Shown here: piece by piece, positions 1-44,821 of the stretch
Numbering within the stretch: the first letter of the stretch is position 1
Layout: each line of letters starts with the position of its first letter
Assembly (NCBI GenBank): GCA_017558065.1
Contig: JAFYWK010000057.1
Coordinates: 1-44,821 of the forward strand
DNA: 44,821 nucleotides
Origin: Paludibacteraceae bacterium
Lineage (GTDB): Bacteria > Bacteroidota > Bacteroidia > Bacteroidales > Paludibacteraceae
Reading direction: 5' to 3'
The notes under the pieces: model-generated
Seen by the model: only the letters and a program-made list of their open reading frames with translations
Told to the model about the DNA's origin: nothing
The model's database searches: none
Translations under genes and position numbers: made by a program

Positions 1-101
1 CCAGCCTCAGAAGAGTAGGTCTGGGAACGGATTTCACGGCGACCGAGGCGGTGGATTTCAGTGCCACGCTCAGAGCGAATGAAAGAGGAGAAAGTAGCCA
101 T
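1..101 (-). CDS. 5' end of an unrecognised leftward gene (partial)
   Basis: The first 33 codons of a gene that runs leftward out of the window. ATG at 101-99 is preceded by a GGAGG ribosome binding site about six bases upstream. The visible protein starts MATFSSFIRSERGTEIHRLG and is polar and basic. I do not recognise the family. It is separated from the genes upstream on its strand by the hairpin at 147-188, so it probably depends on read-through or its own promoter. Confidence 0.6.
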   Translation of the reverse strand, partial: MATFSSFIRSERGTEIHRLGRREIRSQTYSSEA

Positions 102-146
102 TACGTGCCTCCAAAATGGTTTTAGGTTGTTCTTCATTGCCTATGG

Positions 147-188
147 AAAAAGACTAGCAAGAGTCGAAACTCAATGCTAGTCTTTTTT
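147..188 (-). terminator. Rho-independent terminator, T-rich on both sides
   Basis: Stem AAAAAGACTAGCA (147-159) pairs with TGCTAGTCTTTTTT (175-188). The loop is about 15 bases. On the minus strand the stem ends in a run of U, so it can end the leftward small-gene block whose last gene stops at 196. Confidence 0.7.
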
Positions 189-195
189 GTATCCA

Positions 196-414
196 TTAGG
201 AAGTTTTTACATCATGGAAATCTTGCAGAAGCGGCTCCCAATCCTCCGCTGTTACATCTTTACAGGCATCCACGCAGAAGGGACAGTTCATATCTCCTAC
301 AGGACAGTGAATATGCCAGTGATGGTGAGAACGGCAGTGTCCAGCTAGAAACTCCGCAACATCGTAATCTTCATCAGCCGACAGTTGCAGTTTGATGGTG
401 TATACTCTACTCAT
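196..414 (-). CDS. Small Cys-rich protein, first of three paralogues
   Basis: A 72-residue protein starting MSRVYTIKLQLSADEDYDVA. The start at 414 is chosen because GAGGAGAC lies just upstream; a longer reading would run through the neighbouring gene. The centre holds a Cys cluster (C...HCPVG...CPFC...C) followed by DVTAEDW. The same order (Cys, CPIG or similar, CPF, Cys, I-x-A-x-x-W) occurs in the next two genes upstream, so the three look like tandem duplicates. Four or more conserved Cys suggest a small metal-binding fold. Function unknown. Confidence 0.75.
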   Translation of the reverse strand: MSRVYTIKLQLSADEDYDVAEFLAGHCRSHHHWHIHCPVGDMNCPFCVDACKDVTAEDWEPLLQDFHDVKTS

Positions 415-619
415 CGTTAGTCTCCTCGATAAGTCTCTTCCACTGGTGAGCCTGTATCTTATGGCACACGTCTCTATCCATCTTTCCCTGTTCAGTGAAA
501 GGGCAATCAAATGACCCTATGGGACACATCTCAGAACGACAGAGCCTTGCCATCCCTTTAGCTACGCTACTCGTCTCTTTGAGCGTGTAGATGGGAAGTT
601 TTATCTCAATCTTGTTCAT
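407..619 (-). CDS. Small Cys-rich protein, second of three paralogues
   Basis: A 70-residue protein starting MNKIEIKLPIYTLKETSSVA. The start at 619 is fixed by GGAGA six bases upstream. Its stop overlaps the next gene's start by eight bases, which implies translational coupling. It has the paralogue signature: LCRSEMCPIG, then CPF, a later Cys, and QAHQW in place of TAEDW. Probably a small zinc-ribbon-like domain. Function unknown. Confidence 0.75.
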   Translation of the reverse strand: MNKIEIKLPIYTLKETSSVAKGMARLCRSEMCPIGSFDCPFTEQGKMDRDVCHKIQAHQWKRLIEETNDE

Positions 620-830
620 TACTGGTCTCCGTAGAAGGAACAAGGACATTCATCCAGTCTTCGGCAGTAATGTTCTCACACCGCTTATCGGTAAAGGGAC
701 AGGAGAGAAAACCGATAGTGCAGTGAGGGCTACATCTACACCTATCCGCCATAAACTCACATTCCTCTTTGTGGTTGAACTCGGAGAACTCGATAGCATC
801 AACATTCAGTTTGTAGTGATAACTAGGCAT
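606..830 (-). CDS. Small Cys-rich protein, third of three paralogues
   Basis: A 74-residue protein, MPSYHYKLNVDAIEFSEFNH at the N-terminus, with a strong GGAGG site. The core reads CRCSPHCTIG, then CPF, then Cys and NITAEDW, matching the two downstream genes. It overlaps the following gene by 14 bases. Conserved Cys spacing with a divergent N-terminal half suggests the Cys half is the functional module. No family is recognised with certainty. Confidence 0.75.
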   Translation of the reverse strand: MPSYHYKLNVDAIEFSEFNHKEECEFMADRCRCSPHCTIGFLSCPFTDKRCENITAEDWMNVLVPSTETSNEQD

Positions 831-1161
831 TATCCGCCTCCTTCACCTTCTTCACCTTCACTTCCTTTTCAGGAGGAAAGAAGATATCCGCACACTGAAC
901 GTGTCCGCCGTGCATCCGAATATCACCACCGTTCTGAGCCATGTTGCGAATATGCTCCTTGAACTTCTTCACAGCGGCGGCAGGAGTGCCGAGCTTCGTC
1001 TTGTCCATAATGCACTGGACAATCTCCTGCGGGGTGAAGCATCCCCAAGCCAGCATTTCATTGATGGTAGCGGCCATCCCACGATGACAGCACAGTGCGT
1101 TGATTTTGGGTTTATTCTGAGCGGGTTCGATATCCACAACAGTTCTATCAATGTTCGACAT
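823..1161 (-). CDS. Hypothetical phage protein, 112 aa
   Basis: Starts MSNIDRTVVDIEPAQNKPKI. The ATG at 1161 is preferred over one nine bases upstream because AAGGA is then about eight bases away. The middle is helical with a Cys pair (NALCCHRG); the C-terminus is Lys/Glu-rich. It overlaps genes on both sides by 8 and 14 bases, so it belongs to a tightly coupled operon. No recognised domain. Confidence 0.65.
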   Translation of the reverse strand: MSNIDRTVVDIEPAQNKPKINALCCHRGMAATINEMLAWGCFTPQEIVQCIMDKTKLGTPAAAVKKFKEHIRNMAQNGGDIRMHGGHVQCADIFFPPEKEVKVKKVKEADNA

Positions 1162-1372
1162 GGCTTGCATCCTTATTGATAAAGGTCATAATAGTATTGC
1201 CATTCTCTTTCACATCAATGCGCTTCGCCTCATGGCTTATAAACATGGTTATGCGCATATAACCGCTGTCGTTGAGCCTATCGAAAACATCAGTCAAAGA
1301 CTCACAATTCAGCACAGTGGTACTGACTTCCTCTTCGCACTCCGTAGGGTGTGTAATAATGATTTTATACAT
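1148..1372 (-). CDS. Hypothetical small protein, 74 aa
   Basis: Starts MYKIIITHPTECEEEVSTTV with GGAGG four bases upstream. A longer reading to 1414 would cross the promoter-like element at 1386-1398, so the short start is preferred. Predicted alternating beta strands; no known motif. It is the first gene after that element and overlaps the next gene by 14 bases. Confidence 0.65.
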   Translation of the reverse strand: MYKIIITHPTECEEEVSTTVLNCESLTDVFDRLNDSGYMRITMFISHEAKRIDVKENGNTIMTFINKDASHVEH

Positions 1373-1385
1373 ACATCCTCCAACA

Positions 1386-1398
1386 TGGTTATAGGTTT
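1386..1398 (-). promoter_or_regulatory. Promoter-like AAACCTATAAC element
   Basis: Minus strand reads AAACCTATAACC and then, after a few bases, the GGAGG of the 1372 gene. It is one of at least eight similar elements in the leftward regions, always placed just before a ribosome binding site. TATAAC resembles a -10 box, but no consistent -35 is seen. Confidence 0.4.
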
Positions 1399-1413
1399 CT
1401 AATAAGTGGTACA

Positions 1414-1962
1414 CTACGCCATAATATACTGTGATGCAAGACCCTTCCAGTGAAAATCTTCATCCTTCATGCGCTTTTTCTTCTCCACAACAGGCTTGGG
1501 GAAGGTATCGACCATCAGCGGCTTCGGGAAGCTCGGGATACCCTTGTCATTGAACAGCGTATATCCCTTTCCGTAAATACCCTGATAACCATAGCCCGTA
1601 TCATTGCGTTCGTAGTTATAGAGCTTCCACTCATTGTCGATTTTCAGAACACGATACGGGATAAATGCGCCAGAAGGATAGAACAGCTTCACATTGTCGA
1701 GCGTAATCTGTACGCCATCATCTTTACGCACACACTGATAGTTGTAGCGCAGAATAATAGCGTGATGCTTACTCGCCCAGCCATACATAAGATGAGAAGG
1801 CATAGAGAACGGGTAAGGAGTGAACCAACCTTCACCATCTTTCTGCTGATAGATGAAACCTGTTGAGCGATAGCAAGTCTGGTTCTTGCCAGTTACAGAC
1901 ACGCACATCTCTCCAAACATCTTATCCTTTGCCACTGTGCTATTCGGAATAAACAGCTTCAT
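1414..1962 (-). CDS. Hypothetical phage protein, 182 aa
   Basis: Starts MKLFIPNSTVAKDKMFGEMC, preceded by a GGGGGT stretch. The protein is rich in aromatic residues and Gly (YPFSMPSHLMYGWASKH; YGYQGIYGKGYTLFNDKG), suggesting a compact beta fold. The C-terminus is basic. No signal peptide or membrane segment. I do not recognise it. About 40 bases and the promoter-like element separate it from the next gene downstream. Confidence 0.65.
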   Translation of the reverse strand: MKLFIPNSTVAKDKMFGEMCVSVTGKNQTCYRSTGFIYQQKDGEGWFTPYPFSMPSHLMYGWASKHHAIILRYNYQCVRKDDGVQITLDNVKLFYPSGAFIPYRVLKIDNEWKLYNYERNDTGYGYQGIYGKGYTLFNDKGIPSFPKPLMVDTFPKPVVEKKKRMKDEDFHWKGLASQYIMA

Positions 1963-1985
1963 ACATATACCCCCATTTGATACGT

Positions 1986-2453
1986 CTAGCGTTCGATTTC
2001 CGGCTCGTTTTTATTGTTTCTGGTCTTAGGTCTAAACTCGACAGAATAAGGCCCAAAATTGGTGGCATCCTTATTTATTTTCATTCTGTGAGTTTCAGTG
2101 GTTATCCCATTAGCATTGCACCACTGCTCAAAAAGTTCCCAGCTTACCCAGCCATGCCAGATAGCTCCATCGACTTCCTTTGCTCGTTCACGGATGGAGT
2201 AGTATCTCTTGTAATTGCCAGTATTATCCGTGCATTTGGCGTAGGTTTTGGGTTTATGATGCCATCCTACACATTTAGGACAGTTTTTTGTGTGATACCA
2301 AGAGTTTCTTTTTATTGTTACTCTTTCTCCACATTTTACGCACTCCGCTACGACATAATATATGCCATTTTCTTTATAGACATCAACACACTTGAACATC
2401 TCATGGGTTCGTCCTACGAGTACGCTAGTTTTCTCAGATTTCAGCACAGTCAT
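1986..2453 (-). CDS. Zinc-ribbon protein with degenerate HNH/AP2-like C-terminus
   Basis: About 155 residues. Residues 35-65 carry two CxxC knuckles (CVKCGE and CPKC) of a zinc ribbon. The C-terminal half (SWELFEQWCNANGI...NFGPYSVEFRPKTRNNKNE) resembles the end of phage HNH/AP2 homing-type endonucleases, where a G-x-Y-x-x-x-x-x-R/F-x-x-x-x-x-N-N segment follows the catalytic region. The usual His and Asp of the nuclease core are not evident, so it may bind DNA without cutting. GGAGA abuts the ATG, so a GTG at 2447 (spacing six) is an equally good start. Confidence 0.55.
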   Translation of the reverse strand: MTVLKSEKTSVLVGRTHEMFKCVDVYKENGIYYVVAECVKCGERVTIKRNSWYHTKNCPKCVGWHHKPKTYAKCTDNTGNYKRYYSIRERAKEVDGAIWHGWVSWELFEQWCNANGITTETHRMKINKDATNFGPYSVEFRPKTRNNKNEPEIER

Positions 2454-2455
2454 TC

Positions 2456-2473
2456 TCCATTGTTGTATGGTTA
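2456..2473 (-). promoter_or_regulatory. Variant promoter-like element (TAACCATACAACA)
   Basis: Minus strand TAACCATACAACA is followed directly by ATGGAGA, the ribosome binding site of the 2453 gene. It is a divergent copy of the TAACCTATAACAC element seen before other leftward genes and sits just after the terminator at 2481-2527. Confidence 0.3.
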
Positions 2474-2480
2474 TTGTAAG

Positions 2481-2527
2481 AAAGTCCTTACACTGTATGA
2501 AAAATTTCCCATCAGCGCAAGGACTTT
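2481..2527 (-). terminator. Hairpin terminator between leftward genes
   Basis: A 15-bp stem with wobble pairs: 2481-2495 (AAAGTCCTTACACTG) with 2513-2527 (CAGCGCAAGGACTTT). On the minus strand the stem is followed by CUUUCUU, a weak U-tract. It lies between the gene ending at 2539 and the next unit's promoter-like element. Confidence 0.55.
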
Positions 2528-2538
2528 GTGTATCCTAG

Positions 2539-2922
2539 CTAGTCACTGAAATCATTAGTCCACATCTCACATTTGCGTTTTTCGGCGTTTGTTTCTATGT
2601 AGAGCTTTATTGATTTTATAGAAGTATCCGATTGGCAGTTGTTGAAATACCTTGCGGCTTTATCATAAAGCGGCGTTCGATAATGGTGTTTGGTATTATC
2701 CGTAAAGGTCACAATCACCAGCCAAATACCTTTATCCACTTCCTCTATGGTGTATTCCCTATCTCGGTCATCCTTTGCAACGAGCGTGACGCTTCTTATA
2801 TCCGACTTCTTACGCTGTTTCTCAAATTCCTTCTTGGCCTCCTTTAGCGTTTCAAATTCGACATCATAACATTCCCATGCGAGAAGGTGAGAATAGACAA
2901 CGTACTTGGTAAATCTGATCAT
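2539..2922 (-). CDS. Hypothetical protein with an internal duplication, 127 aa
   Basis: Starts MIRFTKYVVYSHLLAWECYD after GGAGA. Two halves look alike: an aromatic strand, a helix with an Ala-x-x-x-Phe pattern (KEAKKEFEKQ; DKAARYFNNC), then IRSVTLV or IKSIKLY. This beta-alpha-beta layout, repeated, is typical of small phage accessory proteins of unknown role. No catalytic motif is seen. Confidence 0.65.
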   Translation of the reverse strand: MIRFTKYVVYSHLLAWECYDVEFETLKEAKKEFEKQRKKSDIRSVTLVAKDDRDREYTIEEVDKGIWLVIVTFTDNTKHHYRTPLYDKAARYFNNCQSDTSIKSIKLYIETNAEKRKCEMWTNDFSD

Positions 2923-2952
2923 ACTATTTCTCCTGTAAAAATTTCCAGTATC

Positions 2953-3441
2953 TTAGAAGGGATTGCGGTTCTTGATAGCACCTTCGAGCCACGCCATTTG
3001 AGCGCGATAGGCTTCGATTGCCTCCCCAAAAGTTTCCAGATAGCGCGACTCATCCACGACACGTCCTTCGTACTCTTCCTCCGTGCCAGCTACACGATGG
3101 GTAATGATAGCCACGAAAGTCAGATAGATATCAACATTGTACCATTCCCCAAAGGTATCCCAACCCCACAGGTTCTCAATGCTACGACCTTTGAAGGTGT
3201 GCTTGATGCAAGTCCAGATGACTTCATCGCGCCACAGCCAGTGATTCGGACTGTCGATAGCCTTTTCGAAATCCGACCAGTCTTCTTCCTCACAATAGAA
3301 CTTCACACACTTCTGCATCACGGTGCGCGTGTTGCCCATAAATTTCTGGTCGTACTTGAGCCAGTGCAGAAGATTTTTGAGCTGGTAACGATTAGCGAGG
3401 ACAACCAAATCCTTACGCAGGGTGTCGTAGGTAGAGTTCAT
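2953..3441 (-). CDS. Hypothetical phage protein, 162 aa
   Basis: ATG at 3441 with GGAG six bases upstream is preferred to a TTG twelve bases earlier. Starts MNSTYDTLRKDLVVLANRYQ. The protein is helical and rich in Trp and acidic residues (EEEDWSDFEKA; NLWGWDTFGEWYN). No membrane segment or motif is recognised. It is the first gene after the promoter-like element at 3455-3469. Confidence 0.65.
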   Translation of the reverse strand: MNSTYDTLRKDLVVLANRYQLKNLLHWLKYDQKFMGNTRTVMQKCVKFYCEEEDWSDFEKAIDSPNHWLWRDEVIWTCIKHTFKGRSIENLWGWDTFGEWYNVDIYLTFVAIITHRVAGTEEEYEGRVVDESRYLETFGEAIEAYRAQMAWLEGAIKNRNPF

Positions 3442-3454
3442 AAATTTCTCCAAA

Positions 3455-3469
3455 TGTGTTATAGGGTTA
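3455..3469 (-). promoter_or_regulatory. Promoter-like TAACCCTATAACAC element
   Basis: Minus strand TAACCCTATAACACATTTGG leads into the GGAGA site of the 3441 gene. It belongs to the repeated element family and follows the hairpin at 3480-3521. Confidence 0.4.
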
Positions 3470-3479
3470 TTTCCATATG

Positions 3480-3521
3480 TAAATAGTGCCTACATCGAAC
3501 AATCAATGCAAGCACTATTTA
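3480..3521 (-). terminator. Hairpin, probable terminator
   Basis: TAAATAGTGC (3480-3489) pairs with GCACTATTTA (3512-3521), a perfect 10-bp stem around a 22-base loop. On the minus strand it follows the gene ending at 3524 and precedes the next unit's promoter-like element. The U-tract is short, so termination may be partial. Confidence 0.5.
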
Positions 3522-3523
3522 TC

Positions 3524-3775
3524 TCACATGGCGAAGTATTTTTCTCCGTAAACCTTCGTTAGTGCGTATATCATGTTTATGGCTTCTACCCACTCAATGC
3601 GGACTTCCACAGAACCATAACGATGGACACCTTCATCCATATACTGTACGCCAGTGCGGATGTAGATGTCATCCTTATACAGGAGCATTTCCTTTTCGTC
3701 CCACTCTTGCGGATTACGGTCATTGAACACCTCAACCCATTCGGTAGTATCATCCACGTAGTATCCGATAACCAT
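3524..3775 (-). CDS. Hypothetical acidic protein, 83 aa
   Basis: Starts MVIGYYVDDTTEWVEVFNDR with AAGGAGG upstream. Its ATG shares one base with the stop of the preceding gene (TAATG), so the two are translationally coupled. Acidic and aromatic; no known motif. Confidence 0.65.
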   Translation of the reverse strand: MVIGYYVDDTTEWVEVFNDRNPQEWDEKEMLLYKDDIYIRTGVQYMDEGVHRYGSVEVRIEWVEAINMIYALTKVYGEKYFAM

Positions 3776-4035
3776 TAGTATTCCTCCTTACAAGGGTTAG
3801 AAAGGAACGGATTCCAGACACACACCACAACCGCTTTGTTATCCATGTCATAGACAACGAAGTTGGAGAAATAGTAGGTATGCCAATCCTCTTCGGGGGC
3901 AGTGAATATCCACCCCTCACCTATATGGTTCTCTATCCAGCAATCATAAGATGCTCTTTCGAGGGCTTCATCAATGGTATCTCCCCAATAGGTAGGACAT
4001 TCGCCACTCATCACCATCACAGCCTTGTATTTCAT
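3775..4035 (-). CDS. Hypothetical acidic protein, 86 aa
   Basis: Starts MKYKAVMVMSGECPTYWGDT with AGGAGG upstream. The central part (DEALERASYDCWIENHIGEG) is predicted helical, flanked by strands. Member of a run of short acidic genes with one-base or short overlaps. Function unknown. Confidence 0.65.
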   Translation of the reverse strand: MKYKAVMVMSGECPTYWGDTIDEALERASYDCWIENHIGEGWIFTAPEEDWHTYYFSNFVVYDMDNKAVVVCVWNPFLSNPCKEEY

Positions 4036-4044
4036 ATTGTCCTC

Positions 4045-4380
4045 CTACTCGGTGAACTCAATGCGCCTGATGATTTGGCACTCGAACGGGTTACACCAGA
4101 AAGTCCCATCCGTGCATACATCTTCGAGGTCTTCTCCAATAATGTGGAAGACGAACTGGCTCTCCTTTATGTTCTCAAGCCAGTCTTCGAGCAGGCTGAT
4201 TTCATTCCTGCCGTACCACTTGATGTCGACCCAGACGTACATCCTGCAACCTTCTTTCTCCCGCGTAATGGTGGCTATATCCAGAAGGGACTTGAGGTCG
4301 TTGTCTTCTTCGATGAACTTATCAAAGGACTTCACAGCGTTCGCATCAAGAACGAGCGCAACATCACTATAGTATCCCAT
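4045..4380 (-). CDS. MGYYSDVAL-type small phage protein, 111 aa
   Basis: Starts MGYYSDVALVLDANAVKSFD. The start at 4380 is set by GAGGAGGAA just upstream; a longer reading would overlap the 39-residue gene before it. The MGYY(S/T)D opening followed by a two-layer alpha/beta pattern is common in small phage proteins of unknown function. Aromatic-rich middle (YVWVDIKWYGRNE) and a Cys-containing end. Confidence 0.65.
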   Translation of the reverse strand: MGYYSDVALVLDANAVKSFDKFIEEDNDLKSLLDIATITREKEGCRMYVWVDIKWYGRNEISLLEDWLENIKESQFVFHIIGEDLEDVCTDGTFWCNPFECQIIRRIEFTE

Positions 4381-4381
4381 T

Positions 4382-4501
4382 TTATTCCTCCTCGTCTTCT
4401 TCGCAATCCGCGAGAGCCATGATTTCATCGACAATATTGGGGATGGGGCTAGTGACTTCGCCCATGTCCTTATCAACCATTTCGTCAATAAAGCTACTCA
4501 T
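4382..4501 (-). CDS. 39-residue acidic protein
   Basis: A short gene too small for routine calling: MSSFIDEMVDKDMGEVTSPI and a tail ending DCEEDEEE. Its ATG overlaps the stop of the upstream gene by eight bases, and its last codons form the GAGGAGG site of the next gene. This interlocking supports real, coupled translation. Strongly acidic; function unknown. Confidence 0.5.
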   Translation of the reverse strand: MSSFIDEMVDKDMGEVTSPIPNIVDEIMALADCEEDEEE

Positions 4502-4757
4502 CGTCTTCATCCTCTTCGATTTCAGGTTCATTGGCGATCAAAGTGAAGTAGGGCTTGCCGTTGTCATCCATGTCCCACATACCGACATTACGGATTCCCT
4601 GTTCCCACGCATCCTTGGAAATATAATAATCTCCGGTAACTTCGTCCCAGATAATCCATTCATCGTCCAGTGCCTGTTCTATGAGTTCACGAGAAACCAG
4701 CCCATCGTACTCCGCGAAGATAGTTCCCTGACCCTCAACGTAAAGAGTAATAGCCAT
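4494..4757 (-). CDS. Hypothetical acidic protein, 87 aa
   Basis: ATG at 4757 has GGAGG five bases upstream and starts MAITLYVEGQGTIFAEYDGL. The C-terminus is a run of Asp and Glu (EIEEDEDDE). Beta-rich N-terminal half. First gene of a unit headed by the promoter-like element at 4771-4790. Acidic DNA-mimic proteins are one possibility, but nothing specific supports that here. Confidence 0.65.
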   Translation of the reverse strand: MAITLYVEGQGTIFAEYDGLVSRELIEQALDDEWIIWDEVTGDYYISKDAWEQGIRNVGMWDMDDNGKPYFTLIANEPEIEEDEDDE

Positions 4758-4770
4758 TATTGCCTCCAAT

Positions 4771-4790
4771 GTGTTATAATGTTATAGCCT
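4771..4790 (-). promoter_or_regulatory. Promoter-like element, doubled TATAAC core
   Basis: Minus strand GGCTATAACATTATAACAC contains two overlapping TATAAC cores just before TTGGAGG of the 4757 gene. It belongs to the repeated element family. A TTTACA further upstream could be a -35 but the spacing is not standard. Confidence 0.4.
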
Positions 4791-4883
4791 ATGAAGGAAT
4801 AAGAACACACGCCATGTATCATGTAAACACTTTTTTATATCCTATTCCCACATATTTCATCATATCATTCCTACATATTTATC

Positions 4884-4915
4884 AAAAAAGGCGGCTGTCG
4901 CCGCCTTGATTTTTT
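4884..4915. terminator. Bidirectional rho-independent terminator
   Basis: AAGGCGGC (888-895 of the 4000s block, 4888-4895) pairs with GCCGCCTT (4900-4907) around a TGTC loop. A-run on the left and T-run on the right give a U-tract on either strand. It ends the leftward gene that stops at 4914. Confidence 0.85.
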
Positions 4916-5135
4916 ACTTTTCCCAATCATACTTCCAGTTATCAACCTTGCAGAAACGGTAATCACAGGGGGTGGTCTTGTTGTACCCAAAGTGGACGTA
5001 GTGCCGCCCATCCTTATAGTAGCAGTAGATGGCCTCAAACCACACCTTACGCTTGCGCGTATCGTTGGAGACGATAACCCTAGCACCCTTGACCATATCG
5101 GGCGTGTGCTCCATATATTTCCACTTCTTCGCCAT
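4914..5135 (-). CDS. Hypothetical basic/aromatic protein, 73 aa
   Basis: Starts MAKKWKYMEHTPDMVKGARV with TGGAGAA upstream. Rich in Tyr, Trp and Lys; a short SH3-like beta protein is plausible (VKGARVIVSNDTRKRKVWFEA). Its stop is immediately followed by the terminator. Headed by the promoter-like element at 5150-5162. Confidence 0.65.
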   Translation of the reverse strand: MAKKWKYMEHTPDMVKGARVIVSNDTRKRKVWFEAIYCYYKDGRHYVHFGYNKTTPCDYRFCKVDNWKYDWEK

Positions 5136-5149
5136 TGTATTCTCCAGAC

Positions 5150-5162
5150 GTGTTATAGGTTA
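5150..5162 (-). promoter_or_regulatory. Promoter-like TAACCTATAACAC element
   Basis: Best copy of the repeated element: minus strand AATAACCTATAACACGTCTGG leading straight into the GGAGA site of the 5135 gene. The upstream gene's stop codon lies inside the element. Confidence 0.4.
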
Positions 5163-5420
5163 TTCTCCGATAAATTCTTTTATGGAGAAAGTAGGTTCAA
5201 ACTCATAATAGTCGTTTTCGTTCCAAACGGGATTATCTTGCCAGTGGATAGTAAAATATACATATCCATTTTCAAAATCAAACTCAAGGTCGCTTGTGTG
5301 ACGAAATCCGCTAACGTCACGACCTTTATCCAACAACCATTTATTTGCCAGCTCATTACAACGTCTCAGAATTTTGCTATAAGAAACAAGATCATCACGC
5401 GTTATCTTATTCTCGCCCAT
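5160..5420 (-). CDS. Hypothetical protein, 86 aa
   Basis: ATG at 5420 has GGAGG five bases upstream; starts MGENKITRDDLVSYSKILRR. N-terminal helical half followed by an aromatic beta half (FENGYVYFTIHWQDNPVW). A weaker element copy (CATAACTATAAATTATGG) sits just before the ribosome binding site. No known domain. Confidence 0.65.
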   Translation of the reverse strand: MGENKITRDDLVSYSKILRRCNELANKWLLDKGRDVSGFRHTSDLEFDFENGYVYFTIHWQDNPVWNENDYYEFEPTFSIKEFIGE

Positions 5421-5476
5421 ATCACCCTCCATAATTTATAGTTATGTGGGCAGGAAGATTCCTGCCTACGAATCAA

Positions 5477-5692
5477 CTAGCCATACAGCCACTTCATAAT
5501 CTTTCGGATGCCTTCACTGACTCTCAACTCTCGAAAATTCTCGCTGAATCCTCTTTTCGCCAGATAGCGCACACCATGGATTCCACGATAATTTTCCCGC
5601 ACTTCTCCATTCAGGTCATACTTGTAGAGGATTTCCCGCCTGCGTTCACAAGCAATCAAACGCTGAAAAAGGTTCTTTCTAATCCTACGCAT
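5477..5692 (-). CDS. Small basic protein, 71 aa
   Basis: Starts MRRIRKNLFQRLIACERRRE after GAGGAA. Many Arg and Lys residues in predicted helices; nucleic-acid binding is plausible but not shown. It is the first gene to the left of the origin-like region and is preceded by a good copy of the promoter-like element at 5705-5717. Confidence 0.6.
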   Translation of the reverse strand: MRRIRKNLFQRLIACERRREILYKYDLNGEVRENYRGIHGVRYLAKRGFSENFRELRVSEGIRKIMKWLYG

Positions 5693-5704
5693 AAATTCCT
5701 CGCT

Positions 5705-5717
5705 TGTTATAGGTTTA
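5705..5717 (-). promoter_or_regulatory. Promoter-like TAAACCTATAACA element
   Basis: Minus strand TAAACCTATAACAAGCGAGG places the core next to the GAGGAA site of the 5692 gene. It sits at the boundary between the repeat region and the leftward genes. Confidence 0.4.
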
Positions 5718-5722
5718 TAATT

Positions 5723-7380
5723 TCCACCATAAAACTATAATTTCCACATCATTACAAGAAATTTCCGACTCCATATATAAATTTCCATTCTATCCACACA
5801 TAAGAATTTCCACTCTATCCAATCCATCGAATTTCAGCCCTCAAAATAAAATTTCCAACCCTATACACATATTTCTTGCTTTCGTGCCTCTATCGCCTTC
5901 CTACGCCCAAATTTCCCCATATAAAGAAATTTCCATTCTTCCCCACATACCCAAACCAACAGAATAATTTCCATCCTATCCAATATATAAATTTCCATAC
6001 TAATCACATATTATTGTTTATCCATAAATTTCCACCCTTACCATTAATATCCTAACATAAAAGAATTTCCATCCTATCCCCTACACATAAGTTTCCATCC
6101 TATCCAATCCCATCACACACAACTTTCCAACTATCATCCTTTCTCCTACCTCCAATTCCTATCTCTCCCACTCACCCTCCCATCCACCCCAATAAAAAAT
6201 TCCTCCCATCCACACACCCTAAACTCACATCTCATCATACCCTACACAAATCAAATCCTTTCCAACATACATCATACATCCTATTTTCCCACTATCCAAT
6301 CCTATCAAATCCCATCCCTACACTATGCCATCATATATCACACATACACTATCAACGATAATTTCTCATTCACCCTTGTAATCAGTATCCAATACTTTAT
6401 ACATCATCTCAGTACCATATAGACTCAACTCCTATAAATTTCCCATCAACCCTTGTTTCCCCTCATCTCAACAGATTTTATACATGGTCTCCTGGTTCTC
6501 TCCCCATCCACACAACACTTTCTGCTCATTCATTATCCTATCCAACCCCAATTTCCCGTGGATTTCCCACTACCACATCAGCTCAAACCGATACCTTATA
6601 TGATATATCCCCCATATTTTCTAGCAATATCTCCCATCAGCCCAGATATTGCACAGCTCATATCACATTTTCTAGGTATCCCATCCCATCAAGCCCCCAT
6701 CGGTTACGGATCATCGGATGAATAAATTCTTGATTTGATATTGTGGGCCTGCTCACCTCAAAGTTCTATATAGGGGCGGGTATGGCTCAAATCACATAGT
6801 TTCTGGCTTGTGGATACCTATAAACAATAGATGATGTGAGGGAATTTCCCCTTGATGTGAGTTGAGGGGCTACGGATCCGTAATCGTGTGAGTTTCTCGT
6901 TCATCAAATCAAATCAGCGTTGTATGGTCCGTAGGATGGCGTGGTTCTTGAGTTGGAGATGATGGAATATTTCTCACATCATATCAAATCATGGGGGTTT
7001 AGCTCAAATTTCCAGCCTTCAAGTTGATGAGGCGTGAGGTTTGCCTAAAAATCAAATCCTATCAGCCTTGAGACCTGAGAATTTCCCGTATCCAGTCCAT
7101 GATTTCTGAGAATTGGATGTGAGCCGTCCTATGATGGGAGTTTCTGGCCCTCAAATCCTATCAAATCAAGGTCTCACATCCCATCATATCAAATCCTGTG
7201 GGAGACGTGAGGTGTGATATGAGACTTTCCCGTTGAGATGAGCGGATTGTGCCATGATTTTGAGCGGAGGGTCGGCGTGAGAACTTTCCCGTGATGTGAT
7301 GTGAGCGGATTAGGCAAAAATTTCTCGTGATAGGATATTGTGGGCATGAAAATTTTCCGTGATCTGATTTACGCGCTGGA
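5723..7380. repeat. Gene-free, strand-asymmetric repeat region; candidate origin
   Basis: About 1.65 kb with no credible gene. From 5760 to 6600 the plus strand is only about 4% G, and 6092-6326 has no G at all. AATTTCC, often within ATAAATTTCCATCCTATCC-like units, recurs at least 15 times. From about 6720 the composition switches to G-rich, with GTGAG, TTTCCCGTGA and GAGCGGATT motifs repeated (for example near 7231 and 7281) and ATCAAATC tracts. The skew flip plus iteron-like repeats suggests a replication origin or a packaging/partition region. Function is inferred only. Confidence 0.55.
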
Positions 7381-7383
7381 CGC

Positions 7384-7411
7384 AAAAAAGCCCCGCCGAA
7401 AGGCGGGGCTT
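7384..7411 (-). terminator. Strong rho-independent terminator for leftward genes
   Basis: AAGCCCCGCC (7388-7397) pairs with GGCGGGGCTT (7402-7411) around a GAAA loop on the plus strand. On the minus strand the stem is followed by UUUUUU. It ends the 9041-7416 leftward unit just before the repeat region. Confidence 0.9.
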
Positions 7412-7415
7412 GTGT

Positions 7416-7613
7416 TTATACTATATAATCTTCTAGCCGAACCCGCTTAACCATACGCAGGTGGTACAGCTTGCCATAGGTGGCGCACTTGCCGCCTTTA
7501 CGGCGTACAGTACGGAAACGGCGGCCCGACATTTTTTCGGCGGCGAAGTCGTCCCGCACAACGTCCAACACGTTAGGGCCGTATTGGTAAATAAACGCTT
7601 TCTTTTCCAGCAT
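7416..7613 (-). CDS. Small basic protein, 65 aa
   Basis: Starts MLEKKAFIYQYGPNVLDVVR after GGGGAAAG. Basic C-terminal half (GRRFRTVRRKGGK; HLRMVKRVRLEDY) suggests nucleic-acid binding. Last gene of the leftward unit, followed directly by a strong terminator. No recognised family. Confidence 0.6.
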   Translation of the reverse strand: MLEKKAFIYQYGPNVLDVVRDDFAAEKMSGRRFRTVRRKGGKCATYGKLYHLRMVKRVRLEDYIV

Positions 7614-7632
7614 ATTCTTTCCCCTTTGGTTT

Positions 7633-7656
7633 GGGCTAGGCTTTTCAGCCTAGCCC
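7633..7656 (-). promoter_or_regulatory. Intergenic hairpin with GAAA loop (leftward RNA)
   Basis: GGGCTAGGCT (7633-7642) pairs perfectly with AGCCTAGCCC (7647-7656). The leftward RNA loop is GAAA, a stable GNRA tetraloop. There is no U-tract, so it is more likely an RNA-stability or processing element than a terminator. Confidence 0.5.
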
Positions 7657-7664
7657 TGTTGCTG

Positions 7665-8159
7665 TTAGTCGGTCACAGGCTTATGCAAGTTAGCAACAAA
7701 AGCCATTGCACTTTCGTGTTCTTCTGTCGTTGCCAGCGTATAAGCCAGCCCGAAGAAACATTCAGCCATAGTGGCGGCGAAGTCTGCGCCTTGTCTGCCG
7801 TTTTCCCAATGTGCGGGAAGTTCATCGAACAAGTCAGCCAGCTTGTAAAGCGTAGGCTTACACTTGCTGAATACTTCCTTTTCAGCAATGCCCCTTGCAT
7901 AGTGTGCGGCATAACGCGGTTCAGGGAAAAGCTGGAAACGCTGACCTTTTTCAAGATAGTTTATAACGATGTCATCGTTATAAGTACCAGACTGGAAGGA
8001 ATGGAAGCAAGTCCATTCTTTGAAGTATTCGCTAGTGTTTGCCAGCACGTTTTCGAGAAGTTCATGCACACGCTTATATGCAAGCGCATTGTCGGTATTG
8101 TCGCCAACGGTCAGAATATAAAAGGCGTATTCCACCATATCTTCATTCTTGAAAGACAT
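7665..8159 (-). CDS. Hypothetical alpha-helical protein, 164 aa
   Basis: Starts MSFKNEDMVEYAFYILTVGD; ATG at 8159 is preferred because GGGGGAA lies just upstream. The protein is mostly helical, with Tyr/Ala-rich helices (RYAAHYARGIAEKEVF; MAECFFGLAYTLATTEEHES). No membrane segment or catalytic motif. A long reading on the opposite strand over the same bases is a shadow. Confidence 0.65.
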   Translation of the reverse strand: MSFKNEDMVEYAFYILTVGDNTDNALAYKRVHELLENVLANTSEYFKEWTCFHSFQSGTYNDDIVINYLEKGQRFQLFPEPRYAAHYARGIAEKEVFSKCKPTLYKLADLFDELPAHWENGRQGADFAATMAECFFGLAYTLATTEEHESAMAFVANLHKPVTD

Positions 8160-8170
8160 AAGTTCCCCCA

Positions 8171-8183
8171 TTGTTATAGGTTA
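8171..8183 (-). promoter_or_regulatory. Promoter-like TAACCTATAACA element
   Basis: Minus strand GATAACCTATAACAATGGGG precedes the ribosome binding site of the 8159 gene. The stop codon of the upstream 53-residue gene is embedded in it. Confidence 0.4.
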
Positions 8184-8342
8184 TCGTTTCAGGGCTTCCA
8201 CAACGTGAAGAATAGACTTCGCAGGAATAAAGAAGCTGTACTGTGCGCCGGTGAACGTCCAACACAGTTCGCCGCACACCGTGCGACAACGTACAGCATA
8301 GCCGAGACCGTTCCACATCTCGACAAAATATTTGACAGTCAT
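8181..8342 (-). CDS. 53-residue hypothetical protein
   Basis: A small gene between two longer ones: MTVKYFVEMWNGLGYAVRCR, ending HVVEALKR. GGGGAATGAC precedes the ATG at 8342, and the stop TAA lies in the promoter-like element at 8181-8183. Three Cys lie in the middle. Composition and spacing fit the operon. No family recognised. Confidence 0.6.
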   Translation of the reverse strand: MTVKYFVEMWNGLGYAVRCRTVCGELCWTFTGAQYSFFIPAKSILHVVEALKR

Positions 8343-8360
8343 GTCATTCCCCTATGGTAA

Positions 8361-8382
8361 GGGGAAGGCTTGCGCCTTCCCC
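8361..8382 (-). promoter_or_regulatory. Intergenic hairpin with GCAA loop (leftward RNA)
   Basis: GGGGAAGGC (8361-8369) pairs with GCCTTCCCC (8374-8382). In the leftward RNA the loop is GCAA, a GNRA tetraloop. No U-tract follows. Same type as the hairpin at 7633-7656. Confidence 0.5.
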
Positions 8383-8393
8383 GGTGTGGTTAG

Positions 8394-9041
8394 CTAGTCC
8401 TTGCGCTCGATAAGGGCGGCAAGGCTAGGCGTACGCTTGAAATGGCAAGCAAGGAACAGGGGGAACAAGAGGACGCTGTCAGGAAGTATGCAACGCTTGA
8501 CCGCGTTGCCGTTCCATTCCTTGCCGTCAATAAGGACGGCGGGAAGGCGTTCCACGTTCCAGCCATTGGCTTTCACTGCCGCGTGAAGGCCGTTTACCTT
8601 GGCGCGATGAAAGTCGGCCTGTAGGTGGAAACTGCGAACATGGTCGACCACTCGCTGGTCGGCGTTGCCCTGCTTGCCGCCCTTGCCAAGGGAAAACTGG
8701 TCGGCGATGTTGACCAGTTCCGCCCACGTTATGCCATGCGGGGCGTGGTCGATAATAGCAAGGTTGAACTGTCCAGCCGCGCCACGTTCAGAACCGTAAG
8801 CACTAGGGGCTTGACCGCCCTTCATGCGAACCATGCCGCCGGGCGCTGTCTTGCTCTCGACTTCTTCAAAGAAGGTACAGACAGTAGAGCCGGCGAAGGA
8901 CTTCGCCGCGAACCTCTTGTGCATGGTCAAGGCGTGGTTGTCGCCGCGCTCTATCTTGACCTTGCGCTTGCTGGTCGTGGTCGTGGTGGTCGGCGTTGCC
9001 GCCGTGGTCGTGGTGGTCGTGGTGGTGGTATCGTCTAACAT
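8394..9041 (-). CDS. Hypothetical protein with Thr-rich N-terminal repeat, 215 aa
   Basis: Starts MLDDTTTTTTTTTAATPTTT after GGGGAAAG. The Thr run comes from a GGT/CGT-type minisatellite near 8960-9030. The body has a basic linker, a segment like a winged-helix (GITWAELVNIADQFSLGKGG, then a basic stretch with RVVDHVRSFH), and a C-terminal strand/helix region. First gene of the leftward unit from the promoter at 9301. DNA binding is possible; unproven. Confidence 0.6.
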   Translation of the reverse strand: MLDDTTTTTTTTTAATPTTTTTTSKRKVKIERGDNHALTMHKRFAAKSFAGSTVCTFFEEVESKTAPGGMVRMKGGQAPSAYGSERGAAGQFNLAIIDHAPHGITWAELVNIADQFSLGKGGKQGNADQRVVDHVRSFHLQADFHRAKVNGLHAAVKANGWNVERLPAVLIDGKEWNGNAVKRCILPDSVLLFPLFLACHFKRTPSLAALIERKD

Positions 9042-9056
9042 ATGACTTTCCCCAAT

Positions 9057-9073
9057 GTGCTATATTGTTATCT
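9057..9073 (-). promoter_or_regulatory. Variant promoter-like element (TAACAATATAGCAC)
   Basis: Minus strand AGATAACAATATAGCACATT precedes the GGGGAAAG site of the 9041 gene. A diverged copy of the repeated element. Confidence 0.3.
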
Positions 9074-9250
9074 GCCAAAATTGGCTAAAAGCCCTTGCCT
9101 ATAGTTAGGAAAGTAAAGTAGGCATAGACTAACCTCTTTTGCAAAACTTGTTTAGCGTTGCCCTTGCGTTGCAACGTCTTGCCCTTCCCTATATGTTGCC
9201 CGTAGCCTTGCCGCGTACCAGTAGCGGCTAGCCCGTAGGCGTTTTCAATA

Positions 9251-9285
9251 GGGCGCATGGCTTGCGCCCTTGGGGCTTTTGCCCC
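9251..9285 (-). promoter_or_regulatory. Paired hairpins at 5' end of leftward leader
   Basis: GGGCGCA (9251-9257) pairs with TGCGCCC (9263-9269), and GGGGC (9272-9276) with GCCCC (9281-9285). If transcription starts near 9294, these sit at the extreme 5' end of a leader of about 250 bases and could protect it or attenuate transcription. Confidence 0.4.
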
Positions 9286-9300
9286 GCGTTGTATGGACTA

Positions 9301-9328
9301 ATTATAACCAAAAAATAAAAACTGTAAA
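9301..9328 (-). promoter_or_regulatory. Sigma70-like leftward promoter
   Basis: Minus strand TTTACA (9328-9323), a 16-base spacer, then TATAAT (9306-9301). The surroundings are AT-rich. It faces the leftward genes starting at 9041 and is the best consensus promoter in the window. Confidence 0.75.
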
Positions 9329-9376
9329 GCATAAAAAATAAAAAATATTTATTTTATATATAACTAGCTGTTTTTA

Positions 9377-9405
9377 TTGCATATCTTTTTTGAAAAATGT
9401 ATGTA
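9377..9405 (+). promoter_or_regulatory. Possible rightward promoter
   Basis: TTGCAT (9377-9382), 17-base spacer, TATGTA (9400-9405). Each box matches four of six consensus bases. It lies upstream of the paired dyads and could serve the packaging genes beginning at 9867. Confidence 0.3.
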
Positions 9406-9471
9406 AATGAACACACAAAAACAGCAAAAAATAGGCTCGACTTTACCCTTTTGTCCTACTGGAAAGCTAGG

Positions 9472-9549
9472 TGTTAGATCACCCTAACCAAGTACATTTT
9501 TGCACGACCTATTTTTCACAAGCTACCTACTGTTAGGCTACTCTAACCA
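9472..9549. repeat. Paired dyads TGTTAG-N6-CTAACCA; candidate operators
   Basis: Two copies at 9472-9490 and 9531-9549, 59 bases apart. Each has the dyad GTTAG-N6-CTAAC and is followed by a related flank (AARTACWTTTTT-NCAC). Between the arms the six bases differ while the arms are conserved, the pattern expected of a dimeric repressor site in a divergent control region. Confidence 0.5.
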
Positions 9550-9588
9550 AAATACTTTTTTCACAAGCCCCCCCACATAAAATCTTAG

Positions 9589-9608
9589 AAGCGGGGTACA
9601 CCCCGCTT
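9589..9608. other. GC-rich hairpin
   Basis: AAGCGGGG (9589-9596) and CCCCGCTT (9601-9608) enclose a TACA loop. No U-tract follows on either strand. It may insulate the two divergent halves of the control region. Confidence 0.4.
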
Positions 9609-9642
9609 GGGGTCATAGCCCACCACAATTCTGCGAGTAAAT

Positions 9643-9704
9643 TTTTTCGGATTTCGATTTTTCGGAGTCGAGAAGTTTTTCGGATTTCGATTTTTCGGGG
9701 TCGA
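9643..9704. repeat. Tandem 29-bp direct repeat with a degenerate third copy
   Basis: Two near-identical units at 9643-9671 and 9676-9704, spaced 33 bases, built on TTTTTCGGATTTCGATTTTT then CGG(A/G)GTCGA. A degraded third version lies near 9785-9813 (TTTTTCGGGATTCAAATTTT then GGGGTGGA). Location just before the terminase genes would suit a packaging or regulatory site. Confidence 0.55.
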
Positions 9705-9725
9705 CCGCCTACCCCCCCCCGGTCT

Positions 9726-9757
9726 TTTTAGCGTTTTTTCAGGTATTTACGCTAAAA
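9726..9757. other. AT-rich hairpin upstream of terminase
   Basis: TTTTAGCG (9726-9733) pairs with CGCTAAAA (9750-9757) around a 16-base loop. Function uncertain; it lies between the direct repeats and the small terminase start. Confidence 0.3.
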
Positions 9758-9866
9758 GCCGATTCAAAAATTGTCGGAGAAAAATTTTTCGGGATTCAAA
9801 TTTTGGGGTGGACGGGATAATAGGATTACGGTAGTGTCTGTGGATATAGCACATAGGAGGCCATTT

Positions 9867-10697
9867 ATGGCAAAGTATTTGAAAAGAAGTGATACGTTCG
9901 ACTTCATCACGGCTAAATCTAGCAGTGGCGTTGACCTTGCCATTATGGATTATGCGTTGAAGTGTAGAGGGGGAGAGTGTGATATCTACGACACTTGCCC
10001 GTACAATGAAGGATACGAACTGTGCCAGATACACAAGCAATATACCAACCATATCATAAAGATGGTATATCGGTATGATAGGGAAGGTAAGCTGAATGAG
10101 CACCAGTTGCACGTCATAGGGATGACGATGATGCCGCTGTATACGCACCTGTTCAGATTCCAACTGGCTGAGATGGCACTGTCTACGCCTGTCGTATATG
10201 GTAAGACTATCTATATGCACCCCGTCTATAAGGAGATTCGTAACACTACGAAACTGCTGTTTGATATCTGGGCTAAGATGGGATTAGGTGTGGGTGTCAG
10301 TGCGCCGATGCCGGAAAGAGGGACAGGAGGCAGTGTGTATGACATTATATCGGCGGCAGAAGGGATAGATGAGGATGTGGAAGAGTCTGTGAGCAAGCAG
10401 ACTAAGAATAAGGTTGAAGATATTGTCATCGTGGATGAAGCTATGGAAGATAGTGATAACGAGGACGATATTATGGATAGTCTGGAGAAGGCGCGAAAGA
10501 GTGTCGGTGGACGGACTAAGGGTAAGAATCGTAGAATGGGTGAAGAGGCAAGAGCATTGATGGAGGCCGCTGAGGAAGCGTCAATGCAAGGATTTACGAT
10601 TGAAAGCGAGGACGGTGAAGAGGCTTTTGTCATCGAGGAAGGGTTTGACCCGCGAGACTTGCCCGAAGCGTCTGAAATCGACTTCCAGAGGGGTTAA
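9867..10697 (+). CDS. Putative terminase small subunit with Cys4 cluster
   Basis: 276 residues; ATG at 9867 has AGGAGG upstream, so a longer reading from 9771 is rejected. Residues 33-53 hold Cys33, Cys38, Cys44 and Cys53, a likely zinc site. A helical core follows (VYKEIRNTTKLLFDIWAKMG), a segment often seen in phage small terminase-type DNA-binding subunits. The C-terminal third is acidic and probably disordered. The assignment rests on this segment and on its place just before the large terminase. Confidence 0.6.
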   Translation: MAKYLKRSDTFDFITAKSSSGVDLAIMDYALKCRGGECDIYDTCPYNEGYELCQIHKQYTNHIIKMVYRYDREGKLNEHQLHVIGMTMMPLYTHLFRFQLAEMALSTPVVYGKTIYMHPVYKEIRNTTKLLFDIWAKMGLGVGVSAPMPERGTGGSVYDIISAAEGIDEDVEESVSKQTKNKVEDIVIVDEAMEDSDNEDDIMDSLEKARKSVGGRTKGKNRRMGEEARALMEAAEEASMQGFTIESEDGEEAFVIEEGFDPRDLPEASEIDFQRG

Positions 10698-10701
10698 AAC
10701 G

Positions 10702-10926
10702 ATGCAGTTCTTTACAAGTTGGAAACGTGTGGCAGATGGTGACTTGCCCGAACAGGCTGTCCCGTGTTTGATCATTAGAGATGGGCAGTACCATATTGCT
10801 CAGCATTATATAGGACAGGGGGATGCCCCATTGTGGGTCATAAAGGCATCTTATTATAGGTGTCGGCCTACAGACCTTTGGATGGAATTGCCTATGGAGA
10901 AAGAAATATGTGCGCTCTTCGACTGA
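10702..10926 (+). CDS. Hypothetical protein, 74 aa, between terminase genes
   Basis: Starts MQFFTSWKRVADGDLPEQAV with GAGGGG upstream. Five bases separate it from the small terminase and it overlaps the large terminase start by 19 bases. Short beta protein with conserved-looking Trp residues (PLWVIKASYYRCRPTDLWME). Function unknown. Confidence 0.6.
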   Translation: MQFFTSWKRVADGDLPEQAVPCLIIRDGQYHIAQHYIGQGDAPLWVIKASYYRCRPTDLWMELPMEKEICALFD

Positions 10927-12797
10927 CAGCTAAGAAAATCGCTGAGTATAGAGACGGCGGCGAAGGATTTGTGAAATGGTGCAATGAGAACGTCCGCATT
11001 GCTATCTACCCGGAAGGGTCGGATATGGCGCAGTGGTGTCTCCTTGGTGAACTGCCGGAGACACCTAACCCGCATACGGGACGCTCATACGCTGGTATGT
11101 GGCGTAGCCAGCAGAAAATCCTGAAAAAAGCCCTTGAAATGAGGACTGACCCCAACGGTACGAAGCGTTTCAAGCACAGATTGATTGTTCTGTGCTGGAT
11201 GCGCGGTGAGGGTAAGTCCGCTGTCGTTTGCTTGATTCAGATGTGGAAGTTCTTCTGCTGGCCTAAACAGCAAATTGTGCTGGGTGCTAACTCCAAGGAT
11301 CAGACTAAGTTCGTGCATTACGATATCATCAAGGAAATGATATTGAATAGCCCGAACCTCCTCGAATGGATTGGCGGTAGAGAAAACGTACAGGAGAAAA
11401 TGATTTGTATGCGCGATAGTAAGGGTGCTGTTATGTCAGCTATCCGCTCTATCTCGTCTTTCTCAGGTATCGTCTCCAACATCACGGGCTATACGTTCTC
11501 GGAAATGTTCGATATGAACAATCCGAAGTTCTTCACACAGCTTGATGGTTCGACCCGTAACGTGCCTAACGCCCTTGGTACAATCGACAGTACCGTGTCT
11601 ACGAAGGATCACGTCCTTTATAAGATGTATGAGGCGTATGTTCAGAACAAAATCCCGGATTTGTTCTTCTCCTACCGCTGTTCACCCGCTGGAGACCATA
11701 ACGACTTCTATCACCCGCAGAATACGCAGGCTCAGCTTGACTCCTATAAAGAAAAGTTCCCTGCCGCCGAGTTCGATAGATACTTCAAAAACCTCTGGGA
11801 TGCTGGCGCAGTCCGCTTTTTCACGGATACAGACGTTGCTATGACCCATTATTGGGGTGTATATCAACACGCTAATGTGCCTGAGAAGCTCAGAGAGCGG
11901 ATGAATGATATTATGGTGCAAAAAGGCATCGCCGCAGGCCATCTAAAGGAGATGGAAGAGCAAGAAAGCACTATTGCCCTTAGTGAGCAGTACAAATACG
12001 ACCTTGCGCGTATCCAAGATATGGAAAAAGACCTCTATCCTGTCGAGGATACCTTCCGTCTTATGGATAATTTTGGCGAATGGACGTGCGCTACGAGCCG
12101 AGAATTGGCTTTGATGTCGCAAATGTTCAAGACAGACTGGTCAATCCACGTGGGTCTTGACCGCGCTGACCCCATGAGCACGGAAACTATGACCAGAACT
12201 ATCCTTACAATGACTGCAAAGGGTCTTCCGGGGTCTCACAGTGGTTTCCATGCCATTATGGCAGGTAAAGAGCCGCCTTATATCTACATCACTATCGGTT
12301 TTGAAGCCTTCAAAGCCCATGATTTGGATGATATTAAGGAAACTATCCAGAAATGGGCTATTGCGGTGGACGGAATCGACACTTTTTGCTCCGAAAGATG
12401 GGGCGCATGGGACTTGGAGAAGTGGTGTCAAGACGAAGGCATCTCTTGTGAACTGATTTCTCCCACATATGAGAAGCAGAGAGCCTCTTTCAACGAGTTT
12501 TATAACCTTGTAAAGCAGGGAAGATGGAAGATTCCCCCTACTCATTTTATCGGTAGTCGTAACGAGGATGACGTTATTGATGAAGAATTGAAGATTTTCC
12601 TTCATGATCCTGACAAAAAGTGGTTTGGTTCTCCCGAAAAGAAGGCCAAAGGCGGCGTACAGGACGACTGTATCTACTCCGTAGGCTGGTCTATTTATGG
12701 CGGACGTAACCATACCTTTGAGATGTTCCGTCCCCGTGGGCGCAGTATGACAGGTATTGGCTATATTCCCGCTACAGGTCTCCTTGGGGCGTATTGA
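10908..12797 (+). CDS. terL: Terminase large subunit (packaging ATPase/nuclease)
   Basis: 629 residues; ATG at 10908 follows GGAGAAAG. Residues 97-104 (WMRGEGKS) form a Walker A-like P-loop of the terminase type. The C-terminal half has the RuvC-like nuclease pattern: HVGLDRADP with Asp418, and a late QDDCIYSVGW with Asp586/Asp587. It would pump and cut concatemeric DNA at the portal vertex. Size and position directly before the portal agree. Confidence 0.93.
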   Translation: MCALRLTAKKIAEYRDGGEGFVKWCNENVRIAIYPEGSDMAQWCLLGELPETPNPHTGRSYAGMWRSQQKILKKALEMRTDPNGTKRFKHRLIVLCWMRGEGKSAVVCLIQMWKFFCWPKQQIVLGANSKDQTKFVHYDIIKEMILNSPNLLEWIGGRENVQEKMICMRDSKGAVMSAIRSISSFSGIVSNITGYTFSEMFDMNNPKFFTQLDGSTRNVPNALGTIDSTVSTKDHVLYKMYEAYVQNKIPDLFFSYRCSPAGDHNDFYHPQNTQAQLDSYKEKFPAAEFDRYFKNLWDAGAVRFFTDTDVAMTHYWGVYQHANVPEKLRERMNDIMVQKGIAAGHLKEMEEQESTIALSEQYKYDLARIQDMEKDLYPVEDTFRLMDNFGEWTCATSRELALMSQMFKTDWSIHVGLDRADPMSTETMTRTILTMTAKGLPGSHSGFHAIMAGKEPPYIYITIGFEAFKAHDLDDIKETIQKWAIAVDGIDTFCSERWGAWDLEKWCQDEGISCELISPTYEKQRASFNEFYNLVKQGRWKIPPTHFIGSRNEDDVIDEELKIFLHDPDKKWFGSPEKKAKGGVQDDCIYSVGWSIYGGRNHTFEMFRPRGRSMTGIGYIPATGLLGAY

Positions 12798-12822
12798 CAA
12801 TCATGGTTATAAATTATATCCA
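12794..12822 (+). promoter_or_regulatory. Possible internal promoter before portal gene
   Basis: A perfect TTGACA (12794-12799) overlaps the terminase stop codon. The best -10 at standard spacing is only TATCCA (12817-12822). TATAAA occurs closer but at the wrong distance. Low confidence. Confidence 0.25.
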
Positions 12823-12842
12823 TAATCTCACAGGAGTTGTAA

Positions 12843-14462
12843 ATGGATAATAACGGTATTAAGCAGTACATCAACGATTTGCCTTCCGATGTGGCCCAGC
12901 GGTTGTCGTTTAGTCACAAGGCTTTTGCTGATGATGAGCGTTATTGGGCCGGACGTAAGGATGAAGATGGTTTTACTATCTCCATTCCGGGCGGTATCAA
13001 GAAGCAATCCCGAATTTACAAGTACCTGCAAGAAGAATGTTGGAAGAAGTTCTGCGATAATCCGCAAGTTCGTACTTCCGTCATGGATACGATGGGACGT
13101 CTTGCTGGCTTCGGCTTCGGCGTTCATTCCGAAGTGCAGGAGATTCAAGACACCATCGACCTCTTGACAGAGGATCCTCGTAACCGTCTGCACACCTTCC
13201 TTCCTAAGTACCTTGCTCGTGCTGAAATTGAAGGTGAGCTGTTCCTCGTTTTCACAGTTCACAGTGATGGGTTTGTGGAAATTGATTTCCGTGACCCCGG
13301 TACGGTTGGTGGCCCTTATACCGACAGCGGTATCCTTACCCTTCGTTCTAAGCCCACCATGCCCGTTGTTTACTGCTTTGAAGACGCTGTGGATATGGAC
13401 GGTAACAAAGTTCCTCGTGAGCAAATCCCGTCTATTTATGTTGCTCGTTACCCTGAACTGCTTGAACAGCTTGCCAAGGAGAATGACGGTAAACGTAGTT
13501 CCCTTGATATGAAGCTGGTCAATAATAACCGTAATACTTCCATCCCGGCGTATAAACCGTTCAATGGCTATTATCGGTTCGTTGTTCAGTGGGATAAGGG
13601 CTTTATGACTAAGCGCAACCTCTCACACTTGCGTACAGTCATCAAGTGGGTCAACCTCTATGAGTCTTTAAAGATGTATGAGATTGACCATAAGCGTTCT
13701 TCTGGTGCATACCTCTGGACGTTTAGCTTCCAAGACATCACTGCCTATAAGATTTGGGCCTCGATGTCGGAGGAAGAGCGTAAAAAGACGGGTATTATGC
13801 AAAAGAAAACGCCGGGAGGAACTATTATCCTTCCTCCCGGCATGGAAATGCAAGCCACGAACCCCAACCTTCCTAAGATTAGTGATGCCGACTCTGACAT
13901 CATTAATATGGTGGGTTCTGGTCTGAATACAACCTCCAGCATGATGATGGGTACAGAAGACAGCACCTATGCCGCCGCGAAAGCGTCCAGTGGGCCTATG
14001 TCTGACCGTATCAAAGACAGCATCAGTTGGTGGGAACGCTTCTTGCGTTATGACCTGTGGGATAACCTTTTCTTCATCCGCGAACAGATGGGCCTCTTGA
14101 AGTCCGAACATCCCGTTACACGTTGTATCGGATTCAAGAAGAAGAAGCCTCAGTTCAAGGAAGTGAAAGTACCCACACGCCGTCTTATTGACTTTTCTTT
14201 CCCGTATTCCGACCTTGGAAATCTGGAGAACTTGACAAAAGCGTACCTTGGTGTCAAACATGGATCCATGGCAGACGTCATGGGTATCCCGCGTGAGGAA
14301 ATTGCGCGTCGTCTCGGTCTTGGCAACTACGCCAAACTTCGCCAGCAACACGCTGTTGAGGAAGAGATGTATACCGAACTTCTTCGTGTGGATGACCCGA
14401 ACGCTGGAAATCAAGAATCTCAGCAGGAAAAGGCAAACAATAAGACTTCTTCTGCCAAATAG
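12843..14462 (+). CDS. Portal protein
   Basis: 539 residues, SD AGGAG. Typical portal length and position between terminase and protease. Central region contains a stem-like helical segment (LRTVIKWVNLYESLKMYEID) and the later STYAAAKASSGPM segment, reminiscent of siphovirus portals. Forms the dodecameric ring at the head vertex through which DNA is packaged. Gln/Asn-rich C-terminus. Confidence 0.88.
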   Translation: MDNNGIKQYINDLPSDVAQRLSFSHKAFADDERYWAGRKDEDGFTISIPGGIKKQSRIYKYLQEECWKKFCDNPQVRTSVMDTMGRLAGFGFGVHSEVQEIQDTIDLLTEDPRNRLHTFLPKYLARAEIEGELFLVFTVHSDGFVEIDFRDPGTVGGPYTDSGILTLRSKPTMPVVYCFEDAVDMDGNKVPREQIPSIYVARYPELLEQLAKENDGKRSSLDMKLVNNNRNTSIPAYKPFNGYYRFVVQWDKGFMTKRNLSHLRTVIKWVNLYESLKMYEIDHKRSSGAYLWTFSFQDITAYKIWASMSEEERKKTGIMQKKTPGGTIILPPGMEMQATNPNLPKISDADSDIINMVGSGLNTTSSMMMGTEDSTYAAAKASSGPMSDRIKDSISWWERFLRYDLWDNLFFIREQMGLLKSEHPVTRCIGFKKKKPQFKEVKVPTRRLIDFSFPYSDLGNLENLTKAYLGVKHGSMADVMGIPREEIARRLGLGNYAKLRQQHAVEEEMYTELLRVDDPNAGNQESQQEKANNKTSSAK

Positions 14463-14470
14463 GAGATATA

Positions 14471-15598
14471 ATGACAAAGGTAAAGACTGAGAAAGTCAAC
14501 GCAAAAGCGTGTGTGTTCTCTGTGAAGGGAGACAATCCCTTCGCCTTTGCAAAACCTGCCGAGGGTAGCGACAGTAAGGAGCTCAAACTCTCTATTGTCG
14601 GTTACTCTGGCGGGGTTATTGAGAACCACTGGTGGTGGGACAATCTTGTCATGGACACCTCCGGTGTTGAGTTCCGCAAGGATAAATACCCTATCCTGTT
14701 TGACCATGATACAGACCAGCGTATTGGTTTTTCGGATACCCCCGAAGTTATCAACCACGCTATTGTCATCAACGGCGGTACTCTCCTCGATAACGAACAC
14801 GCAAACAAGTTCCGTCAGGATTGCGAGGCTGGTTTCCCCTTTGAAGCCTCCATTCGTGTCGAACCCCTTGAAATTCAAAGACTTGGCGAGAATGAAGTCG
14901 CAGAAGTTAATGGATTCAAGTTTCAAGGGCCGGGAACTATCTTCCGCAAGTTTGTCTATAAGGAAGTGTCGGCCTGTAGTTTTGGCTGGGATTCCAACAC
15001 GTCCTCCACGGTTGGTTTCTCTAAGGAAGATGAAGTGTCCTACACTCTTACAGAAAAGGAGACCAACATGGACATCAACAAGTGGAAGACAGAGGATCCC
15101 GAAGGCTACGCCGCTTTCTGCAATAGCCTGACTGAACCTCTTAACCAGCAAATCAGTGAGCTCCAGACAGCCCTGACCAACAAGGAAACCGAATTGAATA
15201 CTGCTACTCAATTCAGCAACCAGCTTGAAGAACGCATCAACAAGCTGGAACGCGAAGCCATGCTCCGCGAAGAACAGGCTAATCAGGCCGCTTTCTCTGC
15301 CAAGGTGAGTGCTTGCCTCGAAAAGTCCGGCCTTCCCGCTCGTCTGCATAACAAGTTCTCCGCTACTATCAAGCGCGAAGGCTTTGTTGGCGAAGACGGT
15401 AAGTTCGATGACGCTAAGTTCAATTCCTTTATGGAATCCGAACTCAAGGAATGGAACGAAGCCATTCAGCCTGCCGTCCTCGGTGGCGGTGCTGGTGAGT
15501 TCAGCAAGGACGAACAGAAGAAGGACGAAAATGATCCCGCTTCTGCCTTTGGTTCTGTGGATGAGTACAACGCTTTCCGTAAGCGTCTGGGCCTCTAA
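14471..15598 (+). CDS. Prohead protease fused to scaffold
   Basis: 375 residues; AGGAGA precedes the ATG. The N-terminal ~190 residues resemble the prohead serine protease fold: His79 in PILFDHD and Ser127 in FEASIR are the likely catalytic pair. Residues about 205-270 are a coiled coil (ELQTALTNKETELNTATQFS), and the rest is helical and acidic, as in internal scaffolds. A protease-scaffold fusion matures the head and is then removed by self-cleavage. Confidence 0.85.
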   Translation: MTKVKTEKVNAKACVFSVKGDNPFAFAKPAEGSDSKELKLSIVGYSGGVIENHWWWDNLVMDTSGVEFRKDKYPILFDHDTDQRIGFSDTPEVINHAIVINGGTLLDNEHANKFRQDCEAGFPFEASIRVEPLEIQRLGENEVAEVNGFKFQGPGTIFRKFVYKEVSACSFGWDSNTSSTVGFSKEDEVSYTLTEKETNMDINKWKTEDPEGYAAFCNSLTEPLNQQISELQTALTNKETELNTATQFSNQLEERINKLEREAMLREEQANQAAFSAKVSACLEKSGLPARLHNKFSATIKREGFVGEDGKFDDAKFNSFMESELKEWNEAIQPAVLGGGAGEFSKDEQKKDENDPASAFGSVDEYNAFRKRLGL

Positions 15599-15620
15599 TT
15601 TATCCTGAAAGGAGCAAAAA

Positions 15621-16250
15621 ATGAAGATGTATCCCGGTTCTACTTGGGAATCCCATCAGGTTAATGCCGTGTGGAATCCCCTTAAGGACACAGGCACAAA
15701 TATGCCTTATGTCTCTTTCGCTGATAAGGAACTTGGCGAAAGCCCCCTCTACTACAATAGCCTCACTGCCGCCGCTCTGCTCATTGACAAGACCGTGATG
15801 CCCAACTTTGGTCATCTCCCCACTGGTATTATCATGGGCATTATCAACAAGGGCGACCAGCTTGGTTATATCTTCCCCGCTGACTTTGTTGTCACCGCTG
15901 AATCTGCTTCCAATAAGACTATTGTGGTCTCCGAAGCTGATGCTGTGTTCTTCAAGAATGGCATGACCATCACTTCTGGTAACGTTGTTGCTAAGATTGA
16001 ATCCGTGGAAGTTGCTGGTGGTAAGGCCACAATCACTGTGGACACCGCTGTTTCTTCTACCGCTATTAGCTACCCCTTCGAGCGTTGCGTGGTGATTGAC
16101 CAGCCCGTGTTCTCTGACCAGAACGGTGCGCTGACCTCCGCTATTTATAGCAACGCCACTGTGTACGCCGCCAAGCTCCTCAACGCTACCCCTGAACTGC
16201 TTGATAAGCTCGGTGCTTTCGTTGACGGACACGTTGCCGTTATTAAGTAA
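15621..16250 (+). CDS. Putative head decoration protein
   Basis: 209 residues, AAGGAGC upstream. Located between protease/scaffold and major capsid, the usual place of a decoration protein. Contains a beta-domain (KTIVVSEADAVFFKNGMTIT ... GGKATITVDTAV) that resembles an insert in the major capsid protein downstream. C-terminal NATVYAAKLLNATPELLDKL is helical. Codon use is biased towards C-ending codons like the capsid gene, suggesting high expression. Confidence 0.6.
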   Translation: MKMYPGSTWESHQVNAVWNPLKDTGTNMPYVSFADKELGESPLYYNSLTAAALLIDKTVMPNFGHLPTGIIMGIINKGDQLGYIFPADFVVTAESASNKTIVVSEADAVFFKNGMTITSGNVVAKIESVEVAGGKATITVDTAVSSTAISYPFERCVVIDQPVFSDQNGALTSAIYSNATVYAAKLLNATPELLDKLGAFVDGHVAVIK

Positions 16251-16264
16251 GGAGAGATTTACCA

Positions 16265-17473
16265 ATGAAAGGCTATTCCAATATCCCCGGTTTGCATTTG
16301 ACAGTTCTCCGTCAGCTTGCCTTCGACTACATGGCGAAGGCTCCCAAGCTGTACTTCACTCAGATGTTCCCCGACACCTCCATTGCTTCTGATGAAGCTA
16401 CATGGGAAGTGGAACTCACATCCGCTGGCATCAGCCCCTTCGTTGCTCCCGGTGCTCCTGCTCCTCGCGTGGGCATTGATGGACATACAAGCGGTCGTGC
16501 CAAGGTGGCCTACTGGAAGGAAAAGGCTTATCTTGACGAATCCTTCCTCAACAACCTCCGCCGCGTTGGCTCCTTTGAAAAGGAATCTGCCGAAAAGCAG
16601 ATGGGCCGTATGCTCCAGAAGCTGGTCTGGCGTTCCATGCGCCGTAAGGAATGGATGTGCGCCAAGGCCATTGTGGATGGTGGCTTCACCTACGCCGCCC
16701 AGAACGGTGTGAACTTCACTGTCTCCTACGGTCGCCCTGCCGTGAACACCCTTGCTCTCTCCGAAGACAAGAAGTGGGGAACAGGTTCTCAGCGCAACCC
16801 CATCGAAGACATCTATATGGTTCGTGACCATATGCAGACCCTCTTCGGTGTGAACGTGGACAACATGGTGATGACCTCCGCTACCCTCAAGAAGCTCGTC
16901 ATGGACAAGGAACTCCAGGCTCTCCTGTCCAAGTCTGCTTTCGGTAACGGCGACCTCTTTGCCCGTCCCGCTCAGGTCATCGGCTCTCTGTTCGGTTTCG
17001 GCACAGTGCAGGTGATGGACGAAATGTACGACCTCAACGCTTGGGTCATGGCTGTGGAGGGCACAAACATTGTGGTGGACAACGCTACCGACTTTGAAGT
17101 TGGAGCTCGTCTGATGGTCACAAAGACTGATGAACGCTTCCGTTCTGAATGGCGTACTATCACCGCTGTGAACAAGCAGACCAACACCCTCACCATTGAT
17201 ACTCCCTTCCAGAATCCCCCTCTCGCTGGTCGTGACAAGGTTGAAATGCAACGCAAGTTCATGGATGATGACACCGTTGTGTTCACCAATCCCACCCACG
17301 AAGGCGTTCCCGCCAACGAGTTCCTCCAGGCCCCCTTCGGTATGGACGGTCACTACGGCCTCTACACCGACCGCAAGGACGAATGGGATCCGGACGGCGT
17401 GTATATCCGCGTCCAGGATAAGGGTCTCCCCGTCCTCTACAACCCGCAGAATACCTTCACCCTCAAGGTGTAA
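16265..17473 (+). CDS. Major capsid protein (lambda gpE-like)
   Basis: 402 residues, AAGGAGA upstream. Sequence features such as APAPRVGIDGHTS, a long helix (EKESAEKQMGRMLQKLVWRS), and DNMVMTSATLKKL fit the lambda-gpE capsid family. An extra beta-domain lies at about residues 260-315 (TNIVVDNATDFEVGARLMVT...TNTLTIDTPF), like that of the decoration protein. Its GC-rich, C-ending codons stand out from neighbours and fit very high expression. Confidence 0.9.
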   Translation: MKGYSNIPGLHLTVLRQLAFDYMAKAPKLYFTQMFPDTSIASDEATWEVELTSAGISPFVAPGAPAPRVGIDGHTSGRAKVAYWKEKAYLDESFLNNLRRVGSFEKESAEKQMGRMLQKLVWRSMRRKEWMCAKAIVDGGFTYAAQNGVNFTVSYGRPAVNTLALSEDKKWGTGSQRNPIEDIYMVRDHMQTLFGVNVDNMVMTSATLKKLVMDKELQALLSKSAFGNGDLFARPAQVIGSLFGFGTVQVMDEMYDLNAWVMAVEGTNIVVDNATDFEVGARLMVTKTDERFRSEWRTITAVNKQTNTLTIDTPFQNPPLAGRDKVEMQRKFMDDDTVVFTNPTHEGVPANEFLQAPFGMDGHYGLYTDRKDEWDPDGVYIRVQDKGLPVLYNPQNTFTLKV

Positions 17474-17484
17474 TCGGGGGAGAC

Positions 17485-17871
17485 ATGGCGAGAGTTGTCC
17501 TCGTTGAGTGCAACATCTGCTATGCCTCCGGAAAGTTCCTCCATGCCGGACAAGAGTTCGACATGGAGGACACTTCCCTTGATAGTAAGGTGGTTGCAGT
17601 GTTGGAGGAACAGATGAAATACGGGCGCGTGGTTGAAAAAGTTTCAACGCCCAACGTATTTCCTCTGTCTGGTGTAAATACGGTCTCTACGGGCGGCGTA
17701 GAGGCTGGAAACGATATGACGGCCTACCCTACCGAAGTACAGGAAACCCCTGCCGAACCCGCCAAGGAAGAAGCCTCTTCTGAGGAAGAAGTTCCTTCCG
17801 CCGATTCCGTCATCGCTGACCTTGCCGCCGCCACGGAACGTACTCCCCGTCGTTCGATTGGCAAGAAGTAG
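17485..17871 (+). CDS. Hypothetical head-region protein, 128 aa
   Basis: GGGGGAG precedes ATG. A short N-terminal beta domain (MARVVLVECNICYASGKFLH) is followed by an acidic, Pro/Glu-rich disordered tail ending in a basic TPRRSIGKK. Lies between capsid and head-tail connector genes. Similar small proteins occur here in many siphoviruses, with unknown role. Confidence 0.65.
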   Translation: MARVVLVECNICYASGKFLHAGQEFDMEDTSLDSKVVAVLEEQMKYGRVVEKVSTPNVFPLSGVNTVSTGGVEAGNDMTAYPTEVQETPAEPAKEEASSEEEVPSADSVIADLAAATERTPRRSIGKK

Positions 17872-17884
17872 AAAGGAGATTCTC

Positions 17885-18319
17885 ATGGACAAGTCTGATG
17901 TTGTTGCCGCCCTTAAAGTCGCAGTCAAGGATATTGCAGACTTGTTCGAGGATTCCGAATTGGAACAGGCAGTTGACATCGCCTCTTGGGAGTGTGGATG
18001 GTCACTGCCTGTTACCAAAAACTTTAGATGCTATTGGATTATTGAACGGGCTAAACGCGCTTGCGTCAGCATGATGTGCTTCGCTACAGCCCACAAGTTC
18101 AAGTTCAAGCAAATCAATCTGAATCAGCGTTTCGAGCATTATCATGCGATGTTAAAGCAGATGGATCAAGAATTTGCGGTTGCTAAAAAGGAACACGCTG
18201 ATGAGTTCCTTTCCTCTGTTATCGCTGATATGGCTCTTGAAGATAAAATCGCCGCATTGGGATACTATGTTCCTAACAGGGGCGACTATACCGCCGCAGG
18301 AAGTTTCCCTGTGCGTTAG
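17885..18319 (+). CDS. Putative head-tail connector (adaptor), 144 aa
   Basis: ATG at 17885 has AAGGAGAT upstream; an earlier reading is rejected. All-helical protein starting MDKSDVVAALKVAVKDIADL. Helical adaptors of this size sit at this position between the capsid and stopper genes. The assignment rests on size, fold prediction and gene order only. Confidence 0.55.
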   Translation: MDKSDVVAALKVAVKDIADLFEDSELEQAVDIASWECGWSLPVTKNFRCYWIIERAKRACVSMMCFATAHKFKFKQINLNQRFEHYHAMLKQMDQEFAVAKKEHADEFLSSVIADMALEDKIAALGYYVPNRGDYTAAGSFPVR

Positions 18320-18332
18320 AATAGGATAAACC

Positions 18333-18971
18333 ATGCCTCGTAACTTGAATACCACGAAGGGCATCGGATACGATATTGCGGACGTGCTTGATGAACTCGG
18401 TATGTGTGTCGAGATTCAGGAGCGCGTCCGTCCTATTATTGAGAAGGTGGACTACGACTCCAATAGCCAGATGACGAAGCCGTTCAATGCTGAACACTTC
18501 CTCATGATGATGTTTACTCACGCAACACGGATTGTTGCTGGTGATTTACTGTATGCTGTTGCCCAGAATGTGCATTATCGTGTGATGAACTGTTTCCCCG
18601 AAATCTTTGAGGATACAGTGATTTATAAGCAAGGTATTGTGTATAAGTGTAATGAGGTCGTTTCTGTGTATCGCCCCGAAGAGGTGAGAGACCCTAAGAC
18701 GCTTCGTATGCAAACAGGTTGGAGACCTATTCATGCGAATGTCCGTAGCCTTGTTACCGATAAGCTGTATGGTTCTGAGCTCAATACAGAAATGTCTTTT
18801 ATTCAGTTAGACCTCCGTTCTCGTATACTCTATTTCCCCAAAAAGTTTGAGGTTCTCCAAAAAGACCGTGTAATGGTTATGGGCGGTAAACCGTATGAGG
18901 TCACAAACATAGAAACAAACACCTTCCCCGGGATGAATGTTATTTATCTTGAGGAAGACACAAGGCGATAG
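18333..18971 (+). CDS. Putative head-tail joining (stopper) protein, 212 aa
   Basis: AGGATA precedes ATG. N-terminal helical half (NTTKGIGYDIADVLDELGMC), C-terminal beta half ending EVTNIETNTFPGMNVIYLEE, the strand-rich type of ending seen in stopper proteins that seal the connector. Function by position. Confidence 0.5.
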   Translation: MPRNLNTTKGIGYDIADVLDELGMCVEIQERVRPIIEKVDYDSNSQMTKPFNAEHFLMMMFTHATRIVAGDLLYAVAQNVHYRVMNCFPEIFEDTVIYKQGIVYKCNEVVSVYRPEEVRDPKTLRMQTGWRPIHANVRSLVTDKLYGSELNTEMSFIQLDLRSRILYFPKKFEVLQKDRVMVMGGKPYEVTNIETNTFPGMNVIYLEEDTRR

Positions 18972-18973
18972 GA

Positions 18974-19420
18974 ATGGCACTGGTAAAGAAACCCACATTG
19001 GATGTATATTGCTTGGGGGATAAATGGCCTGAGCAATTACGTCTTGATTTGCTCAAATATGTTCCGGGGGTTGTACTTCATCCGGCATCGTTGAAGTTGG
19101 ATACCTCTACGATGCGTTCTAATTGGTGGTGCTATTTCTACGACTGTGAGAGCGTGTCCAAGTCTATTCTTGAGATTCTCGGTATCCTAGTTGACCCGAC
19201 TCTTAGGGATGTCAAAACTGGTAAGCGTTATAATGGTTTCACCTTCTTCTTGTTGGATGAAAGTAATACTAACGAGATTTACTATTCGACCCGTCTTATC
19301 CATAAGGATATTCCTGTAGATATGGAGACACTTATTCCTTCCGTGGATACAGGGTTTGAACGTATTCTTGACGGGTGGGTTTACACGACCAATATCGGGT
19401 TGTCGCTCCGTAGGTATTAA
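18974..19420 (+). CDS. Hypothetical neck/tail protein, 148 aa
   Basis: Two bases after the previous stop; weak AAGG site eight bases upstream. Starts MALVKKPTLDVYCLGDKWPE. Mixed alpha/beta, with Trp pair (NWWCYFYDCE). Part of the connector-to-tail block. No specific family recognised. Confidence 0.6.
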   Translation: MALVKKPTLDVYCLGDKWPEQLRLDLLKYVPGVVLHPASLKLDTSTMRSNWWCYFYDCESVSKSILEILGILVDPTLRDVKTGKRYNGFTFFLLDESNTNEIYYSTRLIHKDIPVDMETLIPSVDTGFERILDGWVYTTNIGLSLRRY

Positions 19421-19423
19421 TCC

Positions 19424-19969
19424 ATGATAAAAGCTAAAGTATCATCTGAGAATTTGCCTAAGTTAGTGCGCCGTTTAGAACGGGCTACGCTGTATATAAG
19501 TGAAAAGAGTAGTGCTATCGCTTATAATACAGGCATTTTCTATTTGCGCCGTGTGGCGGATGCTTTAACTAATCAACGATTTCATACAGCATTTAAGCAG
19601 TTGTCTTGGAGCACAATATCTAGGAAAGAGAAGGAAAACCACCCTATAGCGTTCTGGGTTGATAGTGGGGATTTATATGAAGAGCTCATGATAACTAAGC
19701 CTCAAGTTTTCAAGAATAGCGAAGGTAAGAAATCCTACGTAATTCGTTTTAGCCCCGAAACTTCGGAGAAGATTTACATGAACGAAGTGGAAGGTATTAG
19801 AAGAAGGAAATCTGATGGCGAAGGTTATGAGATTGTTAAACGTCCTGTGTTTAGACCGTACTTTGAAGAAATGACGGATTACATGAAGCAGGAAGGACGT
19901 AAAGCCCTGATGGACGTTGTTAAGGGTGTTCGTACTTACAAAACAAAGGCGAGGATCAGATGGATATAA
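19424..19969 (+). CDS. Putative minor tail/neck protein (HK97 gp10-like position)
   Basis: 181 residues starting MIKAKVSSENLPKLVRRLER. Basic N-terminal helix and a pattern AIAYNTGIFYLRRVADALTN plus GDLYEELM resembling the HK97 gp10 / lambda gpZ type proteins that help join head to tail. Order (connectors, this gene, terminator, tail tube) agrees. It overlaps the next gene by 10 bases. Confidence 0.55.
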   Translation: MIKAKVSSENLPKLVRRLERATLYISEKSSAIAYNTGIFYLRRVADALTNQRFHTAFKQLSWSTISRKEKENHPIAFWVDSGDLYEELMITKPQVFKNSEGKKSYVIRFSPETSEKIYMNEVEGIRRRKSDGEGYEIVKRPVFRPYFEEMTDYMKQEGRKALMDVVKGVRTYKTKARIRWI

Positions 19970-20172
19970 TAGACATAGTTCCTAGAGCTATCGCAGTCCA
20001 GCTTGAGTTGACACTGGATGAGGTCGATGCTATATCTTTGGCGTTGAGTAAGAGCTGTATCACCGTTGAAACAGACGATGACCGTACAGCCCAAGAGACG
20101 CTTATCCGATTCTCGGAAATGCTAAACTCAATACTGGACAAGTGCAATGTACCCGAACTGCAAGGAAAGTAA
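19960..20172 (+). CDS. Hypothetical small acidic protein, 70 aa
   Basis: GAGGATC precedes ATG inside the end of the previous gene. Starts MDIIDIVPRAIAVQLELTLD; acidic and helical. Overlaps the next gene by 26 bases. Function unknown. Confidence 0.6.
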   Translation: MDIIDIVPRAIAVQLELTLDEVDAISLALSKSCITVETDDDRTAQETLIRFSEMLNSILDKCNVPELQGK

Positions 20173-20611
20173 CTATCAGGACAGCGTGAAGAAGTATCTC
20201 CTTTCTGCTTTTGCTGAAAGGGGGACTGCTATTACGTTCGATAGAACTTTACGGAATCCGGATATCCTGAACGAAGAAATCAACGATTGGGTTTCCGTGA
20301 TTCATGGCAGTATGATTTATGGTTCAGCGACACTCCCTGTACTGTATATCTACTGCTGTACTCGCGGGGATGCGGAACAGTATAGACTTGTTCGTCTTGT
20401 GGATTATGTTCGCTCTCTTTTTATCGACAGAAGTATGCCGGATGGCGTAAAGCGTATTCCGATATATGACTTCGATGATGACGAACAGCCGCAAGTAGGC
20501 TTTGCTCTCCCCCGTGACATTGCATCGGGAGATACGTTTGACCTGAATGATCAAACGAAGGTCAGGCAACTCACAATTCAGTTGTGGTATCCTACTAACG
20601 ATTCCCTCTGA
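20147..20611 (+). CDS. Putative tail terminator/completion protein, 154 aa
   Basis: Starts MYPNCKESNYQDSVKKYLLS. The ATG lacks a good SD; a GTG at 20186 after AGGA is an alternative. The VKKYLLSAFAERGTAITFDR opening and alpha/beta layout fit tail terminators that cap the tail tube. Lies immediately before the tail-tube gene, the usual place. Confidence 0.55.
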   Translation: MYPNCKESNYQDSVKKYLLSAFAERGTAITFDRTLRNPDILNEEINDWVSVIHGSMIYGSATLPVLYIYCCTRGDAEQYRLVRLVDYVRSLFIDRSMPDGVKRIPIYDFDDDEQPQVGFALPRDIASGDTFDLNDQTKVRQLTIQLWYPTNDSL

Positions 20612-20636
20612 TTAACATCCAGTAAAGGAGAAAACT

Positions 20637-21245
20637 ATGGCTCGTACCGGCCCTGTTACCCGCGATACTTCTTCTATCGCCCTTGGTCTTGCTCAGATTC
20701 GTGTGGGTGATTTTGCGACTAACGTCAAGACTGCTACCCCTGTTCTTGGTAAGAATGATTCTATCGGCGCACTCGCCTCTACCACATTCACATCCAACGT
20801 GGAATACTGGCGTTTGACTTCCGGCTTCCCCGCTCTGGAAGACATGGTTGTGCCGCTTTCCGAAACTGCCGCTCTTGAGTGTCAGTTCAAGGAAATCAGC
20901 CCCGCCAACCTCGCTCTCGCCAAGGGCATGGATCCCGCCGACTTCGAAGACGCCCACAAGGGTACTATTGCCCTCGGTACTGTGAAGGAATCTGTTCCCG
21001 TCCGTATGGAAGCTCACTACACCTTCCCCAACGGTAAGGACACCATTGACATCATCTTCCCCCGCGCTCAGGTGACATCTAGCGTTGAGCTTGCCTTCCA
21101 AGCCGAAGACAATGCCAACCCCACTATCACCTTTGAAGCCAAGCGTGCGGACTCCGAAGTTGCCGATGGCGATACTGCGTGGGATGATATGCCCCTTGGT
21201 TGTATCGTCTTTGGCGATGGTACTGGAACTGATGACAACGGCTAA
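20637..21245 (+). CDS. Major tail tube protein
   Basis: 202 residues, AAGGAGAA upstream. Beta-rich with an N-terminal GLAQIRVGDFATNVKTATPV, and a helix (PANLALAKGMDP) as in siphovirus tube subunits. Optimised codons and a hairpin after the stop are typical for this highly expressed gene. Followed by the frameshifted chaperone genes and tape measure, which confirms the assignment by order. Confidence 0.8.
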   Translation: MARTGPVTRDTSSIALGLAQIRVGDFATNVKTATPVLGKNDSIGALASTTFTSNVEYWRLTSGFPALEDMVVPLSETAALECQFKEISPANLALAKGMDPADFEDAHKGTIALGTVKESVPVRMEAHYTFPNGKDTIDIIFPRAQVTSSVELAFQAEDNANPTITFEAKRADSEVADGDTAWDDMPLGCIVFGDGTGTDDNG

Positions 21246-21290
21246 TCACATATCTGTGTGATTCATGGGGAGGGTTCGCCCTCCCCTTTC
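21244..21290 (+). terminator. Double hairpin after tail-tube gene
   Basis: AATCACA (21244-21250) with TGTGATT (21257-21263), and GGGGAGGG (21267-21274) with CCCTCCCC (21279-21286) around a UUCG tetraloop, followed by TTTCTGT. Probably an attenuator that lowers expression of genes beyond the tail tube. Confidence 0.65.
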
Positions 21291-21313
21291 TGTAAACAAA
21301 AAGGATAATCGGA

Positions 21314-21733
21314 ATGGAAAAAGAACAAGTTTTTGGTCAGGGTGCATACACCTTTGTTTATGGCAAGAAGGAACAGTATAATATCACCCTTTGGCCTCTC
21401 TCTGTGGGCGACCAGCTCAAGGTCTCCGCTCTCGTTACAGGCTTCCTGAATACCCTCGCTAGTATGATCATGGCCGAGGAACGTCCCTCAGAAGCCGCCG
21501 TTGTTTCTTCTGCTATTAATCTTGTTGCCCAGAATATCACAAAGGTGGTTGCTATCGCCGCTGACCTTCCCGAAGACGACGACCGTATCAAGTCTCTCCT
21601 CGACAACATGACCAATATGCAGATGGCTCAGCTTGTTGAGTATATCTGGGAGACCAATTATGGGTCTGTAAGAAAAAACTTCGCAAGCCTGATGGAAGAA
21701 TTGGGGAGCCTGTTGGGCAAGCTCAAGAAGTAA
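21314..21733 (+). CDS. Tail assembly chaperone, gpG-like (zero frame)
   Basis: 139 residues, starts MEKEQVFGQGAYTFVYGKKE. Located between tail tube and tape measure, where the chaperone pair is encoded in lambda-like phages. An A_AAA_AAC slippery heptamer in frame at 21673-21679 would allow ribosomes to shift into the next reading frame. Confidence 0.75.
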   Translation: MEKEQVFGQGAYTFVYGKKEQYNITLWPLSVGDQLKVSALVTGFLNTLASMIMAEERPSEAAVVSSAINLVAQNITKVVAIAADLPEDDDRIKSLLDNMTNMQMAQLVEYIWETNYGSVRKNFASLMEELGSLLGKLKK

Positions 21734-22125
21734 CGACCTTCACAATGGACAGGGTAGTTGCCTTATTTCTTAGGCACTACCCTCAATATACACATTTCCA
21801 CATCTACCATACACCTTATCCGCGAGGAGGATTAACGCTTGACCAGCTTTTCTTTTTGGTGGAGGATGCAATTAAACAGAAGCGTGACGATACGTTAACC
21901 CTCGCGGCGTTACACGGTTGTGATGTTTCTAAGTTGCTCACACAGGAAGAGAAGCAGGAAAGGTCTACCGCCAAAGAGAAGGTGTATAATCCGAATGAAC
22001 CCCTCTTCGGAGACCCGGAAATGTATAAGAATATGACGGAGGAAGAACGCAACAAAGCAACGGAAGCCATGATGGCTAAGTTGAAGCAGACTGGTCTTCC
22101 CGTCAAGATGAACACAAAGAGGTGA
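21314..22125 (+). CDS. Frameshifted chaperone fusion (gpG-gpT-like)
   Basis: Minus-one slippage at 21673-21679 (codons AGA AAA AAC) continues in a frame open through CTT CGC AAG ... to the stop at 22125. The product would be about 270 residues: 122 from the zero frame and 148 from the -1 frame. The downstream part (21745-22125 if read alone) has no SD before its ATG, so fusion is the likely route. The longer form normally coats the tape measure during tail assembly. Confidence 0.75.
21673..21679 (+). promoter_or_regulatory. Programmed -1 frameshift site A_AAA_AAC
   Basis: Reading frame is AGA AAA AAC, so the heptamer A AAA AAC is in the correct phase for simultaneous slippage. No stop occurs in the -1 frame between it and 22123. 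Confidence 0.75.
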
Positions 22126-22130
22126 TACAG

Positions 22131-25100
22131 ATGGCAGACGGTGCTAATCTTGATCTTACATTTACAAGTGGTCTGGACGCATCCGTCCAAAAGTCGTTCG
22201 CCACCATTACCAAGCTCCTCAAGAGTATGGATAAGACTCTGGGGAGCTTGAACTCGTCTATGGCACAGATAGCCAAGGCGGGTTTACCGCTTAGTGATAG
22301 TATTGATTCTATCACGGTTGCCGCCGTAAAGGCCGCAGATAAAGTCGATAAGCTGGGGGATTCTTTTGTTGAGGCCGCTGAGAAGCAACAGGCCGCTTCT
22401 AAGCAGATGAAGAAGACCAGTTTTGAGCAAGCTGATATTCATCGCGTCACTTCTAAGCAGTACATGACTAATATTCGCTTGGCTGACCAATATAGCCAGC
22501 GACTTGCTCATATCGACAGCACTGTCAAAAAGACCTCTAAAGAATACGGTTTACAAGTATCCGCTCTTACTAAGACGGAACGTGCTTATCAGAATCTTAT
22601 TAAGTCTTCTGATATGGCGGTTGAGCGTGTTGCTAAGATGGAGAAAGAGCTTGCCGCTCTTCGTGAGGAACGTAGCAAGTTTGCTACAAACTCTAACGAG
22701 GCTCTTACCCTTGACCCCCAAATCAAGCGACTCGAAGACCGTATTGAGCGTATTCGCGTCCTTACTACAGAAGAGGGACATAAAGCCCTTGTCGAAGCGT
22801 TTGATTACGACCGTGTTTTCCAGCAGAACCTCAAGAAGATAAAGAAATCCCAAATATTCACTGAAACTGAGAAGCATATTCAAAAGCTCAGTGAGTTTGG
22901 TGATTACGCTGTCGATATTTATAACCGACTTACTAAGAGTATGTCGGACAGCTCTGCTGAGCGTAAGATTGTCGAAAAAGAAGTTACTAGGTACGCGACA
23001 ACTCTTACTAAAGAGCTTTTACAACTTGATAACGACATTCGTTCTGCTTCCTATAGCCGCCTTCATTCTATAGGCGATAAGGAGACATGGAATAAGTATA
23101 ATGAGCGTGTGGAAATGCTCAAGGCGCAACGCGCCGAGTTGTGGGACAGTGCTACTAACCCTCACACATCATTTGAGACATACAATAATAGAAAAGCCGC
23201 AGTTGGTAATGATATTATTCCGCTCTCGAAGCTGGAACAGTATACTAATAAGTTATCAAAGTACGGTGAAGTAGCCAAGTCGCTGTTTAACTATCTCAAC
23301 ATCGGTCTTGATGAAAATTCTGAACAAATAAAGCGCAATTACGAAGCTGTTGAGAAGTATTTTAATCACGTTAATAAGAAACGTGATGAATTACAGGCTC
23401 AACGTACAGATAAGTTAGCTAGTCGTGAGGCGGCTGTCACCGATGAGGAAATAGCCCTTGTTGATAAGGGTTTAGATGCGCTCGATAAGCGCATTGCTAA
23501 GTGGGATAATAAGATATCCGCTGATGGTATTCTCGAAGGCTTCTTTGGGCATAAGTCTGGACGTGATGCCGCGTTTAGTTCCCTTTACGAATTGATGGGG
23601 GAGTTGCCCACATTCAAGAAACGTCTCGATGAGATTAAAGACAGCACCGTACATGGTTCTGTTGAGCAACGTCAGGCTATCACTAAGCTCAAGAAAGACT
23701 TTGACGAATATAATGATGTTCTCAGGGTCACAGATACCCTTACAGCCGTATCCGTCGCAAACCTTGACGAACTCAAGCGTACTAACGCCGCAGAAGATGC
23801 CATTAAAAAGCACCAGACTGTAGTTAGAGAGCTTGAAGGTATCCGTAAGAATTTAACTAATACCTTCTCCGGTGTTAGTGATTTTGGTGCATCTACCAAC
23901 TTTAGTAACCTGATGAAGCGTTACTCTGGTATTCTTACATCTACCACTCCGTTTGGTGATAAGGCCCGTGGGTTGTTTGCTAATATTGATGTTAGCAAGC
24001 TGGACGAATTGGATACACGCCTTGGTAATATCAAGCAACAATATTCCAATGTTATTCCCACATTGCGCCATTTTGCGGAAGCGAATGGGCTTTCTGCTGA
24101 TCAGGTCGCAAAGCTGAATGATGCAGAGTTCCTCCAACAAGCCGCTTTGATGAAGACAAAGGCGGGTGTTCGTAAGTTAGCTGAGGAGTATCTCGGTTTC
24201 CATAAGACATCTCGCACCTCTATCACGCTGTTTGACCGTATGGCGGCCTCTATGGGCAACATGGCGCGTTACGCTTTCGGCGCGTCCATCTACTACGCCT
24301 TCGAGAACGCATTGTTCTCTGCTATAGATTCTGTGGCGCAGTTCGACCAGAGCTTGAAGAACCTTCAAGCCATCACTAATGCTACGGATGCAGAAGTCGC
24401 CTTGCTCGGTGACGAAATCAAGAAGGTTGCTGTTGAGACCAAATATGGGCTGAAAGAAGTAGCCGAAGGCGCGACTATCATTGGTCAGGCTGGTTTTTCC
24501 GCTACTGAGACGGTCTCTATTCTTGGCTCCGCGATGAACCTTGCACAAGGTTCAATGTCTACTGTTACGGCCTCTGCTGACCTCCTCACCACTGTTATTG
24601 CCGCGTTCAACTTGACTGCTTCTGATGCCGCTACCGTTGCTGATAACATGGCGGCGGCAATGAACTACTCTAAGCTGGACATTGATAAGCTCCGTACAGC
24701 GTTCAACTACGTTGGCCCTGTGGCTATGGATGCTGGCCTGTCGCTGAATGAAATGTCTGCGGCCTTGATGGTTCTTGCCAACCACGGTATGAAGGCTTCC
24801 ACAATCGGTACTTCTCTCCGTAACGTCTTCTCCCAGATTGCCTCCCCGTCAACAGCGTTGAAGGCCGCGTTTGAGGGTAATTCAGAAGCCCTTACTAGAC
24901 TCCAAGACAAGACAACCCCTATTGTTGAGAAATTCACTATTCTCAATAACGCGCTTGGCACAACTTCTAATCTGTATGAGATGTTCGGTCTCCGCGCCGC
25001 TGGTACTGTTTCTATTCTGATGAAGTACCCTCAACAGCTCCAAGAGATGATTGATGGTCTCTATACGCTTGGCGATGCCGAACGTATGGCTGATAAGCAG

Positions 25101-28100
25101 ATGGAAGGTTTCGCTAACCGACTCAAGAACTTCAAAGCCGCTATGGAAGTTGCGGCTGTAACCATGACTGAGCGGCCTGCCGGGGCTATGTCCAACCTTG
25201 TGAAGTGGGCTACTGATGTTGTAAGCGTCTTTACTACTGTAATGGATAGTAGTTTTGGTGATGCTATCGCCTACGTTACAGCATTTGCTACCACAATTGG
25301 CGGATTAGTCGCTGGCGGCAAGCTCTTTGTTACTCTTTTTGGCAAGGCTATCCCCTTTGCCATGTCTACTTTCACCACCGCATTAGCCGCTAATGGTATG
25401 GCATTAACTGCTAATACTGCCGCTATCGCCTCTGGTAGCGGTGTGTTGGTTTCCCGTGCCGCATCTACTGCTGTAGCCACAACCGCCACAACGGCAAACA
25501 CAGTTGCCACTAATACCTCAACTGCCGCTCTTGTGGCGAATATTAAGGCTGGTACAGCGCAGATTACATCTATAACGGCTACCACCGCCGCTATAAATTT
25601 AAAGACCAAGGCTCTCCGCGCTATGGGTGTTGCTATGACCTTCCTCAGCAAACACCCGTTCGTGCTGGCGTTGAGTGCTATTGCTCTCACTATCGGCGCG
25701 GTGACTGGCGCACTTGCCGCTTTTAGGAAGGAAGAGGATAAAGAGTATAAGGCTTCCGTTCAGTGGATGAAGCAGAAGCGTGAACAGCTCGGCATCCTCA
25801 GCGCGGCTATTGAGGCTAATCGCAATCTGAGTGAAAATAACGAAGCTACCCGTATGAGCAACAACGTGTATGTTGCTACTAAAGTCCCGTTTATCGCGGA
25901 AGAGTTATTGGGTAACTTTGATAAAGATAAGACCCATGAAATTCTTACCGGGGCTTACCAGACAATTCAGGATGAGCTTGTTGAGACTGCTTCTTCCACA
26001 ATGCTTAAGGCGGCTGAGAGAATTGAAAATCTCAAGGAAGGCCGTACTGCTATTCAGAAAGCATTTAGAACCAATCTCGAACAGGTTGATAATACACGGT
26101 TTATATCTACTCCTGGTATTTTAGGTTTCCGTACCGCACGTCCCGAAGATATAGTCTCCCAGCGTCAGGAATTATCTGATGATTTCTATACGCAAATGGC
26201 TACGAACGGTGATGCCATTCGTGCCGCTAATGCTGAAATGAAGGAGGGCTTTGGTGTTATAGAGGAGAACGCCAAGCGCGTTACTGATGGTCTTATCAAA
26301 GAATATGGTAGTATTGATAAGGCATGGGAGAAACTTACAGGACGCACTGTTGATAGCCTTGATAGAAGCGTTGAGTATATAGACCTTTATACTGCCGCGC
26401 TCGACCAAGGTTTAGCCGCTACAATCCTTAAGGCATCCCCCCTTCTCCTTGACTTGGTAGATATGTTCAGAGAGGCCAGCATTGCGGAACAAAAACTCGC
26501 TCGTTCCACAAGGGATGCTGACTTTGCGCTGAAAGAGCTTCCTGCTGTATTCAATGAGTTAGGTATTAGCGGGGGTACTCGCCTTATCAGCATTTTCAAA
26601 AATGTTGATGGCGGTATGCTCATACTCGCCAAAGCCGCCGATAAGTATCAGAAAACCTTAAAGAAGTTGTCTGATCAGAAGGGGGCTATGACAGGTGAGG
26701 CTTTCGAGCAAGCCAAATCCGAAGCAACTATTGAGTTCTATAATACGCTTACTAAGGAGTATGATAAGACATATTCCAGAGAGCTTGAGTGGATTGAACT
26801 TCGTAAGAAGTCCGCTATTTCTGCTAATAATATGATGGCGCAGTCCGAAGAACAACGTCTGCAACGTCAAAAGGCTATAGAGCTTGAGTATGCGAAGTTA
26901 AAAGAAGACCAAGCTAAAAAGGCTATCACTGATGAGCTCAATATTCTTGCTGGTAAAGCTGGTATAGAGCTTTCTCAGGAACAGATTGATATCATACTTA
27001 ATCCTGATAGCACCCAACTTGATAATCTTATGAAAGAGCTTCCGGCTCTGAAAGATATACTCAAGTCTGAGGGTATAATGTCTGGTATCAAGCGGTACAT
27101 AGACATTGTTCTCAATGCTAGTAACGCACAAAAGGAACTGGATAAGTTACCTAAAGTACGTTTTGGCACTATTGCTAAGAATGAGTATGATGCCGCTAAG
27201 AATCAGTATGATACGTCTATAGCGGAGACAGAGCGTTCTTATGCGACTGGTGGTATGTCTTATGATGACTATATCGAATCAAAGATTGCCGCTAGACAAC
27301 GCCTGATAGAAGCCGAAGATGTCTATGTTGCTAAGTTACTCAAGACTGCTACCACAGAGGCAGATTGGGCTAAGTACCATAAAGCCCATGCCGCCCTTGA
27401 GGAAAACGAAGCCAAGGCCGCGCATGAAGCTGAGATGCTTCGTATAGAGAGCGCACGTTATAAGGCTGAAAAGTTTTATAACGAAAAACTGCTGAGCATT
27501 GATAAAGAAGCCGCCGCACTTGAAAATCGGGATATGAATGAATCCGACCGTCAGACCGGATTACTCAAACTCGAAGGCAAGCGGATTCAAGCAAAGATTG
27601 CTTATATTGATGCACAGCTCAACTCCGAGAGCATCAAGAACGATGAGAAGAAACAGACCGAACTTGAACTCGACCTTGAAAAGCAAAAGCTGGAACTCCA
27701 GAAGAACCAAGTCGAGCAAAAGCGGCTTGCTTACGACATAAGCAAGAAGTACATAGAGCAGGAGTACAAGTACGGCCTTGCCTCTAAGGAAGATTATCAG
27801 CAGTACATCAAAAAGCAGATGGCTGAGGGTAAAATTGACCCCATTGGAGGCCAGCGTAAGCTCTGGGTTACTAGCGACAATCCTTATGATGGTTATAAGG
27901 AAGGTCTTGCTCGTATTCTCGATGACACCCGTGACATGAACGATTGGATTGCGGAGGGTGTGGCTAACTTCCGTAATGAATGGCACTCCGCCATAGATGA
28001 CTTTGTGGACGCTTGCTGGGATGGTTCAAAGTCTGCTGAGGAAATCTTCAAAGACTTTGCTACTAACATCATCATGGACTGGCAGAAACGTCTTTTGAAG

Positions 28101-29084
28101 ATGTTCTCCGACCAGATGTTCGATAGTCTTATTCAACCGTTCTTCAAAAACACTATTGGACAGGATATTACGGCCTCAATCGGTGCTGGTCTTGGTAATA
28201 CTGCACGGAATGTTATTAACACCACTGCTACCGAAACCGCCTCTGTAGCTACCCCTCATGTATCTGTGGATACGTCCGGGTTGCAGTTGAGCTTTAATGG
28301 TATGGCCCAGAATGTGCAGTCTACCATTGGCTCTGCTACATCCAGCATGACAGCCAGTGTTGAGAACGCTTCCGCACAATCTACATCGTTGATCACCTCG
28401 ATGGCAGATGGAGCTTCTAGTCTCTGGAGTTTCTTAGGCAACGGATTCCAGTCATTGTGGGGTACTATTGGAAGTGGCATGAGCAATATGCTGTCTATGA
28501 TAGCTTTCAGTATGTCTGGTAGCTCTAACAGCATGAGCTTCTTGGAACGCTGGCTCACAAACTCTATCGGTATGGGCTTCAAACTTGTTGGAGGTACACA
28601 GTGGGGAACAGGTACGGATGTTCTCGGGGGGCCGACTGGCGCAGGAACAGACGTGGTATCTGGTCTTGGTTGGAACGCCAAGGGTAACGTCTTCAAGGGT
28701 CTCAGCGACTTTTCCAACAGTATTGTGTCTTCTCCCACCCTGTTCACATATGGCGAACACTTGAGAGCCTTTGCCAAGGGTGCAGGAGTAATGGGCGAAG
28801 CTGGCCCGGAAGCCATCATGCCGCTGACAAGGGATAGCAATGGTAGACTTGGTGTAAGTGCAGAAGGCATGGGTGGTGCTCAGTGCATAAATAACATTTA
28901 CATTGAGACCCCCGAAGGCTATACTGCGGAGCAGACGAGCCGTGTATCGAACAACAATGGTGGTGAGGACATTATGTTTACCATCGTCAAGCAGACAGCG
29001 GCTAATGTTGCTCAACCGGGATCCCCGATGTACCGCGCAATGCAGAATACCTTCGGAGCTTCCCAAGTTCTTACATCGAGGTAA
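22131..29084 (+). CDS. Tape measure protein
   Basis: About 2317 residues; ATG at 22131 follows AGAGGTGA. Long coiled-coil N-terminal part; a PhageMin-type tail-tape domain at about residues 700-1000 (SLKNLQAITNATDAEVALLG; LAQGSMSTVTASADLLTTVI); hydrophobic, Gly/Ala-rich stretches near 1040-1200; a second coiled-coil region; and a lambda gpH-like end with GEAGPEAIMPLTR near residue 2221. Sets tail length (by the usual ~1.5 A per residue, roughly 350 nm, an estimate) and enters the cell on infection. Confidence 0.95.
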   Translation: MADGANLDLTFTSGLDASVQKSFATITKLLKSMDKTLGSLNSSMAQIAKAGLPLSDSIDSITVAAVKAADKVDKLGDSFVEAAEKQQAASKQMKKTSFEQADIHRVTSKQYMTNIRLADQYSQRLAHIDSTVKKTSKEYGLQVSALTKTERAYQNLIKSSDMAVERVAKMEKELAALREERSKFATNSNEALTLDPQIKRLEDRIERIRVLTTEEGHKALVEAFDYDRVFQQNLKKIKKSQIFTETEKHIQKLSEFGDYAVDIYNRLTKSMSDSSAERKIVEKEVTRYATTLTKELLQLDNDIRSASYSRLHSIGDKETWNKYNERVEMLKAQRAELWDSATNPHTSFETYNNRKAAVGNDIIPLSKLEQYTNKLSKYGEVAKSLFNYLNIGLDENSEQIKRNYEAVEKYFNHVNKKRDELQAQRTDKLASREAAVTDEEIALVDKGLDALDKRIAKWDNKISADGILEGFFGHKSGRDAAFSSLYELMGELPTFKKRLDEIKDSTVHGSVEQRQAITKLKKDFDEYNDVLRVTDTLTAVSVANLDELKRTNAAEDAIKKHQTVVRELEGIRKNLTNTFSGVSDFGASTNFSNLMKRYSGILTSTTPFGDKARGLFANIDVSKLDELDTRLGNIKQQYSNVIPTLRHFAEANGLSADQVAKLNDAEFLQQAALMKTKAGVRKLAEEYLGFHKTSRTSITLFDRMAASMGNMARYAFGASIYYAFENALFSAIDSVAQFDQSLKNLQAITNATDAEVALLGDEIKKVAVETKYGLKEVAEGATIIGQAGFSATETVSILGSAMNLAQGSMSTVTASADLLTTVIAAFNLTASDAATVADNMAAAMNYSKLDIDKLRTAFNYVGPVAMDAGLSLNEMSAALMVLANHGMKASTIGTSLRNVFSQIASPSTALKAAFEGNSEALTRLQDKTTPIVEKFTILNNALGTTSNLYEMFGLRAAGTVSILMKYPQQLQEMIDGLYTLGDAERMADKQMEGFANRLKNFKAAMEVAAVTMTERPAGAMSNLVKWATDVVSVFTTVMDSSFGDAIAYVTAFATTIGGLVAGGKLFVTLFGKAIPFAMSTFTTALAANGMALTANTAAIASGSGVLVSRAASTAVATTATTANTVATNTSTAALVANIKAGTAQITSITATTAAINLKTKALRAMGVAMTFLSKHPFVLALSAIALTIGAVTGALAAFRKEEDKEYKASVQWMKQKREQLGILSAAIEANRNLSENNEATRMSNNVYVATKVPFIAEELLGNFDKDKTHEILTGAYQTIQDELVETASSTMLKAAERIENLKEGRTAIQKAFRTNLEQVDNTRFISTPGILGFRTARPEDIVSQRQELSDDFYTQMATNGDAIRAANAEMKEGFGVIEENAKRVTDGLIKEYGSIDKAWEKLTGRTVDSLDRSVEYIDLYTAALDQGLAATILKASPLLLDLVDMFREASIAEQKLARSTRDADFALKELPAVFNELGISGGTRLISIFKNVDGGMLILAKAADKYQKTLKKLSDQKGAMTGEAFEQAKSEATIEFYNTLTKEYDKTYSRELEWIELRKKSAISANNMMAQSEEQRLQRQKAIELEYAKLKEDQAKKAITDELNILAGKAGIELSQEQIDIILNPDSTQLDNLMKELPALKDILKSEGIMSGIKRYIDIVLNASNAQKELDKLPKVRFGTIAKNEYDAAKNQYDTSIAETERSYATGGMSYDDYIESKIAARQRLIEAEDVYVAKLLKTATTEADWAKYHKAHAALEENEAKAAHEAEMLRIESARYKAEKFYNEKLLSIDKEAAALENRDMNESDRQTGLLKLEGKRIQAKIAYIDAQLNSESIKNDEKKQTELELDLEKQKLELQKNQVEQKRLAYDISKKYIEQEYKYGLASKEDYQQYIKKQMAEGKIDPIGGQRKLWVTSDNPYDGYKEGLARILDDTRDMNDWIAEGVANFRNEWHSAIDDFVDACWDGSKSAEEIFKDFATNIIMDWQKRLLKMFSDQMFDSLIQPFFKNTIGQDITASIGAGLGNTARNVINTTATETASVATPHVSVDTSGLQLSFNGMAQNVQSTIGSATSSMTASVENASAQSTSLITSMADGASSLWSFLGNGFQSLWGTIGSGMSNMLSMIAFSMSGSSNSMSFLERWLTNSIGMGFKLVGGTQWGTGTDVLGGPTGAGTDVVSGLGWNAKGNVFKGLSDFSNSIVSSPTLFTYGEHLRAFAKGAGVMGEAGPEAIMPLTRDSNGRLGVSAEGMGGAQCINNIYIETPEGYTAEQTSRVSNNNGGEDIMFTIVKQTAANVAQPGSPMYRAMQNTFGASQVLTSR

Positions 29085-29087
29085 ATA

Positions 29088-29507
29088 ATGGCTATACCTA
29101 CTTGGCCTTCGACCTTGCCTCTCCAGCCCCTTGTTGACGGCTATGAGGAAACATGGTTTTCGCAGACTGAGTTCAAGACCCCTGACTCCGGCGCACCTAT
29201 CGTGCGCCGGAAGCAGGCGTTATCCATGAGAGCTTTCAAGGTGAAATTTGTTCTTACAGAAGAGCAAGTAAACATCTTGGATAACTTCATCTATAAGACC
29301 CTTGAGGGTGGCGCACTGCGTTTCGAGTTTATTCACCCTCGTACTAAGGAATCTGTGGAGATGTCTTTTTACGGAAAGGATACATCTACAGAACTTGTTA
29401 CGATTAGTGAGCCTAAAGGTAGAAGATTACCTAAAGACTCAGAGACTAAGGAATACCCTAAGACCGTATTTTACACAGCGTCTTTCACAATGATTTTGTG
29501 GCCCTAG
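29088..29507 (+). CDS. Minor tail protein (gpM position), 139 aa
   Basis: Three bases after the tape measure, GAGGTAA upstream. Starts MAIPTWPSTLPLQPLVDGYE, a WPxTLPxxPLxDGY opening seen in minor tail proteins placed directly after tape measures. Beta-rich. Likely part of the distal tail. Confidence 0.7.
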   Translation: MAIPTWPSTLPLQPLVDGYEETWFSQTEFKTPDSGAPIVRRKQALSMRAFKVKFVLTEEQVNILDNFIYKTLEGGALRFEFIHPRTKESVEMSFYGKDTSTELVTISEPKGRRLPKDSETKEYPKTVFYTASFTMILWP

Positions 29508-29517
29508 GAGATAAGGA

Positions 29518-30081
29518 ATGGCACGTAAATTAACGGAACGCCTTCGTGCATCTATCAACAATCCTGAGAGTGGTGATGTAAAAATCTTCCTTGTTACTAT
29601 GAAACAAGGTGATAAAACCATTCAGGTTTGTTCTCAGGGCATTAAACGTCTTACTGTGGAAGACTATGAGACATACAGGTCATGGAACGAGGCTCGTGAT
29701 TACGAATCGAACCTTGATCGTTATGTGACATATGGTGTCATTAGTAACGGTAGATTGTTTGAGCAAGGCGGGTTCTCCGTTGTTCTTTCTGAGGATAGCG
29801 AGGGTACAGTTCCGTCTGTTCAAATTTCTATCCCTAACGTATCACGCGATATCATCACGTCTATCGAGCGGCTTGAGAATAAGCCTGTAAAAGTTGATAT
29901 TGAGCTCATCTTTGCAGACGCCCCCGATGATATATTGATGGCTCTGCATGATTTCGATATGACAAATATCTCCTACAATGATGATGCTATTACGGGTACT
30001 ATTTCTAGAGAGTTACTCTTTACGGAGCCTGTCCCGACTCATCGTTTCGCCCCTACGTATTTCCCCTTCTTAGGTTGGTAA
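29518..30081 (+). CDS. Distal tail protein, DUF1833-like, 187 aa
   Basis: AGGAGAT precedes ATG. Ends EPVPTHRFAPTYFPFLGW, matching the P-x-x-RF-x-P-x-x-FP-x-L signature of DUF1833 tail proteins. In lambda-like clusters it sits between gpM-like and NlpC/P60 genes, as here. Confidence 0.7.
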   Translation: MARKLTERLRASINNPESGDVKIFLVTMKQGDKTIQVCSQGIKRLTVEDYETYRSWNEARDYESNLDRYVTYGVISNGRLFEQGGFSVVLSEDSEGTVPSVQISIPNVSRDIITSIERLENKPVKVDIELIFADAPDDILMALHDFDMTNISYNDDAITGTISRELLFTEPVPTHRFAPTYFPFLGW

Positions 30082-30083
30082 TC

Positions 30084-30512
30084 ATGGAACAGTTTTGGAT
30101 GCAGAAGTACCTGCGTATCCCTTACAAGGTGCGCGGGTACGACTTTGATGGTTGTGACTGTGCTGGTCTCCTTCGACTGGTCTATAAAGAAGAGCTAGGG
30201 ATTCTCTTGCCTGACTGGGAGAATGAGTATATCAATGTTCGTAGAGAATCCTTCCGAACTTTAGACAGCATCTTTGATGCTGAGACCTCTACTATAGGTG
30301 ATTTCCCCATGAGTGTGCCTCTCGATGAGGTACAACCGTTTGATGCTCTTGTCTTTCGTGTTGGTACAGCAAGAGTGCATACAGGCATTGTTACTAAGAA
30401 GGGACGTTTCCTCCATATTCAGGAAGGCGAACACGCAAACATAGACGATTACAACGGCTTGAAGTGGAAGAATCGTCTGGTAGGAGTTTACCGTCATGTC
30501 TCAAGAATTTAA
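30084..30512 (+). CDS. NlpC/P60-type tail-tip peptidase (gpK-like)
   Basis: 142 residues; ATG at 30084 is chosen over a TTG nine bases earlier. Cys26 in GCDCAGLLRLVY matches the catalytic DCSGL motif of NlpC/P60 enzymes, and His in RVHTGIVTKKGRFLHI is the likely partner. It would cleave peptidoglycan peptides during DNA entry. Overlaps the next gene by 17 bases. Confidence 0.85.
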   Translation: MEQFWMQKYLRIPYKVRGYDFDGCDCAGLLRLVYKEELGILLPDWENEYINVRRESFRTLDSIFDAETSTIGDFPMSVPLDEVQPFDALVFRVGTARVHTGIVTKKGRFLHIQEGEHANIDDYNGLKWKNRLVGVYRHVSRI

Positions 30513-33500
30513 TGCTCCCGCAACACCCTCTGTCAAAGTCCGTGGCTGGGTTGACCCGTTCCACCCTCAAGCTACGGCTTTTGGTTGTGTCATGGCTGGC
30601 ACTACCGTAGCAGATGCCATTTCTAAAGCCTGTAAGGTCGCTAGGACGCGCAAACGCTATATGCGTAGGGGTTTGGTATACCTTGGAAGAAAAACCGCTC
30701 AGGGCGATTATAAATGGACTAGGATCCCCCAGAGTGCTTGGAATAAGGTTCGTCTCAAGCCTAACGACTCTCTTACGTTCCGTCTGCTCCCGGAAGGTGG
30801 CGGTGGCGGTAAAAGCCCTCTTCGTGCCATTCTGAACATCGTTGTGATGGCTGTGGCTGTGGTAGCTACCGTATTAACTGCTGGCGCACTTGCGGGTCTT
30901 GCTGGCTACGCTTCTTTTGCCGCTATGGCAGGAGCCGCTGGCGCAACAATGGCGACTGCCGCTGTTGTTGCTGGTGCGGCACTGGTTGGTGGTCTTGTGA
31001 TGACAATGGGCCAGATGCTTGTGGATAAGATTGCCCCTATAAAGCAACAATCGCTTTCTACTACTGCCGCTGACCAAGAGGATGTCTATTCTCTCTCTGG
31101 CTCTTCCAATACCATTGATAAATGGGGTACTGTTCCTATTCTCTTTGGTAAGGGTAACTTTGCGCCTAAGAAGGCCGCCGCCCCTTATACTGAATTGAAT
31201 AGCGATGATATGTATCTGCACGAACTTTTTATATGGGGTGAGTGTGGTTCAGGTGATATCAAGATTTCTAATCTCAAGCTGGGTGATACGCTTATCACAA
31301 AGTATGATAATGTGGAAGTAGAGACTTGGCGTTTTGACCCCAAGAGTCCTAAATATTCTAAGTTGTACCCCACTGGTGTTATCCAAAAAGACCTCAGTTT
31401 CCTCGTTCGTAATAAGGATGATGAGGGTAAATCTCCTAACTGGTACGAACAATCGTTTGCTAGTGACGATAAGCTGACACGTATTAGTGTTGATATCAAC
31501 TTTAATGCCCTTGTTAAATATGATGGTGGGGGTAACGCTAAAAATTGTTCTGTTACTTTCCTTATACAATATAGGGAGAAAGGCACGTCCACTTGGAAGG
31601 ACTCATATATTGTGAAGGTAAACGATGCGGACATTCCAGAGGCATCTCGTAATTATACTATTACGGCTAAATCATCCTCACCTGTTCGTAAAACATTTTA
31701 TTTAAAAGACGAAAATGGTGTGTATGTTGGCGGTAATAAGTCATATGATGTAAGGCTCCGCCGTACCACTGCTGACCATAATAGTGAGAGTGAGGAAGAC
31801 ACAAAGATTCAGGATGATGCCTATTGGTCTGCTCTTCGTGGGCATACCACGCAGAAACCTATCAATATCAATTACCCTGTTGTCCTTACCGCTATTCGTA
31901 TCAAGGCTACTGACCAGCTCAATGGCTCTATTTCTAATCTGACTGGTGATTACCAAGTTCATATGAAGAATTATAACCAAAGCAAGAAGCAGTGGGAGGT
32001 ATCTGCTACACGCGACCTTATTCCTGCTATCCGTTATGTTCTTCAAGAGTGTTCTGCTCGTCTCCAGCCTGATTCTGTCATAGACTGGGATAACTTTATT
32101 GAGACAGATGCTTATTGGAAATCACTTGGCTGGAAGTACGACAAAGTTCTCAACTCTCAGACTTCCGTGCTGAATATGGTGCAGGATATATGTGCCGCTG
32201 GCCTTGCTTCTCCTACCTTTATTGATGGCAAGTGGGCTGTTATTGTGGATAAGCCCCGTGATGAAGTTGTCATGGGTATCACGTCTGCTAACTCCTGGGG
32301 ATGGTCGGTTGACCGTGTTACTTCTGAACTTCCTCATATTATCCAGTGTGACTTTATTAATCAAGCCACATGGGAATCTGATATGATGGAAGTGGAGGTA
32401 GATAGTTCCTATAAGGAGGAAGGTCGCACACCCATCTACGAAAAGGTGACGTTTGATGGTGTCACTATTCCTAATAATGTCTATAAGCAGGCTCGTTTCC
32501 ACTATGCTGATGCGAAGACACAGGTGAGAACAATCTCCATGACCATGTGGGATGAAAGCCTTGTTGCTACCCGTGGCGACCTTGTTTCTCTTTCTCAGCC
32601 GTATCTCATTCCTGCTGGTCTTGAGGCTGGTCGTATCAAGTCCGTTAAAACAAACGAACAAGGGTATATCACTGCTGTGACCACAGACGTTCTCAATACA
32701 GTTGGTAATGATACGGATGGTCTTGGTATAAAGATATATCTCAGTAATGGTACTATCGCTCACGCCAAACTTGCCGTGAATACTACTGGTGATGATAAGA
32801 CTAAAACTTTGACTTTCAAAGAGCCTATCACTGCCAATATTGAGCGCGGTAATAAGTACACGTTGGGCTATTATGGGGAAGAGGATTTCCTTGCTGTTAT
32901 CACTTCCATGAAGTTTAACGCGGACTTCACTTGTCAGCTCACTTGTGTAGATTACATAGGTGAGAAGTATGGCGTGTTTGACCCCAATTTTGAAATACCC
33001 ACATTCCAGTCGCTTATCACGAAGCCTATTACTGCGTCCACATCCCTGACCACTACCCCCGTGGTAATAAATATTATCACGGATGAACGCGCCCTCATTA
33101 AAGTTGGCAATACGGTGAAATCACGTGCGATGTTCAGCTTCGGTGTACCTTCAAATATTGATAGTCGAGCCGCTTTTATCCGTGGACAATACCGTATTCA
33201 TAATACACTTGATGGAAGTGAGGATGAAATTGTTCCCGGAAAGTGGGTCACATTCTTGAACATTCCTATATCTGAAACAACCGGATATTGTAATGAGGTA
33301 GAAGATGGTGAATCCTATGATTTCCGTTTCCAGTATGTAGCAACGGATGGTAAAACTTCCAATTGGAAAACAACGTGGGCAGGAAATGAGATGACTGGTA
33401 TTACAGTTATTGGTAAAACTTCTCCTCCTCCCGCTATTGGTAATATATACTGTGAGACCGACCCCAATAAAGGTATCAAGTTGGGATGGTCTGGTGTAAA

Positions 33501-35649
33501 CGTACTCGACCTTGACCACTATTCTATCATCGGTGCTGGCATTGGTGGAAGTATCGGCAATGGTGTCCCTGATGCTGAGGATGAAGCAGTCGCCATAAAG
33601 ACTATCGACACACAGTTGTGGATTATGCCCTATGGCGCAGAGGGCGACCTGACATATGGTGTATACGCTGTTGATACATTGGGTAATATGTCGCCTACAA
33701 TGGCTACTATTACCGCAAAGGCCGTTCCTCCTAAGAAACCTGTACCTGTATTTACGAAAACCCAAGACGGCGGTGTTATAACTTGGGACGATTGCAAGTC
33801 ATTATGGGAGATTGACTACTATATCGTGGAAGACGTTCATAATGGGTATAAGCATGATACCATTGACCGTTACCTTGCACTGACACCGAGAAAGGCTGGT
33901 TATGACTACGATTTCAACATCACGGCTGTTGATATATATGGAAATACCAGTGAGGTTGCTAACATAGGGTTTACTGTTGAGAACCCCGCATTTTTAGAGC
34001 GCGATACAGAAGGCAATTTAGTTCCTGTAAAACAATGTGGTGTATCTGTTAAAGATACAAATCTCATTATTAGGTGGCCCACCCCCGTCTCATTGTTCCC
34101 TATAGCCCACTATAGAATAGTAGAAGGTTCTACCACTATTGCGGAGGTTAAGTCCACAGAGTATAGCATGGTTGCCCCTCTTGCGCCTGCTGGCAGTAGC
34201 ACAAATACGCATAGCTATGGTGTTATAGCTGTGGATATCGCAGGAAACGAATCCGCACCTTTAGAGGGCAGTAGAACTATTTACCCCCCTCAAGCTCCCG
34301 GTCTGGTAATGGCTACTAAGAATGGAAGCGTTCTGGATATTACATGGGAAGCTAGTGTCTCCGATATTACTGTTTCTCATTATATAGTGAAGCACTATGC
34401 TACAGATACAGTGAATCCGAAGGTTACACTCATTCCTGAATACACATTGGGCGTGTTCGACACGACTTTTGTTAGTATTCCCGCTGTTATTACTGGTACT
34501 CATACATTTACTGTTACTGCGGTAAATGCTAGTGGTACGGAAGGTGAACCCAAAACTGGTACATTCACTTCGGTTGCTCCCCCTAGTGTAGTATTTGAGG
34601 ATTGCTCTCCTGTTGATAATAACGTAATGATGCGCTATACCGTGGATGCCAATAAGGTATTTTGGCCTATCAAGGAGTATCAAATTTTTGATGTAGAATA
34701 TCTCCCTGATAACACGCCTGTAAAAGCGATACTCGGACGCACCGATACACAGTTCTTTGCTGATATCAAAATGCAGGGTGGAACGTATACATATGGTATC
34801 GTTACGGTAGACATTGTCGGAAACGAAAGTGGCATGGTCACTCGCAATGTTGCTGTAAACCAGCCTCCTAACTTTATTCTGTATACAGATAAAGATAGTA
34901 CATTCAATGGTATTAAAACCAATATGCTGTTGGATGGTGTTGGTGGTATGTATGGCCCTATCGCATACGATGATACATGGGCATCTAACGTATCACGCGT
35001 GGGTTCTATCCTGTCAAAGTCTGATGATACAGTTACTTGGGATGATAAGGTTCAGAACAATATGCCCTTCTTCTTCTCTCCCGAAGGGGGTAGTAACCTT
35101 GTAGGTAGCTACCAGGAGATAGTTGATGTTGGTACGTTAGTTCCTTCCTCCGCGATTACGGTAACTGTGACCAGTAATACGCTTTCTGGTAATCCTACCA
35201 TGACACAGCTCATTGAAACTTCCGAGGATATGGTAACATGGTCTGTTGTTGATACAACTGGCAAGGCTCTTTCTAAGAACTTCCAATATGCGCGTATCAC
35301 GTTGACATGGACAGGTGGCCTTATTTATGTATCAGATATTCATTTTCAGATGGCTTCCTCTGAAATGAATGATGCTGGTAATGTCATCTTTACAGATGAG
35401 GATTATGCTAATAACGACCCTGCTATCGACTCTACGGACGATGAACCCATTGGAAAGCTCGTGAAGTTCAACAAACAGTTTGTTGATATTATCGCTTTTA
35501 CAGGTTTAACCGTTCGTGGTACGGGTCAGAAATCAGCTTATATTATCTTCAAGGATACGCCTAACCCTACATGGTTCAGAGTCTTCATTCTTGACAAAGA
35601 TGGTAATCGCGCTCCTGGACAAGTTGACTGGTCTGTCAAAGGCGTATAG
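30496..35649 (+). CDS. Central tail hub / host-specificity protein (gpJ-like)
   Basis: 1717 residues. N-terminal region is gpI-like with an Ala/Gly hydrophobic stretch at about 107-175. The middle (TKIQDDAYW...DICAAGLASPTFIDGKW) matches the gpJ-type tail hub. The C-terminal half contains several FN3-like modules, each with a YG(V/I)xAVDxxGNxS signature. Ends with a beta domain. Forms the tail tip; FN3 repeats usually aid surface contact. Confidence 0.85.
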   Translation: MSQEFNAPATPSVKVRGWVDPFHPQATAFGCVMAGTTVADAISKACKVARTRKRYMRRGLVYLGRKTAQGDYKWTRIPQSAWNKVRLKPNDSLTFRLLPEGGGGGKSPLRAILNIVVMAVAVVATVLTAGALAGLAGYASFAAMAGAAGATMATAAVVAGAALVGGLVMTMGQMLVDKIAPIKQQSLSTTAADQEDVYSLSGSSNTIDKWGTVPILFGKGNFAPKKAAAPYTELNSDDMYLHELFIWGECGSGDIKISNLKLGDTLITKYDNVEVETWRFDPKSPKYSKLYPTGVIQKDLSFLVRNKDDEGKSPNWYEQSFASDDKLTRISVDINFNALVKYDGGGNAKNCSVTFLIQYREKGTSTWKDSYIVKVNDADIPEASRNYTITAKSSSPVRKTFYLKDENGVYVGGNKSYDVRLRRTTADHNSESEEDTKIQDDAYWSALRGHTTQKPININYPVVLTAIRIKATDQLNGSISNLTGDYQVHMKNYNQSKKQWEVSATRDLIPAIRYVLQECSARLQPDSVIDWDNFIETDAYWKSLGWKYDKVLNSQTSVLNMVQDICAAGLASPTFIDGKWAVIVDKPRDEVVMGITSANSWGWSVDRVTSELPHIIQCDFINQATWESDMMEVEVDSSYKEEGRTPIYEKVTFDGVTIPNNVYKQARFHYADAKTQVRTISMTMWDESLVATRGDLVSLSQPYLIPAGLEAGRIKSVKTNEQGYITAVTTDVLNTVGNDTDGLGIKIYLSNGTIAHAKLAVNTTGDDKTKTLTFKEPITANIERGNKYTLGYYGEEDFLAVITSMKFNADFTCQLTCVDYIGEKYGVFDPNFEIPTFQSLITKPITASTSLTTTPVVINIITDERALIKVGNTVKSRAMFSFGVPSNIDSRAAFIRGQYRIHNTLDGSEDEIVPGKWVTFLNIPISETTGYCNEVEDGESYDFRFQYVATDGKTSNWKTTWAGNEMTGITVIGKTSPPPAIGNIYCETDPNKGIKLGWSGVNVLDLDHYSIIGAGIGGSIGNGVPDAEDEAVAIKTIDTQLWIMPYGAEGDLTYGVYAVDTLGNMSPTMATITAKAVPPKKPVPVFTKTQDGGVITWDDCKSLWEIDYYIVEDVHNGYKHDTIDRYLALTPRKAGYDYDFNITAVDIYGNTSEVANIGFTVENPAFLERDTEGNLVPVKQCGVSVKDTNLIIRWPTPVSLFPIAHYRIVEGSTTIAEVKSTEYSMVAPLAPAGSSTNTHSYGVIAVDIAGNESAPLEGSRTIYPPQAPGLVMATKNGSVLDITWEASVSDITVSHYIVKHYATDTVNPKVTLIPEYTLGVFDTTFVSIPAVITGTHTFTVTAVNASGTEGEPKTGTFTSVAPPSVVFEDCSPVDNNVMMRYTVDANKVFWPIKEYQIFDVEYLPDNTPVKAILGRTDTQFFADIKMQGGTYTYGIVTVDIVGNESGMVTRNVAVNQPPNFILYTDKDSTFNGIKTNMLLDGVGGMYGPIAYDDTWASNVSRVGSILSKSDDTVTWDDKVQNNMPFFFSPEGGSNLVGSYQEIVDVGTLVPSSAITVTVTSNTLSGNPTMTQLIETSEDMVTWSVVDTTGKALSKNFQYARITLTWTGGLIYVSDIHFQMASSEMNDAGNVIFTDEDYANNDPAIDSTDDEPIGKLVKFNKQFVDIIAFTGLTVRGTGQKSAYIIFKDTPNPTWFRVFILDKDGNRAPGQVDWSVKGV

Positions 35650-35657
35650 TTCAGTGT

Positions 35658-35688
35658 TGTGGGACTTTTAGAAGCTAAAAGTCCCACA
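35658..35688 (+). terminator. Long perfect hairpin after tail hub gene
   Basis: TGTGGGACTTTTAG (35658-35671) pairs with CTAAAAGTCCCACA (35675-35688), 14 bp around a three-base loop. Only a weak U-tract follows. TTGACT at 35691 could be the -35 of a promoter for the fibre cassette, with a poor -10 (TACCGT). Confidence 0.6.
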
Positions 35689-35764
35689 TATTGACTTTCG
35701 TTTTTTATTGGTCTACCGTTTTAATCACACATGATATTAATCCCTCAAGTGGAGGCATTTTATA

Positions 35765-37018
35765 ATGGCTACGAGCATCAATAGTCCTAATCTTTCTAAC
35801 CCGATTCGTACTGATGTACCCGCTATCAATACGATATTGAAGGCTCTCGCTAAATTTGACCCTTCTGTTCTTGAAGGTATCGAGAACGGTACTAAACGAA
35901 TAGTTGCTAGTGGTGATCGTTATGTCGTTCAGTATTATGAAGATGGGTCTTGGACTACCAAAAAGAAGTTCGATATTGATGCCACATCAGTTAGTGGTAG
36001 TTATGTATCAGTAGAAGCCAAAGCTAATGCTATTGCTTTGCGTGATGCTGATGGTAAGTTAGCCGGTGATATTACTGGTAATGCCGCTACGGCTTCAAAA
36101 GCTATAGCATTAGCTTCCACCCTTTCTGTTGCTGGTGGCGGTACAGGTGCTGATAATGTCGCTGCCGCCCGTGCCAATCTTGGTGTGCCTCCTACTTCTC
36201 ATGCATCTACTGGTACGTCTTATGGTGTGAGTACAGCTACAGAATATGGTCATTCTATGGCGGGTAGTGATACCCCCAAGGCTAATAGTGATACTGGTTC
36301 TGCTGGTACGGATACCACCCATTTTGCAAGGCAAGACCATGTTCATCCTGCCACTACCGCTACTGGTGGCGTGTTGGGTATGGTAAAATTATCCGATTAC
36401 CCCAAAGATTCAGACGTTAACGCCGGTATTGCCGCTACACCGACTGCTGTTAAAAAGGCATATGATTTAGCAACGGAAGCTAAGACAGCCGCATCTGATG
36501 CCGCTACTGTCGCCGCCACCGCCCAAGCTACCGCTGAGAGTAAATTATCTTCTATCACTGCTGGTACGGGTATTGCTGTATCTGGCTCCACTGTTTCTCT
36601 TGGTACTGTGGTTACTGCTGGCAATGGTGGCCCTACTGCTAATGCTACTTTATCCTATGGTGGTACATTTACAGTTCCGTATTTTACTTATGATGCCTAT
36701 GGTCGTGTCACAGGTAGAACCAATCGCACCATGACAATGCCTACAGCTCCTACCACTGTTAGTGGTAATGCGGGTTCGGCTACTAAATTAGCTACAGCTC
36801 GCTATATCACTATTTATAGTAAGTCTGGTGGTTATGGTAATAACTTAACAATGAGCAGGACAAGCGGCGTTGGTAATTTACGCGTATCTTTTGACGGGAG
36901 TGCTAACGTAGCAATAGCCACCTGCTCTGGTAATTGTTCATCAAACTGTTCTACCAGTTGTGGTGGTAGTTGCTCTACTGCTTGTGGCAGTGGTGGTACT
37001 GCCGGCGGTGATAGTTAA
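35765..37018 (+). CDS. Tail fibre with C-terminal Cys-x3 repeat
   Basis: 417 residues, GGAGG upstream. Fibre features: DGKLAGDITGNAATASKA, a VAGGGTGADNVAAARANLGV motif common in phage fibres, a shaft with Ala/Thr-rich helix, and an end domain (SATKLATARYITIYSKSGGY; VSFDGSANVAI). The last 31 residues carry six Cys at 387, 391, 395, 399, 403 and 407, each exactly four apart, in Ser/Asn/Gly/Thr-rich sequence, then a GSGGTAGGDS tail. Only these Cys occur in the protein. Next to two radical-SAM enzymes, this suggests a modified tip. Fibre call firm; modification inferred. Confidence 0.88.
   Translation: MATSINSPNLSNPIRTDVPAINTILKALAKFDPSVLEGIENGTKRIVASGDRYVVQYYEDGSWTTKKKFDIDATSVSGSYVSVEAKANAIALRDADGKLAGDITGNAATASKAIALASTLSVAGGGTGADNVAAARANLGVPPTSHASTGTSYGVSTATEYGHSMAGSDTPKANSDTGSAGTDTTHFARQDHVHPATTATGGVLGMVKLSDYPKDSDVNAGIAATPTAVKKAYDLATEAKTAASDAATVAATAQATAESKLSSITAGTGIAVSGSTVSLGTVVTAGNGGPTANATLSYGGTFTVPYFTYDAYGRVTGRTNRTMTMPTAPTTVSGNAGSATKLATARYITIYSKSGGYGNNLTMSRTSGVGNLRVSFDGSANVAIATCSGNCSSNCSTSCGGSCSTACGSGGTAGGDS
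36923..36985 (+). other. Encoded C-x3 array, six cysteines at the fibre tip
   Basis: Codons for Cys387 to Cys407 encode five CxxxC units with spacers SGN, SSN, STS, GGS and STA. The period is constant. The spacing resembles the CX3D repeats of ranthipeptides such as freyrasin, with Asn or Ser at the +3 place in four of five spacers. Confidence 0.75.
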
Positions 37019-37035
37019 TTTAGTGAGGTACAGTT

Positions 37036-37869
37036 ATGGATAATACAACTCTTTATACGGTAAACGATAAACCGTTCTTTGAGTATCCCGATACGTTTAG
37101 AACAATTGATATATCGGCTGATACAGTTGACATCATCCAATATAAGGCTAGATACTCTTCTGAATGTGAGTACAGTATGGTATTACGCTCTGCCCCAAAG
37201 TTTGTTATGGGTACAGACCACGATACTGAGAACAAGAATGGTTATTATGTTTATTATAAACATACCATCAAACTTGAAGATTTACGTAAATCATCTGAGT
37301 TCCAAGACGGCTCTATCTACGTTCTGTATTGCGGTAAAGATGGGGAGTATAGAGGTTGCTACAATCTCCTAGCATCTACTGCTTACTCCCGTACCACAGG
37401 TCGTGACCATCGTTTTGGTATGATGACAGGATTCCCTATCGCCTTTGTGTATGTTCAATCCGTTAATGATACATTTCTAGACATGAAGTGGTTGTTCATA
37501 CAAGATAAACATTGTCCTAGCAAAACAAATCTTGATTTAAACGCCATCAAGATTGAAAACGCTTTTAGTAAAGATAGGATGCTGGATTTGTTTGGTTTTG
37601 TTGAGTTTAAACTTGAGCAAGTTGCGGATACCGCCGAATACTTTGTGGTTGAGGCTACAGCTGTGGAATCTGATGGTACAATATCAGACAAAGAACTGTC
37701 TATGTATCTACAATCTAACTCTGGGTATCTTCCCAAAATGAAACTCACCTTTACCGGAAAGACGCAGTTTAAAGTGTACAAGTTTGGACTGGATAAGGGT
37801 GACACCATCGAGGTAAAATCCGGATACCGTTTTTGGCAGAATACCAGCAAGGTTATATTAACCGTGTAG
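37036..37869 (+). CDS. Unknown protein of the fibre-radical-SAM cassette, 277 aa
   Basis: GTGAGGT precedes ATG. Starts MDNTTLYTVNDKPFFEYPDT. Largely beta-stranded; the last ~80 residues form a probable Ig-like domain (EYFVVEATAVESDGTISDKE ... KVILTV). No signal peptide, Cys cluster or known motif. Its place between the Cys-tipped fibre and the first radical-SAM gene, with nine bases to the latter, suggests a role in binding, presenting or capping the fibre. A second structural protein or a fibre chaperone is an equal possibility. Confidence 0.6.
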   Translation: MDNTTLYTVNDKPFFEYPDTFRTIDISADTVDIIQYKARYSSECEYSMVLRSAPKFVMGTDHDTENKNGYYVYYKHTIKLEDLRKSSEFQDGSIYVLYCGKDGEYRGCYNLLASTAYSRTTGRDHRFGMMTGFPIAFVYVQSVNDTFLDMKWLFIQDKHCPSKTNLDLNAIKIENAFSKDRMLDLFGFVEFKLEQVADTAEYFVVEATAVESDGTISDKELSMYLQSNSGYLPKMKLTFTGKTQFKVYKFGLDKGDTIEVKSGYRFWQNTSKVILTV

Positions 37870-37877
37870 GGGTAATA

Positions 37878-39134
37878 ATGTACTCATTCGACATCATTAG
37901 TAATATTGATGGCCGTCAAGATGTGTTGCTGTTTGATGAAAAAACAGCAACACTTTTTGACATTAACCATAACCCTATACCTGTTTCGGGGTATAATAAA
38001 GATAATAGTATTGTTATCCGTATTTCTTTAGGTACAGAATGTAATAATAAGTGTATCTATTGTCAGCAACATATGGTCTGTAAATCCCATTTAACGGATA
38101 ACTTTGAAGAGACGGCTGAAAGGTTTGTATCCAATTTATACACCTTTATTGCTAATCGTTTCTCTGATGTAACTGATCGTAATATAGCCGTGTCTTTTTG
38201 GGGTGGTGAGCCTTTGTTATATATTGACCGTATCAAAGTGCTTATACCCTTACTGAGAATGGTGTTCGGCAACCTCAATTTCTTCATTATCACAAACGGT
38301 ATCTTATTATCAGACGATATAACATCCTTCTTGATTGATAATGGTGTTTACACCAATATTTCCCATGATGGCCCGGGCCAGAAGATATGCCGTAACGTAG
38401 AGATTCTTGATAATAATGATACTCGCGCTAACATCTTACGCTTGATTGATGCTGGACTATTATCTTTTTCTCCCGTTTTCACAGTACACAACCCCACAAT
38501 ACGAAACTGGATGTGGTATATGTACAATTATTTGGGGGATAAAATATATAAAGTTAATGGTGTTAGTACGATGTACATACGACCAGTTACGGAAGACCAT
38601 TCCAAATTATTACCCTCTCCTGTGCATATACAGCAAAATACGGACGACATCATTGCCTGTATTAGAAGAACTGATTTGGCTGTAGCACCGTTCGCTAAAG
38701 AGGTTAACAACAACATATGGCAAATGCTTGAGGTTTTACATACGCATAGCCCTCTTTATCCCTATTGCAATTCATCAAAGCCTAATGTGATATCTGTTGA
38801 TGTTATTGGTAATGTATGGAAGTGTCATAATTTTATTGACCCTGCTAATACATCCAATATCGCTGGTAACATTTTTACAGACGTACACATTGATAAAGAT
38901 TGGGTTAGTCACAAAACAGACGTTTGCAATGATTGTCTATGTCAGCTTATTTGTCATGCAGGATGCCCATTAGAAGGATGCCATACAAATACTTGTTGGT
39001 ATAGGTATCACACACTTTTGCCCATGTTTTATATGGCGATTGATGTTCTTACTGGTGGGGAGTACACTTTACTTAATATTCGTCATATTGGGAGTAAATA
39101 TGGACAAGACATGGATAGTGATGGTCAACAGTGA
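37878..39134 (+). CDS. Radical SAM/SPASM enzyme 1
   Basis: 418 residues; ATG at 37878 follows AGGGGT. The CxxxCxxC motif is Cys55-x3-Cys59-x2-Cys62 (TECNNKCIYCQQH), binding a 4Fe-4S cluster that cleaves S-adenosylmethionine. FWGGEP near residue 108 is the SAM-binding GGE motif. The C-terminal SPASM-like region (from about residue 295) has PYC..., GNVWKCHNF and a cluster of Cys (CNDCLCQLICHAGCPLEG) for auxiliary clusters. Such enzymes modify peptides, commonly crosslinking Cys. It overlaps enzyme 2 by 35 bases. Confidence 0.92.
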   Translation: MYSFDIISNIDGRQDVLLFDEKTATLFDINHNPIPVSGYNKDNSIVIRISLGTECNNKCIYCQQHMVCKSHLTDNFEETAERFVSNLYTFIANRFSDVTDRNIAVSFWGGEPLLYIDRIKVLIPLLRMVFGNLNFFIITNGILLSDDITSFLIDNGVYTNISHDGPGQKICRNVEILDNNDTRANILRLIDAGLLSFSPVFTVHNPTIRNWMWYMYNYLGDKIYKVNGVSTMYIRPVTEDHSKLLPSPVHIQQNTDDIIACIRRTDLAVAPFAKEVNNNIWQMLEVLHTHSPLYPYCNSSKPNVISVDVIGNVWKCHNFIDPANTSNIAGNIFTDVHIDKDWVSHKTDVCNDCLCQLICHAGCPLEGCHTNTCWYRYHTLLPMFYMAIDVLTGGEYTLLNIRHIGSKYGQDMDSDGQQ

Positions 39135-40182
39135 TTGTAATCTGCGGTGTAAATACTGTTTTGAGGATAAAACCAATAAGACTAATAGTGTATCTAATAT
39201 AAAGATATATATGGATAATATTATTCGTTCCTTATTAGATTCCCCCGGTAACGCTGTTGTTGATCTTTTCGGTGGCGAGCCTTTCTTGCATTTACCTTTG
39301 CTTGATGAAGTTACCGATTACTTTATGGACGAAGCAGAGAAGTATAATGTACAGGATAGGTATATGTTTAACTTAACTACGAACGGTACATTATTTAATA
39401 ACGATTCTGCAAAAGCGTTTATTAAGAAGATTTCTGGTAATTGTCATGTTGGATTCTCAATAGATGGGCCGCGCCATATCCATGATGTGAATCGCGTCAC
39501 TATTGATGGAAATGGCAGTTATGATAAAGCCGTTGAAGGCTTTCATATCTGTAAAGAGTATATTCCTATACAGCGGCTTTCAGCTAAGGCTACTATCAAT
39601 CATGCTACTATGCATGATTGGGAAACTATAGTGCGGCATTTACTAGATTTAGGGTTTAAGCGTGTAGGTGCTAATGTTGTGTTCGAGGAAACGTGGGGAG
39701 AAGAGGAATTTTATATACTTGCCCCTCAATTTATAAATGTTGCTGAGTATTTATATAGTAATAATCTGCTACATGAGATTGAAGTTGACCAGATAAACAA
39801 AGGGTATAGTATAGCCCTTTCTCATCCGGATTCAACAAGTAATTCTTGTGGGGCTTGTATTCACATGAGATGTCTCGGTATTGATGGTAAAGTGTATGGC
39901 TGTCAGAAATTTGGTTCTGTTACGGGTATGCCTCATTTAGGCGAAATAAAAGATGGGGATATTGTTATAACTAATAGCAATATCATATCTGAGGTTACAA
40001 ATAGTCGTAAATACCTCGATAAGTATTGTGCTGACTGTTTATTCAAAGCCATGTGCTACAACTGTGTCGCAGATGCTTACGCTATAGGTATCAGTGTAGA
40101 TGAGATGTATAGTCGTAAATCCCAGTGTGGTTATACGTGCGCCAAAGGATTTACTAAGTTATACCTTTTAAATAGAGAATAG
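39100..40182 (+). CDS. Radical SAM/SPASM enzyme 2 (anSME/sactipeptide-maturase type)
   Basis: 360 residues; ATG at 39100 follows GGGAGT. Cys13-x3-Cys17-x2-Cys20 (DCNLRCKYCFE) is the SAM-radical motif and FGGEP lies near residue 58. The SPASM region reads CGACIHMRCLGIDGKVYGC near 248-266 and CADCLFKAMCYNC near 310-322. It resembles anaerobic sulfatase-maturing and sactionine-forming enzymes. It is clearly different in sequence from enzyme 1, so two distinct reactions or sites are possible. AT-rich codon use compared with the capsid genes suggests separate acquisition. Confidence 0.92.
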   Translation: MDKTWIVMVNSDCNLRCKYCFEDKTNKTNSVSNIKIYMDNIIRSLLDSPGNAVVDLFGGEPFLHLPLLDEVTDYFMDEAEKYNVQDRYMFNLTTNGTLFNNDSAKAFIKKISGNCHVGFSIDGPRHIHDVNRVTIDGNGSYDKAVEGFHICKEYIPIQRLSAKATINHATMHDWETIVRHLLDLGFKRVGANVVFEETWGEEEFYILAPQFINVAEYLYSNNLLHEIEVDQINKGYSIALSHPDSTSNSCGACIHMRCLGIDGKVYGCQKFGSVTGMPHLGEIKDGDIVITNSNIISEVTNSRKYLDKYCADCLFKAMCYNCVADAYAIGISVDEMYSRKSQCGYTCAKGFTKLYLLNRE

Positions 40183-40221
40183 AAATAAGCCCTCTAGCAG
40201 TTCACTAGAGGGCTTATTTCT
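40181..40221 (+). terminator. Strong terminator after radical-SAM cassette
   Basis: A 17-bp stem, AGAAATAAGCCCTCTAG (40181-40197) with CTAGAGGGCTTATTTCT (40205-40221). It nearly matches the terminator at 44188-44224, sharing AAATAAGCCCTCTAGC. Confidence 0.85.
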
Positions 40222-40274
40222 ATATCCTGCCATTAAATAACGCATTGCTTTCCTCTTTTTCCTGTGTTACCTTG

Positions 40275-40298
40275 CCCCTTATTCTAACCAATAAGGGG
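40275..40298 (+). promoter_or_regulatory. Hairpin covering a ribosome binding site
   Basis: CCCCTTATT (40275-40283) pairs with AATAAGGGG (40290-40298), 9 bp, six-base loop. The right arm contains the AAGGGG ribosome binding site of the 40308 gene. It could limit translation initiation. Confidence 0.5.
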
Positions 40299-40307
40299 TA
40301 TTTTATT

Positions 40308-41156
40308 ATGCAACAACTCTCCGACACTCTCCGTTCCTTTGGCGATATGCTCACAACCCTTGCTGACAATATCAGCAATACAGGTGGTGATGAACTTATC
40401 GAGTCCCGCTATAAACTCCTCTATACGCTGGCCTGCTACCAGAACACCATGCAAAAAGAGGCGTTCTCTATCACCTCTTCCGTCATATTGCCTAAACTCA
40501 GTAAGACAGAAGACGAACTGAATACGGCTAATATCATTATTCGTACTCAGGCCCACACCATTCAGGAGAAGGAACGTGTTATCCAGGGCATGGAGTCTTA
40601 CCATAATGAAATCGTTGATGGGTATAAACTTGAACTTGAACACGAGCAGAGCCGCTATACCGACCTTCTTGTGGAGTTCAAAGATAGAGGGATGCAGATT
40701 GCCTCACTCGAAACCAAGCTCCACAACTTGCAGGCTAACCAAGCTGACATGATAAAAAACGCGGAGTTCAAAAAGGAACGTGAAATAAACGGTCTCAAGC
40801 AGAAACTCCTTGAAGCTAATAACGAGATTAGTACCCTGAAAGACTGTGCGGCATTTGATCAGGGAAGGATAAAGCGGCAAGCTGACAAAACCAACTACTG
40901 GATGAAACAGGCCGCCGACTATAAAAAGCAGATTGAGGAATACGAAGACCGTATTGCGAAGCTCGAAAAGGAAAAAGAAACCTTTACATGGTGCTATTCT
41001 AACATCATGCTTCTCCCTGATGGCGTAGAGCCTCATTGGTCTGACGCAAAAGTCCTCTCCCAGGAGTTTCTTGAAATAGACAACAAACGCTACGTTGTAT
41101 GGGGTAAGGGTCTTATCCATAATCGCGGCTACGCGACAATACAGGTGGTGGAGTAG
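40308..41156 (+). CDS. Coiled-coil protein, 282 aa
   Basis: ATG at 40308 is preferred over an upstream alternative because of AAGGGG. Starts MQQLSDTLRSFGDMLTTLAD. Residues about 60-220 are a long coiled coil (TDLLVEFKDRGMQIASLETK; YEDRIAKLEKEKETF); the last 50 are a small beta domain (PDGVEPHWSDAKVLSQEFLE). Possibly structural or a fibre accessory. Function not recognised. Confidence 0.6.
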   Translation: MQQLSDTLRSFGDMLTTLADNISNTGGDELIESRYKLLYTLACYQNTMQKEAFSITSSVILPKLSKTEDELNTANIIIRTQAHTIQEKERVIQGMESYHNEIVDGYKLELEHEQSRYTDLLVEFKDRGMQIASLETKLHNLQANQADMIKNAEFKKEREINGLKQKLLEANNEISTLKDCAAFDQGRIKRQADKTNYWMKQAADYKKQIEEYEDRIAKLEKEKETFTWCYSNIMLLPDGVEPHWSDAKVLSQEFLEIDNKRYVVWGKGLIHNRGYATIQVVE

Positions 41157-41158
41157 CG

Positions 41159-41353
41159 ATGCTTCCTATCCTTATGTGCGCTTTTCTGAGCGTGATTTAT
41201 CTTATGTTTGTTGGTTTTAGCATCAACTCGACTACTAACGGTGGGCTACCCGCAAATGTAATGCTGGTTGGTGTTGTGGGTTGGGGATTTTCTTGCGTTC
41301 TTACTTGTTTAATTATAATTTGTGGCGTCCTCGTATTTGGAGATAGGTTATGA
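41159..41353 (+). CDS. Small two-helix membrane protein, 64 aa (holin-like?)
   Basis: GGTGGAG precedes ATG. Two membrane segments: LPILMCAFLSVIYLMFVGFS and ANVMLVGVVGWGFSCVLTCL..., with a polar NSTTNGG turn. Size and topology fit a small holin or holin-associated protein, and fibre/lysis modules often adjoin. No endolysin gene is seen in this window to support it. Confidence 0.5.
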   Translation: MLPILMCAFLSVIYLMFVGFSINSTTNGGLPANVMLVGVVGWGFSCVLTCLIIICGVLVFGDRL

Positions 41354-41694
41354 GTATCAAAGGTTTCATTGTCTCTATGCTTTACGACAAAGAGCTTGGG
41401 GAGATAAACCATCTCATAAAGGCACTAAAGGAGAAGGTTGATAACTTACTGGAAGCTAATCGCAAGTGGAAGGATACTTGCGAGGCACAGAAAGTCCAGA
41501 TAGGGTTGTTGGAACAGTACGTCATCAACTGCGACAGAACAGTTGAGTTCTACAAATCCTTGGCGTTGAAACTCGCGGATGCGCTAGGTGAACAGCTTCC
41601 CTCCCCTATTGCAAACGAGCTGGATGTTGAGTATCCTACACCCGTTCAATCAGAGAACGAAACTTCGTCAGTTACCAAGGAGTCAACGGGTTGA
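41350..41694 (+). CDS. Coiled-coil protein, 114 aa
   Basis: GGAGATAGG upstream; overlaps the membrane protein gene by 4 bases. Starts MSIKGFIVSMLYDKELGEIN, then a coiled coil (NHLIKALKEKVDNLLEANRK...). C-terminus acidic and disordered. Possibly a partner of the upstream membrane protein, for example in lysis. Function unknown. Confidence 0.6.
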   Translation: MSIKGFIVSMLYDKELGEINHLIKALKEKVDNLLEANRKWKDTCEAQKVQIGLLEQYVINCDRTVEFYKSLALKLADALGEQLPSPIANELDVEYPTPVQSENETSSVTKESTG

Positions 41695-41704
41695 TTTTGG
41701 CGGC

Positions 41705-41756
41705 AGTACTCCTGGGGTGAGTTTCATTACCACTCCTAACAAAGTGTTGGAGTACT
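41705..41756 (+). promoter_or_regulatory. Inverted repeat enclosing a ribosome binding site
   Basis: AGTACTCC (41705-41712) and GGAGTACT (41749-41756); the right arm includes the SD of the 41761 gene. Loop about 36 bases. It could make the membrane gene dependent on ribosomes crossing the region or on a long-range fold. Confidence 0.35.
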
Positions 41757-41760
41757 TATC

Positions 41761-41904
41761 ATGTTGTCGAAATCTACAGGAATACGCTGGTTAGTTATAA
41801 TCATGAATACGATTGCGTACATACTCGCAATATCGTCATCTATAACCATGATTGCAACCTTGCTGATATTGCTGTTATCGAGTTTATTTACCTTGAACCT
41901 GTAG
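41761..41904 (+). CDS. 47-residue hydrophobic membrane protein
   Basis: Short gene: MLSKSTGIRWLVIIMNTIAY, then strongly hydrophobic sequence to the end. GGAG lies eight bases upstream. It has one long or two short membrane helices. It is in the same membrane-rich stretch as the 64-residue gene, so it may be a second holin-like subunit. Confidence 0.5.
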   Translation: MLSKSTGIRWLVIIMNTIAYILAISSSITMIATLLILLLSSLFTLNL

Positions 41905-41930
41905 ACATTTATAAACAGGGAGACCATTTA

Positions 41931-42329
41931 GTGAACTGTTCCTATCCTATCTATGATTTCTGTTTGTGGCGTGGGGAGGATAAAGAGTTGTTTCTCTCTT
42001 TTAGCTATACAGAGCAGGACGGCACAACAACTTCCATGAAGCTGGATAACTGTCGCTTTGAGATGTTACTGACAGTACAGAACTCTCAAAAAGTTGTAGA
42101 CAGTTTGACATCGGAGTCTGGGAGATTAGTTCCCGGAATACTAGAAGATGGTGTGTTCAGCGCGTCTGATATAAATGCTACTGTTCTTCAAGTGCTTTTT
42201 CCTCATGAGACTACCGCACAATTATGGGCAGTAAATATTGTATATGAACTGTTTAAAATCGACCCGGCAGATAAACGCGAAATGCTTCTTGCTGGCACGA
42301 TAGATGTTCATGGGGGCGGTTATGTCTAA
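41931..42329 (+). CDS. Baseplate/fibre-associated protein, 132 aa
   Basis: GTG start at 41931 with GGGAGA upstream. Opens MNCSYPIYDFCLWRGEDKEL and has a YD-x-x-x-x-RG-x-D... layout seen in baseplate upper-type or fibre-base proteins. Beta-rich. First of a run of fibre-module genes, followed by a KGVDYFT protein and repeat-fibres. Confidence 0.55.
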   Translation: MNCSYPIYDFCLWRGEDKELFLSFSYTEQDGTTTSMKLDNCRFEMLLTVQNSQKVVDSLTSESGRLVPGILEDGVFSASDINATVLQVLFPHETTAQLWAVNIVYELFKIDPADKREMLLAGTIDVHGGGYV

Positions 42330-42534
42330 GAAGATAGACTTCGAGGTGGTGATACCGAAGAAAGTCTCCGTGCAAGTGGCAGAGCCGAACCGCCTTGCCG
42401 CCGAAGTGTGGCTTCCCGGTAAGCCGGGTTACACACCAGTTAAAGGCGTGGACTACTTCACACCGGAAGACATTGCCGCGATGGTAGAGGCCGTTACGTC
42501 TCGCTTTGAGGACGGTGACAAGGAGGCTTACTGA
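42322..42534 (+). CDS. KGVDYFT-motif tail protein, 70 aa
   Basis: ATG at 42322 with GGGGGCGG upstream. Contains PGYTPVKGVDYFTPEDIAAM, a motif typical of short linker segments in phage tail-fibre and baseplate proteins. It shares one base with the next gene (TGATG). Confidence 0.65.
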   Translation: MSKKIDFEVVIPKKVSVQVAEPNRLAAEVWLPGKPGYTPVKGVDYFTPEDIAAMVEAVTSRFEDGDKEAY

Positions 42535-42842
42535 TGGCTGAGAAGGTGATAGTGAGCCGCGAAAAGCTGGTAGCAGTAGCGGATGCGATTCGACAAAAAA
42601 CGAATACTATATCCTCGCTGACTTTGGATGACATACCAGCACAAATTGCCTCCATTAAAGGGGACAGTCCCGTTATAAATTATGACGGCGAATACGTAGT
42701 AACTCCGAAAACAACGGCGCAGACGCTAGAAACATCTCAGCGTTTCCTCGAAAAAAACGTGGAAATCAAAGAGATTCCGTATTTTGAGACCAGTAATCTT
42801 GCTGGCGGTGAAACTGTCTATATCGCAAAGGAGATTGAATAA
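42534..42842 (+). CDS. Fibre-module protein, 102 aa
   Basis: Starts MAEKVIVSREKLVAVADAIR. Contains a helical N-terminal part and TPKTTAQTLETSQRFLEKNV EIKEIP, a pattern common in small tail-fibre-linked proteins of Firmicutes phages. One-base overlap with both neighbours, so translation is coupled. Confidence 0.65.
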   Translation: MAEKVIVSREKLVAVADAIRQKTNTISSLTLDDIPAQIASIKGDSPVINYDGEYVVTPKTTAQTLETSQRFLEKNVEIKEIPYFETSNLAGGETVYIAKEIE

Positions 42843-43417
42843 TGGCAATCAGCAAAGTTATTTATGGCGGACAAACCCTCATCGACTTGACGGCGGATAC
42901 CGTGACAGCCGATAAGGTGCTGGAAGGGTACACCGCGCATGGTGCTGATGGTGAAAAGATTACGGGTGCTTGCACCTTTGATGCCGACACTTCGGATGCT
43001 ACAGCAACTGCGGCTGAAATTTTGAGTGGAAAGACTGCTTACAACAAGGCCAACAAAGTCACAGGCTCGATGAAAAACAATGGAGCTGTGACTGGCACGA
43101 TTAGTACGAAAGAAGGAGTATATACTGTTCCGCAAGGCTACCATGATGGTAGCGGCAAGGTGGCTATAGCAAGTGCCGAACAGTCTAAACTTATCCCCGA
43201 CAATATTCGGGGCGGCATCACCATCCTTGGTGTCACGGGGTCGATGAGCGGCACGGAAGGCGCGAAGCCGCAGGCAAAAAGCGTGACTCCTACTACCTCC
43301 GAGCAGGTAATTGTTCCTGACTCTGGCTACAACTATCTTTCTCAAGTGACTGTTTCGGCTATCCCGTACACTGAAAGCAATAACTCCGCTGGCGGTATTA
43401 CTGTAACGATTGCATAA
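42842..43417 (+). CDS. Tail fibre protein A, 191 aa
   Basis: AAGGAG upstream. Opens SKVIYGGQTLIDLTADTVTA and GYTAHGADGEKITGACTFDA, a repeat-type fibre N-terminus common in Firmicutes phages. Two fibre repeats, then SVTPTTSEQVIVPDSGYNYL. The adjacent gene repeats the N-terminus, so the pair arose by duplication. Confidence 0.75.
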   Translation: MAISKVIYGGQTLIDLTADTVTADKVLEGYTAHGADGEKITGACTFDADTSDATATAAEILSGKTAYNKANKVTGSMKNNGAVTGTISTKEGVYTVPQGYHDGSGKVAIASAEQSKLIPDNIRGGITILGVTGSMSGTEGAKPQAKSVTPTTSEQVIVPDSGYNYLSQVTVSAIPYTESNNSAGGITVTIA

Positions 43418-43426
43418 GGAGTTTTT

Positions 43427-44056
43427 ATGGGAATCAATAAAGTTATTTATGGGAATCAAGTGTTGGTTGATTTGACTCCTTCGACCGTAACCATTGATTC
43501 TCTACTTGAAGGCACTATTGCTTTCGATGCTTCTGGAAATAAAATCGTTGGAGTGTTGACTGCTGGCACTAAGCCGCCCACTTACACGAACCAAGTACCT
43601 ATTTCCATTGGTACTGATAAGAAAGTATATAATGGCACGGGTTGGAAAGAGGCTTACAGATTAAGCGCATCAAGTGGCAATGAAAACTCGACTAATCAGG
43701 CTTCCATCACCGGTTTTATCCCTGTAAAAGCGAATGATGTTGTCAGGTTCAAGTTTACTTGGCCGAATAATATTACTTGGGATTTGTATAATACAAACTT
43801 AGGTTACAATATCATGGCTTATTACAATGGCTCTTTCGGTTGGCTTGGTTCTGCGTGCCCGGTACAAGGCGCAACGTATGGTATTTGTACTACAAACGAT
43901 TTTTCCGAAGGTTCTCTTGCTGACGGTGGTATTGTTAGCTTTAAAGTGCCTAATAATAGTAACATAAAGTATTTAAGGCTTAGTTTTTCGTTGGTTACTA
44001 CCGCTGATTTGAGCCTCAAAAATTTGGTCGTTACTGTCAACGAGGGAATAGAATAA
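43427..44056 (+). CDS. Tail fibre protein B, 209 aa
   Basis: AAGGAG upstream. Opens MGINKVIYGNQVLVDLTPST, paralogous to the preceding gene, then diverges into a C-terminal beta domain (IPVKANDVVRFKFTWPNNIT; NIKYLRLSFSLVTT) likely to be a carbohydrate- or receptor-binding tip. Stop shares a base with the next small gene. Confidence 0.75.
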   Translation: MGINKVIYGNQVLVDLTPSTVTIDSLLEGTIAFDASGNKIVGVLTAGTKPPTYTNQVPISIGTDKKVYNGTGWKEAYRLSASSGNENSTNQASITGFIPVKANDVVRFKFTWPNNITWDLYNTNLGYNIMAYYNGSFGWLGSACPVQGATYGICTTNDFSEGSLADGGIVSFKVPNNSNIKYLRLSFSLVTTADLSLKNLVVTVNEGIE

Positions 44057-44139
44057 TGTTTGGTTTTGTCGTGGGATGCATGGTCGGTGGCTTTTTAGGG
44101 GTGCTGACTATGTGTTTGTGTATTGCGAATAAAAGGTGA
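44056..44139 (+). CDS. 27-residue membrane peptide (DUF3789-like)
   Basis: MFGFVVGCMVGGFLGVLTMC and a short basic end. The start shares a base with the preceding stop (TAATG). The Gly-rich membrane helix with an MCL ending matches the short DUF3789 family common in phages. Role unknown. Confidence 0.6.
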   Translation: MFGFVVGCMVGGFLGVLTMCLCIANKR

Positions 44140-44187
44140 AACCCAAGGTTTTCTTGCCTTGGTTACTAGCGTAGGTTGTGCGATTAA

Positions 44188-44224
44188 AAATAAGCCCTCT
44201 AGCGACCAGCTAGAGGGCTTATTT
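44188..44224. terminator. Bidirectional terminator, near copy of that at 40181
   Basis: A 16-bp stem, AAATAAGCCCTCTAGC (44188-44203) with GCTAGAGGGCTTATTT (44209-44224), loop GACCA. It separates the rightward fibre genes from the leftward membrane gene. Confidence 0.85.
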
Positions 44225-44229
44225 GTGGT

Positions 44230-44379
44230 CTACAGCAGTATGTTTGTTACCGCTATAAAACCGTAAATAGAGCCAGCAAATAAAATGCAGTCCACGATAA
44301 TGTCTTTAATCCACCACATCGTAATATCCTCCTTTGCTGTGAACATACGCTCAAGCATATCTATAGTCAATTGAGGCAT
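44230..44379 (-). CDS. 49-residue membrane protein on the minus strand
   Basis: Starts MPQLTIDMLERMFTAKEDIT; a GGAGG sits three bases before this ATG, and an internal ATG (Met21) has GGAGG eight bases upstream, so the shorter form MWWIKDIIVDCILFAGSIYG... is also possible. One membrane helix. Convergent with the fibre genes and divergent from nrdD. Function unknown. Confidence 0.55.
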   Translation of the reverse strand: MPQLTIDMLERMFTAKEDITMWWIKDIIVDCILFAGSIYGFIAVTNILL

Positions 44380-44439
44380 TGACCTCCTTTCCCTATTTGC
44401 GGTAGGCTATAAGTGTGACCTCTGCCTCAGAGGCATTTT

Positions 44440-44460
44440 AATCTTTATAACCCCACTAGG
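44440..44460 (+). promoter_or_regulatory. Possible promoter-like element before nrdD
   Basis: CTTTATAACCCCACTAGGA sits just before the nrdD start and parallels the ATAACCTATAACAC elements of the leftward genes: TATAAC, a few bases, then an SD-like AGGA. Weak match. Confidence 0.3.
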
Positions 44461-44468
44461 ATTAGTTT

Positions 44469-44821
44469 ATGAGTGATAATGAAATCGGCAAAGAGCTGAT
44501 GGCTGTGGTGAAAGGTATCTCTTTTATCCCCGCCAAAGGCATGGATTTAAAGCGAGAGAACGCTAATATTGATGGCGACTCTGCTATGGGTACGATGCTC
44601 CGATATGGTGCAGAAACCGCTAAAACTTTCAATACTCACTTCTTGTTTTCTTCACGATTCAGTGAAGCCCATCGCAATGGTGATATCCATATTCACGACT
44701 GCGACTTTGCCGCACTGACCACCACCTGTACCCAGATTGATATCAAGAAGCTGTTCACTGGTGGCTTCAATACTGGTCACGGTTATCTCCGCGAACCGAA
44801 CACCATCCAGACTGCCGCCGC
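44469..44821 (+). CDS. nrdD: Anaerobic ribonucleoside-triphosphate reductase, N-terminal part
   Basis: ATG at 44469, AGGA upstream; the gene runs off the window, leaving 117 complete codons. ENANIDGDSAMGTMLRYG, then SEAHRNGDIHIHDCDF and GGFNTGHGYLREPNTIQTAA match class III ribonucleotide reductase. No ATP-cone precedes the core. The enzyme makes dNTPs without oxygen using a glycyl radical set by a radical-SAM activase (nrdG, not in view). It implies an anaerobic host. Confidence 0.95.
   Translation, partial: MSDNEIGKELMAVVKGISFIPAKGMDLKRENANIDGDSAMGTMLRYGAETAKTFNTHFLFSSRFSEAHRNGDIHIHDCDFAALTTTCTQIDIKKLFTGGFNTGHGYLREPNTIQTAA

Follow-up and report, generated by a model that had tools for sequence, protein, structure and literature searches.

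The stretch of DNA analysed (the window) comprises all 44,821 nucleotides of contig JAFYWK010000057.1 from a Paludibacteraceae bacterium (GCA_017558065.1), and the cassette under study occupies positions 35765-40182. A sequence-only reading had described the gene order as tail fibre, 277-aa protein, two radical SAM/SPASM enzymes (rSAM1 and rSAM2) and terminator, and this order was confirmed by the ORF coordinates and a hairpin scan, with a terminator-like hairpin as the last element. The features are as follows:

30496..35649, + strand: tail tip protein of the lambda-J kind, located before the cassette (PF24801, E 3e-16)
35658..35688, + strand: terminator-like hairpin 5' of the cassette (14-pair stem, consensus match only)
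35765..37018, + strand: tail fibre, 417 aa (weak family matches, position, likeness to the L474 and L477 fibres)
36923..36985, + strand: fibre tip, residues 387-407, with six Cys spaced exactly i+4 (sequence reading)
37036..37869, + strand: 277-aa protein (recurring partner of rSAM1-type enzymes)
37878..39134, + strand: rSAM1, radical SAM/SPASM enzyme, 418 aa (domain, family and tree evidence; start taken as the ATG at 37878, the listed ORF opening at a TTG at 37833)
39100..40182, + strand: rSAM2, radical SAM/SPASM enzyme, 360 aa (domain, family, structure-relative and tree evidence; start taken as the ATG at 39100, the listed ORF opening at a TTG at 39040)
40179..40223, no strand assigned (minus strand in the scan): strong 20-pair terminator-like hairpin closing the cassette

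The scan also found a further + strand terminator-like hairpin at 40273-40300 and a weaker + strand site within rSAM1 (37923-37953), giving seven terminator-like sites in total compared with 2.9 (sd 2.0) in shuffles.

The six-Cys motif described in the same reading was recovered exactly, since the only Cys of the fibre are residues 387, 391, 395, 399, 403 and 407 of 417. A chance origin was rejected, as 200,000 shuffles of the fibre residues gave a longest i+4 Cys run of four (4 times) and never one of five or six, and a simple DNA repeat was rejected as the source of the tip on the variety of its codons (TGC and TGT for Cys, several codons for Ser). Assignment of the ORF as a tail fibre is based on weak family matches (PF03406 at E 0.0013, which is below its cut-off, and the PHROG tail fibre at E 0.007) together with its position in the tail module behind the lambda-J-like protein. 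It resembles the Cys-tipped fibres of L474 and L477, two close relatives of the window by rSAM2, in which the Cys-array proteins are a long tail fibre (E 2e-10) and a tail collar fibre (E 1e-51), respectively, both ending in a CX3 array.

Both enzymes carry the CX3CX2C cluster motif, a Radical_SAM domain (PF04055, E 5e-10 for rSAM1 and 9e-13 for rSAM2) and a SPASM Cys pattern, and they also matched peptide-maturase families, which places them among SPASM peptide maturases in the broad sense. The SPASM-type Cys read from the sequence were CX13GX4C, CX2CX5CX3C and a later C in rSAM1, and CX12GX4C, CX2CX5CX2C and a later C in rSAM2, the latter showing CX2C where what we take to be the usual SPASM pattern has CX3C. 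Among the 25 best-scoring NCBIfam families of each enzyme, no curated cut-off was passed. The top score of both was to PapB (71.6 bits for rSAM1 and 164.9 bits for rSAM2), below the cut-off of 340, and rSAM2 also scored below the cut-offs of the CXXX-repeat maturase TIGR04115 (154.1 bits; cut-off 350) and of the SCIFF maturase TIGR03974 (108 bits; cut-off 425). Among other phage enzymes, those of L333 (511.8 bits) and L101 (385.6 bits) passed TIGR04115, and gp103 of jumbo phage SPN3US (125.6 bits) fell below it. The nearby CXXX-repeat target that belongs to the TIGR04115 description is represented in the window by the six-Cys tip of the fibre, encoded in the row of genes that includes rSAM2, and the partner families TIGR04116 and TIGR04119 gave no match among the four cassette proteins, which were those covered by the NCBIfam scan. 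The nearest solved relative of rSAM2 by sequence was 5wgg (E 4.5e-25), which we take to be CteB, a thioether-forming SCIFF maturase. Single-protein scans found no relatives of rSAM1 or rSAM2 in viral contigs.

In the tree, rSAM1 grouped with phage enzymes located beside CXC-tipped proteins, and rSAM2 grouped with the CXXX type and SPN3US gp103, with both window enzymes on long branches and a program warning that rSAM2 and the jumbo-phage enzymes may have been joined falsely. The two window enzymes fall with different phage enzyme groups, rSAM1 with the CXC-tip type and rSAM2 with the CXXX type. Enzymes of bacterial CXXX peptide systems nested among the phage enzymes, and these systems may be a domesticated offshoot of them. 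Bacteria of the host family possess CXXX-repeat precursors that stand alone, with related enzymes.

The 277-aa protein has a conserved C-terminal motif (GYLPK..GL..G....K.G) and gave no Pfam match above cut-off and no NCBIfam, PHROG or PDB match. No relatives were found in 50,697 phage records, and in 358 host-family genomes it was found itself alone. A 277-like protein was present in 33 of the best 80 of 274 viral rSAM1-type loci (15/30 clusters) and in 54 of the best 80 of 163 such loci in bacterial genome contigs. The gene order Cys-tailed protein(s), 277-like protein, rSAM and rSAM1-type enzyme recurs in L291 and Parasutterella muris L469. Homology of this family with the middle protein of jumbo phages was rejected (hhalign probability 0.2%), and the middle protein of the JWF phage did not match it in phmmer.

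The sequence-only reading had made its proposal depend on a recurrence of Cys-tipped fibres beside such enzymes, and enzyme-based locus searches found similar pairings in many other phages. In CXXX-type viral loci, a Cys array lay on the strand of the enzyme in 68/70 (38/40 clusters at 70% identity) and on the opposite strand in 2/70. These 70 loci were found by enzyme, yet they include the seeds' own contigs (L316 and L375), and the seeds include L208 and L214, themselves first found through arrays. In rSAM1-type loci, CXC runs were found on the enzyme's strand in 40 of the best 80 of 274 viral loci (20/30 clusters), with 0/80 on the opposite strand, and in 40 of the best 80 of 163 loci in bacterial genome contigs (23/43 clusters), with 2/80 on the opposite strand. 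Limnohabitans and Rhodoplanes strains are examples of bacteria with a Cys-tip prophage. Opposite-strand counts take in any of three spacings, and the counts are not independent, since the loci of any one search are relatives and some loci are common to the viral and the genome set. Relatives of the window rSAM2 and jumbo-phage enzymes had an array in 15/16 loci, 12 of those 15 being SPN3US-like. No array was found in the CXXX-type loci L373 and L374 or in L489 of the rSAM2/jumbo relatives, and half of the rSAM1 loci lacked a strict CXC run, some having CXXC or looser Cys tails and some lying on cut contigs. In a comparison set of 213 viral loci, which is biased towards arrays since it was picked by Cys-codon patterns, CXC runs were present in 8 on the + strand and 10 on the - strand. 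The Cys-pattern scans, from which L101, L208 and L214 came, gave mostly low-complexity DNA among the matches listed (at least 120).

Cys spacing tracked the type of enzyme. CX3C runs were absent from both sets of best 80 rSAM1 loci (of 274 and 163), each of which had CXC in 40/80, and CXXX loci had CX3C in 66/70 and CXC in 0/70 with the stricter residue filter of 75% (68/70 above reflects the looser 60% filter). The window departs from this pattern by combining a CXXX tip with an rSAM1-type enzyme of the kind found elsewhere with CXC tips, a strict CX3C run being found in 0/160 of the rSAM1 loci examined.

As a negative control, the CP220-type radical SAM family had arrays in 0/7 loci, which represent two lineages only (3 CP220-like loci and 4 at the same 37% identity), and metabolic or decorative radical SAM genes of this kind were rejected as the explanation on this count. 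In four of the seven there is in addition an ORF with weak likeness to gp103 (2e-7) and no array, and in CP220 a CXXC-rich ORF that the strict filter does not take in lies at a distance of 6.8 kb from the enzyme. Of four further phage records with weak matches, an array adjoins the enzyme in MT837480 (L231), a looser Cys-rich ORF lies near it in Phass-1 (L234), and no adjacent array was found in CP220 (L232) or Vibrio phage K566 (L233). In Salmonella phage records, the N-terminal part of the array ORF was found in 32 and the enzyme in 22. Among the apparent counter-examples on this count, two records with only short matches to the array ORF consist of scrambled blocks of ~60 bases; both contain pieces of gp102 and the array ORF, one contains pieces of gp103, and the sequence examined of the other ends before gp103.

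These results bear on the possibility that the tip does no more than form disulfides or, like the iron-bearing spike tips that exist in phages, bind metal, the radical SAM enzymes having a different substrate (for instance the 277-aa protein or a molecule of the host). Phages with radical SAM genes and no adjacent arrays (the CP220 family and K566) would fit such an arrangement, but we consider it improbable, given the strand-specific pairing of enzyme and array in two enzyme groups, the spacing that follows enzyme type, and the finding of no 277-like protein in CXXX-type stretches retaining enzyme and array. By association, there is good support for an action of the enzymes on the fibre tip, because Cys-tipped proteins repeatedly co-occur with such enzymes, and the CP220 control points the same way.

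Our preferred reading, with a probability of roughly 0.7 as a whole, is that the two phage-encoded radical SAM/SPASM enzymes covalently modify the C-terminal tip of the tail fibre, either ahead of virion assembly or while it proceeds. The process is most likely RiPP-like radical SAM chemistry applied to a part of the virion, with Cys thioether formation as the most likely candidate chemistry. The Cys-repeat tip would be the substrate ('core') and the rest of the fibre would play the leader. rSAM1 and rSAM2 are predicted to catalyse the modification in tandem, rSAM2 most likely acting on the CXXX units, as its family suggests, and the 277-aa protein may help to present or assemble the fibre. 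Cleavage would be needless, as the modified segment would stay attached to the virion and make the contact with the host, and the purpose may be a rigid, protease- and redox-proof receptor-binding tip.

A modification without cross-links, such as epimerisation or some other alteration of the Cys or an adjacent residue that leaves all six Cys available for disulfides or metal, appears rather unlikely. In its favour, each of the three positions of CXXX units is often taken by G, S or T (1,779 units, one locus per cluster), so that a side-chain acceptor of the PapB kind is not evident, and radical SAM peptide enzymes are diverse, the NCBIfam listing including cyclophane and other types. However, an alpha-carbon linkage requires no fixed side chain, the best-scoring families form thioethers (PapB for both enzymes, with the SCIFF maturase high for rSAM2), and the residue between Cys of CXC runs is almost solely N, A or D (46, 25 and 21%; n=103), as a fixed acceptor would give.

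It is highly improbable that the fibre C-terminus, instead of forming a working tip, carries a true RiPP destined for removal and release as a bacteriocin or signal. The stand-alone precursors of host-family bacteria and those phage arrays that sit on short separate ORFs are in line with release, but no protease or exporter family was found among the four cassette genes (Pfam, NCBIfam, PHROG), and in the window, L474 and L477 alike, an ordinary fibre portion precedes the array. In the JWF phage, the Cys run is followed immediately by a Hint domain, whose self-cleavage would make the run the new terminus of the fibre.

More broadly, at slightly better than even odds, many tailed-phage lineages cross-link periodic-Cys tips (CXC, CXXC, CXXXC) of tail-module proteins, fibres included, by radical SAM/SPASM enzymes, some exposing the tip by Hint self-cleavage, to give covalently hardened receptor-binding tips that are apparently undescribed. 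No phage fibre tip made by such enzymes was found in the open-licence literature, in which preprints are absent and subscription papers mostly lacking. The main known uses of radical SAM peptide chemistry are in small peptides that are released and in the maturation of a few enzymes. If the preferred reading is true, this chemistry builds a lasting component of the virus particle, namely the tip with which it touches the host, and phages have a new route to stable binding tips. It would also offer a possible function for several hundred radical SAM genes of both enzyme groups in phages and prophages and for small CXXX ORFs left unannotated in SPN3US and other records, as well as a source of enzymes acting on large structural proteins.

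Among known systems, the CXXX-repeat systems (TIGR04114-TIGR04119) likewise place a radical SAM/SPASM maturase, of which rSAM2 is a distant relative, beside a protein with a long CXXX run, and the L333 and L101 phage enzymes and a 109-aa helper of L101 pass their curated cut-offs. In the bacterial loci examined the targets are stand-alone peptides, whereas the window target is a tail fibre; in those loci, a twin-arginine-like leader on the target and TatA/TatC-like neighbours were recognised by eye. The SCIFF maturase (5wgg) is the nearest solved structure to rSAM2 by sequence, but its substrate is a short Cys-rich peptide and rSAM2 lies under the TIGR03974 cut-off. PapB is the top-scoring family of both window enzymes, and the PapB/PapA ranthipeptide shares the i, i+4 spacing, with six links at CX3D (PMC9413430); the window enzymes score far below 340, the tip has CX3C units in place of the CX3D/E motifs of PapB targets and its repeat contains no Asp, and the substrate is a fibre. 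Two radical SAM enzymes reportedly also serve one product in the sactipeptide systems of thuricin CD and ruminococcin C (PMC12093266, PMC8188230), those products being released antimicrobial peptides and not virion parts. The SPN3US-like jumbo phages (gp102/gp103, RefSeq) have a virion protein, CXXX ORFs, a ~295-327-aa protein and two radical SAM genes in a row, but their arrays are on separate small ORFs (PHROG 6085, no assigned function; in SPN3US, stretch L003, the CXXX ORFs lie at 7097-7489, 7500-7904 and 7920-8126) and their middle protein has no detectable relation to the 277-aa protein. SPN3US virions have already been analysed by mass spectrometry.

In the window, which spans an entire contig, a tailed-phage module comprising large terminase, head protease, major head protein, tape measure, minor tail proteins and a lambda-J-like tip protein was observed, and a four-gene row bounded by terminator-like hairpins lies directly 3' of the lambda-J-like gene. 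The features of this row are as follows:

35658-35688, terminator-like hairpin on the 5' side
35765-37018, fibre
37036-37869, 277-aa protein
37878-39134, radical SAM/SPASM enzyme 1 (rSAM1)
39100-40182, radical SAM/SPASM enzyme 2 (rSAM2), overlapping rSAM1
40179-40223, terminator-like hairpin on the 3' side, listed by the scan on the minus strand

The order claimed in the sequence-only reading (fibre, 277-aa protein, two radical SAM/SPASM enzymes, terminator) was confirmed, with the second hairpin listed on the minus strand; a weaker terminator-like site is located within the rSAM1 gene. The fibre has 417 residues and, as had also been claimed, carries six Cys at exact four-residue spacing at its C-terminus; these are its only Cys, and all are inside the last 31 residues. 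A run of five four-spaced Cys was found in 0 of 200,000 shuffles of this fibre, and the codons in the DNA under the tip are varied. Elsewhere in the window, an ORF starting with a long threonine run is present on the minus strand (8394-9041).

Both enzymes matched Radical_SAM and PHROG 1802 (radical SAM protein), and the cysteine pattern of SPASM enzymes was read in both sequences. For rSAM2, the best-scoring NCBIfam model was that of the ranthipeptide maturase PapB (165 bits, E 3e-48; PapB as described in parts of PMC9413430), with TIGR04115, the CXXX-repeat maturase, in second place (154 bits, E 7e-45). Neither score reaches its curated cut-off. The nearest solved structure by sequence was 5wgg. 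rSAM1 is more distant from PapB than rSAM2 (72 bits, NCBIfam).

Cys arrays beside such enzymes recur in other phage loci. A search with three aligned phage enzymes of the CXXX type (A3) retrieved 70 viral loci, and a CX3C run (at least 4 Cys) was present on the enzyme's strand in 68/70, against an opposite-strand Cys run in 2/70; when the enzymes were clustered at 70% identity, the same-strand run was seen in 38 of 40 clusters. With window rSAM1 plus Achromobacter phage JWF gp030 (A2), 274 viral loci were confirmed, and in the best 80 of these a CXC run (at least 4 Cys) was found on the enzyme's strand in 40/80 (20/30 enzyme clusters) and on the opposite strand in 0/80. A broader rSAM1 alignment (A6) confirmed 163 loci in named bacterial genomes, the best 80 of which had CXC runs on the enzyme's strand in 40/80 (23 of 43 enzyme clusters) and any Cys run on the opposite strand in 2/80. 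With window rSAM2 plus two jumbo-phage enzymes (A4), CX3C arrays were observed in 15 of the 16 loci retrieved, 12 of the 15 being SPN3US-like. Cys spacing tracks enzyme type: both rSAM1 sets had CXC and never CX3C, and the CXXX-type set had CX3C in 66/70 and CXC in 0/70. This recurrent association strengthens well beyond the window, and refines, the proposal that the enzymes act on the fibre tip.

In a different phage radical SAM family, that of Campylobacter phage CP220, arrays were found in 0/7 loci from two lineages; the CP220 authors, in the portion of PMC2853527 consulted, treat the phage's many radical SAM genes as metabolic. A regular CXXC run occurs in a hypothetical CP220 protein (L232 16207-16578) encoded ~6.8 kb away from the radical SAM gene examined. 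Vibrio phage K566 has four radical-SAM-type genes in ~7 kb and no clear periodic-Cys neighbours. Phage Phass-1, which recodes a stop codon, carries a weakly matching radical SAM gene and, immediately after it, a short ORF (L234 11489-11722) whose Cys run, CNTCNVGCDIQCRTCITCNSC, is loose. On a 292-kb viral contig of a huge phage (L069 and L371), a 45-Cys ORF (L069 5715-6815) lies a few kb from a gene for a radical SAM enzyme of the CXXX type, and tandem CXXX-array ORFs with up to 104 Cys per protein precede one radical SAM gene in L356 (2-4682) and L347 (195-5241).

Where identity could be told, the array carriers are tail proteins. In two loci close to the window by rSAM2, a long tail fibre (L474, E 2e-10) and a tail collar fibre (L477, E 1e-51) end in arrays, which start right after an F(D/N)GS..I element resembling that of the window fibre as judged by eye; automatic alignment gave 36% and 27% identity, but with these elements offset from each other. 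Array ORFs in L336 are flanked by baseplate genes on one side and a weakly fibre-like gene on the other, a fibre/baseplate-type gene is upstream in L290, a lambda-J protein is present in L242, and the array protein of L101 had no match in PHROGs. In the JWF fibre (L006 5700-7151), a Hint domain, matching Hom_end_hint at E 3e-12, comes straight after the CXC run NCNCDCNCNCSC; similar, sub-threshold matches lie behind the CXC run within the fibres of L250 (3993-5135) and L256 (3736-5289), and no Hint match was found in L274. Self-cleavage by Hint would put the Cys run at a new C-terminus in JWF-type fibres.

Searches of Pfam, NCBIfam, PHROGs and the PDB gave no match over threshold for the 277-aa protein. 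With an iterative profile (E < 1e-3), relatives were found in 33/80 viral rSAM1 loci, spread over 15 of 30 clusters, in 54 of the best 80 of 163 genome rSAM1 loci, and in 0 of the other loci searched alongside the viral rSAM1 set, and their C-terminal motif is conserved. L291 and the cultured Parasutterella muris (L469) have, in the same order as the window, Cys-tailed protein(s), a 277-like protein, a radical SAM enzyme and an rSAM1-type enzyme. The protein probably serves as a fibre accessory or assembly protein; the proteins at its place in JWF and the jumbo phages have no detectable relation to it. In an uncultured Duodenibacillus contig (L427), a 277-like fragment is followed by five radical-SAM-like ORFs; no clear Cys-tip ORF was seen in the part examined.

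Relatives of rSAM2 were found in 82 of 50,697 phage records, 78 covering at least 80% of its length, with ~30% identity among the matches listed; by name, 34 were Erwinia, 22 Salmonella and 20 plain 'Bacteriophage'. In the four jumbo phages read closely (CR5, SPN3US, Phobos and Kwan), the gene order begins with a virion protein; small ORFs bearing long CXXX runs follow, then a ~295-327-aa protein, and finally two radical SAM genes. The array ORFs of two of them are:

SPN3US (L003): 7097-7489, 7500-7904, 7920-8126
CR5 (L002): 7151-7543, 7513-7956

In both records these ORFs are unannotated or overlain by a wrong-frame or antisense hypothetical protein. The N-terminal part of one small CXXX ORF, a member of PHROG 6085 (function unknown), is conserved in 69 phage records; among 60 matches listed, 26 had no annotated feature (including SPN3US) and 34 were hypothetical proteins. 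Two genes upstream lies gp168 (original SPN3US numbering), described in the part of PMC5105663 consulted as a tail protein similar to phiKZ gp131; the phiKZ protein was placed at the baseplate periphery, possibly with fibres. The deposited sequences of Salmonella phages SPFM6 and SPFM10 are apparently in reversed ~60-base blocks, a record artefact that leaves genes matching only as ~20-residue pieces in inverted order and conceals them from searches.

A 74-enzyme tree placed window rSAM1 on the rSAM1-type phage-enzyme side (support 100/97) and grouped rSAM2 with the jumbo enzymes on the CXXX side (99/99). Each has a long branch of uncertain exact position, and the program warns about the rSAM2 join. 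Five host-family bacterial enzymes, including those of L387, L390 and L393, nested among the phage CXXX enzymes. rSAM2 matched 11/200 host-family genomes at E 1e-30, including the window's own, and all 10 others had a CXXX-array ORF in the locus examined. One of them, L390, has members above the cut-offs of TIGR04115, 04116, 04117 and 04119. By eye, its precursor has a twin-arginine-like leader with Tat-like neighbours, and the CXXX systems of L387 and L393 likewise have such leaders and adjoining TatA/TatC-like genes.

The best reading of these comparisons is that the fibre would be the precursor and its tip the core, that the radical SAM enzymes would modify the Cys ladder, and that the finished tip would stay in the virion. 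Judging by family resemblance of the enzymes, the reaction would most probably be thioether formation. Residues between CXC cysteines were Asn (46%), Ala (25%) and Asp (21%; n=103), and Asn precedes the first Cys in 19/22 CXC runs; therefore a fixed neighbouring residue may be the acceptor in CXC tips. In CXXX tips, where 1,779 units were counted from one locus per cluster, a fixed side chain was seen at none of the three positions and Gly was frequent at each, which hints at the alpha-carbon, or Cys itself, as the acceptor.

No account of radical-SAM-modified phage fibres was found in the limited open-licence literature searched, an absence that is not proof of novelty, and the sections of PMC6143709 and PMC10352776 consulted contained nothing on them. 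Radical SAM peptide maturation is itself known; here it would be redirected to a virion component.
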